The notes beneath the pieces are model-generated. The model was not told the DNA's origin. It did not search any database and saw nothing but the letters and a program-made list of their open reading frames with translations. The position numbers and the translations under genes are program-made. This document shows positions 1 to 36,593 of a stretch of 36,593 bases of DNA, piece by piece. The number at the start of each line of letters is the position of its first letter. Positions within the stretch are counted from its first letter, which is position 1. Source of the DNA: a virus. The DNA lies in the IMG/VR virus record IMGVR_UViG_3300042934_000223, positions 1-36,593 of that record; one strand, written 5' to 3'.

Positions 1-1355
1 TCGGGTCTAGTTAAGTAAGCTGTGAAGATTTCTGCCTCAATATTACCTCGCGGTATAAGAGTATCGGCTCGGGTAAAGCTGACTGTAATAGCTTTCGTAT
101 CCACTATCTTAGGTGTGAGCGTATCATTGCGTGTAAAGGCATTAGTCAGCCCAATAGAAGAAGTGGCCTGTATGGAAGCCGTATCTGTGACATACTTCTC
201 CACATAGGGCAAAAAGGCTGTGTCAGCGGTATTCAGGGCAACGATTTCGCTCGGATGTGTAGTGACTGTTTGGAGATCTGTCTCTGCTATCTTAGGCTTA
301 AGAATATCTGCCCTAGTGATGTTGACCGTAGGCTGTCCATCGTCACTTATCACAGGTTTGAGGAGATCCGCGCTCCATATGGTTGTGGCACTCGATAAAA
401 ACTGCATCTTCATGGTGGATCCGGGATTAGACATCTTAGTGATGTCTAGTACTATATGTGAGATGCTATAAGAACGATAGGGATAGGTAATTACCCCAAA
501 GGCAGAGGCATTTCCTACAACATTCTCGGTGTACAGCAACTCCCCATGGTAATATGCCTTAAGAGTATAGTCCACGGGGTATACACCTAACCCAGGATCA
601 CCTACCCAGACAAAGCCTCCTGCATAAGCGGACTGGCCAGATATAGGTGTTATTGGCTCTGCTGGCTGCGTTCCTAAGAAAGCCTCGAAAATTTCTGGCC
701 GTCCCTCGTAAAGGCTTTCCGAGGCAGTCATGGTTAATAGCATGGGCCGCCTGATGCGAAAATTCTGCGACGTGGTACCTGAAATACTTTGAACAGTAAT
801 AGTGCACCCGTACATAGTACTGGGGACCGTAATGGAGAAGGACACACGAGTAAACACACCATCTCCCATAGTGCCCGTAAAAGTACTTGGTGCACCTAAA
901 TTACCACCAACACTAGACTTGCGTTGTAACTGTATGGAGTAACCCGTGATACCGTCGTCAGAACACAACTCCACACTGAAGTGAATCTTAGAACTTAAAT
1001 TGCTTGTGTTCATTTGGGGGGAAACCGCTGCAGTAGTAGAACTTCCCACCACATGAGCCGTCTGGTTGTTGTCAATTGAAGTGATACCCGATTGAAGAGT
1101 CCAGAGGCCCATATCGTGGCAGCGGTTAACACTAGAATACTGTATCTGTAAACGGCCATCTACCGGAACTCCAGTGGTCCCATTGGATGGAGTAGCTCCC
1201 CACCATCCAGGATACCCACTGTCAGCCATGGGATAGAAGGTGCCGTTGAGCTGATTGTATTCCGTTGTAAAGACCTTGTTCGAGTTGGCAGGGTATTCAC
1301 CGATCTGCGTCATATCTGACTGCGGATTCTTATCCGGTACTACATAAACGGCCAT
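1..1355 (-). CDS. Tail fibre / receptor-binding protein, 3' end cut off
   Basis: An open frame runs from an ATG at 1355 to the left edge without a stop, giving about 451 residues of an incomplete protein. AAGGAGG lies 7 nt before the ATG. It begins MAVYVVPDKN and is rich in Ser, Thr, Gly and aromatic residues, as expected of a beta-structured adhesin. The N-terminal half resembles a carbohydrate-binding sandwich, but I cannot name a family. Near the truncated end are three related units of about 30 residues around TRADILKPKI, TRNDTLTPKI and TRADTLIPR. Its position after the tape measure and tail-tip genes supports a fibre or host-recognition role. Function is inferred from position and composition. 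Confidence 0.7.
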   Translation of the reverse strand, partial: MAVYVVPDKNPQSDMTQIGEYPANSNKVFTTEYNQLNGTFYPMADSGYPGWWGATPSNGTTGVPVDGRLQIQYSSVNRCHDMGLWTLQSGITSIDNNQTAHVVGSSTTAAVSPQMNTSNLSSKIHFSVELCSDDGITGYSIQLQRKSSVGGNLGAPSTFTGTMGDGVFTRVSFSITVPSTMYGCTITVQSISGTTSQNFRIRRPMLLTMTASESLYEGRPEIFEAFLGTQPAEPITPISGQSAYAGGFVWVGDPGLGVYPVDYTLKAYYHGELLYTENVVGNASAFGVITYPYRSYSISHIVLDITKMSNPGSTMKMQFLSSATTIWSADLLKPVISDDGQPTVNITRADILKPKIAETDLQTVTTHPSEIVALNTADTAFLPYVEKYVTDTASIQATSSIGLTNAFTRNDTLTPKIVDTKAITVSFTRADTLIPRGNIEAEIFTAYLTRP

Positions 1356-1369
1356 GCGGCACCTCCTTC

Positions 1370-1750
1370 TTAAGCTCCGATATTAACTGTTAAGGTAACC
1401 TTCATCACCCAAGTTTGACCAGCCAACTTCGTGCCATTATATTCCACCAGCCGATTGATCATATTAGCTCCCGACGCGGAATTAAAGACGCCCCATTCAT
1501 TCCAGGCCCAGTTAGCTTCTGCAGAAGCAAAAGTAGATTGTAAGGTAATTACATTACCTACAGTCGTAGGGTAAGTTGCATCCATAGCCTTACGTAATTT
1601 ATTGGCCGCCAAAAGGTCAGTTTGCGTTACAGCGAAGGCCGTGGTGCTTTCACCCACTCCAATCCTAGCATTGGTACTATCCAGTTGTGCATCAGCCGTT
1701 CCGGTCATCCTACGTGTTATGAAATCACGTCCAGCATTTGTTAAAGGCAT
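1370..1750 (-). CDS. Tail-tip associated protein, paralogue 1 of 3
   Basis: A 126-residue protein starting MPLTNAGRDFI, with AGGAGG ahead of the ATG. It shares its whole architecture with the next two genes: an MxLTxxGxxxI start, a central F(Q/A)xTFxxxEANxxWxEWG motif and a C-terminal TKLAGQTWVMKVTLTV strand. It lies between the tail-tip genes and the fibre gene, which suggests a small virion or fibre-associated protein. I do not recognise a characterised family. The function is unknown beyond the tail context. Confidence 0.75.
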   Translation of the reverse strand: MPLTNAGRDFITRRMTGTADAQLDSTNARIGVGESTTAFAVTQTDLLAANKLRKAMDATYPTTVGNVITLQSTFASAEANWAWNEWGVFNSASGANMINRLVEYNGTKLAGQTWVMKVTLTVNIGA

Positions 1751-1767
1751 TTTTGTTCCTCCTCAAG

Positions 1768-2139
1768 TTAAGGACTGGTAATCGTTACTGTTGTGCGTAA
1801 TAACCAGGTTTGTCCAGCCTGCTTAGTACCTTGGTCTTCCAACTTACGCACAGTTACAAAAGAATTATTCGTATGGCCGCAACCCCATTCCGTCCAGTGA
1901 AAGTTAGCTTCAGTTGGTCCGAAGGTAGCTTGAAAAGTGAAAGTGGCTGCTGGTGTGGTAGTCCAGGTAGGATAACCCGCATCCAGTGACTTAATTAAGG
2001 TATTTGTCCCGGATAAAACACTCTGCGTAACCACATCGGCGGCAGTACCGTCGCCTACCATTAAGCGGAAGTAATTCATACCTGTATTACCAAATAACAA
2101 ACCGGCAATAACATTTCGTCCGTGTGTAGTTAAGGGCAC
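1768..2139 (-). CDS. Tail-tip associated protein, paralogue 2 of 3
   Basis: A 123-residue protein beginning at a GTG (MPLTTHGRNVI), with AGGAG 8 nt upstream. It contains FQATFGPTEANFHWTEWG and ends TKQAGQTWLLRTTVTI, so it is a clear paralogue of both neighbours. It has diverged most in the first 60 residues, which in such families is where specificity usually varies. The likely role is structural at the tail tip or on the fibre. This is inferred from position. Confidence 0.75.
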   Translation of the reverse strand: MPLTTHGRNVIAGLLFGNTGMNYFRLMVGDGTAADVVTQSVLSGTNTLIKSLDAGYPTWTTTPAATFTFQATFGPTEANFHWTEWGCGHTNNSFVTVRKLEDQGTKQAGQTWLLRTTVTITSP

Positions 2140-2151
2140 TCGATTTCCTCC

Positions 2152-2556
2152 TTATACAGCTGAAATGGTTAACGTGGCTTGCATGATCCACGTTTGACCT
2201 GACAGCTTTGTTCCTTGGTATTCTACCTTACGCGTAATGCATTGGCGCCCAGGGTACAGCATCTCCGTACTTAGGATTCCCCATTCATTCCAATTGAAGT
2301 TCGCTTCTGTGGGGCCGAAGGTAGCCTGGAAGGTTAGGATATTAACAGCACCATCACCCCCACCTGTCCTAGTGGGGAATCCCGGATCCATTACCTGATA
2401 AGCTTTGCTTGCCCCTTGCAGTGTCACTACGGCAGGTGATTGAACTGTAATACCATTACCAACACCCAAACGCCCATCACTGTTATTTGCGGAGGCGTCA
2501 CTGGCACCTATCATACGTGAGGCAATCCAAGACATCCCGAAGTTAGTTAAAGCCAT
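2152..2556 (-). CDS. Tail-tip associated protein, paralogue 3 of 3
   Basis: A 134-residue protein (MALTNFGMSWIASRM) and the longest of the tandem trio. It contains FQATFGPTEANFNWNEWG and ends TKLSGQTWIMQATLTI. The ATG overlaps the TAA stop of the upstream gene by one base (TAATG), so translation is probably coupled. The extra length lies in a Gly-rich insertion before the central motif (TRTGGGDGAVN). It is probably a minor tail component; no enzymatic motif is visible. Confidence 0.75.
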   Translation of the reverse strand: MALTNFGMSWIASRMIGASDASANNSDGRLGVGNGITVQSPAVVTLQGASKAYQVMDPGFPTRTGGGDGAVNILTFQATFGPTEANFNWNEWGILSTEMLYPGRQCITRKVEYQGTKLSGQTWIMQATLTISAV

Positions 2557-2753
2557 TATTCTCCCTCCCCAGGCTCCTGCGCTTGTTCCTCAGCTTTTGC
2601 AGCGGCCAGTAGGTCAAGAGCTTCCTGCCCCGTGTACACCCTTGATTGCTCCACGACCTCATAAGGTTCATCCACTGCAGGATCGGCTCCCTCAGCATAC
2701 TTCAAGATGCGACTTACCGCCGTAACTTGTATTTGTGCTAACTCTTCTGCCAT
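2556..2753 (-). CDS. Small acidic hypothetical protein in tail operon
   Basis: A 65-residue acidic protein starting MAEELAQIQV and ending in a Glu/Ala/Gln tail. The start at 2753 is chosen because AGGAGG lies 7 nt upstream. An in-frame start 48 nt earlier lacks a comparable site and would overlap the preceding gene more. Small proteins of this type are often found next to tail-tip genes in Bacillus-type siphoviruses. No domain is recognised. Confidence 0.6.
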   Translation of the reverse strand: MAEELAQIQVTAVSRILKYAEGADPAVDEPYEVVEQSRVYTGQEALDLLAAAKAEEQAQEPGEGE

Positions 2754-2764
2754 GTTAACTCCTC

Positions 2765-3115
2765 CTATTGTTCGATTAGTGAAAAGCTTATATCCTTCCA
2801 ATAAAAACCACTCACACTACGGAATTTACGTGCTTTAATAGCTCCCCCATATACAGTGGCGGTCTTCTGCACTCCATTCTCCTCGTACTGAAAAGAAAAG
2901 AAACCGTTAGGCCCGTCGACGATAGCTGATAGACGTTCTAAATCAGCACCCGACATGATTTCATACTCGAAGTTAAACTTACGTTTCTTCGCTATAATTT
3001 CTAACGTCATCTTACCTGTTGCGACACGCCCACTCTTGGTCAGGTTGTATTTCTCAATCTGGAGCCCGCCAGGGGGCTCCTTAACAGGTACTCCTCCAAT
3101 AAGACAGATCGCCAT
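2765..3115 (-). CDS. Tail protein downstream of tape measure (DUF6711-like)
   Basis: A 116-residue protein starting MAICLIGGVPVKEP. A short beta-rich start is followed by a basic KMTLEIIAKKRKFNFEYE strand and an FFSFQYEENGVQKT strand. This resembles the DUF6711 group of tail proteins encoded just after the tape measure, but the family match is from memory and moderate. It overlaps the tape measure stop by one base (TAATG). It probably acts at the tail tip, in the place of a distal tail or baseplate hub component. Confidence 0.65.
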   Translation of the reverse strand: MAICLIGGVPVKEPPGGLQIEKYNLTKSGRVATGKMTLEIIAKKRKFNFEYEIMSGADLERLSAIVDGPNGFFSFQYEENGVQKTATVYGGAIKARKFRSVSGFYWKDISFSLIEQ

Positions 3116-6100
3116 TATGAAATCCCCTTTCTAGCGTTCTCAGATATACCTACACGTTCTAGCTGGCGGTGTAGCTCCTTCAGTCCGCGGTCATCGGCGA
3201 CAAGCACACCCACATTAAGATTAATGGTGCTGCCTGCACCACTACCACCGCTGGAAGCTACAACTTGTGGCTGAAGCATATCAGCTAGGTCATTTGCTAC
3301 GGCCGCACTAAATGGTCGCATGAAGCCCTCGTTCTCCATTGGGATAACGGCCTCTCGGCGGTTCTTCTCCCCAACTTTGATGAACTGCTCTTGATCCACG
3401 ACACCCCCGCGTTCGAGGGCAAGTGCTCCCAAAAGTACAGGTGAAGCAAGACCCCCCGTACTAGCAGCTAAGGCAACACCGCCGACAACTACAGCGCCTA
3501 TAGCAATACCCGTAAGCAATGTTTTGTGGTCTCCGGCCCAGGCTTTGGCACTAGCATAACCATTGGCTACGTGTGTGTTAACCGAATCCATTGTACCTGA
3601 GATGGCTTCACCTGTAGCCTTGGCTACATTCTTGATAGCCGTCCAGGCTTTAGACGCCCAATCTGCTAAAGAGGTCAACATACCGGAAGCCCATGTTGCA
3701 GTAGCCGTAGCAATACCTTGATAGTATCCTTGTGTGGTTGCCCACGATGCACCAGCCCAGCCATTAGTTATATCCTGGATGGAGTTACCCAACTGGGAGA
3801 ACATAACACTAACACCATTGGCCCACGTAGCTGTGCTAAGGGAGGTACTGTTCAGGAATGTTGTCCACGTTGCGCCGGCCATGTTAGATACGGTAGCAAA
3901 TGTGGCAATTACGGCGTTACCCCAAGTAGCAAAGTTAGTTCCTACATTGGTACCCCAGTCTTTAACCGCTAAGGACGTAGCATTGACCCAAGTGGTTAAG
4001 GTCGCTTTCGTCTTGTCGGCCATTCCTGTCATAACTTTCTGTACAGCTTCAGACCAAATGGTGAAGTTAGCTGTTGTATTGGTCTTCCATGTAGAGAAAG
4101 CAGTTTGTACGTTCGTACTCCATGTATTGAAGGCTGTCTTAGTATTGGTTGACCATGTTGCAATGGCAGCCGCAACAGCTGTGGCCCATGCTCCGAAAGT
4201 TACTTGCACCGCAGTGCTCCACGTACTGAAACCCGCGCCCGCATTAGTAGCCCAAGTAGTGAATTGCGTTTGCGTATTTAAACGCCAAGTAGTCATGGCG
4301 CTAACTACGTCCGTAGACCAAGTAGTGAACTTCGCCTTCGTATCAGCTGCCCAGGTCGTAATGATGCTCTTAATGTCCGTCGACCATGTGTTAACAGTCG
4401 TCTTAACATCCTTAGCCCATGTAGTGAAACCCGTATTGACGTCTTTAAACCACGTAGCAAAGGCAGCAGCCGCAGCAGTCACAAACGTTCCTACACTAAC
4501 CACACCTGGTACGGTAAATCCTTGCGTAAGGGCATCGAGGGCATCCTTAGCAAAGGTAGCAAAAGAGGCAGCTACATTAATAGCCCAGGTGTCTATAGCT
4601 GTTTGCGTAGCATTCAATGCCTCCTCGAAAGCCTTGCCAAAGTTAGTAGCCCATTCCTTAATCGGGTTGATTCCATCCGAAGGGAAAAGTCCCAGTGAGG
4701 CAAGGAAAGCGGCCACGGCAGCTCCGACACTTTCGATAATAGGAATAGCCGGCAGCATAAACTTACCTAAGTCAGTTGCAAAGTCACCAAGAGCATCGAC
4801 TATAGTATCCCCAAGACCTTGGAAGCTAAGTTTCAACTTCGCCAACAAACTGTTAACGGTTTCCAATGGGAAGGTAATTACCGCAAAGTTCGGCGGTGGT
4901 GGTAGCTTCGGCCATTCGAAATCTTTAAACCAGTTCTTCATATTGGCAATGAATGGAGGAATCTTCCAGTCATCCCAGAAGTGGGAGAAATCGGCTTTGG
5001 GTACTTCAGTGGGCTTAGGTACTGCTGGTGTCTTGATATCATCAAGGCCTAGATCCAAATCCATACCAGGACCATTTCCGATATCATCTAACCCATCCTT
5101 TACATCATCTAGCTGCTCCGGAATTTGATATAGTTCATCGAAAGAGGCTACGAACTTATCTTTGATCTTCTTGGCAGCAGCCTTCGCAGCATCCCCATCT
5201 TTAGTAATATTAGTTCCGGTCTCTTTTAAGGTATCATTAAGACCTTCAACCATATCATTAAATTCGTCAGCGGCTTTAGCACCCTCCGTTAAATCTTCTA
5301 CCGGTAGGACCCCACTCGTGTCTACACCGCCAAACAAACTACCTAAAGATGACATCTTAGCCATCACCTTGTCAATCCATGCCGAAGCCGCCTTACTCGT
5401 AGTGATCAAATACAATAGAGCCGCAACGATCACCATGATAATGGCTACGATAGGATTTCGGGTAAGGATCAGCATAAGACCTTGAATAGCCTTCCCCAGA
5501 GTGGATACGGCCGTAGCTACAGCAGAACAAACAGCCCCTAGCCGAGTGATGCTCCATAAGAACATCAAGGCCTTAGCAGCTACCTGAGCCACAATTAAAC
5601 CGGCAATAGCGGCAGTAAGTACTTTTAACCACGGCCAAGCCTCCATGGCTCCGGCAGCTAGCTTAGCAAAGGCAGTAGCTATACTCGCAATGATTGGTAA
5701 GATAACACCCAAGCCATCTACGATCATACGGCCCAACTGTCTAAAGCCCGGACCTAAAGCACCCCATACAATTTGACCGGCTTTTGCCAAATCTCGGAAG
5801 CTAGCAATGATGTTCCTAATGGTCTGTTGCAATGCCTTCTCCGGAATGATTCCTTCAAAAGCACCTCCCAAACCCTTAGTGTTCATGTTTTCACGTGCTT
5901 TGTCGATTGTATCCCGCCAACCACGTAAAAACTTTCTTAAGGAATTCATAGGAGGCTCAAACAGCTTCTCACTGATGAACAACGTATCATCCTTGATCGT
6001 ATCCCACATACCACCCAAAGTATCCGCAATACGGTCAGCAGCCCCTTTGTATTGGTCCTGCAATCCTTTGAGAACGGCCTGCACCCCCGTATCACCGCTA

Positions 6101-6783
6101 ATACCCAATTTCCCGATATTGCGCATTTGGTCTTGTGTAAGCCCCAACTCTTTACGGATGATGGAATAGATAGGAATACCTGCTTCAGCTAACTGACGTA
6201 ACTCTTGTCCAGCAATCTTGCCGTTGGTCTTCATCTGCGTCAGGGCTAATACGATACGGTCCATCTGTTGTGCGGTGGCGCCCGTAGCAGCATTCGCATC
6301 ATTGAGGATCGTCATAACGCTTCTGATTTGCTCTGGCTTAACTTGAGCACCCATCAAACGTCTCGACAATTGCAATGCTTGTTCTGTACTGAAGGCCGTA
6401 TCCGCGGCAAAATCCTGCATATTAAGAATGAAGCCCTGTGCCCGTTCGGCATTACCTACAAAGTACTCCATCGCAATTCCAGCTTTTTCCATTTCACTGC
6501 TGAAGTGGACTACATTCGTAATCCCGTCTTCAATAGCGTTAACTCCTGCGTAGAAGATTTGTGATATGAGGATACCACTAACCATTCTGTCCAGGTCCTT
6601 GAAACTACTTGTAAGGTTGTTAACACTATTCCGCGTACTGTTGATACTGTTTTGAGCATTGGGCCCTAACGCACCACTCAAGCTGGCCCCTAAGCGCCCG
6701 ACAGTAGCCTGTACACGTGAAATGGCGGCCATGAAAGGCTGCATATTGAGGGCTATCGTGGCTGCTAATACACCTACATCCAC
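3115..6783 (-). CDS. Tail tape measure protein
   Basis: A 1222-residue protein and the largest tail gene. It starts at a GTG (MDVGVLAATIAL) with GGGAGG 7 nt upstream. The first 350 residues are helical and match the usual tape-measure N-terminus (tail assembly with MRLMGAQ and LRQLAEAGIP stretches). Several hydrophobic segments follow between about residues 345 and 465. A central part contains at least 13 tryptophans spaced exactly 11 residues apart. Near the C-terminus is a Gly/Ala-rich hydrophobic stretch. The protein sets tail length and is ejected during infection. Long open frames on the opposite strand here are mirrors of this low-complexity coding sequence. Confidence 0.95.
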   Translation of the reverse strand: MDVGVLAATIALNMQPFMAAISRVQATVGRLGASLSGALGPNAQNSINSTRNSVNNLTSSFKDLDRMVSGILISQIFYAGVNAIEDGITNVVHFSSEMEKAGIAMEYFVGNAERAQGFILNMQDFAADTAFSTEQALQLSRRLMGAQVKPEQIRSVMTILNDANAATGATAQQMDRIVLALTQMKTNGKIAGQELRQLAEAGIPIYSIIRKELGLTQDQMRNIGKLGISGDTGVQAVLKGLQDQYKGAADRIADTLGGMWDTIKDDTLFISEKLFEPPMNSLRKFLRGWRDTIDKARENMNTKGLGGAFEGIIPEKALQQTIRNIIASFRDLAKAGQIVWGALGPGFRQLGRMIVDGLGVILPIIASIATAFAKLAAGAMEAWPWLKVLTAAIAGLIVAQVAAKALMFLWSITRLGAVCSAVATAVSTLGKAIQGLMLILTRNPIVAIIMVIVAALLYLITTSKAASAWIDKVMAKMSSLGSLFGGVDTSGVLPVEDLTEGAKAADEFNDMVEGLNDTLKETGTNITKDGDAAKAAAKKIKDKFVASFDELYQIPEQLDDVKDGLDDIGNGPGMDLDLGLDDIKTPAVPKPTEVPKADFSHFWDDWKIPPFIANMKNWFKDFEWPKLPPPPNFAVITFPLETVNSLLAKLKLSFQGLGDTIVDALGDFATDLGKFMLPAIPIIESVGAAVAAFLASLGLFPSDGINPIKEWATNFGKAFEEALNATQTAIDTWAINVAASFATFAKDALDALTQGFTVPGVVSVGTFVTAAAAAFATWFKDVNTGFTTWAKDVKTTVNTWSTDIKSIITTWAADTKAKFTTWSTDVVSAMTTWRLNTQTQFTTWATNAGAGFSTWSTAVQVTFGAWATAVAAAIATWSTNTKTAFNTWSTNVQTAFSTWKTNTTANFTIWSEAVQKVMTGMADKTKATLTTWVNATSLAVKDWGTNVGTNFATWGNAVIATFATVSNMAGATWTTFLNSTSLSTATWANGVSVMFSQLGNSIQDITNGWAGASWATTQGYYQGIATATATWASGMLTSLADWASKAWTAIKNVAKATGEAISGTMDSVNTHVANGYASAKAWAGDHKTLLTGIAIGAVVVGGVALAASTGGLASPVLLGALALERGGVVDQEQFIKVGEKNRREAVIPMENEGFMRPFSAAVANDLADMLQPQVVASSGGSGAGSTINLNVGVLVADDRGLKELHRQLERVGISENARKGIS
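3880..4480 (-). repeat. 11-residue tryptophan repeats of the tape measure
   Basis: Within the tape measure gene, units of the type TWxTxxxxxFx recur every 33 bp for at least 13 consecutive copies, and a few more degenerate ones follow. Regular 11-residue spacing of aromatic residues is known from siphovirus tape measures and fits a helical rod packed inside the tail tube. The underlying DNA is a degenerate 33-bp tandem repeat. Confidence 0.85.
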
Positions 6784-6799
6784 TATACTACCTCCCCTC

Positions 6800-7473
6800 T
6801 TACATTATTTGATCGATGTAATGTGTCTGTTCATTCTTCTTCTCGTCCTCAGTGGCATTAAGGCGAATATGAATTGCGGCCAAAGCATTTAGCTTTCGCG
6901 GCGTCATCCGCCAAAATTGCCTTTCTGAGCGGCGAAAAAGCACCGTCGCTATATAGAGCAAGAAGGGCCAATCCCACGAATCGTGCTTAGGCATTGCCGC
7001 CTCGACTTCGTGGGTTAGGCGTTTTTTTCCTGTACCTCAGCAGCAGTAAGAACTTCTGTGGCAGTACCTTCTGGCAGAGTAGCTTTTGCTCCCTTGCTAG
7101 CAGAGGCCTTCAATGCTACTTCAGGATCAGGTGTAGGACTCCCCTGATCAAGTGCCTGAATCAGTTTAGTAATGAGATCAGTCATCGAAGCCGGATCCTC
7201 TACCCAACCACCCACCTGGTACGGTGTGATATTGTAACTTTCTGGTTCGCCATCGGCATCCAAATTTACTTCGTCATGTACTAAGGCGGCCCAAAGGATT
7301 TTACGTACATCCTTGATGCGCCCTTCCGTTAACTTAGTCAAGGCGTCCTGGATTGTACCATACATTCTTTCCAGTTCGGCAAAAGCATTCATATCAAACT
7401 TCATGGTGCGCACGCGGCCACCAAGTTCTGCCGTAACATGCTTAACTACTCTAACTTTATCCAATTCTGCCAT
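6800..7473 (-). CDS. Tail assembly chaperone long form, made by -1 frameshift
   Basis: The long form shares the first 151 residues with the chaperone ending at 7015. It then shifts by -1 at a heptamer read A AAA AAC (7027-7021) and continues for 73 residues to 6800, giving about 224 residues. The added part contains HDSWDWPFLLYIA and FWRMTPRKLNALAA, the usual look of the T domain in GT-type chaperones. A hairpin starts 6 nt after the heptamer. In phage lambda the G/GT pair binds the tape measure and tail tube protein. The location directly before the tape measure agrees. The shift is predicted, not measured. Confidence 0.85.
6973..7027 (-). promoter_or_regulatory. -1 programmed frameshift signal
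   Basis: On the minus strand the 0-frame reads GAA AAA AAC GCC TAA. A AAA AAC is a canonical slippery heptamer. After a 6-nt spacer containing the stop, CCCACGAA (7014-7007) pairs perfectly with TTCGTGGG (6980-6973). Within the loop, AGGC and GCCT can form a second small stem. Heptamer, spacer and stem all match known -1 frameshift sites. Confidence 0.88.
7015..7473 (-). CDS. Tail assembly chaperone, short form (G-like)
   Basis: A 152-residue protein starting MAELDKVRVV with AGGAGG 10 nt upstream. The N-terminal VRTMKFDMNAFAELERMYG stretch is typical of siphovirus tail assembly chaperones. The C-terminal 40 residues are Ala/Pro/Thr-rich linker. The last codons carry the slippery sequence that feeds the long form. 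It acts transiently with the tape measure during tail building and is not expected in the virion. Confidence 0.88.
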   Translation of the reverse strand: MAELDKVRVVKHVTAELGGRVRTMKFDMNAFAELERMYGTIQDALTKLTEGRIKDVRKILWAALVHDEVNLDADGEPESYNITPYQVGGWVEDPASMTDLITKLIQALDQGSPTPDPEVALKASASKGAKATLPEGTATEVLTAAEVQEKNA

Positions 7474-7499
7474 TAGTATCTCCTCCTAGATTTTTATAA

Positions 7500-7531
7500 A
7501 TGCACTATGTCATAAGGAGCCCATAGTGCAT
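7500..7531 (-). terminator. Hairpin between major tail protein and chaperone genes
   Basis: A perfect 10-bp stem (ATGCACTATG with CATAGTGCAT) has a 12-nt loop. It lies after the major tail protein stop and before the chaperone ribosome binding site. The following TTTATAAAAATC is only weakly T-rich, so this is more likely an attenuator or mRNA stabiliser than a full terminator. It would lower tail chaperone levels relative to the abundant tube protein. Confidence 0.5.
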
Positions 7532-7540
7532 CAATTTTAC

Positions 7541-8440
7541 TTAAGCCGTGGTAAATGTAATGGACTTAGCTACGAAGGAATTACCCCCAGCATCTTTCAG
7601 TCCAGCAGACATAACCACCCGGAATTTTGTGGCTGCCGTAAGGTTGGCCGTAGGCGTAATAGTTACAATCGTACGCGCGGCATTGACGGATAGGTTAACA
7701 GCTACGCCATTACCCGTAGTATCATTGTACATGCTGATGTTACCCGTGTTCAGGGTAGACAAGGCCATAGCTTCACTAAAGGTCAGTACGACCGTGGAAC
7801 TAACTACCACAGCAGTGGCTGCATTGGCAGGAACGGACGTAGTCAGCGTAGGCACTACAGAATCAATGGCACCGCCGTAAGGATTGTTAAACCAGTTAGC
7901 TCCCTGCGAAGCAACATAGTCTACATAATCCTGATCAATGTGACGTTCCCACTCATCATCACATTCACGTTTCAGGAAGGAACCACTGATGGTAGGCGTA
8001 TTCCAGTTGATACTGTCCGCTTTAGTTTGGTTAGCTTGTTCAGGCAAGGAAAACTTACCCTTCGCCAACCAGGTGAAACGGTAGCTACCATTAGATTTCA
8101 ATGTCTTGAAACCAATAGCAACAAATGGTGGAATATCCGCGGACTTACGAATAAGTACGCCGCCCACAATGTTATGACCTAAAAGATCAGCTTGCACTTC
8201 CATAGGAAGATCAGCTACATTCAGTTCCAAACCGATTTGTCCGATGGTCGATGCGGTTTCATAAGGACCATCATCAGCAAATAAAGTTTCCGTAGATGCA
8301 TTAGGATTAATGCTTGCGGTAATTGCACCAGAAATAGGTACTGGCGTTTCATACGTAGCAGTCCCCATACCTGCGGCAGGATCATTGATCAGCTTGGCAT
8401 ATACGAGATTGCTCAAGCCAATAGGAACACCTTTTGCCAT
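7541..8440 (-). CDS. Major tail (tube) protein with C-terminal Ig-like domain
   Basis: A 299-residue protein starting MAKGVPIGLSNL, with AGGAGG upstream. Residues 1 to about 190 match the phi13-type major tail tube fold, with FADDGPYETAST and VADLPMEVQADLLGH segments. Residues 195-299 form a separate bacterial Ig-like domain of the SbsA/Big_5 type (VPANAATAVVVSSTVVLTFSEAM ending KSITFTTA, quoted in parts). Such add-on domains decorate the outside of the tail tube and may bind cell-surface sugars. The gene sits between tail terminator and chaperone, the expected place. Confidence 0.92.
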   Translation of the reverse strand: MAKGVPIGLSNLVYAKLINDPAAGMGTATYETPVPISGAITASINPNASTETLFADDGPYETASTIGQIGLELNVADLPMEVQADLLGHNIVGGVLIRKSADIPPFVAIGFKTLKSNGSYRFTWLAKGKFSLPEQANQTKADSINWNTPTISGSFLKRECDDEWERHIDQDYVDYVASQGANWFNNPYGGAIDSVVPTLTTSVPANAATAVVVSSTVVLTFSEAMALSTLNTGNISMYNDTTGNGVAVNLSVNAARTIVTITPTANLTAATKFRVVMSAGLKDAGGNSFVAKSITFTTA

Positions 8441-8452
8441 TATGTTAACCTC

Positions 8453-8842
8453 CTAATCAAGATAAGTAATAATTCCAAGATTAAAACCGTAAAAGACACG
8501 GCCCTTCACATCTACTCTCATGCGGAACGGGGGTTGTCGCAAAGTAACCATTCCCCATCTAGCTGGGGTCAGTTGGACGATGGCATCCTCAGTCAGAAGA
8601 CTGCGGTATAGCTCATTCGCCTTTTCTTTGGCTACTACGACCCCCTCGCCCGTATTACGCACAAGGATTTGAATGGATCGTGAAGCACCTTCAATCTGGC
8701 TTGGTGTAGGCGCACCACCATACTCCGAAATGACGATAACGGCATCTGGTGTCTCTTTTATGCCATCCAAACAACATACGTGACCGGCTAATAGGCCTTG
8801 ATCGGTGAAATAACTTTCAAAGTCCATTAATAGATCTGACAT
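8453..8842 (-). CDS. Tail terminator protein
   Basis: A 129-residue protein (MSDLLMDFESYF) with GGGGG ahead of the ATG. The pattern of SIQILVRNTGEGVVVAKEKA followed by a LRQPPFRM strand matches the minor capsid/tail terminator family of Gram-positive siphoviruses (PF12691-like). It caps the finished tail and binds the head connector. Its place just before the major tail protein is standard. Confidence 0.8.
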   Translation of the reverse strand: MSDLLMDFESYFTDQGLLAGHVCCLDGIKETPDAVIVISEYGGAPTPSQIEGASRSIQILVRNTGEGVVVAKEKANELYRSLLTEDAIVQLTPARWGMVTLRQPPFRMRVDVKGRVFYGFNLGIITYLD

Positions 8843-8853
8843 AACGTTACCCC

Positions 8854-9276
8854 CTATAATAGTTCACCTGAAATGTCTTGTGCAGCCCTAGAAAGAAACC
8901 GTGCTTGGTACTGCTTCACGGCGTCCTCCAAGAACTTAGCTTGTCCATGCGGGTGAACTGCTGACAAATCTTCATGTACAGCAATCATATATTGGGACGC
9001 CGGCTGACCTGTTTTAGGATTTGTTAAGTCATTCGGACCACCATAACCTAAAGTAGCTGTAAAGTTACGATATGCTCCTTCGATCTCGTAAAAGAAGGTG
9101 TTTGCCAAGGTACCCGTTTCTGTAGGAACCATAGGAACTGAAATCTCTTTAATGTCCTCACACGCTTGCCGAGTAGCTTTTTTCGTTCCGCGTTGAACGC
9201 GTGATACGGCTACTTCCAGTCTGCGTTCAAAGGCTTTGTAATCAACCGTAACGGCCATACGTCCACCTAGAGCCAT
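8854..9276 (-). CDS. Head-tail joining protein (HK97 gp10-like tail completion)
   Basis: Up to 140 residues. The first ATG overlaps the upstream stop (TAATG). A second ATG at 9258 has AGGTGG just before it and may be the real start (MAVTVDYKAFERRL). Features are an N-terminal helix, a VPMVPTETGTLANTF motif typical of the minor capsid/HK97 gp10 group, and a C-terminal helix with HPHGQAKFLEDAV. It probably completes the tail-side connector. Confidence 0.8.
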   Translation of the reverse strand: MALGGRMAVTVDYKAFERRLEVAVSRVQRGTKKATRQACEDIKEISVPMVPTETGTLANTFFYEIEGAYRNFTATLGYGGPNDLTNPKTGQPASQYMIAVHEDLSAVHPHGQAKFLEDAVKQYQARFLSRAAQDISGELL

Positions 9277-9593
9277 TAGAGATACACCACCGAAGTTCCG
9301 ACATAACCAGGAATACCATTCCCAGCGAAGAAAGAGTAAGCCAAGATGGGATATGTTAACCCATTGAACTTAAACTTGTCTTTTGAAGTGACCAACAGCT
9401 TTCCTGAAATATAAAGGCGGAGAGCAGATACTACCTGCTCCCCATCCATATTCCGAATCACGTTGATCTTGCCTTCACTAATACACAGATAATCTACAGG
9501 GAGGTCATAGACACCTTGATTATAGCTATCTGTTCCGGTGCAGGCCAAGTGTTGAACAGGCTCCTTCGCCGTAGAAGCTACATAAGGATCCAT
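9276..9593 (-). CDS. Head closure / connector protein
   Basis: A 105-residue beta-rich protein starting MDPYVASTAKEP. Its position is third in the connector cluster, between the adaptor and the gp10-like protein. Size and all-beta look fit a head-closure (stopper) protein. No diagnostic motif is visible, so the call rests mainly on gene order. It overlaps the next gene by TAATG. Confidence 0.65.
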   Translation of the reverse strand: MDPYVASTAKEPVQHLACTGTDSYNQGVYDLPVDYLCISEGKINVIRNMDGEQVVSALRLYISGKLLVTSKDKFKFNGLTYPILAYSFFAGNGIPGYVGTSVVYL

Positions 9594-9595
9594 AA

Positions 9596-9970
9596 CTAAC
9601 CCTCCTTGTTATCATGCATACCTATATCAAATATAGGGCACCCTGGAACGTCCATAATCGAAGCATCCCAAGAAGGTGTCCCATGGGTGGTATCAGCAAG
9701 TAAATCTGCCAAGATACCTTTATACTGCTCCAAGCGCTGACTGGCTTTTACTGATTCCGGGCCTATGGTATAATCTACTTGCTTGGCCAGCTTCCGCAGA
9801 ATCGACCGACAAGCCCGGATAGCAGCATCTCGCAATGTGGGCGCTTTTGTAATATGATAAGTCATCTCTTCGTCAGAAACGAAGGAGTATAACTCTTCCG
9901 TGTCACCACTCAAGAAGCGTACTTCATCAAGGGGTGACGTAGAAGGATCACCGCTATAAGTCCAACTCAT
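9596..9970 (-). CDS. Head-tail adaptor protein (gp6/gp15-like)
   Basis: A 124-residue protein starting MSWTYSGDPSTSPLDEVRFL. The ATG at 9970 has AGGTGA 5 nt upstream. A GTG nine bases earlier is in frame but directly follows the previous stop. The start motif SPLDEVRFLSGDT and the following DEEMTYHI helix are typical of connector adaptors that bind the portal. It is helical throughout. Confidence 0.82.
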   Translation of the reverse strand: MSWTYSGDPSTSPLDEVRFLSGDTEELYSFVSDEEMTYHITKAPTLRDAAIRACRSILRKLAKQVDYTIGPESVKASQRLEQYKGILADLLADTTHGTPSWDASIMDVPGCPIFDIGMHDNKEG

Positions 9971-9979
9971 AAGAATCAC

Positions 9980-10480
9980 CTACGCTTTCTTAATGGGCGG
10001 CTTAATGACGGGCTTTACTGTAGTAGCAGCGGAAGCTGCCGGGGTGGTGGTTTTAGGTGTTTCTGCCTTGGCTGGAGCCGCAACAGGCGTCACCGTAGGT
10101 GCGTCCGTACCAGGGGTGGGTGTTGAATCCGCTTTAGCGCTGGGTTCCGCGACGTCTGGAGCCTCGGAAGCGTCCTCCTCGGAATCGCTCGCATCCGGCT
10201 CAGACCCTGTATCAAGGTCCTCGTCGTCTACTAATTCCTCGTCCTCCGTTTGCGAAGCTGCATGGTCTGCCAGAGCCTGCTCTAAATCAACACGTCTCCG
10301 CTGTTCGAAATATACCGCCAGCCGAGCACGACCTTCTTCATCTTCGGGGATAAGAATAAGCTTACGCTCATTTACCTTAATCTTGCCAAGTTTTACCTCG
10401 TCAAGACTAGTGATGATATCTCCTCTGTTGAAGAAGCGGCCCTTCGATCTGAACGGTTTATTTACGATGTATTTCGGCAT
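9980..10480 (-). CDS. Head-associated protein with acidic and Ala/Pro/Thr-rich tail
   Basis: A 166-residue protein. Residues 1-60 form a compact basic domain (MPKYIVNKPFRSKGRFFNRG) with beta-barrel character. Residues 75-115 are very acidic. Residues 115-160 are Ala/Pro/Thr low complexity ending in KPPIKKA. The start overlaps the capsid stop (TAATG). Comparable proteins follow the capsid gene in many siphoviruses, but their role is unclear. Confidence 0.7.
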   Translation of the reverse strand: MPKYIVNKPFRSKGRFFNRGDIITSLDEVKLGKIKVNERKLILIPEDEEGRARLAVYFEQRRRVDLEQALADHAASQTEDEELVDDEDLDTGSEPDASDSEEDASEAPDVAEPSAKADSTPTPGTDAPTVTPVAAPAKAETPKTTTPAASAATTVKPVIKPPIKKA

Positions 10481-11457
10481 TATTGTACAAGGTCTTTCAG
10501 GAAGATACCGAGGTCGGATGCAACCACTTTGTGGTCAAATGCCATCTCAGCTTCGATACGTTCTGTATCCATTCCCAACCAAGGCATAGGGATGCGGACT
10601 ACCCGGCTGCCCATCGATTCGCCGCCCATAAGACCGGTCCATGCGAATGTATAACCCGCGGAAGCTTTCTTCAGGCCTGGTTTCTTCTCAACATACATCA
10701 GCAACGCATGCTTGCCCATGATGAAGGAATATTGACCATCTTTGCCCTTGGCAGCTGTATTCTGAATAGCGTAAGGAATGTATACGTTATCCACTTCAAA
10801 CAGCGTAGCCAAGAGATCCATTGCGATGATACCTTTTTCCGTATACTTGATACGGTCGAGGATATCTTCGTTGCTGATCAGGGCATTGTATACCCAAGGA
10901 CTCAGGACCAAGGTATTAGGTTTCTTACCAGTGGCTTCCATCATGCGGGTACCAATCAGTGCCATGAAGCGAACTGGGTCGGCTGCAGGATCGTCGAATT
11001 GAAGAACCTGGTTAGCTCCCGGAGTAGCAGCGACACCCTGAATTTCAGTACCCCATACGCCCGTCTTGAAGAATTTCTGTGCCCACAGGTTTTCACGCTT
11101 CAGCAACAGCTTGTGCGTTACGATTTCTGTGGCATCTTCATTCGGTTTCAATGGTGTATCAGCATTCACGCGATCTTCTTCAGTAACGTCAATGTGGAAT
11201 GCGTACTTCCGGCAGAAGTACGGATCCGCGATATCAACGTTGTAGTCGCCGCCATCGGATTCAGTACCCTTGGCGCGCAGACCAGCTTCATCACGGAAGA
11301 AGTCATCGCGGTCATAAGTGAAGTAAGTATCGGATTGCTTCTGAACGCCAATGATAGGGAAAACCTTATCTGCAATAAATACGCTGGCATCTTGTGCATA
11401 CTGTACGGACAAGTTAGTAAGCGGCTTGTCGACATGAATCTGTTGTCTTGTAGGCAA
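10480..11457 (-). CDS. Major capsid protein
   Basis: I place the start at a TTG (11457), giving 325 residues beginning MPTRQQIHVDKPLTNLSVQY. AAAAGGGG lies 9 nt upstream, and this N-terminus matches the usual start of the PTxxxVHVxxPLTN-type capsids. An in-frame ATG at 11511 would add 18 residues lacking family character. The HK97-like fold is suggested by the long N-arm, the KPNTLVLSPWVYNAL segment and the C-terminal VASDLGIFLKD. It lies after scaffold and decoration genes. Confidence 0.88.
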   Translation of the reverse strand: MPTRQQIHVDKPLTNLSVQYAQDASVFIADKVFPIIGVQKQSDTYFTYDRDDFFRDEAGLRAKGTESDGGDYNVDIADPYFCRKYAFHIDVTEEDRVNADTPLKPNEDATEIVTHKLLLKRENLWAQKFFKTGVWGTEIQGVAATPGANQVLQFDDPAADPVRFMALIGTRMMEATGKKPNTLVLSPWVYNALISNEDILDRIKYTEKGIIAMDLLATLFEVDNVYIPYAIQNTAAKGKDGQYSFIMGKHALLMYVEKKPGLKKASAGYTFAWTGLMGGESMGSRVVRIPMPWLGMDTERIEAEMAFDHKVVASDLGIFLKDLVQ

Positions 11458-11553
11458 GTTATTCAGCCCCTTTTCGTTTATTAGGTGCAGCCTAAACCCT
11501 CTCATCTGCATGCGGACTTCCCGCCCTTAGGCGCTTTCCGTTTCCCTACAAGC

Positions 11554-11907
11554 TTACTTCAGGAGAATAGAGCCGATGTCATCAAGCACGCCACCGACAG
11601 CACAGATACCAATGGACTTACCGGCTGACAACACAACAGCTTTGCCGTTTGCACCAACTTCCATCTCTTGCCCAGCTGCTACAGTGCCGCCCAGGATGAC
11701 GAAGGATACACCATGAACGACTACCTGTGCGGGTTCGTTAATGTTGTTAGGCTCCTGAATAACACCGATAGTGGTACCGGCTGCCGTAGCAGCTACAACA
11801 TCACCATTAGCATTGTAGTTAACCAATGTATAGCGCTTACCCGCAAAGTCGACTGCCGGGTTGCCTGTAATACTTTTCCAAACTTGCTCAAATGCTGGTC
11901 TAGCCAT
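11554..11907 (-). CDS. Head decoration protein (DUF2190-like)
   Basis: A 117-residue Gly/Ala/Val-rich beta protein starting MARPAFEQVWKS, with GGGAGG upstream. VVHGVSFVILGGTVAAGQEM and GKSIGICAVGG match the DUF2190 capsid decoration/head-fibre group. It probably trims the capsid surface. It lies between scaffold and major capsid genes. Confidence 0.82.
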   Translation of the reverse strand: MARPAFEQVWKSITGNPAVDFAGKRYTLVNYNANGDVVAATAAGTTIGVIQEPNNINEPAQVVVHGVSFVILGGTVAAGQEMEVGANGKAVVLSAGKSIGICAVGGVLDDIGSILLK

Positions 11908-11964
11908 GAGTTTTACCTCCCTCTCTTAATTACGCAGATGTGATATTAATGGACGCAAGACAAC

Positions 11965-12669
11965 TTAGTTGCCGTTTTGCTGGGCGTCGATGTACTGGGC
12001 GTACAGTTCCGGATAGTCGTTCATAGCCTTGGAAATGGCTGTGTGCATTGGCATGGTCTTGTTATCGCCCTTAATGCCCTTAGCAATGTTCTGGATTTCT
12101 GTCCAGATTTGCTCGGAAGACTTGCCGTTTGCCGAGAAGCTCTTGCTAACACCGGAACCATTCTGGTTACTAGCACTACCAGTTTCTTTGAAAGCTCCAG
12201 CGCCTTCTTGAGCAAGCTCACTAGCCGCTTTGAAGATGCCGAATACGTCTGTGCACAGTTGTGCATCGACTTTCTTCAGCTTCTTGTATACAGTAGCCAG
12301 CAGTGTTTCTTCAGCACCGACACCGGCAACGTCTTTAGCCTTGGCAACAGCTTCAGAATCAAGTGCAGCATCCTGAGCTTTAGCTACAGCTTCTTCAGCT
12401 ACCCTAGTCTTGGCGATCTGTGTTTCCATCAGAGCACGGACAGCCGGGTCTTTAATCGACTTGAGAATTTCTTCTTCAGTCTGTCCAGCAGGTAGGGGAG
12501 CTTCCGATTTCAGCTTTTCAACCTCCGTTTGTACTGCCGTGAGGTCTTCTTCTGCCTTCTTAGCCTTTTCAATAGCTTCAGCTACGGCGTCTTCTTTCGT
12601 CTTCAATGCTTTTTCGACCACTGCCCGATGTTCCGGTGTAAGGGCCGCCAGAATTTTTTCCAAATCCAT
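11965..12669 (-). CDS. Scaffold short form from internal start
   Basis: AAAGGAGG lies 7 nt before an in-frame ATG at 12669 (MDLEKILAALTPEH). This would give a 234-residue scaffold without the N-terminal 44 residues, comparable in principle to the nested Nu3 scaffold of lambda. Predicted from the ribosome binding site alone. Confidence 0.55.
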   Translation of the reverse strand: MDLEKILAALTPEHRAVVEKALKTKEDAVAEAIEKAKKAEEDLTAVQTEVEKLKSEAPLPAGQTEEEILKSIKDPAVRALMETQIAKTRVAEEAVAKAQDAALDSEAVAKAKDVAGVGAEETLLATVYKKLKKVDAQLCTDVFGIFKAASELAQEGAGAFKETGSASNQNGSGVSKSFSANGKSSEQIWTEIQNIAKGIKGDNKTMPMHTAISKAMNDYPELYAQYIDAQQNGN

Positions 12670-12801
12670 TGTAATGCCTCCTTTTTGCTTGATAAATTTT
12701 ATGTGAGCCTGTGAATTGGCACCCTCCTTAACCAAGTCTACACGATCGTAGTCCAGATTAGTCATCCAGGTCTGGTGCCAAGGCATCAACTGGTCACTCA
12801 T
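11965..12801 (-). CDS. Capsid scaffold protein (long form)
   Basis: A 278-residue protein. The first 44 residues (MSDQLMPWHQTWM then YDRVDLVKEGANSQAHI) resemble a link to the upstream protease. Residues 48-150 are a charged Ala/Glu/Lys coiled coil, and the C-terminal part ends in a helix rich in charged residues. Coiled-coil content and place before the capsid gene support scaffold function. AGGAGG precedes the ATG. A second start inside the gene is listed separately. Confidence 0.85.
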   Translation of the reverse strand: MSDQLMPWHQTWMTNLDYDRVDLVKEGANSQAHIKFIKQKGGITMDLEKILAALTPEHRAVVEKALKTKEDAVAEAIEKAKKAEEDLTAVQTEVEKLKSEAPLPAGQTEEEILKSIKDPAVRALMETQIAKTRVAEEAVAKAQDAALDSEAVAKAKDVAGVGAEETLLATVYKKLKKVDAQLCTDVFGIFKAASELAQEGAGAFKETGSASNQNGSGVSKSFSANGKSSEQIWTEIQNIAKGIKGDNKTMPMHTAISKAMNDYPELYAQYIDAQQNGN

Positions 12802-12817
12802 TGTTGTTCACCTCCTC

Positions 12818-13546
12818 TCACTGCCCAGTGGGAGTTCGGCGAGCTTTGCCTTGAACGGAGAACATTTCATATTCTCCCTTCTTAACCTTGGCAAAGACTT
12901 CCTTATCCGGGATGTAAAAGCCAACCCACCAAGCCTCAGGAACAAGCCCTTCAGGGATGCCTAGCGCTGCTTGCTTCTCTTTCGTGAACATCATACTCTC
13001 GACGAGCGTTCCAACAGCTTCTCCTACATGCTTTTCTCCCGTTTCACGGTACTTAAGCACGAAATTGTATGCTGCTTTCTCTAACTCCTCGGGGGAAGTG
13101 ACGTCGCCGTCCCAGTCCACTGGATAAGACCCGTCTGCTTCCTTAGCCACATTCGCCCAACCGAAAACCAACTGTTCATCTTCAGCTGTTTTTGCCACTT
13201 GGAACATGTCACCGGAACCAGCTCTGGCCTTCTCCACGGAAGAATACGTGATTGTGGGTAGCGAAGCTGATATTACTTCCGCGATACACCAATCTTGGTA
13301 TCGGTAATTGTACACTGAATTAGGATCAATATCCTTCTTCAGGCGTACAACTATCTCAGTAGCATTGTTTACCAAGTAACTATTCCAAGCATTCTCAACT
13401 ACAGCCTGTATAGCTAGGATAGAAGCTTCAGGTTTCAGGATTTGAAGTCCTGCACTGCATCTCGCAGCGAACGCCTGATAGGATTCACCTGGCGTAGGAT
13501 GCAAGTCCGAATGCGTTTCGTAAAAATAAAGCTCCGCATAAGGCAA
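12818..13546 (-). CDS. Prohead protease, XkdF-type
   Basis: About 242 residues. The start is placed at TTG 13546, 8 nt after GGGGG; an overlapping GTG at 13555 is possible. Residues 1 to about 110 are a variable domain. The C-terminal 120 residues (LVFGWANVAKEADGS, VDWDGDVTSPEELE, GFYIPDKEVFAKVKKGEY) match the putative serine protease XkdF domain. It cleaves scaffold and perhaps capsid during maturation. It overlaps the portal stop. Confidence 0.88.
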   Translation of the reverse strand: MPYAELYFYETHSDLHPTPGESYQAFAARCSAGLQILKPEASILAIQAVVENAWNSYLVNNATEIVVRLKKDIDPNSVYNYRYQDWCIAEVISASLPTITYSSVEKARAGSGDMFQVAKTAEDEQLVFGWANVAKEADGSYPVDWDGDVTSPEELEKAAYNFVLKYRETGEKHVGEAVGTLVESMMFTKEKQAALGIPEGLVPEAWWVGFYIPDKEVFAKVKKGEYEMFSVQGKARRTPTGQ

Positions 13547-13551
13547 TTTTA

Positions 13552-14973
13552 TCACCCCCTTTGCTTATCGACGTAGTTCTGACTGTTGTCGTCCATTGAA
13601 TGACCCACTGGATCCACTTCACTGGACAAGGTATCCGCTGTTTTCGGTTCCTCTACAACAATCTCATACCAGTCGTCAAGTTCATCTTGCGTAAGGGCAT
13701 CGAGGCTTATAAGGCTGCGGATTAAGTTCATCAAAGGAAGATCCTTTGCGGGCTGTAATCCAGCAGACTTAAGCAGGAAGGCCAGTTCCTTAACATCCGG
13801 AGTTTCGACTTCACCTGGGACAATCTTTGGCAGTTCGGTAATACCCGGGAAATAGTTAAACTTGAAAAGCTTCGGTACGGCATATGTATTGAATATGTCC
13901 GCAATGTTCTGAATGTGGGCTTCCAAAGAAGCCGCCAACAAGCTTTTCTTAACTTCTCCTAAGGCAAAGGAACCAACCTTGTCACCCCCCATCATTACAA
14001 TATCCGCAAGCATTGTAATAGCAATACGGTTATCATAACGATTGATGATGGCGTTTGTATCAAACTGCCGAGTGCCTCCGGTACTGGCTAATTTGAATTC
14101 CCAGCCAAACGGAAGTAAGATACCCTCAGCTTTATCTCTGCGTACGTTACGTACCAATGTCTCAGCACGATTCTTCATCATTATTGCTGAAGGGTCCGTG
14201 GTGTCCCAGATGTTAACATCCGCAGGTGGCTGAAGTGTAGGAAGACCTGCCAGGTCACGTTCAATACCAATACCCTCGATTTCCTCAATACGCTTCTTAA
14301 AGTACCAAGGACGATAGGCATTACGTAGAAGTGAACGACCTTCTGGGTTATCTCGGGTAATCTTGGTACGGAACAGTAAGCCCTTATCCAATGGGATAAC
14401 AATTTTACCCCACTTAGGTGGCGCACTTTGCTCAAAGGCTTTTACATACCCCTGTTCATCAAACTCCCAACCTGTCAGGCTGCTCTGCGAACGTACAGGA
14501 AAACCCGCCCAGCCAATACGGCCGTCATTATACTTACTACGGAAGCGTGCTGAGCCTGCATCCGGACCCTTTCGCACTTTAAATATGACCTCATGGAAGC
14601 TAAAGCCATAAGAAAACATCGAAAGGACCTCCGATATGGTATTGTCCCAAGACATACGCATATCGTCCATACACTCTTGTAGGAAGACTGCAGCAGCTTT
14701 ATCAGCTTCTGAATCACTAGCAGGTTTAGTTGACCAGCCAGCTTTCTTAATAAGCTGTTCCATCATATAAAGGATTGCACCGATTGTAGGATCATTATCG
14801 GACATCTCCTTATATATAGCAGCTGCTCGAGGGTATAATAGCTGTGGTAAGAATTCCTCATACACACCGCCACCAAGTCGATTAAGACCACTTACACCCC
14901 ACTCAGAAAATTCAGCCCCGTATTTCGCCACCGCTTCATCGGCGGAGGACATCTCAGGTGTTTCTTTATCCAA
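13552..14973 (-). CDS. Portal protein
   Basis: A 473-residue protein starting at a TTG (MDKETPEMSSAD) with GGAGG 8 nt upstream. MSDNDPTIGAILYMMEQLIK, YGFSFHEVIFKVRKG and a long stem-type helix are typical of DUF935-like/phage portal proteins. It forms the ring at one capsid vertex through which DNA is packaged. It lies directly after the large terminase subunit. Confidence 0.93.
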   Translation of the reverse strand: MDKETPEMSSADEAVAKYGAEFSEWGVSGLNRLGGGVYEEFLPQLLYPRAAAIYKEMSDNDPTIGAILYMMEQLIKKAGWSTKPASDSEADKAAAVFLQECMDDMRMSWDNTISEVLSMFSYGFSFHEVIFKVRKGPDAGSARFRSKYNDGRIGWAGFPVRSQSSLTGWEFDEQGYVKAFEQSAPPKWGKIVIPLDKGLLFRTKITRDNPEGRSLLRNAYRPWYFKKRIEEIEGIGIERDLAGLPTLQPPADVNIWDTTDPSAIMMKNRAETLVRNVRRDKAEGILLPFGWEFKLASTGGTRQFDTNAIINRYDNRIAITMLADIVMMGGDKVGSFALGEVKKSLLAASLEAHIQNIADIFNTYAVPKLFKFNYFPGITELPKIVPGEVETPDVKELAFLLKSAGLQPAKDLPLMNLIRSLISLDALTQDELDDWYEIVVEEPKTADTLSSEVDPVGHSMDDNSQNYVDKQRG

Positions 14974-14986
14974 TTATCTCACCTCC

Positions 14987-16441
14987 TCACAGTGACCAGC
15001 CACTATGGCCGGAATCTAAACCTGACCCATAACCGAAGTCGGCTAAGTCAAGTGCATTATCCTGCCAATAGGAGCCTCCGGCACCCATGGGAGAAAGTTC
15101 CTCAGGTGCAAACGTGACAGGTGTAACGCCTAGGGCATTAAAGGCGCCCGAAAGACCATCCACCAAGTCATCATGGCCGGTACCGGGAAAGGCTTCCAGC
15201 TCCTCAATGAGCTTCTTCACATTCCGGCAACCTCTAACGATCTTGATTTGACCTCTTTCAGCTGCGGCCGACGCAGGAGTAGCTCTTTCGATCTTACTCC
15301 CCGTACTTCGGACGCCCTCATAAGCAAAGCCAGTAAAGATTTCTTTCTTCTTATGCTCGATCGTGTACTTACCTGAACTGCCGCCTTCTTCTTCTTCCCT
15401 GATCTTAACCATTGTACCATCGGCTATAGCAGTTGTTTTCTGTAGGTCAGCCACGTTCATAGCACTTCTCTGCACATGTTCGATGTCCCAGATGTAATAA
15501 ATACCCTGCTTCTCGGACATCTTAAGACCAACCGTCCAGTCAGGACTTTTGCCCTTACGTTTCTGTACGGGATCTACTTCGGTAGCAGCACAGTCCCAAT
15601 AGCGAACTAATCTACCAGGAACGGCCGGAGCATCTACTTCCTCGAACCATTCTCCCTTAAACATGTTACCTTTACGCACGAGCGTCCAGATACCATCACG
15701 AAGTCTTGCACGGGTAACCGGATCCAACTCTTCCAGGTTATCCACATAGGAATCTTTATCCAAGAATGGATTATCGTCCATACCAGCTGGAATAAAGACT
15801 ACGTGCTTTTTCTTCGTTTCAGGATTAACGAAACGATCGTATACCCATTCTGCATCATCCCCATCATCTGGTGGGTTAGATGCAGCTCTTACACGTAAAG
15901 GAATGTTCATTGCCGTCTTAAGTCTCCGTAGACGGGAGAACATGTAAGTATAGCAACCTTGGAGTATATGTGTTACTTCATCGAAACCAATGAATTGATA
16001 CTCGCCCCCCTGATAATTCAGGCGGTCTTTAAAAGTCTCCATGAAACCAAACTGAACAGTTGCGCCGGAAGGAAATACCAATTTCTTTTCCTTGTCGACC
16101 CATTTAATCGTTTTATTGGCAATCCATGGAGCTAACCAAGTTAATGCACGGTCGATCAACGCTCCCGGCTTAACCAAATCAGCATAAGACTTACGAAAAA
16201 TAATTGCACTGTAGCCCGGAACATCAACGTGCTGTAAAGCACACATGAGTAAGGCATCAGATTTACCACCACCAGCCGCGCCTCCATAGAAACCTTCTTT
16301 TCCCTCTAGGAGCATAAACGCCGCTTGCTTGGGATACGGTTTGTGAATGATGTACTCCGTCATTTTAGGCGTTAGCAACTGTGCTAACCTTTCCTGCTCA
16401 CTGCGGGGCATTTCAGCGATATTCACGCGTCCTAAGGACAT
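14987..16441 (-). CDS. terL: Terminase large subunit
   Basis: A 484-residue protein; start ATG 16441 has AGGAGG 8 nt upstream (an in-frame GTG lies 9 nt earlier). Walker A is GGAAGGGKS at about residues 53-61 and Walker B is FIGFDE near 150-155. The C-terminal nuclease begins at RYWDCAATEVDP and includes an acidic GTGHDDLVDG near the end. It is the ATPase and nuclease motor that packages DNA into the prohead. Confidence 0.95.
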   Translation of the reverse strand: MSLGRVNIAEMPRSEQERLAQLLTPKMTEYIIHKPYPKQAAFMLLEGKEGFYGGAAGGGKSDALLMCALQHVDVPGYSAIIFRKSYADLVKPGALIDRALTWLAPWIANKTIKWVDKEKKLVFPSGATVQFGFMETFKDRLNYQGGEYQFIGFDEVTHILQGCYTYMFSRLRRLKTAMNIPLRVRAASNPPDDGDDAEWVYDRFVNPETKKKHVVFIPAGMDDNPFLDKDSYVDNLEELDPVTRARLRDGIWTLVRKGNMFKGEWFEEVDAPAVPGRLVRYWDCAATEVDPVQKRKGKSPDWTVGLKMSEKQGIYYIWDIEHVQRSAMNVADLQKTTAIADGTMVKIREEEEGGSSGKYTIEHKKKEIFTGFAYEGVRSTGSKIERATPASAAAERGQIKIVRGCRNVKKLIEELEAFPGTGHDDLVDGLSGAFNALGVTPVTFAPEELSPMGAGGSYWQDNALDLADFGYGSGLDSGHSGWSL

Positions 16442-16544
16442 TGCTAACACCTCCTTACGTTATTTACATGAAAAGAGCCAAGGCGACTGGCGTAATCGCA
16501 CTTGGCCAAGGGAGGAGAACTACTGAGATTCAAATCAGGTGCAT

Positions 16545-17417
16545 TTATTTAGGATCGTCTGGGACGACCTCATAATCGGCGTCTACCACAGTTGTCCTGG
16601 GAAATGCACCGGATTTGTCGAGAATATGCAAGATAGACTGTAGATGGGATAGGTCCTCAGTCGTGTTAACAGCTAAGGGCCCGTCAGAGTTGGAGGATGA
16701 GTCACTACCGCCCATGGCAGTTTGACTGATATTTATACTTGTGCCTCCACTATCTGTCCCTGGCTTATCAGCCTGTAACCCAACTGCCAAACGTCCCATC
16801 TTAGCAGCTACTTGCAGCAACTGTATTGCTGTTTTAGGGCTCAATTGAGCGGTATGATCTTCGAGATATTCCATAGACATCTCTAAGAGCTTATCGGCTA
16901 CCTTAGCATGCTTACCTTCCAGCTTTTCGATTTCGATTTCTCTCATCCGAGCAGCCTGCATTTTCTTGAACAAATCATAAGCCTTACAGCGTACGGCCCA
17001 ATGATAAGAACGAGACAGCATAGTAAGGTTGCGTACAGGTACTCCACTTGATTGTGAAAGCTTTATAACTGCACGAGCTCCCTCTAAATAGAGGGCCTCT
17101 CTGTACGCCTTAAATAAACCATAATAAGGAACAGGTTCACCATCTAATCTTTCCCAGATAGGAACACCATCAATTAAAGGCATTGCCTCTTCCATAGTAA
17201 TATCCCAAGTAGCTTTCTTTATTACGGCAGAAGGGACATCATCAGAAGATTCATACTTAGGCAAATCACCAATCAACACACCGGGATCGATGAGTTGTAA
17301 TGGTATTCCATGGGCATTAGTCGGTAGATTAACCTGAAAATACTGCACGAGATTCCCAAGTTTACGATGGACTTCAAAGGCTCCAGCGTCAAAGACAACA
17401 GCTAAATCCGTGCTCAA
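16545..17417 (-). CDS. Terminase small subunit-like protein
   Basis: A 290-residue protein starting at a TTG (MSTDLAVVFDAG) with AGGTGA 7 nt upstream. WERLDGEPVPYYGLFKAYRE followed by a helical region ending SYHWAVRCKAYD matches a family of small terminase subunits with an N-terminal DNA-binding domain. A Ser/Gly-rich linker lies near residue 225. It would recognise the packaging site. It is the first gene of the late operon. Confidence 0.8.
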   Translation of the reverse strand: MSTDLAVVFDAGAFEVHRKLGNLVQYFQVNLPTNAHGIPLQLIDPGVLIGDLPKYESSDDVPSAVIKKATWDITMEEAMPLIDGVPIWERLDGEPVPYYGLFKAYREALYLEGARAVIKLSQSSGVPVRNLTMLSRSYHWAVRCKAYDLFKKMQAARMREIEIEKLEGKHAKVADKLLEMSMEYLEDHTAQLSPKTAIQLLQVAAKMGRLAVGLQADKPGTDSGGTSINISQTAMGGSDSSSNSDGPLAVNTTEDLSHLQSILHILDKSGAFPRTTVVDADYEVVPDDPK

Positions 17418-17525
17418 GTTAATTCACCTACCCTTCTAAGTATATTTTCGGAGGGGACCGCAAAACACGATCATTTTGGATCCCGGGACACGCTCGCGGG
17501 CTATGTTGGTGGGCGGTACAACCCT

Positions 17526-17566
17526 CCTTATATTTATATAATATAAGAGTGCGGAAGCAATTGCAC
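17526..17566 (-). promoter_or_regulatory. Candidate promoter of the late (terminase) operon
   Basis: Minus strand reads GTGCA, 16 nt, then TATATTATATAAATA and an AAGGAGG. The same arrangement with identical spacing is found before the HNH-HTH gene at 24927. The resulting leader to the terminase start is about 110 nt and contains an AGGAGG with no gene close behind it. Confidence 0.6.
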
Positions 17567-17699
17567 ATGGGAGAGACAGGAAATTTCAATATATTTTAGG
17601 CTCGACTGAAACCGACCGAACATCTTCCAGGATAATCACTACAGTATTCTTAGTCTTCTTATTAGGCTACTTGTTTATGGGGTGTTTGGCAAGGCGGAG

Positions 17700-17741
17700 T
17701 GGGCCTATCAATCTAGTAAGCTAGCCCATTTTGATATTTTT
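17700..17741 (+). terminator. Hairpin with T-tract upstream of SASP gene
   Basis: TGGGC-C-TA pairs with TAGCCCA around a 14-nt loop and is followed by TTTTGATATTTTT. It looks like a factor-independent terminator in plus orientation, but no plus-strand gene precedes it. It may insulate the SASP gene from read-through. Confidence 0.45.
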
Positions 17742-17762
17742 AAAAATAGTTTTTGATTTTTG

Positions 17763-17792
17763 GTATAAATTTTAGCATTTAGGGTAATAATA
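17763..17792 (+). promoter_or_regulatory. Candidate forespore-type promoter of the SASP gene
   Basis: GTATA (17763-17767), 15 nt, then GGTAATAATA (17783-17792). The second element fits the remembered sigma-F type -10 pattern GGNRANAMTW exactly and the first fits GYWTA; spacing is one base shorter than usual. An alternative sigma-A reading is the extended -10 TGGTATAAAT at 17761-17770. Confidence 0.35.
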
Positions 17793-17834
17793 ATAAAGTA
17801 AGACAAATCAAATTCAAAGGAGTTGTTAGGCTAC

Positions 17835-18233
17835 ATGCCGAGACGTGGAGGTAGACATTACGTACTGGTTAAGGGTGCTGAACGTGCTATGGAGGCTTTC
17901 AAGATTGAAATTGCGAAAGACCTGGGGCTATTTCACAAAATTACCGAGGATGGGTCGTATAAAGGCCTCACGACGCTAGAAGTAGGTCAAATCGGTGGTG
18001 AAATGGTACGGAGAATGCAAGCTGCTGGCGAATTTGCAATTAAAGCACGCTTCGATATGGGAGAGCAACGGCTAATGCCCCCAGAAGTAATGCCAGACCC
18101 AAGAGCCGTACGCGAAGTTACGAATAATGGGAATCCGACATTGCATGTAACCGGAGACGTACACGATGCACCTGCTAGCGGACAACAATTTGCCAAGAAA
18201 GACGGCAAGCAAGACCAGCCACCAATTCACTGA
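17835..18233 (+). CDS. Small acid-soluble spore protein, alpha/beta type, with C-terminal extension
   Basis: A 132-residue protein starting MPRRGGRHYVLVKG. Residues 10-70 follow the alpha/beta SASP pattern: VKGAERAMEAFKIEIAKDLG corresponds to the family helix 1 with the EIA site cut by the germination protease, and GQIGGEMVRRMQAAGEFAI to the conserved GGEITKRLVxxAEQ helix 2. Host SASPs are about 60-75 residues. Here a 60-residue tail rich in Pro, Gly and Gln is added. SASPs coat spore DNA and protect it. AAAGGAG lies 12 nt before the ATG; an in-frame TTG at 17823 is too close to it. The gene stands alone between promoter and terminator. Confidence 0.88.
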   Translation: MPRRGGRHYVLVKGAERAMEAFKIEIAKDLGLFHKITEDGSYKGLTTLEVGQIGGEMVRRMQAAGEFAIKARFDMGEQRLMPPEVMPDPRAVREVTNNGNPTLHVTGDVHDAPASGQQFAKKDGKQDQPPIH

Positions 18234-18300
18234 GCGTACCAGGGTGGTGTGCTTGGCTGCGAAGCTAGGCTGCCGCGACGATTCTGGCAAGTTGCCTATA
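18234..18300 (+). repeat. Post-stop GTACCAGG element, copy A
   Basis: Begins at the SASP stop codon: GCGTACCAGGGTGG, then TGGCTGCGAAGC. Related elements follow the stops at 27520 and 29897. CCAG can pair with CTGG further on, enclosing a GC-rich inner stem. Function unknown. Confidence 0.4.
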
Positions 18301-18401
18301 AGAACGGTGTGCGGACTCCGATCTGCTGTAGGCATGTTGCCTTTAGGTAGGGAACTCTCTTACCGCGATGCTTAACTGATGTTGCTTCAAATTATTTGAC
18401 T

Positions 18402-18451
18402 GACTGCAGGGTTCTAGGTACCTAGGTATAGAACTCTGCAGTCTTTATTTT
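18402..18451 (+). terminator. Strong terminator of the SASP gene
   Basis: GACTGCAGGGTTCTA pairs with TAGAACTCTGCAGTC (15 bp including one G-U) and is followed by TTTATTTT. The loop contains TAGGTACCTA, itself palindromic. It ends the SASP transcript. Confidence 0.88.
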
Positions 18452-18576
18452 GGCAGTTTCCGGGATAATAGGTTTAGCAAGTACATGTGTTTTGTGTTGT
18501 AGATCTGGCAATGGCCCTACGGCCCCGGTGTTTAGCGTGGTACCCGGCCTCTGCTTTATTCCGGGATACGATTAAT

Positions 18577-18607
18577 GGGAGCAACGATTGTACATGTCGC
18601 TGCTCCC
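18577..18607 (-). terminator. Hairpin at 3' end of the 18622 gene
   Basis: Minus strand GGGAGCAGCGA pairs with TCGTTGCTCCC (11 bp with one G-U) around a loop CATGTACAA. There is no T-tract. It is related in sequence to the hairpins at 19590 and 20288. Confidence 0.55.
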
Positions 18608-18621
18608 GATTTGATAGTACC

Positions 18622-18930
18622 TTACGCCCTGACCCTGCCGAACAGATTGTGGAACTCTGCCATGAAGAACGCTGCGGACACTTGGTGATAGAATTTCGTA
18701 AGGAAGGCAGCGACCTCGGTGTAATCCTCTTGCGTTAAATCCCTTCTAGCGTACTCCATGGACAGGTGAGTGAAGCAATACATTTGTGGTGTGATATCAT
18801 CCTCAGGACGACTCACGCGTAGGAACTCTGCATAGCCCTCCCGTAGTATGGTATCGTAAGACCTATTGTCTACCACCATAGCACATGCCACATTGATTAC
18901 GTTATGTCTCTTGACTAAGCTAACTGCCAT
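18622..18930 (-). CDS. Hypothetical protein
   Basis: A 102-residue protein starting MAVSLVKRHNVINVA. The ATG at 18930 is chosen because GAGGAG lies at proper distance; an ATG nine bases earlier abuts that site. It is mostly helical with LTQEDYTEVAAFLTKFYHQV. It has its own promoter (18961-18989) and a 3' hairpin, so it is a single-gene transcript. No family recognised. Confidence 0.75.
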   Translation of the reverse strand: MAVSLVKRHNVINVACAMVVDNRSYDTILREGYAEFLRVSRPEDDITPQMYCFTHLSMEYARRDLTQEDYTEVAAFLTKFYHQVSAAFFMAEFHNLFGRVRA

Positions 18931-18960
18931 CACTATCATCTCCTCTTCTTCTATATATTT

Positions 18961-18989
18961 ATTATACTACATAATAAGAAAGATGTCAC
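18961..18989 (-). promoter_or_regulatory. Sigma-A-type promoter (class 1)
   Basis: Minus strand GTGACA, 17 nt, TATAAT, then AAATATATAGAAG shared with the other class 1 promoters. Drives the 18930 gene. Confidence 0.8.
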
Positions 18990-19145
18990 GTTATATTTAT
19001 TATCTTACTTCCTTAATCTATTGGTCTACGCCACCCTGCCTAAGCAAGTATCTAACCTAAGGATCGTGTGCCCCAACTAGCGGTGGCATCTATCCAATAG
19101 ACAAATGGGTAAATAACCCTACCGGTTAGGGCAGGGTTTAGTACG

Positions 19146-19424
19146 TTACTCCGCGGGATCGGGGTCGCCATTATCGGTATACAGTTCCTCCGTTACCTCC
19201 CAAACCGTTTCCACGGGTACACCGAAGCGCTCCGCTATTTCCTCCACGCCTGCGGGGTGTTTCTCCAAGTACTCCTCTAACAGGTTAAACGCTAAGTACG
19301 CTAAACTATAGTGTAGTGTGTTAAACTCGTACGCTAACCCTAACTGTCCCACGTTAAACTCATCCACGGTGTTAGTTTGTGGGTTGTAGTTACCCGTAAC
19401 CTTTTGGGTATACTTGGTATACAT
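19146..19424 (-). CDS. Hypothetical protein with possible C-terminal HTH
   Basis: A 92-residue acidic protein starting MYTKYTQKVTGN. AAGGTGG lies 8 nt before the ATG; an in-frame GTG 12 nt earlier is within that site. Residues 60-85 (VEEIAERFGVPVETVWEVTEELY) look like a helix-turn-helix, though acidic for a DNA binder. Its own class 1 promoter lies upstream. Function unknown. Confidence 0.72.
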   Translation of the reverse strand: MYTKYTQKVTGNYNPQTNTVDEFNVGQLGLAYEFNTLHYSLAYLAFNLLEEYLEKHPAGVEEIAERFGVPVETVWEVTEELYTDNGDPDPAE

Positions 19425-19481
19425 AATTATTACCACCTTATTTAGTTTTTAGTAAGTTATTTACTTACTTACTATATATTT

Positions 19482-19510
19482 ATTATAACATATAACGTAG
19501 TGATTTGCAA
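19482..19510 (-). promoter_or_regulatory. Sigma-A-type promoter (class 1)
   Basis: Minus strand TTGCAA, 17 nt, TATAAT followed by AAATATATAGTAAG. Drives the 19424 gene. Confidence 0.8.
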
Positions 19511-19535
19511 CAGGGGTTTCACACAATACAGTACT

Positions 19536-19565
19536 CCAGTGTGTCGTCAATTACCGTGTTAACGG
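19536..19565 (+). repeat. CCAGTGT..TTACCG repeat, copy 1
   Basis: Reads CCAGTGTGTCGTCAATTACC then GTGTTAACGG. Related copies lie at 20095-20120 and 21926-21953. Confidence 0.5.
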
Positions 19566-19589
19566 TGGACACTATGTAGCGAAAGAAAA

Positions 19590-19620
19590 GATAGGAGCTC
19601 TCTCGAGTTGAGCTCCTACC
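19590..19620 (-). terminator. Terminator of the 19635 gene
   Basis: Minus strand GGTAGGAGCTC pairs with GAGCTCCTATC (11 bp with one G-U) around a 9-nt loop and is followed by TTTTCTTTC. Confidence 0.82.
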
Positions 19621-19634
19621 GATTTGAGCGTTAC

Positions 19635-19943
19635 TTACTTATTGAACCGTTCGAGTATTTCGAAATTAACTTGTGAAATCATCGATACTATGAAAGTGTA
19701 CTCTTCGAAGAAATGAAACACTACGTTCGGATCGTTATCATCTGCAGAAAGTATAGCGTGTGAGTATTCGTTAACAACGTTCAAGTTGTTAGTTAATATA
19801 CGTTGATACGCTTTTAACGTTTCTACAGCTACTAACGATAAGTTAGAATCGAATATTTCGAACTCTGCGTTAATTCTATCTAACTCCTCACTTACTAATC
19901 GAACGTCGCTACGATAATTTTCGTTAATTTCTTGCATCTTCAT
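19635..19943 (-). CDS. Hypothetical helical protein
   Basis: A 102-residue protein starting MKMQEINENYRSDVRLV. It is nearly all helix with heptad-like hydrophobic spacing, so possibly a coiled coil or small helical bundle. GAGGAG precedes the ATG. A class 1 promoter and a terminator enclose it as a single-gene unit. No family recognised. Confidence 0.75.
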   Translation of the reverse strand: MKMQEINENYRSDVRLVSEELDRINAEFEIFDSNLSLVAVETLKAYQRILTNNLNVVNEYSHAILSADDNDPNVVFHFFEEYTFIVSMISQVNFEILERFNK

Positions 19944-19974
19944 TATAACTCATCTCCTCATCTTTTATATATTT

Positions 19975-20003
19975 ATTATAACTTATTATTGAGAAGAAAT
20001 CAA
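19975..20003 (-). promoter_or_regulatory. Sigma-A-type promoter (class 1)
   Basis: Minus strand TTGATT, 17 nt, TATAAT then AAATATATAAAAG. Drives the 19943 gene. Confidence 0.8.
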
Positions 20004-20328
20004 GTGGTGTTTCCCAACTTACAGTATTAACGTATTAACGCGGTAATGCGTTACTACTTTAGTAGATTACCGTGTTACTGGATTACTAGGACGTCCAGTG
20101 TTTCGTTGATTACCGCATGAAAGGGTTAACTCGTTAACCCGTTAAAACGGTGGCCATCGACCCCCGGAGGGTGTAGTTGAGGAACGGGTTAACCGTTTCC
20201 CTTCTGACCCGCAGCCACGCCGGCCTTTCTCCGAGGAACCTGTGAAACCGTAACACTTTCCTCCGTTACACGATAGGGCGAACAAAAAGATAGAAGCGAT
20301 TGTACATTTCGCTCCTATCTATTTGATA
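20004..20328. repeat. Repeat- and palindrome-rich intergenic region
   Basis: No gene is supported. CGGTAAT...CTACT-TT-AGTAG-ATTACCG forms a 12-bp cruciform-like structure at 20041-20072. Copy 2 of the CCAGTGT repeat is at 20095-20120. GGGTTAAC-TC-GTTAACCC is a perfect inverted repeat at 20123-20140. GGAACGGGTTAACCGTTTC and a CTCCGAGGA segment recur at 20954-20982 in altered order. The region ends in the terminator of the next gene. Confidence 0.6.
20288..20320 (-). terminator. Terminator of the 20329 HTH gene
   Basis: Minus strand AGATAGGAGCGA pairs with TCGCTTCTATCT (12 bp with one G-U), loop AATGTACAA type, followed by TTTTTG. Confidence 0.85.
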
Positions 20329-20724
20329 CTATTCTGCTTTTTGTTCGTCACTTTCCGTTTGAACGGCAGGTACATTTTGTAATTTATACTGTTTTAATAC
20401 GTTGTGTACGTAATTATAGTTAGTTGACAATTCGATAGATATTTCTTTATTACTCTTACCTTTCAAAAACATCGCAATGATTAAATCCTTCTTAACGTTC
20501 TTTTCTTCAGCTACTAGCTCTATCTTATTCATGTTCACATAGTTAGATACTACATTATAGACGAAATTGTATCTAACATCCATTACTACCGAAATTTCCT
20601 TTACGTTCATTCCGATATCGAATAAGTTTTTCATCTTTTCTGACTTTGAGGTAGTTTCGTTCGAAGTGATAGCGGCGATCATTTTTTCAGTGACTTTCTT
20701 TTCGTTAGCGATATTCTTTTTCAT
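20329..20724 (-). CDS. Tandem helix-turn-helix protein, family member 1
   Basis: A 131-residue protein starting MKKNIANEKKV; ATG 20724 has AAAGG 9 nt upstream. It contains two similar HTH units. The first is SEKMKNLFDIGMNVKEISVV then RYNFVYNVVSNYV; the second is KKDLIIAMFLKGKSNKEISI then NYNYVHNVLKQY. The same double unit occurs in the 22619 protein and single units in the 21263 and 24927 proteins. It is probably a DNA-binding regulator. It is transcribed from its own class 1 promoter. The target is unknown; palindromes in the neighbouring spacers are candidates. Confidence 0.8.
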   Translation of the reverse strand: MKKNIANEKKVTEKMIAAITSNETTSKSEKMKNLFDIGMNVKEISVVMDVRYNFVYNVVSNYVNMNKIELVAEEKNVKKDLIIAMFLKGKSNKEISIELSTNYNYVHNVLKQYKLQNVPAVQTESDEQKAE

Positions 20725-20782
20725 AGTTATCATCCTTTTAATAGTATTTAGAAGATGTTTTTCTCATCTCTTCTATATATTT

Positions 20783-20811
20783 ATTATACTACATAACACG
20801 CTACTTTTCAC
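20783..20811 (-). promoter_or_regulatory. Sigma-A-type promoter (class 1)
   Basis: Minus strand GTGAAA, 17 nt, TATAAT then AAATATATAGAAG. Drives the 20724 HTH gene, with a leader of about 50 nt. Confidence 0.78.
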
Positions 20812-20994
20812 GCTGTTTCGCACTGTAAGTTCGGAAACACTAGGACGCGACTCGTTTAATCGGGGAAACCGTTACTGTGTAACAGCAGAAACATATTATG
20901 TTTAATGGATTAACGTGTTTAAGGTTTACTCGACGACACAGGGAGCGTCCTGGTGGAACGGAGGAACCGTTTCTCCGAGGACACACTGAAGCCG

Positions 20995-21023
20995 TTGATA
21001 TCTTAGAGATTCTGTGATATAAT
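20995..21023 (+). promoter_or_regulatory. Sigma-A-type promoter of the 21263 operon
   Basis: TTGATA (20995-21000), 17 nt, TATAAT (21018-21023). The downstream sequence differs from class 1. It gives a long leader before the 21263 gene. Confidence 0.8.
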
Positions 21024-21194
21024 TAAATTAAGAAGTAAGGAAGAGTTTCCAAGATTAACGAGATCCCCTTAGACCCGCTTACCAAATTCCTCGTATCCCC
21101 CACGACCTACAGGAAGCTCCCCGATTCCCGCGGGAAACGTTTAATGGAGTAATCCGTTACTCACTTCTTCACCTAACTTGGCAACCGCCTTTAA

Positions 21195-21218
21195 GCCCTA
21201 TAAAACGTCAGCAATTGA
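21195..21218. repeat. CCTATAAAACG repeat
   Basis: GCCCTATAAAACGTCAGCA then ATTGA; matches the family seen at 22044, 22079, 24734, 24769 and 25893. Confidence 0.55.
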
Positions 21219-21262
21219 TTTCGACGGGGGCGAGGTTGTAATAATCTAAGGGAGTGTTGAAG

Positions 21263-21472
21263 ATGGCAGTAACAGGAGCAAAGTTGTCGAAGTCGGAACA
21301 AATTAGGAGAATGTTTGACGCGGGTATGACCGTGGCAGATATTGCTAACGTCATGCACATTCGTTATCAGTTCGCGTACAACGTGGTCTCCTATCACATC
21401 AAGAGCAAGGGGGGTGTAAGTGATGCTCCTCGGACTGATTATGATAGCAATGTTCGTCGGGATGTGTGTTAA
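21263..21472 (+). CDS. Single helix-turn-helix protein, family member 2
   Basis: A 69-residue protein starting MAVTGAKLSKSEQIRRMF. The ATG at 21263 follows GGGAG by 8 nt; in-frame GTG and TTG codons just before are less well placed. One HTH unit: SEQIRRMFDAGMTVADIANV then RYQFAYNVVSYHI. It is probably a small DNA-binding protein. The tail overlaps the next gene by 50 bp. Confidence 0.78.
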   Translation: MAVTGAKLSKSEQIRRMFDAGMTVADIANVMHIRYQFAYNVVSYHIKSKGGVSDAPRTDYDSNVRRDVC

Positions 21473-21638
21473 CGAGCAGACCAAAAGACATTGCCGTAAA
21501 GGTCAACATGTGTGGAAGCCCTACGGACCACACAGAATGGAATGCAAACATTGTCATGCACTAACCGGTATTATTCCACCTTCTCCTACTAATATCTACG
21601 AATACCCGACAACAGTGCGACGTTACCGGCCTATGTAA
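21423..21638 (+). CDS. Membrane-anchored zinc-ribbon miniprotein, paralogue 1
   Basis: A 71-residue protein starting MLLGLIMIAMFVGMCV (one transmembrane segment, residues 1-15). A basic CRKGQHVWKPYGPHRM region is followed by CKHCH, giving a likely zinc-binding ribbon. The protein at 30720 has the same layout and the same HxWKP motif. GGGGGG lies 8 nt before the ATG. Function unknown; it may be anchored on the cytoplasmic side. Confidence 0.75.
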   Translation: MLLGLIMIAMFVGMCVNEQTKRHCRKGQHVWKPYGPHRMECKHCHALTGIIPPSPTNIYEYPTTVRRYRPM

Positions 21639-21649
21639 GCATTCCCGCG

Positions 21650-21671
21650 GAGGGTACCGTCAGGTACCCTC
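21650..21671 (+). terminator. Perfect tetraloop hairpin between genes
   Basis: GAGGGTACC pairs with GGTACCCTC around GTCA. There is no T-tract, so it may be an attenuator or RNA processing site inside the 21263-21921 operon. Confidence 0.5.
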
Positions 21672-21690
21672 TTATCTAAGGAGGATACCT

Positions 21691-21921
21691 ATGAAAAGAT
21701 TGGTTAATTGGGTACTAGATCGCCTGTTTCCCGTAGTAACGCCTTCCATTAGTCCACCAAGACCCGTTAGACCACAGGAATTGAACATAACGTTCCATAA
21801 TGTAGTAACCTACGTGCCGATACGTGAGGAAAAGCCAGTAGCTGCTGTATTTTCGATAGAAGACCGCAGAAAAGCGGAATTCCGCGTATGGAGGGAGAAT
21901 AACGCCCGTTTATTCGCCTAG
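21691..21921 (+). CDS. Hypothetical protein
   Basis: A 76-residue protein starting MKRLVNWVLDRLFPVV, with AAGGAGG 7 nt upstream. An amphipathic or membrane-seeking N-terminal helix is followed by a Pro-rich stretch (PSISPPRPVRPQ) and a charged C-terminal helix (RRKAEFRVWRENNARLF). No family recognised. Last gene of the plus-strand operon. Confidence 0.7.
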   Translation: MKRLVNWVLDRLFPVVTPSISPPRPVRPQELNITFHNVVTYVPIREEKPVAAVFSIEDRRKAEFRVWRENNARLFA

Positions 21922-21925
21922 GACG

Positions 21926-21953
21926 CTGGGTGTTTCATGGATTACCGTATTAA
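21926..21953 (+). repeat. CCAGTGT..TTACCG repeat, copy 3
   Basis: CTGGGTGTTTCATGGATTACC then GTATTAA, directly after a stop codon. It is the least conserved of the three copies. Confidence 0.45.
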
Positions 21954-22015
21954 TTTACTAAACATTGGGAGGTTGGTTGGGTTTCCCTTATTCCCGTTTT
22001 ACCGCCCTAAGCCTT

Positions 22016-22150
22016 GCCGGCCCATCTCCGCCGCCCAACATATGGCCTATTAAAACGCCTGCTATTGACCTAACTAACGGCCTATTAAAACGCCACGCCT
22101 CTCGCTCCCCACGCGGGGCCCAACAGGGACGCCCATGAAAACGCCAAAAA
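22016..22150. repeat. Composite intergenic repeat block 1
   Basis: GCCGGCCCATCTCCGCCGCCC is followed by two GGCCTATTAAAACGCC units starting at 22044 and 22079 (35 bp apart), then GGCCCAACAGGGACG and a further GAAAACGCC. The block lies between the 3' ends of convergent genes. Blocks 2 and 3 repeat its parts in a similar order. Confidence 0.65.
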
Positions 22151-22180
22151 GACCCCCCGCAGGAGGTCATCGTAGTGGTC

Positions 22181-22420
22181 TTAACCCTCGGTCATCTTAT
22201 CCAGGTCCTCCATGAGGTATTCCATCTGGGACTGATCGAGTTCCATGCCAAACTTACGGTCAACATAGCGGGCTAGGACAACAACTGTTATGTCATCGTA
22301 GGTCCCATCAGCCACCAGGTACTCCCACAACTCAGCCGGATCTTTAAGCGCATCGAATACTACCAGCACGTCCTTCAATTGGTCCTCAGTAAGTGGGCGA
22401 TTAGGTATAGGTTTAGCCAT
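22181..22420 (-). CDS. Hypothetical acidic protein
   Basis: A 79-residue protein starting MAKPIPNRPLTEDQLKDVL. It is acidic and helical (LDQSQMEYLMEDLDKMTEG at the end). ATG 22420 fits GAGAGG at 9 nt; an ATG nine bases earlier abuts it. It has its own promoter with an inverted repeat just upstream of -35. No family recognised. Confidence 0.72.
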   Translation of the reverse strand: MAKPIPNRPLTEDQLKDVLVVFDALKDPAELWEYLVADGTYDDITVVVLARYVDRKFGMELDQSQMEYLMEDLDKMTEG

Positions 22421-22453
22421 TATAAACATCCTCTCTTTATTTGGTATACCTTA

Positions 22454-22499
22454 ATTATATAGCATAACCATACCCGGTGTCAACGGTGAATTTTCACCG
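22454..22499 (-). promoter_or_regulatory. Promoter with overlapping inverted repeat
   Basis: Minus strand TTGACA (22483-22478), 18 nt, TATAAT (22459-22454). Immediately upstream, CGGTGAA-TT-TTCACCG (22484-22499 on plus) is a 7-bp inverted repeat that could be an operator for an HTH protein encoded nearby. Confidence 0.65.
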
Positions 22500-22532
22500 G
22501 AAGCCTCCGCGTAATTTATTTTCAAAATAACG

Positions 22533-22561
22533 TTGATATCTGTTTTGTTGTGTAGTATAAT
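22533..22561 (+). promoter_or_regulatory. Sigma-A-type promoter (class 1)
   Basis: TTGATA, 17 nt, TATAAT then ATAAATATAGAAGG. Drives the 22619 HTH gene; the leader is about 50 nt. Confidence 0.82.
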
Positions 22562-22618
22562 ATAAATATAGAAGGAAACAAACATTCCTTCAAATAAAAT
22601 ATAAAGGTGGAACACACA

Positions 22619-23086
22619 ATGCAAAAAGCTATGGAAATCAACGTTAAGACCCAACAGAAAGCCTCTGAGAAGATTCTCGCCGACACAACTACCAGCAAGT
22701 CCCAGAAAATGAAGGACCTGTTCGACCTGGGTTTCGAAGTTAAGACCATCTCAGAAACCATGCAAGTGCGGTACAACTTCGCCTACAACGTAATTTCCAA
22801 CTACGTCAACATGAATAAGATTGAATTGGTACAAACGGAGAAGTCCGGCAAGAAAGAACAAATCATTGCGCTCCACAAGGCCGGCAAGACGAACAAGGAG
22901 ATCAGCATTGAGCTCGCCACCAACTACAACTACGTGTTCAACGTTTTGAAAACCTACAAAGCATCCCTGCCTAAGCTCACCATCGACTTGACCAAAATCA
23001 ACATCGACAAAGAAGTTCACGCTGAAGACCCGGCAGAAGATCAAACAGAAGACCAAACAGAAGTACCTACAGAAGAAACCAAATAA
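22619..23086 (+). CDS. Tandem helix-turn-helix protein, family member 3
   Basis: A 155-residue protein starting MQKAMEINVKTQQK; ATG 22619 has AAAGGTGG 8 nt upstream. Two HTH units correspond one to one with those of the 20329 protein: SQKMKDLFDLGFEVKTISET then RYNFAYNVISNYV, and KKEQIIALHKAGKTNKEISI then NYNYVFNVLKTY. The C-terminal 35 residues are an acidic repeat (AEDQTEDQTEVPTEE). It is probably a DNA-binding regulator. It is a single-gene transcript ended at 23219-23243. It is more GC-rich in third positions than its paralogue. Confidence 0.82.
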   Translation: MQKAMEINVKTQQKASEKILADTTTSKSQKMKDLFDLGFEVKTISETMQVRYNFAYNVISNYVNMNKIELVQTEKSGKKEQIIALHKAGKTNKEISIELATNYNYVFNVLKTYKASLPKLTIDLTKINIDKEVHAEDPAEDQTEDQTEVPTEETK

Positions 23087-23404
23087 GAAAACCCGCCAAC
23101 CATCCTAAATGGGGGTTAGAGATAACCCCCGAAGATGGGGAGGTAAGGCGGAAGGAGGTACTGCGCCCACCCCTGGTATCCATCGAATACCGAACAACCC
23201 CTATAGTAACGTCCTCATAGCCCACCTCAATTGGGCTCTTTTTATACTCCCCACGTCCCAACTGGGCCGCCCAACAGGGACGACCGGACGAATCAGCCCC
23301 GGCCCATCTCCTTGGCCCATAAAACGCCCATTAAAACGCACAACAATGCGCCCATCCCGTAGGAAAGGCGCCATATTAAGCCTATTAAAACAAACTGGGT
23401 TGAC
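23087..23404. other. Structured 3' region and composite repeat block 2
   Basis: After the HTH stop, GGGGGTTA-GAGA-TAACCCCC forms a strong hairpin nested in a longer imperfect stem (CCGCCAACCATC with GATGGGGAGGTAAGGCGG). Then comes a terminator (23219-23243), then repeat block 2: GCCCAACAGGGACG, GGCCCATCTCC (23301) and CCCATAAAACG/CCCATTAAAACG/CCTATTAAAAC units at 23314, 23325 and 23381. No gene supported. Confidence 0.6.
23219..23243 (+). terminator. Terminator of the 22619 HTH gene
   Basis: AGCCCA-CCTCAAT-TGGGCT followed by CTTTTTAT. Confidence 0.78.
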
Positions 23405-23941
23405 TTACTCGTGGATGCCCAAGTCCAGCAACTCGTTCTCAATTTCCCACTGCGACCACAGGAACTCTCTCAGGAAGTCATATGCGGCATCATAGGAGCA
23501 ACCACGCCCATCAACCGTAGCCTCTAGGTAAGCATGAGGACTCATCGATTCCAATATCTCTGCAGCAGCCTCACCTTCAAACGCGTAATCCTTCATGATG
23601 ACACCACAGAACAGCCCATAATCTTTCATCAACTCTGCGGTACTCATGTAAGGCTCTTCCTCTTCTACCCCAGGAGCCTCCAATTGTTTCAACAGAGCTG
23701 CTCGGTATGCTTCTAACTCCAGAAGGGCTCCCGAAAGTGTAGCAATGTATGGGATAGTTTCTTTAAGTGCATACTCCGTCCGCTCGATAGTCCATTGGGC
23801 AGCATCTCCAGAAAGTCCACCTGATTCATACTCCAACACTTCCCGAATCTTTTCCAAGATGTTGTCCACCTGATGCATACCCCACTGCTCAATCACCATT
23901 CCCCATTTAGCCAACACGAACATTACGTTTTGCATTTCCAT
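23405..23941 (-). CDS. Hypothetical helical protein
   Basis: A 178-residue acidic protein starting MEMQNVMFVLAKWGM, with AGGAGG 8 nt upstream. It is almost entirely helical, with conserved-looking Trp and Tyr residues and an EEEEPYMSTAEL loop near the middle. It is the last gene of the minus-strand group 24489-23405. No family recognised. Confidence 0.75.
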   Translation of the reverse strand: MEMQNVMFVLAKWGMVIEQWGMHQVDNILEKIREVLEYESGGLSGDAAQWTIERTEYALKETIPYIATLSGALLELEAYRAALLKQLEAPGVEEEEPYMSTAELMKDYGLFCGVIMKDYAFEGEAAAEILESMSPHAYLEATVDGRGCSYDAAYDFLREFLWSQWEIENELLDLGIHE

Positions 23942-23974
23942 CTCAAATTCCTCCTAGTTTGTAGTAGGGAGCGA

Positions 23975-24190
23975 CTATTCGTCGCATCCCATTGAACATT
24001 TCCCACTCTTTGTTCTTAGCATATGACAACTTGGACACACATTCCGCTTATTCAGCTCATATGAATGTTCCTCCATAGCCTTCCGATCTTGCACTTCCGC
24101 CCAATAGCCTGCACTTGACTTACCAGATGGCTTATCTCTAATGACACCTGCATGCTTCCTACGCAAGTACTCCAGTTGTTCGTCAATCAT
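23975..24190 (-). CDS. Small protein with C-terminal zinc-binding cysteines
   Basis: A 71-residue protein starting MIDEQLEYLRRKHAG. The start overlaps the upstream stop as ATGA, so translation is coupled; there is no own ribosome binding site. The C-terminus CPSCHMLRTKSGKCSMGC has four cysteines spaced as in a small zinc knuckle, plus a His. The N-terminal part is a charged helix. Function unknown. Confidence 0.75.
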   Translation of the reverse strand: MIDEQLEYLRRKHAGVIRDKPSGKSSAGYWAEVQDRKAMEEHSYELNKRNVCPSCHMLRTKSGKCSMGCDE

Positions 24191-24489
24191 TGTACAAGGA
24201 TGATGGTAACTTGTTCGGTATCGAAGATATACTTCGTGTATCCTTCCTTATCATCACACGCTTCATCCCATGCATCTTTCCCATTAGCAACATCAGCATC
24301 GATCACATCGTCCAGGAAGTCCCGGTACTCAATGAGTTGATCACGCGTCAGTGTATCACTATAGAACACCATTGTATCATCCCAAAAGGACGTTCCTACT
24401 ATCTGCTTGCCCGACAATAACTCCCAATCCAGCTCGTACACCTTGTACTCCGTAACGTAATTGATGGTGATGACTTTCTTTTCTCCCAC
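24187..24489 (-). CDS. Hypothetical protein
   Basis: A 100-residue acidic protein starting at a GTG (MGEKKVITINYVTEY) with AGGAGG 7 nt upstream. Beta strands in the first half are followed by an acidic helix (LIEYRDFLDDVIDADVANG). First gene after a perfect class 1 promoter. No family recognised. Confidence 0.75.
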   Translation of the reverse strand: MGEKKVITINYVTEYKVYELDWELLSGKQIVGTSFWDDTMVFYSDTLTRDQLIEYRDFLDDVIDADVANGKDAWDEACDDKEGYTKYIFDTEQVTIILVQ

Positions 24490-24526
24490 GTTGATTCCTC
24501 CTTGAATTGATCTCTTCTATACTTAT

Positions 24527-24555
24527 ATTATAACACACATCTTCAGAAATGTCAA
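24527..24555 (-). promoter_or_regulatory. Consensus sigma-A promoter (class 1)
   Basis: Minus strand TTGACA, 17 nt, TATAAT, both perfect, then ATAAGTATAGAAG. Drives the operon 24489-23405. Confidence 0.88.
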
Positions 24556-24926
24556 CACCCGGGTGATAGGATTATTTCGCAGGGTATCCCAGGACGAATA
24601 TGGCCACCGGAACCTACCAGCATATCCTCTACCTCACCACTCTTAACACCAAGCAACGCCGGCCCATCTCCGCGGACCAGTTGTGGTTGGCATTAAAACG
24701 CAGTTAATCGGCCTATTGCGGTCCCATGTACAGCGCCTATAAAACGTCATGCGATGAGCCCAGTACTACGCCTATAAAACGCCCGGCATCGAGCCCATGA
24801 CCCGGAGGCCGCTTTGCTGAGCCAATCTGGAATACTTGCTAGACTAATTAACGAGAAAAATATTTTGTCTCTTTAGTGCATTTCGCTCCACACTTGTATA
24901 TTATATAAATAAAGGAGGAATTTACT
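24556..24926. repeat. Composite intergenic repeat block 3
   Basis: Between divergent promoters. GCCGGCCCATCTCCGCGG (24658-24675) is followed by GGCATTAAAACGC (24689), GGCCTATTGCGG (24710) and two CGCCTATAAAACG units starting at 24734 and 24769, again 35 bp apart. No gene is supported. The order of elements repeats that of block 1. Confidence 0.65.
24876..24917 (+). promoter_or_regulatory. Promoter shared in design with the late operon
   Basis: GTGCA (24876-24880), 16 nt, TATATTATATAAATA, then AAAGGAGG, which is also the ribosome binding site of the 24927 gene. The same layout precedes the terminase operon. There is no good -35 hexamer. Confidence 0.6.
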
Positions 24927-25379
24927 ATGCGTTATGTTGATCTGACAAAGGATGGCTTCAAGGATGTGGTTTTATGGGAGAATGGCTTGATAGAATTGCC
25001 TAACGGCCGCAAGATTGAAAAACCGTATGCTACAGGACAGGTATCGTTGCCATTTGGCCATCGTTATGGAAGTAGGAATGTGAATCTGGCTAAGCTTGTG
25101 GCGGATAACTTCTTAGATCCTGTAGAAGGCGCTACTAAAGTAGACTTTATCGATGGTGATCGAATGAATTGTGCCGCTAGTAATCTTCAATATGTGGCAA
25201 GACGCCCAAGACGTACTAAAGAGCAGATGCGTGCACTACGTCCGGAAATAATCATGTTGCATACTGCTGGGAAATCTTCGTATGACATCGTGCAGGAATT
25301 AGATGTAAACCTCAATCACGTGTTGGACGTAGTCCACGACTTCGAAATCTCCCTCCTTCAGGACCAGATGCTAGACTAG
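24927..25379 (+). CDS. Degenerate HNH protein fused to a helix-turn-helix
   Basis: A 150-residue protein starting MRYVDLTKDGFKDVV, with AAAGGAGG upstream. Residues 15-90 follow the phage HNH pattern (GLIELPNGRKI, NLAKLVADNFLDP, KVDFIDGDRMN, ASNLQYV). The catalytic His of the usual NHIDGNKLN is Phe here, and the His of the HRLVA helix is Lys, so nuclease activity is unlikely. Residues 95-140 (MRALRPEIIMLHTAGKSSYD then LNHVLDVV) are an HTH of the family found at 20329 and 22619. It may be a homing endonuclease turned into a regulator. It stands alone; an 8+5 bp hairpin follows at 25426. Confidence 0.75.
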   Translation: MRYVDLTKDGFKDVVLWENGLIELPNGRKIEKPYATGQVSLPFGHRYGSRNVNLAKLVADNFLDPVEGATKVDFIDGDRMNCAASNLQYVARRPRRTKEQMRALRPEIIMLHTAGKSSYDIVQELDVNLNHVLDVVHDFEISLLQDQMLD

Positions 25380-25844
25380 TTCATTCGACAATGGGCTTTG
25401 AATCTTTGCATTGAGGGCCACAATCGTGTCTCCTCTTACTAAGAGTAACTGGAGACACCCCCTTCATTTATCCGACTTCAAAACAATGAATTCAATGGAA
25501 TACTCAAACGACTTGCTGATATGCTATTTAAAAAGACAAATAAGATAATCTCGAGATATAGTCTCTCTGAGAGTATTTACGTTACTAGTTATAGTTGGGA
25601 CCTATAGGTAGTGTATATAGATGGGATCTCAGCGTCGGGCGACGTGATTTGAGCTATTATTTAACAAGACAACAATCTCTTCTCTTAACTGCTATACACC
25701 TAGTTTAACTAATTGAAATAATGAAATATTGAAAAAGACTATATATATCAACGAGGAGATACGTTCAATCAAAATTCCAATTCAAAAAATATCTTGAACA
25801 CTGAAATGAAGCCTAACTACTAACGCCCGACAATAAGCAAAAAG
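25380..25844. other. Long AT-rich non-coding stretch
   Basis: No gene is supported on either strand. Apart from the hairpin at 25426, the DNA at 25490-25800 is AT-rich with short inverted repeats (CGTCGGGCGACG, 25634-25645) and a stray GAGGAG not followed by a reading frame. It separates plus-strand and minus-strand transcription units. It could hold a replication or recombination site, but nothing specific is visible. Confidence 0.5.
25426..25458 (+). terminator. Hairpin after the HNH-HTH gene
   Basis: GTGTCTCC pairs with GGAGACAC, with an inner TTACT-AAG-AGTAA stem. It is followed by CCCCTTCATTTA, so the T-tract is poor. It is the probable end of the transcript. Confidence 0.55.
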
Positions 25845-25886
25845 AAACCTACCTAACAACCAAATGAATCGTTGTTAAGTAGGTTT
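25845..25886 (-). terminator. Terminator of the large minus-strand early operon
   Basis: Minus strand AAACCTACTTAACAAC pairs with GTTGTTAGGTAGGTTT (16 bp including one T-G) and is followed by CTTTTTGC. Confidence 0.88.
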
Positions 25887-25892
25887 GTAGTT

Positions 25893-25918
25893 GCCCTATA
25901 AAACCAAAGCCATTGACC
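25893..25918. repeat. CCTATAAAACG repeat next to operon end
   Basis: GCCCTATAAAACCAAAGCC then ATTGACC, between the last stop codon and the terminator. It shares the distal ATTGACC part with the copy at 22044. Confidence 0.5.
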
Positions 25919-26508
25919 TAAAAGCAATCTTTGCCTTTGCTGAAGTGTCCTATGGTTCCGCTTTGCGGACTGTTACTTGGAGTAGTAGCGTCTGCGTAGT
26001 ACGTTCTGTCGTTAACAACATAAGCTGCTACGCCACCAGTGTGGTCGTGTAAGAGAGCAGTTACATTGAAGTCGCCGTCACGAATAGCCTCGACAAAGTC
26101 ACGTAAACAATCAGTACGGGCTGAAGCATCAAAGTTAGCCTCGCACCATTCGATAACTTCTTTGGTATTGAGTACATCTGTAGCCTTGCCTAGCTTGATC
26201 TTAGGCCCAGTACCTCTTGGTTGCCATTCCGCTAACGTTGCCGGCAAGTCAGTAGTGAAACAGAAGTCAGTCACACGGATAGGCGGCCTGCTCTGCAGTC
26301 GATCAATCATTGTCAGGTCGTCATTGTATGCCGCTGCAAAGTAATCGGCCTTTGCTAACCAATTGCTCCTAGGATTGATCTGCAACTCGGGTTCCGCGCC
26401 GTCTATTGATACTGCAACAATTGCATGTGTGAATCTGTCACCAGATGGTGAGCGTAACGCTGAAACCAGAGCTTGCCGGTCAACTACGTGGGTTAGCTGC
26501 GTTGCCAT
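25918..26508 (-). CDS. Hypothetical protein
   Basis: A 196-residue protein starting MATQLTHVVDRQALVSAL, with AGGAGGG upstream. Mixed alpha/beta; GVAAYVVNDRTYYADATTP near the end. It is the last gene of the operon and the ATG overlaps the upstream stop by one base. The 26508 partner gene probably acts with it. No family recognised. Confidence 0.72.
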   Translation of the reverse strand: MATQLTHVVDRQALVSALRSPSGDRFTHAIVAVSIDGAEPELQINPRSNWLAKADYFAAAYNDDLTMIDRLQSRPPIRVTDFCFTTDLPATLAEWQPRGTGPKIKLGKATDVLNTKEVIEWCEANFDASARTDCLRDFVEAIRDGDFNVTALLHDHTGGVAAYVVNDRTYYADATTPSNSPQSGTIGHFSKGKDCF

Positions 26509-27014
26509 TAGTTATTGCCCTCCTTGTAAGTGGTTGATTCGTCAAACCAAACTTGTTCCTTGAAATGTGGTTCGAGTTCACGTTCAGGGTACTTCTCGAT
26601 GTCGGTCAGCTTATCACAATTGATTACATTGAACTCCGGTCCCAGTTTGATTACGATGCCGAACTTCTTGATGATGTCGTTGCGAAACGTTGTCTTGTTG
26701 AGTTTGGAATTAAATGTCTTCAGCGCGTGTGCCGCGTCATCGGTGGATCGGTACTTGGTTGCACTAGAATACTCCATGACTACTTGCATCAAAAGATAGC
26801 CATTCCCTCTAGCGGCGGAAGACTTACGTGTTTTAAGAAAAAGACCACTTACTTTGTCCCTCACTACGTAACGATACTTGTCGTAAGAGGGCTTCGTACC
26901 AGTGTGGGTGTTAGGCAGCGAAGCCGCTTGACCTGATTCACGTCGCTTGATACTCTCCGCTTGAGATTCAGTTACGTGCCTGTTCCATTCAAAGCCTTTG
27001 CTACGCTTTGGCAT
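26508..27014 (-). CDS. Hypothetical basic protein
   Basis: A 168-residue protein starting MPKRSKGFEWNRHVTESQ, with AAGGAGG upstream. The first 45 residues are basic and probably disordered. Residues 45-110 (YRYVVRDKVSGLFLKTRKS, EYSSATKYRSTDDAAHALKT) resemble a small phage beta-sheet plus helix domain that is common but uncharacterised. It overlaps the next gene (TAATG). Confidence 0.72.
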   Translation of the reverse strand: MPKRSKGFEWNRHVTESQAESIKRRESGQAASLPNTHTGTKPSYDKYRYVVRDKVSGLFLKTRKSSAARGNGYLLMQVVMEYSSATKYRSTDDAAHALKTFNSKLNKTTFRNDIIKKFGIVIKLGPEFNVINCDKLTDIEKYPERELEPHFKEQVWFDESTTYKEGNN

Positions 27015-27018
27015 GCTG

Positions 27019-27120
27019 TCACCTCCTTGTTGTTTGAATGATTAAATACACACATAGGCACATCAGCACGATGACGAAGCCTATGAGCACTTGAATGAAG
27101 GGATGTAGATCGGCCTCCAT
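27019..27120 (-). CDS. 33-residue single-span membrane miniprotein
   Basis: ATG at 27120 follows AGGAGG by 7 nt. It encodes MEADLHPFIQVLIGFVIVLM and continues with a hydrophobic span ending IIQTTRR. The hydrophobic core is about 20 residues, with an acidic N-terminus and a basic C-terminus. Its stop lies within the ribosome binding site of the next gene. Function unknown. Confidence 0.7.
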   Translation of the reverse strand: MEADLHPFIQVLIGFVIVLMCLCVYLIIQTTRR

Positions 27121-27121
27121 G

Positions 27122-27196
27122 CTAATGCCTCCTGTCATAATAGAATGCAATAATGAGCACAATAACGATGAGCAACCATGTGCTATTTGATATCAT
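27122..27196 (-). CDS. 24-residue single-span membrane miniprotein
   Basis: The ATG overlaps the upstream stop (ATGA), suggesting coupled translation. The peptide starts MISNSTWLLIVIVLIIAFYY and ends DRRH, one transmembrane span with a positive C-terminus. Its 3' codons form the ribosome binding site (AGGAGG) of the next miniprotein. It is very short, so less certain than its neighbour. Confidence 0.55.
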   Translation of the reverse strand: MISNSTWLLIVIVLIIAFYYDRRH

Positions 27197-27390
27197 CGGA
27201 TTTTGCCGCCTGCCTGTTCGATTAACAAGTCAATGACCTCCGGTGATTCAGTGACCAATATAGATGGACCTGCATTAAACATGATCTCAGTGCGTGTACC
27301 ACCTCCACCCAACACATAAGCTTGTGCTGTGCTCATGTTAATCCTTGTCGGACTTTTGGTTATGCATTCTGTTAACGTAAGATATAACAT
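27193..27390 (-). CDS. Hypothetical small protein
   Basis: A 65-residue protein starting MLYLTLTECITKSPTRIN; AGGAGG lies 9 nt before the ATG at 27390. Upstream in-frame codons exist but enter the post-stop element B. The beta-rich LTECITKSPTRIN, EIMFNAGPSILV and TESPEVIDLLIEQ segments resemble short phage and Bacillus proteins of unknown role. Confidence 0.7.
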   Translation of the reverse strand: MLYLTLTECITKSPTRINMSTAQAYVLGGGGTRTEIMFNAGPSILVTESPEVIDLLIEQAGGKIR

Positions 27391-27454
27391 TGTTCCGCGC
27401 CTCCTAACCCAAATGTAATTGTTCATGTACTTATGCCAGAGGCACCAGATGGAG

Positions 27455-27510
27455 CGGCCACGATCGCGAGTAATCATGCTTCGCAGCCAACCCACACCTG
27501 GTACGTCGCT
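27455..27510 (-). repeat. Post-stop GTACCAGG element, copy B
   Basis: Starts 15 nt after the SpoIIID-like stop: GACGTACCAGGTGTGGG, then TTGGCTGCGAAGC and a CTCGCGATCG segment. ACCAG can pair with CTGGT downstream, and GCGA with TCGC inside. Confidence 0.42.
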
Positions 27511-27519
27511 TTTGATGTA

Positions 27520-27822
27520 TTATGCCCAAGTATCCCTGTAGTGATTAACTAAAGCAGCTTTCCGTTTGTTCCACTTCATCCTAGTGGCTTCTCCGCCACG
27601 CAAATGCATGATTGACTTATTGTATTCCAAGATAGATTCCACTTGAAGTGCTAAATCTGGTGCAATGTCCGGTAAGAGCTCGCGCATATCCTTGTGAACA
27701 GTTACACGGCTTACATTAAATTGTGTGGCTGCCTGTCTTAGTGTACAACGTGTAGCTACAATATGCTTTGCCACGGTAATTGTACGCACCTGCCGAATTT
27801 GCGATATTCCGCGCTTTTTCAT
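27520..27822 (-). CDS. SpoIIID-like sporulation transcription regulator
   Basis: A 100-residue protein starting MKKRGISQIRQVRTITVA, with GGGAGG upstream. It follows the Bacillus SpoIIID sequence closely in pattern: an IVATRCTLRQAATQFNVS helix, the recognition helix VSRVTVHKDM, then ELLPDIAPDLALQVESILEY and the signature KSIMHLRGGEATRMKW. SpoIIID is a mother-cell DNA-binding regulator of sporulation. The length is about that of the host protein (93), with a short N-terminal addition. It lies in the early operon with no own promoter seen. A phage role in host sporulation timing or as a private regulator is inferred. Confidence 0.9.
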   Translation of the reverse strand: MKKRGISQIRQVRTITVAKHIVATRCTLRQAATQFNVSRVTVHKDMRELLPDIAPDLALQVESILEYNKSIMHLRGGEATRMKWNKRKAALVNHYRDTWA

Positions 27823-27833
27823 GAGTATCCTCC

Positions 27834-27995
27834 CTAGTAGTGGTTTTCGTTGTGCATAAGGTCAAATACCTGTGCCGGAGTCGGCTTATCTTCTTTTGCG
27901 AGCTCCTCGGCATAGTGTTTGTCAAAAGCTGACTTGGTAGGTAACACGCGACCACACCAAACACAATAGAACGGATGATTCGTCTTTGAATCCAT
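27834..27995 (-). CDS. 53-residue zinc-finger miniprotein
   Basis: ATG 27995 follows AGGAGG by 8 nt. The protein starts MDSKTNHPFYCVWCGRVLP and has C-x2-C, then 12 residues and an H, as in a C2H2 finger; a second His is not at the usual place, but others lie near the C-terminus. The stop overlaps the SpoIIID-like ribosome binding site region, so the two are probably co-expressed. Confidence 0.75.
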   Translation of the reverse strand: MDSKTNHPFYCVWCGRVLPTKSAFDKHYAEELAKEDKPTPAQVFDLMHNENHY

Positions 27996-28007
27996 ACTTG
28001 CGGCCTC

Positions 28008-28541
28008 CTAATAGGGTAAGTCGTCGTGCTTCGAGGCTTCTACCTGAGCAATAGCGCTGCCAGTATTTGTCAATGAAGGTGCAACTACCTTGTATTGGAC
28101 AGTTACTATCCTTTCGAGGCCAAGCGCTTTCAGGATGAGCTTTTGTTGATGCTCTGGAATGCTTTCGAATTTGTGTTGGCTGTGCTTCAGTATAGCTGCG
28201 ACTTTCCAGTTATCCCGCTCCAATTGATTCAGCCGAACCATAAATTCCAGATGAGTGATAAACTCCTCAGCCGGCTGCAAAGCCTCTTGTGTTTCCTTAA
28301 AGGCTTCCCGTTGCTTGTATTCTCTGAGGAAGATACTAACCATAACATCGTACTTGTCCTCAAAGCTCAGGTGCTCGTCGTTGTTTGAAGAATGCACCAA
28401 CAGCCAACGATTGGATGTGGTATCCTTGGCCCGAAGAACTTCCCAGTCGCCTTTAGGTTCATGGATAACCCAGCTATGGTTCTCCAACCAATTCTTAAAG
28501 GCTTCCAGGTGACTTTTATGCAGTTTTCCCCTAATCGCCAT
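28008..28541 (-). CDS. Hypothetical protein
   Basis: A 177-residue protein starting MAIRGKLHKSHLEAFKNW. An N-terminal LHKSHLEAFKNWLENHSW segment is followed by a beta region and a long helical part (KETQEALQPAEEFITHLEFM). ATG 28541 has AAAGG 9 nt upstream; an ATG nine bases earlier is possible. It overlaps the previous gene. No family recognised. Confidence 0.7.
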   Translation of the reverse strand: MAIRGKLHKSHLEAFKNWLENHSWVIHEPKGDWEVLRAKDTTSNRWLLVHSSNNDEHLSFEDKYDVMVSIFLREYKQREAFKETQEALQPAEEFITHLEFMVRLNQLERDNWKVAAILKHSQHKFESIPEHQQKLILKALGLERIVTVQYKVVAPSLTNTGSAIAQVEASKHDDLPY

Positions 28542-28782
28542 CTTTATCATCCTTTCCGTGAGTTAGGACAGCTACATCGGTAAGTTGCTTCGGGCTAAGC
28601 AAGATCGGCAGTCCTTGAAACTTAAGCGTTCGTGTTTGGTGGCTTACTTCGACCTGAGTACGAAATTCCGGACTGGAATTAAGAGCCATCCAAGCAAAGT
28701 CGTTAAGATGGATTTCTTTGGGCCTGCCACCGGCCCTTACCGTAGCGTCGAGCACTTGCGCTATATACGCAAAGATATTCAT
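28531..28782 (-). CDS. Hypothetical protein
   Basis: An 83-residue protein starting MNIFAYIAQVLDATVRAG; the start overlaps the upstream stop (TAATG). GGRPKEIHLNDFAWMALNSS and FQGLPILLSPKQL look like a small alpha/beta domain known from phage genomes without assigned function. The end overlaps the next gene. Confidence 0.7.
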   Translation of the reverse strand: MNIFAYIAQVLDATVRAGGRPKEIHLNDFAWMALNSSPEFRTQVEVSHQTRTLKFQGLPILLSPKQLTDVAVLTHGKDDKDGD

Positions 28783-29282
28783 TACAGATCACCCAGTCCC
28801 ATTTTCTCCAAGAAGGCTTCCGCCAGATCCTTAGCCATAACATCCTCGAACGTTTTCAGTTCCTCATCATCAAAGAACAGTGGCCCATTACGTTTGAGAA
28901 TATCGACCATAATAGACAAGCAGCCCGTATAGTCCAGGTCACTTCCGCGCTCCATCTGATCTGCCAATTCTTCTATCTTGTTCCATTGTGCAGCATTCGC
29001 ACCATATGCCGACGCTGTAGCACGCAGACGATCAAGTGAAACATTGCCGAAAGGTTTCTCCATCATAGTTTTGAAGGATTCGAAGGTACTCCGCAGCTTA
29101 TCCAAGTTATTCAGGACTTCCTCTTTAGCAGGCGAATTCTTACGGTACGTGAAGAGGACATTATCGGTATAGCCGGCTTCACTAATAACCATCTGAGAAA
29201 CCAATTGATCCTCCGACAGAGTAGCAAGGAATTTGTTAATTGCGGTAGTATCAGTGCCTGCAAAGATTTCAACTTGTAACAT
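28782..29282 (-). CDS. Hypothetical protein, N-terminus weakly Cse60-like
   Basis: A 166-residue protein starting MLQVEIFAGTDTTAINKFL, with GGAGG upstream. The first 50 residues (VEIFAGTDTTAINKFLATL, then VSQMVISEAGYTDNVLFTY) have the beta-alpha-beta look of the small sporulation protein Cse60, but the match is weak and from memory. The remainder is a helical bundle. In operon by TAATG overlap. Confidence 0.65.
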   Translation of the reverse strand: MLQVEIFAGTDTTAINKFLATLSEDQLVSQMVISEAGYTDNVLFTYRKNSPAKEEVLNNLDKLRSTFESFKTMMEKPFGNVSLDRLRATASAYGANAAQWNKIEELADQMERGSDLDYTGCLSIMVDILKRNGPLFFDDEELKTFEDVMAKDLAEAFLEKMGLGDL

Positions 29283-29311
29283 AATAGTTCTCCTCCGATA
29301 TTATGATCTAT

Positions 29312-29503
29312 TTAGTAGGGCTTGTTAATACGAACAGCTTTCATGTTGGACAGCGCAACAAGGGCAGTTGACTTAGCTTGCATCATGGCAATATACTGCA
29401 CTTCTTTAAAGTAACCCGGATCGGCTGAAGACAGTAGCTTTAGCACCGTATCGCAATTCTCGATATGTTCGAGGATCTTAGCTTCCGCGTTTCCAGTTTG
29501 CAC
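29312..29503 (-). CDS. Hypothetical small helical protein
   Basis: 63 residues from a GTG at 29503, 9 nt after AGGAGG (an ATG at 29512 directly abuts the site). It continues QTGNAEAKILEHIENC and is helical. It overlaps the 3' end of the previous gene. No family recognised. Confidence 0.62.
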   Translation of the reverse strand: MQTGNAEAKILEHIENCDTVLKLLSSADPGYFKEVQYIAMMQAKSTALVALSNMKAVRINKPY

Positions 29504-29813
29504 GAATCTCATCCTCCTCCTGTTGCAAGTCATCGTATAGCTCAACCTCCCGCATAATTTCATCAAACCATTCCCGGTCCTTGGTAGCCAAAGCAAGATC
29601 CAGTGCCGCGTATAAGAAGTCGTATGCGATATAAGTAGGCAGGCCAACTACCTGATCATTATTAAAGAATAAAGGCGTTTCCCTACGAGGATGGATACTC
29701 TGCATACAAACATCTCCTTCAGGACCCTGAGGCAAAGCTAGAATCCAACCAGAAAAGATCATCCCTTGAGGCGTTTCAGCATTAACCCAATCGCCAATTT
29801 CAAACAATGGCAT
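29478..29813 (-). CDS. IDEAL-domain-like protein
   Basis: A 111-residue protein starting MPLFEIGDWVNAETPQG; ATG 29813 follows GGAGGTG. An N-terminal beta-barrel of about 60 residues is followed by LYAALDLALATKDREWFDEI, which fits the IDEAL motif found in Bacillus proteins and in phages of this host group, and a charged tail. IDEAL motifs are involved in protein-protein contacts and turnover. Moderately sure of the motif, not of the role. Confidence 0.7.
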   Translation of the reverse strand: MPLFEIGDWVNAETPQGMIFSGWILALPQGPEGDVCMQSIHPRRETPLFFNNDQVVGLPTYIAYDFLYAALDLALATKDREWFDEIMREVELYDDLQQEEDEIRANWKRGS

Positions 29814-29844
29814 GATAATCACCTCCACTTCGAATAGGGTCTAA

Positions 29845-29893
29845 GCGATCGCGGAATGCGAATTGAATGCTCCGCGACCACCCCACCCTGGTA
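29845..29893 (-). repeat. Post-stop GTACCAGG element, copy C
   Basis: Starts 1 nt after the stop at 29897: CGTACCAGGGTGGGG, then TCGCGGAGCATTC. TCGCGGA pairs perfectly with TCCGCGA (7 bp), and AGGGT with ACCCT outside it. Confidence 0.45.
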
Positions 29894-29896
29894 CGA

Positions 29897-30112
29897 TCAG
29901 ATGACGTTGACTTCTGGAAGACCAGGAGCCGCAACAACGAGGTCAATATATGACATATCATCACCGCTATGAGTTACCTTTACAATTGTACCATCATCAA
30001 GATACAGGTCGAATTCATTAACACGGGCATCTGTAAACACCGTATTAATGATAGTACGACCTGCAAGAGCATTTGCAAAGTCTTGTGTAGACATCCTCGG
30101 TGGTGTCTCCAT
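29897..30112 (-). CDS. Hypothetical protein, paralogue of the upstream gene
   Basis: A 71-residue protein starting METPPRMSTQDFANALAG, with AAGGAGG upstream. A short helix (FANALAGRTI) and then beta strands (NEFDLYLDDGTIVKVTHS) match the layout of the 30126 protein, so these two probably arose by duplication. Function unknown. Confidence 0.7.
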   Translation of the reverse strand: METPPRMSTQDFANALAGRTIINTVFTDARVNEFDLYLDDGTIVKVTHSGDDMSYIDLVVAAPGLPEVNVI

Positions 30113-30125
30113 TAGTTATCCTCCT

Positions 30126-30326
30126 TCAAGTGCGCATAGTTAACTGTATTCCCTGCTCTGAGTAACCTTGCTCATCGTATTTACACGTTATGGCTATCTC
30201 ACTGAATTCCAATACGATAATGAATTCATTTAAGCTCATATCGCCATCAGGTAAGGCCCTTACATCTTTTACAACCTGTCCAGTTAATAGCTCCTTTAAT
30301 TGGGCAGCTTTAATAGCCATTTGCAT
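30126..30326 (-). CDS. Hypothetical protein, paralogue of the downstream gene
   Basis: A 66-residue protein starting MQMAIKAAQLKELLTGQVV; GGGAGGG lies 7 nt before the ATG. NEFIIVLEFSEIAITCKYDE aligns with NEFDLYLDDGTIVKVTHSGD of the next gene. The start overlaps the previous stop by TAATG. Confidence 0.7.
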   Translation of the reverse strand: MQMAIKAAQLKELLTGQVVKDVRALPDGDMSLNEFIIVLEFSEIAITCKYDEQGYSEQGIQLTMRT

Positions 30327-30463
30327 TAGTCATCCCTCCCATCGTGAAAGAAGAAATACATTGGTCGATTGCGTTCGTCTTTACGCCGTTGACGTGTTTC
30401 GAAACCCTTCTTGGTGTAATATCCAACAGCTACCAGAAACAGGAGTGTCACAAAGATAGTCAT
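30326..30463 (-). CDS. 45-residue membrane miniprotein with basic tail
   Basis: ATG at 30463 overlaps the upstream stop (ATGA) and its own stop overlaps the next ATG (TAATG). The protein starts MTIFVTLLFLVAVGYYTKKG, one transmembrane span, then a strongly basic stretch (TRQRRKDERNR) and a Phe-rich end. The overlaps at both ends strongly support it as a real gene. Function unknown. Confidence 0.78.
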   Translation of the reverse strand: MTIFVTLLFLVAVGYYTKKGFETRQRRKDERNRPMYFFFHDGRDD

Positions 30464-30711
30464 TTCGCCCACTCGTGATTTGGGTCAGGTACAAACACTA
30501 ACGCCGTGCGCCAGTTATAACCACTCTGCCAACGGTCGTAAACGTGTTCCATAACTTCTGCTTCTGACATAACCAGCCATCCCCCGAAAGTCTTTGTACG
30601 ATAGAAAAGACCCATCGTAGAATCAATCGATTCCCAGACAAGCTCAGGTTTCTTAGGCGGTTCTGTCGGTTGGAGTTCACCCATTTGTTTCGCTATGTCT
30701 TTAGCGTTCAT
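30460..30711 (-). CDS. Hypothetical protein
   Basis: An 83-residue protein starting MNAKDIAKQMGELQPTEP, with AGGAGG upstream. FYRTKTFGGWLVMSEAEVME and WRTALVFVPDPNHEW resemble a small phage/bacterial domain of unknown role that is rich in Trp. In operon by ATGA overlap. Confidence 0.7.
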   Translation of the reverse strand: MNAKDIAKQMGELQPTEPPKKPELVWESIDSTMGLFYRTKTFGGWLVMSEAEVMEHVYDRWQSGYNWRTALVFVPDPNHEWAK

Positions 30712-30719
30712 AGTACCTC

Positions 30720-30911
30720 CTATTTCAATTTGTGGCTTTGAGGTTTAACGCTTAACGTTGAGTAGTAAGTTCTACCACAACACTTACATCTAAGGCGTCT
30801 GCCTGATCTGATAGGTTTCCAACGATGTCCGCGTTTCTTACATATTGCTTTCCTAGCTGCGCGACGTACAACTAAGAAAGTACACGCAGCCAAGATAAGC
30901 AGTAAGATCAT
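30720..30911 (-). CDS. Membrane-anchored zinc-ribbon miniprotein, paralogue 2
   Basis: A 63-residue protein starting MILLLILAACTFLVVRRA. A transmembrane span is followed by a basic CKKRGHRWKPIRSGRR region and CKCCG, a likely zinc ribbon. Same layout as the 21423 protein, including the HxWKP motif. The ATG overlaps the upstream stop by 4 nt. Confidence 0.75.
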   Translation of the reverse strand: MILLLILAACTFLVVRRAARKAICKKRGHRWKPIRSGRRLRCKCCGRTYYSTLSVKPQSHKLK

Positions 30912-31099
30912 TGGCTGTCGTGGTATTTCAGTACTACTTGTTCAACAATTACCGTCGCTGGTGATGGTGTTCTGAAAGTATGCCCACACTTATTACATGT
31001 GAGCAAGTTAGGATTGTGTTGAAACATGTCTGTATTGCCGTCGACAGGACAGCAGATACCAATAGAACAATCTTCGTGCTTAATTTCGAATCTAGCCAC
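30908..31099 (-). CDS. Zinc-ribbon protein
   Basis: A 63-residue protein starting at a GTG (MARFEIKHEDCSIGICC). CC-PVDG and, about 18 residues later, CNKCGHTF form a zinc-binding ribbon. The start overlaps the previous gene by 8 nt. Small ribbon proteins bind nucleic acid or protein; the target is unknown. Confidence 0.72.
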   Translation of the reverse strand: MARFEIKHEDCSIGICCPVDGNTDMFQHNPNLLTCNKCGHTFRTPSPATVIVEQVVLKYHDSQ

Positions 31100-31673
31100 T
31101 TATCTTCACTCCCTTACCGAAGGCTGAAACAAACTTAACTCTACGCTGCTGCAACTCACCTTCCAACATCTCCAGATATTCACATAGCTCATCGCGCTGT
31201 ACTTCATAGTCACGTTTGTGTGAGCTGACCCAACGATCACGTAAGCTCTTATGAATATCCAAGAGTGACATCAATGAAGCCGTCGCTAGCTCTTGTCTTC
31301 TTACGAAGTCATCTACCTGAAAGCTAGCTAAGTCTTCACCTGCTTCTGCATACAAAGCACTCAAAGGTTCTCTAGTAGCCTGCACAAGTGCAATGCGCTC
31401 TTTCAAATCCCGAATGCCGTTGTTGTCTGGCATGTCGTTATGCTTGAGAGTGCCCTGCTTACGTTTGAGCTGACCATTAAGACCCATTACAGTAGCAGCA
31501 TACAAATTGATTACTTTATAAAGGTTAGCCTGCGATGTTGTATATTTACGTAGAAAGCGATCACAAGCTCTCACAGATGTCATAGTAGTAGGCAGCGTAC
31601 TGAAATCTAAGCTAACCCGTAGCTTTTGCCATTCGTAGACGTACAATGAACGCTTCTTGACACTCATTGCCAT
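31092..31673 (-). CDS. Hypothetical coiled-coil protein
   Basis: A 193-residue protein starting MAMSVKKRSLYVYEWQKL, with GGAGG 7 nt upstream. Helical throughout with a C-terminal coiled coil (RDELCEYLEMLEGELQQRR). It is the first gene of the long operon that ends at 25845, behind promoter/operator copy 1. No family recognised. Confidence 0.75.
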   Translation of the reverse strand: MAMSVKKRSLYVYEWQKLRVSLDFSTLPTTMTSVRACDRFLRKYTTSQANLYKVINLYAATVMGLNGQLKRKQGTLKHNDMPDNNGIRDLKERIALVQATREPLSALYAEAGEDLASFQVDDFVRRQELATASLMSLLDIHKSLRDRWVSSHKRDYEVQRDELCEYLEMLEGELQQRRVKFVSAFGKGVKISG

Positions 31674-31699
31674 ATTATCACCTCCATTGTTGAATTCGC

Positions 31700-31741
31700 T
31701 TTATATTAATATAATATTCAAAGTTATTTTGAAATGAACTA
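31700..31741 (-). promoter_or_regulatory. Early promoter/operator element, copy 1
   Basis: A 42-bp element, 38 of 42 identical to 36404-36445. On the plus strand the AT-rich -10 area is followed by TTCAAA-GTTAT-TTTGAA; the 5-bp centre is the reverse complement of that in the other copy. It precedes the 31673 operon. Confidence 0.6.
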
Positions 31742-31742
31742 A

Positions 31743-31931
31743 TTACGAAGAAAGTTTTTCAGTCGAATTTTGTTCCGCAACATAGCGCCGTATGGCGACT
31801 AATACCGTCTCCCGGTGTTTGAAGCGTACGTCCACACGCTCAGTTGACATTGCCTCGATAAATTGTTCAAATGTGAGACTTTGCAACCAACAAAAAGTAT
31901 CCGCCATTTCGTTAAGTCTGTCTTCTGTCAT
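31743..31931 (-). CDS. Hypothetical small protein
   Basis: A 62-residue protein starting MTEDRLNEMADTFCWLQS, with AAGGAG and AAGGG upstream. LTFEQFIEAMSTERVDVRF and a basic helix follow. It overlaps the previous gene by 20 nt. No family recognised. Confidence 0.68.
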   Translation of the reverse strand: MTEDRLNEMADTFCWLQSLTFEQFIEAMSTERVDVRFKHRETVLVAIRRYVAEQNSTEKLSS

Positions 31932-32127
31932 AGTATCCCTTCTCCTTTTGCGTCATACCCCTGACATACGGTTTATTAGGCGGGGTTGCGACTCCATATT
32001 TGTCTGCCAGTGAAACCAACTCAACATTGCTCATTTGATAAGGGTCTTTGATAAATGTAGCCTGTACTATCTTTAATCTAGCAATTAACTCCGTACGCCA
32101 TGTTTGTGCTTCTTTATTCTTACCCAA
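31912..32127 (-). CDS. Hypothetical small protein
   Basis: A 71-residue basic protein from a TTG start (MGKNKEAQTWRTELIARL) 9 nt after GGAG. NVELVSLADKYGVATPP may be a short HTH-like segment. No family recognised. Confidence 0.65.
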   Translation of the reverse strand: MGKNKEAQTWRTELIARLKIVQATFIKDPYQMSNVELVSLADKYGVATPPNKPYVRGMTQKEKGYYDRRQT

Positions 32128-32139
32128 TTGAATCAGCTC

Positions 32140-32316
32140 CTAATACTTTTTGCGTTGTCTGGGTGCCTCTTGTGTTTGCAGGACGGCCATTACTGCACGA
32201 TAAGGTATTGAATAACGTTTCGAATACCAGTTGATAAATTCCCTATCGGACATATTACTGTAAATCTTACGACACTCCCTAATACTTTGTTTGTACGTTT
32301 CCGATGTAGTAGCCAT
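32140..32316 (-). CDS. 58-residue hypothetical basic protein
   Basis: ATG 32316 follows GGAGGGG by 7 nt. The protein starts MATTSETYKQSIRECRKIY and ends APRQRKKY. MSDREFINWYSKRYSIPYRA suggests a short helical DNA- or RNA-binding protein. It is the first gene after the replication-operon terminator, and no own promoter is visible, so it may depend on read-through. Confidence 0.72.
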   Translation of the reverse strand: MATTSETYKQSIRECRKIYSNMSDREFINWYSKRYSIPYRAVMAVLQTQEAPRQRKKY

Positions 32317-32351
32317 TACTTATCCCCTCCAAATTGTCTCCAAAAGTAGCT

Positions 32352-32408
32352 AAAAAAGAAGGAGCATTCCTAAAAATGCCTGGCCATCGCATTCTTATGA
32401 AATACTCC
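32352..32408 (-). terminator. Terminator of the replication operon
   Basis: Minus strand GGAGTATTTC pairs with GGAATGCTCC (10 bp with two wobble pairs), with an inner AATGC/GCATT stem, followed by TTCTTTTTTA. Confidence 0.88.
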
Positions 32409-32425
32409 TAGTGTATGTTATGATA

Positions 32426-35044
32426 TCATTTAGCTTGGTCGCGTACTTGAGTTAGATCAATTAGAGGGGCTCCTGGTGTAGTGTTGCTTGATGTATGTCC
32501 GTCTGCTAGGTCAATCTCTTGTAGCTTGTCAGTGGCATATTTACGAATGCTCTCTGTGAACTTCCCATGATGTGCCTCATTTAAGAGGTATTCCAAGAAG
32601 CCTGTATTCGTTATGTTCAGACGCAAGCCGATCCAACATTCCGTCATTACTTTATTGACGTGTAATGTGTGGGTGGTTCTCGCCTTAGATAACTTGTGCT
32701 TCTTCTCGAGGTATCTGGATAGGTGTTCTACCTTCTTTTGTACAGAAGATTCACGGAAGCCTATCCATTGATCAAAGATGTAATTAACAAAGCTAGAAGG
32801 CGTACCACAACGAACAATCTTACCATCAGTCGCTACAGACTCTAAATCGAATGTCTCGAGGCAGTTCGTAAAGAAGTCTGCGGTAATATCATTCTCCTGT
32901 GTGTACGACAGCTTTTTCGCGTTGGCAGTTAAAGAATCACTAAACGCCTGATTAGCTACTAAGCGTCTAAGTCCTTCAAGTGCCCAATTAAAGATTCCCG
33001 AGTATTCAGTTCTAAGCTGCTCCATGATTTCAAACTTAGGTGTGGCACTTTGGGTAAAGTCTTGTTCGAATGGAACAAAGAGCATTCTCCGTAACCAGCC
33101 TTCTGATTTATCGCCAGTCTTGATATCATGGTTGGATGCAAATATGAATTTGGCGGTATTATTGAATGTAATTGGCGACTGATTTTTGACATCCGCAATA
33201 ATACGTCCTCCTGAGACGAGATTCTTGAAGTCGTCCGCAGCCCCACCCCTAAGGTATTCTGAACCTGCCTCGTTAACGATGTTGAGCACTTTTCCGACCA
33301 ACGACGAAGAGCCGAATCGACTAAATAGCGTGCGCATATTAACTGAATCGACGACGTCATATCCAAGTAATCCTTGGATGGTCTCGAGGAATAATGACTT
33401 ACCGTTGGCCCCTTCACCTTGGATAACAAGGGCCTTTTCAAAGCCCATATAAGGTATAAGGGAATAACCAATGAACTCTTGAAGGATGAGACGTGCTCCT
33501 TCATCCGGTAACCACTCCTTCAGACGCATATCCCACATAGGTGACTGAGCTTGAGGATTGTACTGGATTGGCAAAACGTAGGTTAAATGTGTTTCCGGAT
33601 CCCACGCATGGACTTCCCCAGTCTTCCAATCTAGCAGTTTCCCACCCGCCAGGGGGATATACTGAAATTGCGCTATAGTTTGCGTGTCCAAGTTGCGTGA
33701 GTTGACTTTCCAATAACGCTCTTGGGACCGCAGTTCTACAACCAAAGCGTTCGCTACATCCTTGTAATGTCGAATGGTTGTCCATGCCGGATTACCTCCA
33801 TACTTTTCATCACCCAAAGCATCACGGATATACACTTGGAAAGATCCATTACGGGTATCAATAGGTTCCCAAGGACCGTGCGTCTTCTGCGTCATCCATA
33901 CTACCGGATGCTCTGGATCGACCTTGACTACATAACCTTTGGATTCCATTAGATTGAGAACTACCTGAGCAATCTCTCCTGGGGCAAAGATGGCGGCTTT
34001 ATCGTCACCGGCTTTCCCTTTCTTATACTTGGAGGATTTAACTGCCTCGGATTCCCAGAAATGGTTCACCTTAGATTCAATAGCGAACTCATCTAACGGA
34101 GGATCACAAAATGTCTGATTATGTGCTTTCGCCATATGCATGATGTACTCTTTACCCATACCTCGGAAGTTAGCACAGAAACTACCAATAATACGAGTCA
34201 TCTGATTATCACGGTTACCCGAAGTTATTTTCTGTGTTAGTTCGCTTTCATCGACTTTACCGTCATCCTCTTGTTGTTTAACTTCCTTACCCTTGTATTC
34301 AACATTAGGCGGCTTTATGTCTAGGTCAATTCCTTCGTAATCAGAGAACTCACTCGCAAGTGTTTCTCGGGATACGATAATAGGTTTAACCTCGGCGAAC
34401 TCTTTCGAGGATGCAGGAGCAGACCCCCCTGGTGCTGGGCTCTTGGGTTGGTCTAGTCTTACCAGATCCAATAACCATTTAGGCGCCGGAGCACAATCGA
34501 TGTCCTCTGGAGAACTACCAACTTCCCACGTATAAAGACGTCCTGTATGATGTTTGGAAGGTGGCATTACTGTCTGTTGACCCTCACAGAGGATAGAGCA
34601 CTCTTCATGGATTCCCTCACCCGGATTGACAAATTTCTTTGTCGGTAATCCTACCGGGAAAGTATACAACAATCTCCGACCAGCTCCTGTAGAGAATTCC
34701 CATGTGTCCGGAACATCCCCTCCGGATATTTCTTCCAGCATATCTTCACCAGCATATCCGTCAATGTCAATGCCTACATAGCCGGAATTAGAGCCTAATG
34801 GAAGACCTACATTGAAATTAGGGAACTCTTTTGTCCAAGAACGAACCTGGTCCATAGTTGTTACTTCTTGTGTTCGCCACCCTTTAATAAGGGGTATCTT
34901 ACCGGCTTGCTGGCATGTTGCAATGTGCTTAGCGGAGTATCCCTTATGATCATGGGAGCATAAAGGTATGATAGGTAAGCCCATGTCAACATACATTTGC
35001 AAGGCCGTAAGAACGTTTTCACGATCTTTTTTGGTGTCGCTCAC
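32426..35044 (-). CDS. Primase-polymerase / SF3 helicase fusion
   Basis: An 872-residue protein. Residues 20-195 are a PrimPol domain: GWRTQEVTTMDQVRSW, catalytic GIDIDG (91-96) and the PSKHHTG histidines (162-168). Residues 200-280 are a linker. Residues 515-660 are a superfamily 3 helicase with Walker A GEGANGKS (543-550), Walker B-like KVLNIVNEAG (585-594) and LRRMLFVPF (651-659) as the arginine-finger area. The C-terminal region is probably winged-helix. It primes and unwinds phage DNA at the origin. It is the last gene of its operon. Confidence 0.93.
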   Translation of the reverse strand: MSDTKKDRENVLTALQMYVDMGLPIIPLCSHDHKGYSAKHIATCQQAGKIPLIKGWRTQEVTTMDQVRSWTKEFPNFNVGLPLGSNSGYVGIDIDGYAGEDMLEEISGGDVPDTWEFSTGAGRRLLYTFPVGLPTKKFVNPGEGIHEECSILCEGQQTVMPPSKHHTGRLYTWEVGSSPEDIDCAPAPKWLLDLVRLDQPKSPAPGGSAPASSKEFAEVKPIIVSRETLASEFSDYEGIDLDIKPPNVEYKGKEVKQQEDDGKVDESELTQKITSGNRDNQMTRIIGSFCANFRGMGKEYIMHMAKAHNQTFCDPPLDEFAIESKVNHFWESEAVKSSKYKKGKAGDDKAAIFAPGEIAQVVLNLMESKGYVVKVDPEHPVVWMTQKTHGPWEPIDTRNGSFQVYIRDALGDEKYGGNPAWTTIRHYKDVANALVVELRSQERYWKVNSRNLDTQTIAQFQYIPLAGGKLLDWKTGEVHAWDPETHLTYVLPIQYNPQAQSPMWDMRLKEWLPDEGARLILQEFIGYSLIPYMGFEKALVIQGEGANGKSLFLETIQGLLGYDVVDSVNMRTLFSRFGSSSLVGKVLNIVNEAGSEYLRGGAADDFKNLVSGGRIIADVKNQSPITFNNTAKFIFASNHDIKTGDKSEGWLRRMLFVPFEQDFTQSATPKFEIMEQLRTEYSGIFNWALEGLRRLVANQAFSDSLTANAKKLSYTQENDITADFFTNCLETFDLESVATDGKIVRCGTPSSFVNYIFDQWIGFRESSVQKKVEHLSRYLEKKHKLSKARTTHTLHVNKVMTECWIGLRLNITNTGFLEYLLNEAHHGKFTESIRKYATDKLQEIDLADGHTSSNTTPGAPLIDLTQVRDQAK

Positions 35045-35061
35045 CCTGCATCAAACTCCCT

Positions 35062-36102
35062 TTAACTAAACTCCCACGTACACTCTTTTGCGGTCTTTGT
35101 CTCATGTAAATTCTTGAAGTTAGGGTGGCGTGGAAATCCGTCGGTTGTCTTTTCCATGAATGTCACACGTGCTACCTTACCTATATATGCTTCTTTGTTA
35201 CGGGATAATTCTTCACGCATTGCCTGGTTCATTCCTGAAGCATCACAGATATGAATAAGCTCACCGTCTACGTAAGCCCCCATCTTAACTGAGCCTATCC
35301 AATTTTTGTAGTAGTTCTCGGTTACCGGCACTTCAACTCCATTAATCTCTTGCCAGTAGGCCCAAGTCTCTATATTTTTACCTGTATACTCCCGAGTGGC
35401 TTGCACGTATCCGATAATAACTAGATCCGTTTCGTCACTCTGCTTGAATTTCATCCATTGCCACATAGGCTTCTTACCCATGATGTAAAGACTATCCAAC
35501 TTCTTAAGAACGCCCCCTTCGAATCCGTTATCCAACAGATTCTGCAAGAACGTACGTTTGTTATCTACCGTTACAGGCACTAAATGGATGTACTGTTCCA
35601 TATCAGTTCCCTTTACGTATGTGTTATAGAAGTACACAAGTAGATTACGCCGTTCTTTGTAAGTATTCTTGATAAGCCAGTTGGCTTTAGGTGAGCGCAG
35701 CATATCGAAGATGGTATAATGGATATACCCATTCAATTCCTGAAATGCTATTGCCCCTGCAGGTAATGGACCTGTTGCATGTGTTGCATATTGGCTTGTT
35801 TTGCCGGGATAGTGCAGTTCGCCGTCGAGGATAAGGTTATACATCGCAAGTTTACGAAAGAAGTCACGTAAATGCGGGAAATTATCGGTCTTCTCTACAT
35901 TGTCCGAACTGTAGAAACGATATCCGAGAACTTCATACCTACATCCGTCAATCTTTTCCTCCATTGCCCAATCAGGTGAGTCTAATAGCTTGTCCAACTT
36001 AGCTACGTTATTGGCATGCTCTTTATCGACCTTGCCAGGTTTCATGACTCCTACATGTTGAGCCAAGGAGGCGATTAATTCGGCTGATGGTTCAGTTGCC
36101 AT
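35062..36102 (-). CDS. ATP-dependent DNA ligase
   Basis: A 346-residue protein starting MATEPSAELIASLAQHVG, with AGGAGG upstream. The nucleotidyltransferase core has motif I EKIDGCR (nucleophile Lys50), LDGELHYPG as motif III, FEGGVLKK (motif IV) and WMKFK (motif V). A C-terminal OB-fold region follows (VARVTFMEKTTDGFPRHP). It seals nicks in phage replication. An RNA ligase is less likely because the motif order and the OB fold fit DNA ligases. In operon with the PrimPol-helicase. Confidence 0.9.
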   Translation of the reverse strand: MATEPSAELIASLAQHVGVMKPGKVDKEHANNVAKLDKLLDSPDWAMEEKIDGCRYEVLGYRFYSSDNVEKTDNFPHLRDFFRKLAMYNLILDGELHYPGKTSQYATHATGPLPAGAIAFQELNGYIHYTIFDMLRSPKANWLIKNTYKERRNLLVYFYNTYVKGTDMEQYIHLVPVTVDNKRTFLQNLLDNGFEGGVLKKLDSLYIMGKKPMWQWMKFKQSDETDLVIIGYVQATREYTGKNIETWAYWQEINGVEVPVTENYYKNWIGSVKMGAYVDGELIHICDASGMNQAMREELSRNKEAYIGKVARVTFMEKTTDGFPRHPNFKNLHETKTAKECTWEFS

Positions 36103-36116
36103 AGAGCCGCCTCCTC

Positions 36117-36374
36117 TTAAGTATCACACTCAATATACAACATAGCAGCATGCATCATTGCTTCCTGCATACTTTCTTTGCGCTTGGTGACCATCTCTTT
36201 AAATTTCCAATAAACATCTGGCGGAACAAGGGCACCAAGCATTTTAGCTTCTTCTACCTCCATAGGTACATTATTAAGATTAATAATATGTTCCCTGTCG
36301 GCAGATCCAAGCAGTACCAAACCTGGTTCGGTATGAATACCTCCGCCATTCTTTAGTTTAATAGGTTCACCCAT
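36117..36374 (-). CDS. Ribbon-helix-helix-like small protein
   Basis: An 85-residue protein starting MGEPIKLKNGGGIHTEPG, with AGGAGG 7 nt upstream. The C-terminal half (ALVPPDVYWKFKEMVTKRKE then EAMMHAAMLYIE) fits a ribbon-helix-helix type domain, so it may be the repressor of its own promoter, whose palindrome lies just upstream. First gene of the replication operon. The fold call is tentative. Confidence 0.68.
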   Translation of the reverse strand: MGEPIKLKNGGGIHTEPGLVLLGSADREHIINLNNVPMEVEEAKMLGALVPPDVYWKFKEMVTKRKESMQEAMMHAAMLYIECDT

Positions 36375-36403
36375 TTATATCACCTCCTTTCACTGATAAG
36401 GTG

Positions 36404-36445
36404 TTTATATTAATATAATATTCAAAATAACTTTGAAATGTACTA
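36404..36445 (-). promoter_or_regulatory. Early promoter/operator element, copy 2
   Basis: A 42-bp element matching 31700-31741 except for the centre of the palindrome (TTCAAA-ATAAC-TTTGAA on plus) and one further base. It precedes the 36374 operon. A GAAGCAG/CTGCTTC hairpin (36540-36566) further right has no T-tract, and I assign it no role. Confidence 0.6.
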
Positions 36446-36593
36446 TATTTGCAAAATAAATATGGAGATGTATTTCCGGCTGAAGTCGCCTCTTTTCTTA
36501 TTTAATATATAACTAAGAATTTTATTGCTTTCTAAGCCTGAAGCAGAGAGAGGCCGCAGCTGCTTCGGTGGGAAGGGTGAAATAGGGTTTGCT

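Follow-up and report, generated by a model that had tools for sequence, protein, structure and literature searches.

A phage-borne alpha/beta-type SASP with a conserved C-terminal extension and a forespore-type promoter

Genomes of virulent phages have long been known to be carried in spores, and the locus described here bears on whether phages actively invest in that state. In the 36.6-kb window (by which we mean the whole 36,593-nt stretch of viral DNA analyzed, IMG/VR record IMGVR_UViG_3300042934_000223) a gene beside the terminase operon had been read, in a preliminary description, as coding for an alpha/beta-type SASP with an added C-terminal tail. What would a phage do with such a protein, and when would it be made? 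Phage SASPs as such, and the idea that they protect phage DNA, are already published: SPbeta sspC is SigG-dependent (PMC8270828), and the SASP of CampHawk "presumably ... protects phage DNA" (PMC3868849). A tail-bearing subfamily from probably virulent phages, together with its conserved forespore-type promoter, we did not find described in the literature.

The gene proved to be real and its limits correct, as judged from the 132-aa ORF, the match to PF00269 and the selection acting on it. The ORF as listed starts at TTG 17823; ATG 17835 opens the MPRRG motif, which is invariant in all eight sequences of the subfamily defined below. Comparison with the closest relative, contig L008, revealed 52 nucleotide and 4 amino-acid differences (dN 0.016, dS 0.91, dN/dS about 0.02), with no amino-acid change within residues 1-65; the gene is under strong purifying selection, i.e. 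it is selected as a protein. Its placement next to the terminase operon was also borne out: it is a stand-alone gene, divergent from opposite-strand neighbours that encode TerS, TerL, portal, protease, capsid and tail proteins. The features of the locus are collected in Table 1.

Table 1. Features of the SASP locus, in window coordinates.
Feature	Position	Strand	Basis
-35 element GTATA, sigma-F type, also fits sigma-G	17763..17767	+	consensus scan; counterpart at the aligned place in 6 of 7 lineages
-10 element GGTAATAATA, sigma-F consensus GGNNANAHTR	17783..17792	+	consensus scan, lineage comparison
Ribosome-binding site AAAGGAG	17816..17822	+	sequence; 12 nt 5' of ATG 17835
Alpha/beta-type SASP gene, 132 aa	17835..18233	+	ORF, Pfam, PHROGs, alignment, dN/dS
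SASP domain (PF00269), residues 10-61; GPR-type site E25-I26, glycine G54, basic contact R59	17862..18017	+	profile match, alignment
Conserved C-terminal block, residues 66-100 (..R....EQRLMP.EV.P....VR..TNNGN)	18030..18134	+	alignment; no counterpart found in cellular SASPs
Variable, probably disordered C-terminal end	18135..18230	+	alignment; pLDDT below 50
Probable intrinsic terminator: long hairpin, then TTTATTTT	18402..18451	+	fold

The profile search agreed with the proposed family, PF00269 being the sole Pfam family of the protein (E=1.2e-13, 51.2 bits against a curated cut-off of 22 bits), and both SASP signature-helix motifs were found, at residues 14-27 and 51-62. In PHROGs the protein matches phrog_10367 (E=1.1e-7), a group to which SPbeta, SPO1, phage G and a Ruminococcus phage also contribute their SASPs; this group is labelled "unknown function" in PHROGs v4, and the members tested here are alpha/beta SASPs. 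The conserved Gly and Lys/Arg contacts to which the preliminary description had drawn attention are kept in eight of eight sequences. R59 aligns with K57 of SspC, which we take to be a basic DNA-contact residue, and is R throughout. G54, likewise invariant, aligns with SspC G52, a glycine whose replacement by alanine (G52A) cripples the DNA binding of SspC, as cited in PMC11392383.

The spore-protease (GPR) motif, ..E-I-A-x-[ED]-[FL]-G.., is present as KIEIAKDLG, with E25, A27, D29, L30 and G31 invariant in all eight sequences and the residue after the Glu being I or V; the putative E25-I26 cleavage site is kept in the phage SASP. An AlphaFold model places helices at residues 15-29 and 47-74 (pLDDT 74-90; overall mean 65), and a Foldseek search of this model against the PDB gave zero matches. 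The subfamily, at 102-133 aa, lies outside the usual alpha/beta SASP size of about 60-80 aa, which is typical of the family but not a requirement for membership, and it does so because of the C-terminal extension.

The preliminary description had spoken of a 60-residue tail unlike host SASPs. The extension is real, but it actually has two parts: residues 66-100 form a block of some 35 positions that is conserved, and the last 30 or so residues are variable and probably disordered. The protein of contig L013 stops shortly after the block, without the variable end. The dissimilarity to host proteins held up, since the block occurs in no cellular SASP among the 398 Bacillota genomes profiled. The tail is mostly of low confidence in the AlphaFold model, and its sequence had zero matches in Pfam and the PDB; its conservation suggests that it contacts a protein or DNA. 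The two parts of the protein have different charge, with a pI of 9.6 for residues 1-65 and 5.8 for the tail. An acidic, conserved extension is unusual, and SASPs affect forespore transcription (PMC11392383), so that the tail could conceivably have turned the DNA-binding hairpin into a modulator of forespore transcription or a phage-silencing factor; we regard this as very unlikely, as those signature residues for DNA coating that were checked are conserved and no regulatory domain was found with Pfam. Two other leads on the tail were dropped: a weak phmmer match to ribosome hibernation factors (E about 0.5) was dismissed as chance, and three host SASPs that matched into the extension columns, which would have pointed to a cellular origin, have ends of unrelated low-complexity sequence.

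The subfamily comprises eight distinct sequences in 13 records, all of them phage, and every sequence has the MPRRG N-terminus, the SASP core and the conserved 66-100 block. Full-length tailed relatives, 57% identical to the window protein, are present in BSP7 and BSTP5, 8, 10 and 12, which grow on B. subtilis and are the carriers with a named host; four of these five records already carry a SASP annotation. The BSP7 gene (L002, 20001-20366) has its annotated start at an internal ATG (20055), while the conserved MPRRGGRH start corresponds to TTG 20001, with a good ribosome-binding site 5' of it. Seven IMG/VR contigs carry the other tailed relatives, L008 being 97% identical and two of the seven sharing one and the same identity. 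Scanning IMG/VR more widely, with the full alignment as query, yielded no further member, which indicates that the subfamily is rare. When the genomes of about 85,000 species of bacteria and archaea were scanned by pattern, no member was confirmed, and a plasmid search gave no match. Using the family profile on the 398 Bacillota genomes, cellular SASPs reached at most 58 bits, compared with 180-220 bits for the subfamily. This includes the cellular SASPs of the LTTREVGQIGGQMVKRM type, which share the second-helix signature TT.EVGQIGG.MV.RM with the phage proteins but are without the conserved extension.

A tree built from 64 SASP domains placed the eight sequences together in a single clade (100/99), borne on a long branch and separate from the SPbeta, SPO1, gut-phage and host SASPs, although with 68 usable columns the deep branching is not resolvable. 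SPbeta SspC (PDB 2z3x) resembles the window protein in its SASP signature and in being phage-borne, encoded by a lone gene opposite to its neighbours and preceded by a forespore promoter, which in sspC is a perfect sigma-G match. It differs in being 72 aa long, without an extension, and belonging to a temperate phage; the two are 29% identical over 65 residues, and SspC clusters with Bacillus host SASPs in the tree, whereas the window protein does not. SPO1 gp34.25 and the CampHawk SASP are, like the window protein, SASPs of virulent phages encoded by lone genes opposite to their neighbours; however, they fall in a separate clade, have no conserved extension block, and no promoter of sigma-F or sigma-G type was found for them.

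When would the gene be transcribed? The sigma-F consensus is GYATA-15/16-GGNNANAHTR and that of sigma-G is GHATR-17/18-CATNHTA; the check on the former is the spoIIR and gpr calibration given below. The element GTATA-N15-GGTAATAATA, which ends 42 bases 5' of the SASP ATG, is the only perfect GYATA-N15/16-GGNNANAHTR in the window on both strands, and AATAATA at 17786-17792 fits sigma-G with one mismatch at a spacing of 18. Moreover, nine sigma consensuses were set against each other upstream of the gene in seven lineages, the best matches being compared with shuffles; the lineages are related, and p-values are therefore not fully independent. Sigma-F (z=6.6) and sigma-G (z=5.3) stood out, with the two sites sharing an aligned place 21-74 nt 5' of the start codon. 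The other candidates were set aside, with no strong enrichment: sigma-A gave z=1.2, sigma-B 0.35, sigma-D 0.5 and sigma-H 0.8, sigma-W was also below 1.3, and sigma-E (2.4) and sigma-K (2.1) were marginal. The -35 and -10 elements are better conserved than their flanks in six lineages; contig L014 has a sigma-G-like site (TTATA, N17, CATACTA) without a sigma-F site. The joint match of the SASP gene to the two forespore consensuses is not equalled by any other ORF in any record.

Calibration on known genes gave a consistent picture. SPbeta sspC returned its perfect sigma-G match, and a consensus-seeded matrix refitted on 80 host SASP genes stayed on sigma-G; this host-trained matrix scores the phage promoters modestly because the phage -10 region is closer to sigma-F. 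The sigma-F targets spoIIR and gpr share the -35, N15, -10 layout of the phage element, e.g. GAATG-N15-GGTAAAAATA, with matches exceeding those in shuffles (24% vs 0.7% and 10% vs 1.3%). These results suggest that the phage gene has a conserved forespore-type promoter, from which it would be transcribed in the forespore. Such a promoter lends strong, although indirect, support to the protection of phage DNA in spores, which we infer and which had been proposed beforehand. By the same test no forespore-type promoter was found for the SASP genes of SPO1-type phages (SPO1, L016, 1977-2219) or phage G (L017, 1462-1707), thus not every phage SASP fits this pattern, and the timing of those proteins may differ.

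The genomic contexts of the gene bear on an alternative in which a SASP made in vegetative cells would coat host or phage DNA during the lytic cycle, stopping host transcription or aiding packaging. The SASP gene and the terminase operon are divergently oriented in the window, L008, L010/L011, L012 and BSP7, a proximity to terminase genes that speaks for this alternative; the terminase region of BSP7 is unrelated to that of the window (tblastn). Furthermore, SASP is antibacterial when made in growing bacteria, which is the basis of SASP-delivering phages (PMC8538823). Nevertheless, no sigma-A-type promoter was found 5' of the gene in the seven-lineage comparison, the gene lies on the strand opposite to the late operon and has its own terminator in relatives, and other members adjoin ribonucleotide reductase genes rather than terminases. 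A forespore-type promoter and a GPR-type site would also serve no purpose in such a scheme, which we therefore consider unlikely.

By terminase and portal, the window, L008, L010/L011 and L012 belong to one phage group, while in L009, L013 and L014 the SASP gene adjoins ribonucleotide reductase or thymidylate synthase genes; judging by these differing contexts, the gene appears to travel from phage to phage together with its promoter. Some coding regions of these contigs have unusual insertions: the large terminase ORF of L010 (3173-5587, 804 aa) has an in-frame insertion of ~330 aa relative to that of the window that looks like an intein, and the ribonucleotide reductase ORF of L013 (4560-7667, 1035 aa) is about 340 aa longer than that of L009, with HNH-endonuclease matches inside, a probable intein. 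In the window itself, a lone HNH endonuclease ORF on the (+) strand (24927-25379) lies among minus-strand genes.

Eight tail-SASP records, the complete BSP7 and BSTP12 among them, were tested for integrase and resolvase, and neither was detected, while the SPbeta control was positive for both; most IMG/VR records being fragments, this absence is firm for BSP7 and BSTP12. Seven of these eight records have DNA polymerase A, the exception being the window, and no ParB was found in the carriers. We read the carriers as probably virulent phages. This weighs against a gene serving chiefly the host spore, as in the lysogenic conversion proposed for SPbeta sspC, which encodes a SASP driven by SigG and is classed under host conversion (PMC8270828): with neither integrase or resolvase in the tested records nor cellular copies of the gene, the carriers look virulent and without a lasting stake in the host, and we find such a benefit quite unlikely.

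The reading that we favour, and think probable, is that of a phage-specific alpha/beta SASP acting at the spore stage: made in the forespore from a trapped phage genome, it would coat DNA and be digested by GPR at germination. An infected spore-former would enter sporulation with the phage genome caught in the forespore, a state described as the virospore (PMC9429907). There, host RNA polymerase with sigma-F, and probably also sigma-G, would transcribe the SASP gene from its own promoter, and the SASP domain, a helix-turn-helix hairpin, would coat DNA, the phage genome included, and so protect it through dormancy. At germination host GPR would cut at E25-I26, freeing the DNA for the lytic cycle. 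We infer action of this kind, inside spores and on a trapped phage genome, from three observations taken together: the promoter is of forespore type, the residues for DNA contact and for GPR are retained, and the carriers look virulent.

A more elaborate proposal, which we hold only tentatively and find rather doubtful, is that of a mobile spore-survival cassette of virulent phages, in which a forespore-only switch using host sigma-F/G would be combined with a tail directing the SASP preferentially to phage DNA, e.g. via a phage or host partner, keeping a trapped genome alive as a "virospore" without lysogeny.

The SASP and the forespore-type switch suggest a virus with a dedicated gene for surviving in a dormant host, and for the question of active phage investment in the spore-carried state the subfamily provides a specific, deletable candidate gene. 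Growth of the BSP7/BSTP relatives on B. subtilis makes the question directly testable.

The region 3' of the gene has features of its own. Besides the probable terminator of the window, terminators directly follow the SASP gene in the sequences of L009, L010, L012, L013 and L014. Rfam and tRNA searches of the window, noncoding interval 18234-18470 included, gave no match; this interval folds unusually well (z=-3.9) and is a candidate origin, packaging site or small RNA. A 48-bp element at 18231-18278 recurs in L010/L011, and a similar one (17498-17545) recurs in L012.

Follow-up and report, generated by a model that had tools for sequence, protein, structure and literature searches.

Whether a phage that carries a protein of the SpoIIID family uses it to act on the sporulation programme of its host, or as a regulator of its own promoters, is the question raised by a small gene in the window studied here, that is, the whole of a linear, 36,593-base IMG/VR virus record. 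Terminase, portal, major capsid and tape measure proteins are encoded in this record, and contamination with host chromosome was rejected, as phage genes are found throughout and a sister phage keeps the gene order. The sister is a 65 kb IMG/VR contig (3300046513_000235, loci L002 and L145) which has most of the spoIIID region in common with the window, in order. The gene itself lies at 27520-27822 on the minus strand, with its ATG at 27822-27820, and its intact open reading frame encodes a 100-aa protein, MKKRGISQIRQVRTITVAKHIVATRCTLRQAATQFNVSRVTVHKDMRELLPDIAPDLALQVESILEYNKSIMHLRGGEATRMKWNKRKAALVNHYRDTWA. An earlier note on this DNA had read it as a SpoIIID homologue in a phage, and the family is borne out by PF12116, PHROG 11726 and the B. 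subtilis SpoIIID structure 2L0K. With the Pfam profile PF12116, residues 12-87 align to positions 6-81 of 82 and score 95.7 bits (cut-off 27, E 1.8e-27), this being the one match when the whole record is searched directly. PHROG 11726, “sporulation stage III protein D,” matches with an E-value of 3.5e-21, and 2L0K is the sole PDB sequence match (E 1.2e-23). The note had also asked whether another helix-turn-helix (HTH) family would win a profile search; the generic Pfam families HTH_11 and HTH_DeoR reach only E 0.006-0.01. The gene product is thus a SpoIIID-family protein that belongs to the phage and has diverged.

The predicted structure agrees with this placement. An AlphaFold model, built from an alignment of 20 relatives, has a mean pLDDT of 93.2 and five helices, and combines an HTH with a C-terminal helical extension as in 2L0K. 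Foldseek returns a single match at E ≤ 0.001, namely 2L0K (1.9e-5, TM 0.63/0.67), and a VIA structural alignment to the same entry gives a Z of 10.4 over 87 aligned residues with an rmsd of 6.5, the next row being a DeoR DNA-binding domain which covers the HTH part alone (Z 8.1). As the rmsd is large, the C-terminal extension, as modeled, seems to pack its helices differently from that of 2L0K or to be flexible. The product would therefore be a small HTH transcription factor with a C-terminal helical extension, predicted to bind DNA and probably acting as a monomer, as SpoIIID does.

The likeness to B. subtilis SpoIIID is considerable, with a family match over nearly the whole length, the same fold by model and most HTH residues identical; however, the phage protein is only ~55-61% identical to bacterial SpoIIID over the aligned core and falls below the equivalog cut-off. 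Against TIGR02844, the NCBI equivalog for sporulation SpoIIID, it scores 96.3 bits where 111.5 are needed, and the sister protein (94.4), that of viral record L003 (97.0) and that of Lysinibacillus phage LC76P1 (67.3) also stay below 111.5. The SpoIIIDs of Bacilli chromosomes are extremely conserved: among 78 such proteins, 52 columns are host-invariant, defined as at least 95% identical, and the window protein keeps 35 of these, short of the invariant residues of the sporulation equivalog. The earlier claim that the full SpoIIID pattern is present therefore stands in part. The HLRGGEAT signature is found letter for letter, but the recognition helix reads VSRVTVHKDM in the window protein and VSKSTVHKDL in 78/78 chromosomal proteins. 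In B. subtilis numbering, R24, S33, T36, V37, H38, K39, D40, R70 and GGEAT are kept, while K34R and S35V in the recognition helix, G31 to N, and R67M in the C-terminal basic region are among the changes. K34 and S35 never vary in the 78 host proteins; the window has RV at these positions and the sister SS, and R67M is common to both phages. In NMR work on SpoIIID with DNA, the recognition helix is reported to contact the major groove and the C-terminal extension the minor groove. The C-terminal tail of the window protein (KRKAALVNHYRDTWA) also departs from bacterial SpoIIID and is common to the sister phage, and where bacterial spoIIID occupies a sporulation locus of the chromosome, the gene here sits in a phage operon.

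Recent capture from a host, for which the earlier note had proposed a phylogeny, is not borne out. The best chromosomal identities to the window protein are ~61% over the core, no copy above ~61% was found outside the sister phage, and the stem of the phage pair is long. Of 392 Paenibacillales genomes, 375 hold exactly one SpoIIID match; the matches listed belong to the diverged chromosomal type, and none of them is closer than ~58%. A tree of 74 rows unites the window protein with that of the sister (100/98) and keeps both out of the clade of Bacilli chromosomal copies (95/96), whereas in a tree of 44 rows, with the longest branches left out, this pair joins the clade (91/91) and its stem measures 1.34 changes per site. 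Holding the pair and the Bacilli rows as one clade gives p 0.037, near the limit, and the hypothesis that every viral copy goes back to one origin is rejected weakly (p 0.043). As the alignment has just ~80 columns, the placement of the pair is uncertain. The long stem seen in both trees points to an old acquisition or fast change. Searches for the wider lineage gave little: no GenBank phage holds DNA nearly identical to positions 1-24000 of the window, the primase recovered from viral contigs just the sister and one distant match, and in 296 Paenibacillales genomes it found only distant matches (≤50% identity over part of the protein) that could have served as prophage relatives. Relatives of the terminase were found in archaeal and actinobacterial phages.

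The genome setting is one of replication genes. All open reading frames between 25918 and 36374 lie on the minus strand and most are common to the sister; assigned members of the cluster are an ATP-dependent DNA ligase (35062-36102; PF01068 E 1.5e-17, PHROG 114) and a Prim-Pol/P4-type primase-helicase (32426-35044; PF09250 E 1.5e-26, PHROG 1156 E 9e-71). The gene thus lies in a same-strand cluster with replication genes, and since this minus-strand block includes the ligase and the primase, the earlier note's label of “early operon” seems reasonable from gene content. Among sigma-A-type promoters on the right side of the window, the best two, at 24555 and 22483 on the minus strand, are away from spoIIID. 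No sigma-E-like promoter was found directly before the gene, the only pattern match being at 34970 on the plus strand; such patterns count for little as evidence. Three related small HTH proteins are encoded at 20329-20733 (-), 21254-21472 (+) and 22607-23086 (+), near long intergenic regions in which sigma-A promoters come close to consensus. For two of these proteins Cbp1, which binds CRISPR repeats in archaea, is a weak match (E ~1e-8, far below cut-off); the sister phage encodes a 388-aa protein with HTH repeats (L145 7074-8240). A 464-aa reading frame at 3734-5128 (+), antisense inside the tape-measure gene, is most likely a by-product of tape-measure composition and not a gene.

The spoIIID-like gene is maintained in the phage pair. 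The sister protein is 69% identical and encoded at the same locus, and a dN/dS of 0.22 argues that the gene is under purifying selection; neither phage shows damage to its reading frame, ribosome-binding site or motif. The corresponding values are 94% identity and 0.047 for the primase. In the window a GGGAGG ribosome-binding site (27829-27834, minus strand) stands 6-7 bases before the ATG, and an AG-rich site precedes ATACTCATG in both phages. A 53-aa reading frame lies immediately upstream (27834-27995, minus strand), with a weak C2H2 zinc-finger-like match (E 0.015), and is apparently absent from the sister. Its stop overlaps the GGGAGG site, and translation of spoIIID may thus be coupled to it in the window. 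On the other side, directly 3' of the spoIIID stop and presumably in the same transcription unit, is an apparently non-coding hairpin element of ~125 bases (27395-27519, minus strand), which lies before the next ribosome-binding site. It is almost identical in the sister, while the flanking genes are just ~57-71% identical. A frame across it is broken by indels and a stop, and all substitutions keep the predicted long hairpin; its folding energy is unexceptional (z -1.25). No Rfam family matches the element, and among viral contigs its 25-base core was found in the sister only. Possible roles are those of a regulatory RNA or of an operator.

A second sporulation-type gene accompanies spoIIID. 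The small acid-soluble spore protein (SASP) that the earlier note had placed in the same phage is genuine, an alpha/beta-type protein with a long C-terminal extension encoded at 17835-18233 on the plus strand (ATG at 17835; PF00269 51.1 bits against 22, E 1.3e-13). It is 57% identical over 119 aa to the SASPs of B. subtilis phages BSP7 and BSTP5/8/10/12, and has its long extension in common with proteins of Bacillus phages. In those phages the gene has the same place beside the terminase genes, on the opposite strand, and in the BSTP10 stretch examined no window protein other than SASP finds a match. The two SASPs of the phage pair are 97% identical (dN/dS 0.018), and the ~160 bases upstream (17674-17834, plus strand) are also almost identical. 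This region holds GTATA-N-AATAATA, a sigma-G-like promoter with one mismatch, a match for which we roughly estimate a ~10-20% chance in so AT-rich a stretch. The TAAGACAAAT site before SASP is conserved in the sister, a conservation that carries no weight because the whole surrounding stretch is equally conserved. The sister further encodes a 311-aa sigma factor (L145 4828-5763, minus strand) with a region 2 that most resembles that of SigG/SigF (SigG models E ~1.6e-12; PDB 1L0O 7.5e-11). This gene sits beyond the part that matches the right end of the window, which stops before that position. Searches for tyrosine integrases and serine recombinases gave no match in either phage, with the reservation that neither record need be complete.

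Phage spoIIID has already been catalogued, and the window gene is a further member, not the first. spoIIID (K06283) is among the 31 phage-carried sporulation homologues, checked for viral origin, in Table 1 of Schwartz 2023, and these homologues, spoIIID included, are enriched in phages of spore-formers (PMC10294663). PHROG 11726 is filed under host takeover, and a 2025 review repeats phage spoIIID as “not validated” (PMC12713726). The window gene is of the same kind as these copies from phages predicted to infect spore-formers, but the window pair is diverged from the other phage copies and also carries SASP. An alignment-based scan of viral contigs yielded 36 records with SpoIIID, of up to 299 kb and with highly varied neighbors; phage SpoIIIDs stand beside replication or regulatory genes of various kinds. 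Among 30 SpoIIID-bearing records, 11 have an integrase, and SASP and SpoIIID occur together in two, the window pair. In L003 and L025 the genes next to SpoIIID are related to each other, that of L003 being a weak match to sigma region 4; the gene directly after SpoIIID in L036 encodes a sigma factor. The only cultured isolate with a homologue among 50,697 GenBank phage records is Lysinibacillus phage LC76P1, whose WAX16646.1 is annotated as a “hypothetical protein.” It belongs to the SpoIIID family and comes from a phage of known host; however, it is just 32% identical to the window protein, its genome is 165 kb, and no SASP or Sigma70 region-2 match was found in it.

Several fecal “Bacteriophage sp.” records, as well as L017 and L031, were rejected as sources of phage SpoIIID on account of ordinary chromosomal neighbors. 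Read from sequence, the neighbors in L004, L009, L014, L017 and L031, a set made up of fecal scaffolds of this sort and IMG/VR contigs, are chromosomal in kind (CutC-like, TrkH-like transporter, M23 peptidase), and the SpoIIID of L014, which has the M23 peptidase neighbor, clusters with chromosomal copies of the Limnochordia type. Counts of phage-borne spoIIID that draw on records of this kind may thus be inflated. The SpoIIID of one genome bin labeled Deltaproteobacteria (L104) falls with those of Limnochordaceae, probably through a mistake in binning or naming.

What, then, would the phage protein do? The reading we tentatively place first, at somewhat short of even chances, is that it misdirects mother-cell transcription in the host and blocks completion of the spore. 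The protein would be made together with the replication genes, probably early and most likely by host sigma-A-type transcription, and would thus be present without Spo0A, sigma-E or mother-cell compartmentation. It could then occupy SpoIIID-type sites on the host chromosome out of time and place, so that mother-cell genes would be mis-repressed or mis-activated and an infected cell entering sporulation would complete no spore. In favor of such interference are the retained HTH residues and R70-G-G-E-A-T, the same locus in a second phage with selection acting on it, a SASP in both phages, the SigF/SigG-like sigma factor of the sister and the enrichment of spoIIID among phages whose hosts form spores (PMC10294663). 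The literature that we found holds no functional tests of phage SpoIIID; of the sporulation regulators borne by phages, sigma factors alone were found to have been tested. When such factors were induced in B. subtilis, spore yield fell by 99% for one 62% identical to SigF, by ~33% to >50% for two at 27-32% identity, and by none at 24%, the effect of these SigF/SigG-like factors tracking similarity to the host protein (Schwartz 2022; PMC9429907). ELDg169 and Goe3 g157 from that study are, like the window protein, host-type sporulation regulators used by a phage, and there spore loss was measured, but they are sigma factors of the forespore line, whereas the window protein is by family a DNA-binding regulator of the mother-cell type. 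By this yardstick, an identity of ~55-61% to host SpoIIID could still allow host sites to be engaged, though the altered recognition helix calls for caution.

That alteration leads to a close rival, which we hold to be only slightly less probable: a SpoIIID-descended regulator dedicated to the promoters of the phage itself, for example in an early-to-late switch, with or without a phage sigma factor, any effect on sporulation being incidental. The changes at K34/S35, where the two phages also differ from each other, together with R67M would be explained by altered DNA specificity no less well than by mimicry, and the score below the TIGR02844 cut-off also speaks against host interference. A further point against it is that the sigma-E and sigma-K promoters on which host SpoIIID acts are not active while the infected cell is vegetative. 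A dedicated phage regulator would suit the long stem, the varied replication and regulatory neighbors with sigma-related genes beside SpoIIID in L003 and L036 and a related gene in L025, and the highly conserved non-coding element that follows spoIIID; a Sigma70 region-2 protein is found in 14 of the 30 phage records with SpoIIID, a raw rate uncorrected for background. Against it, the SpoIIID consensus, which we take to be WWRRACARNY and GGACAAG, is enriched in neither phage: the window has 31 matches where 23.8 are expected (sd 4.4; 6 of 100 shuffles reach 31, not significant) and L002 has 8 where 11.6 are expected. Changed specificity would escape this search, so the counts neither show nor exclude phage targets. 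In addition, a generic regulator would not need the enrichment of SpoIIID in phages of spore-formers (PMC10294663).

The company of SASP invites a further reading, namely that SASP, a sporulation-type sigma factor and SpoIIID together time gene expression or protection of the DNA while the phage genome is caught in a sporulating cell, and so favor carriage of the phage in the spore over a block to spore formation. The co-occurrence of SASP and SpoIIID in both phages, the very strong purifying selection on SASP, the near-identical upstream bases with their sigma-G-like match and the sigma factor of the sister are consistent with this. However, the two work in different compartments, SpoIIID in the mother cell and SASP in the forespore, and thus need not share one programme. 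None of the other 28 SpoIIID-bearing records has a SASP, the promoter match could be due to chance at the rough rate given above, and an integrase was found in neither phage, incomplete as the records may be; we thus regard such a survival function as quite improbable. Least credible of all, and very unlikely, is a passenger gene that is being lost and has no present function. Its dN/dS exceeds that of the primase and of SASP, but 0.22 is still purifying selection, and the intact frame, ribosome-binding site and motif in both phages speak against decay.

Sporulation is both a state of dormancy and a defense against phages. A phage that bears SASP, a sister with a sporulation-type sigma factor and the cultured LC76P1 would allow us to ask whether phages also target the mother-cell branch of this programme. 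A broader view, which we consider unlikely, is that some phages of spore-formers carry a small sporulation kit. It would comprise a mother-cell regulator of the SpoIIID type together with SASP and, for the sister at least, a sigma factor of the SigF/SigG type, and would redirect the spore programme of the infected host or enable the phage genomes to be carried in spores. Added interest comes from the clean phage context with SASP, from the sigma factor of the sister, and from a cultured phage in which the gene could be removed. Even if phage SpoIIID ran phage promoters only, it would still be a developmental regulator re-used by a virus.
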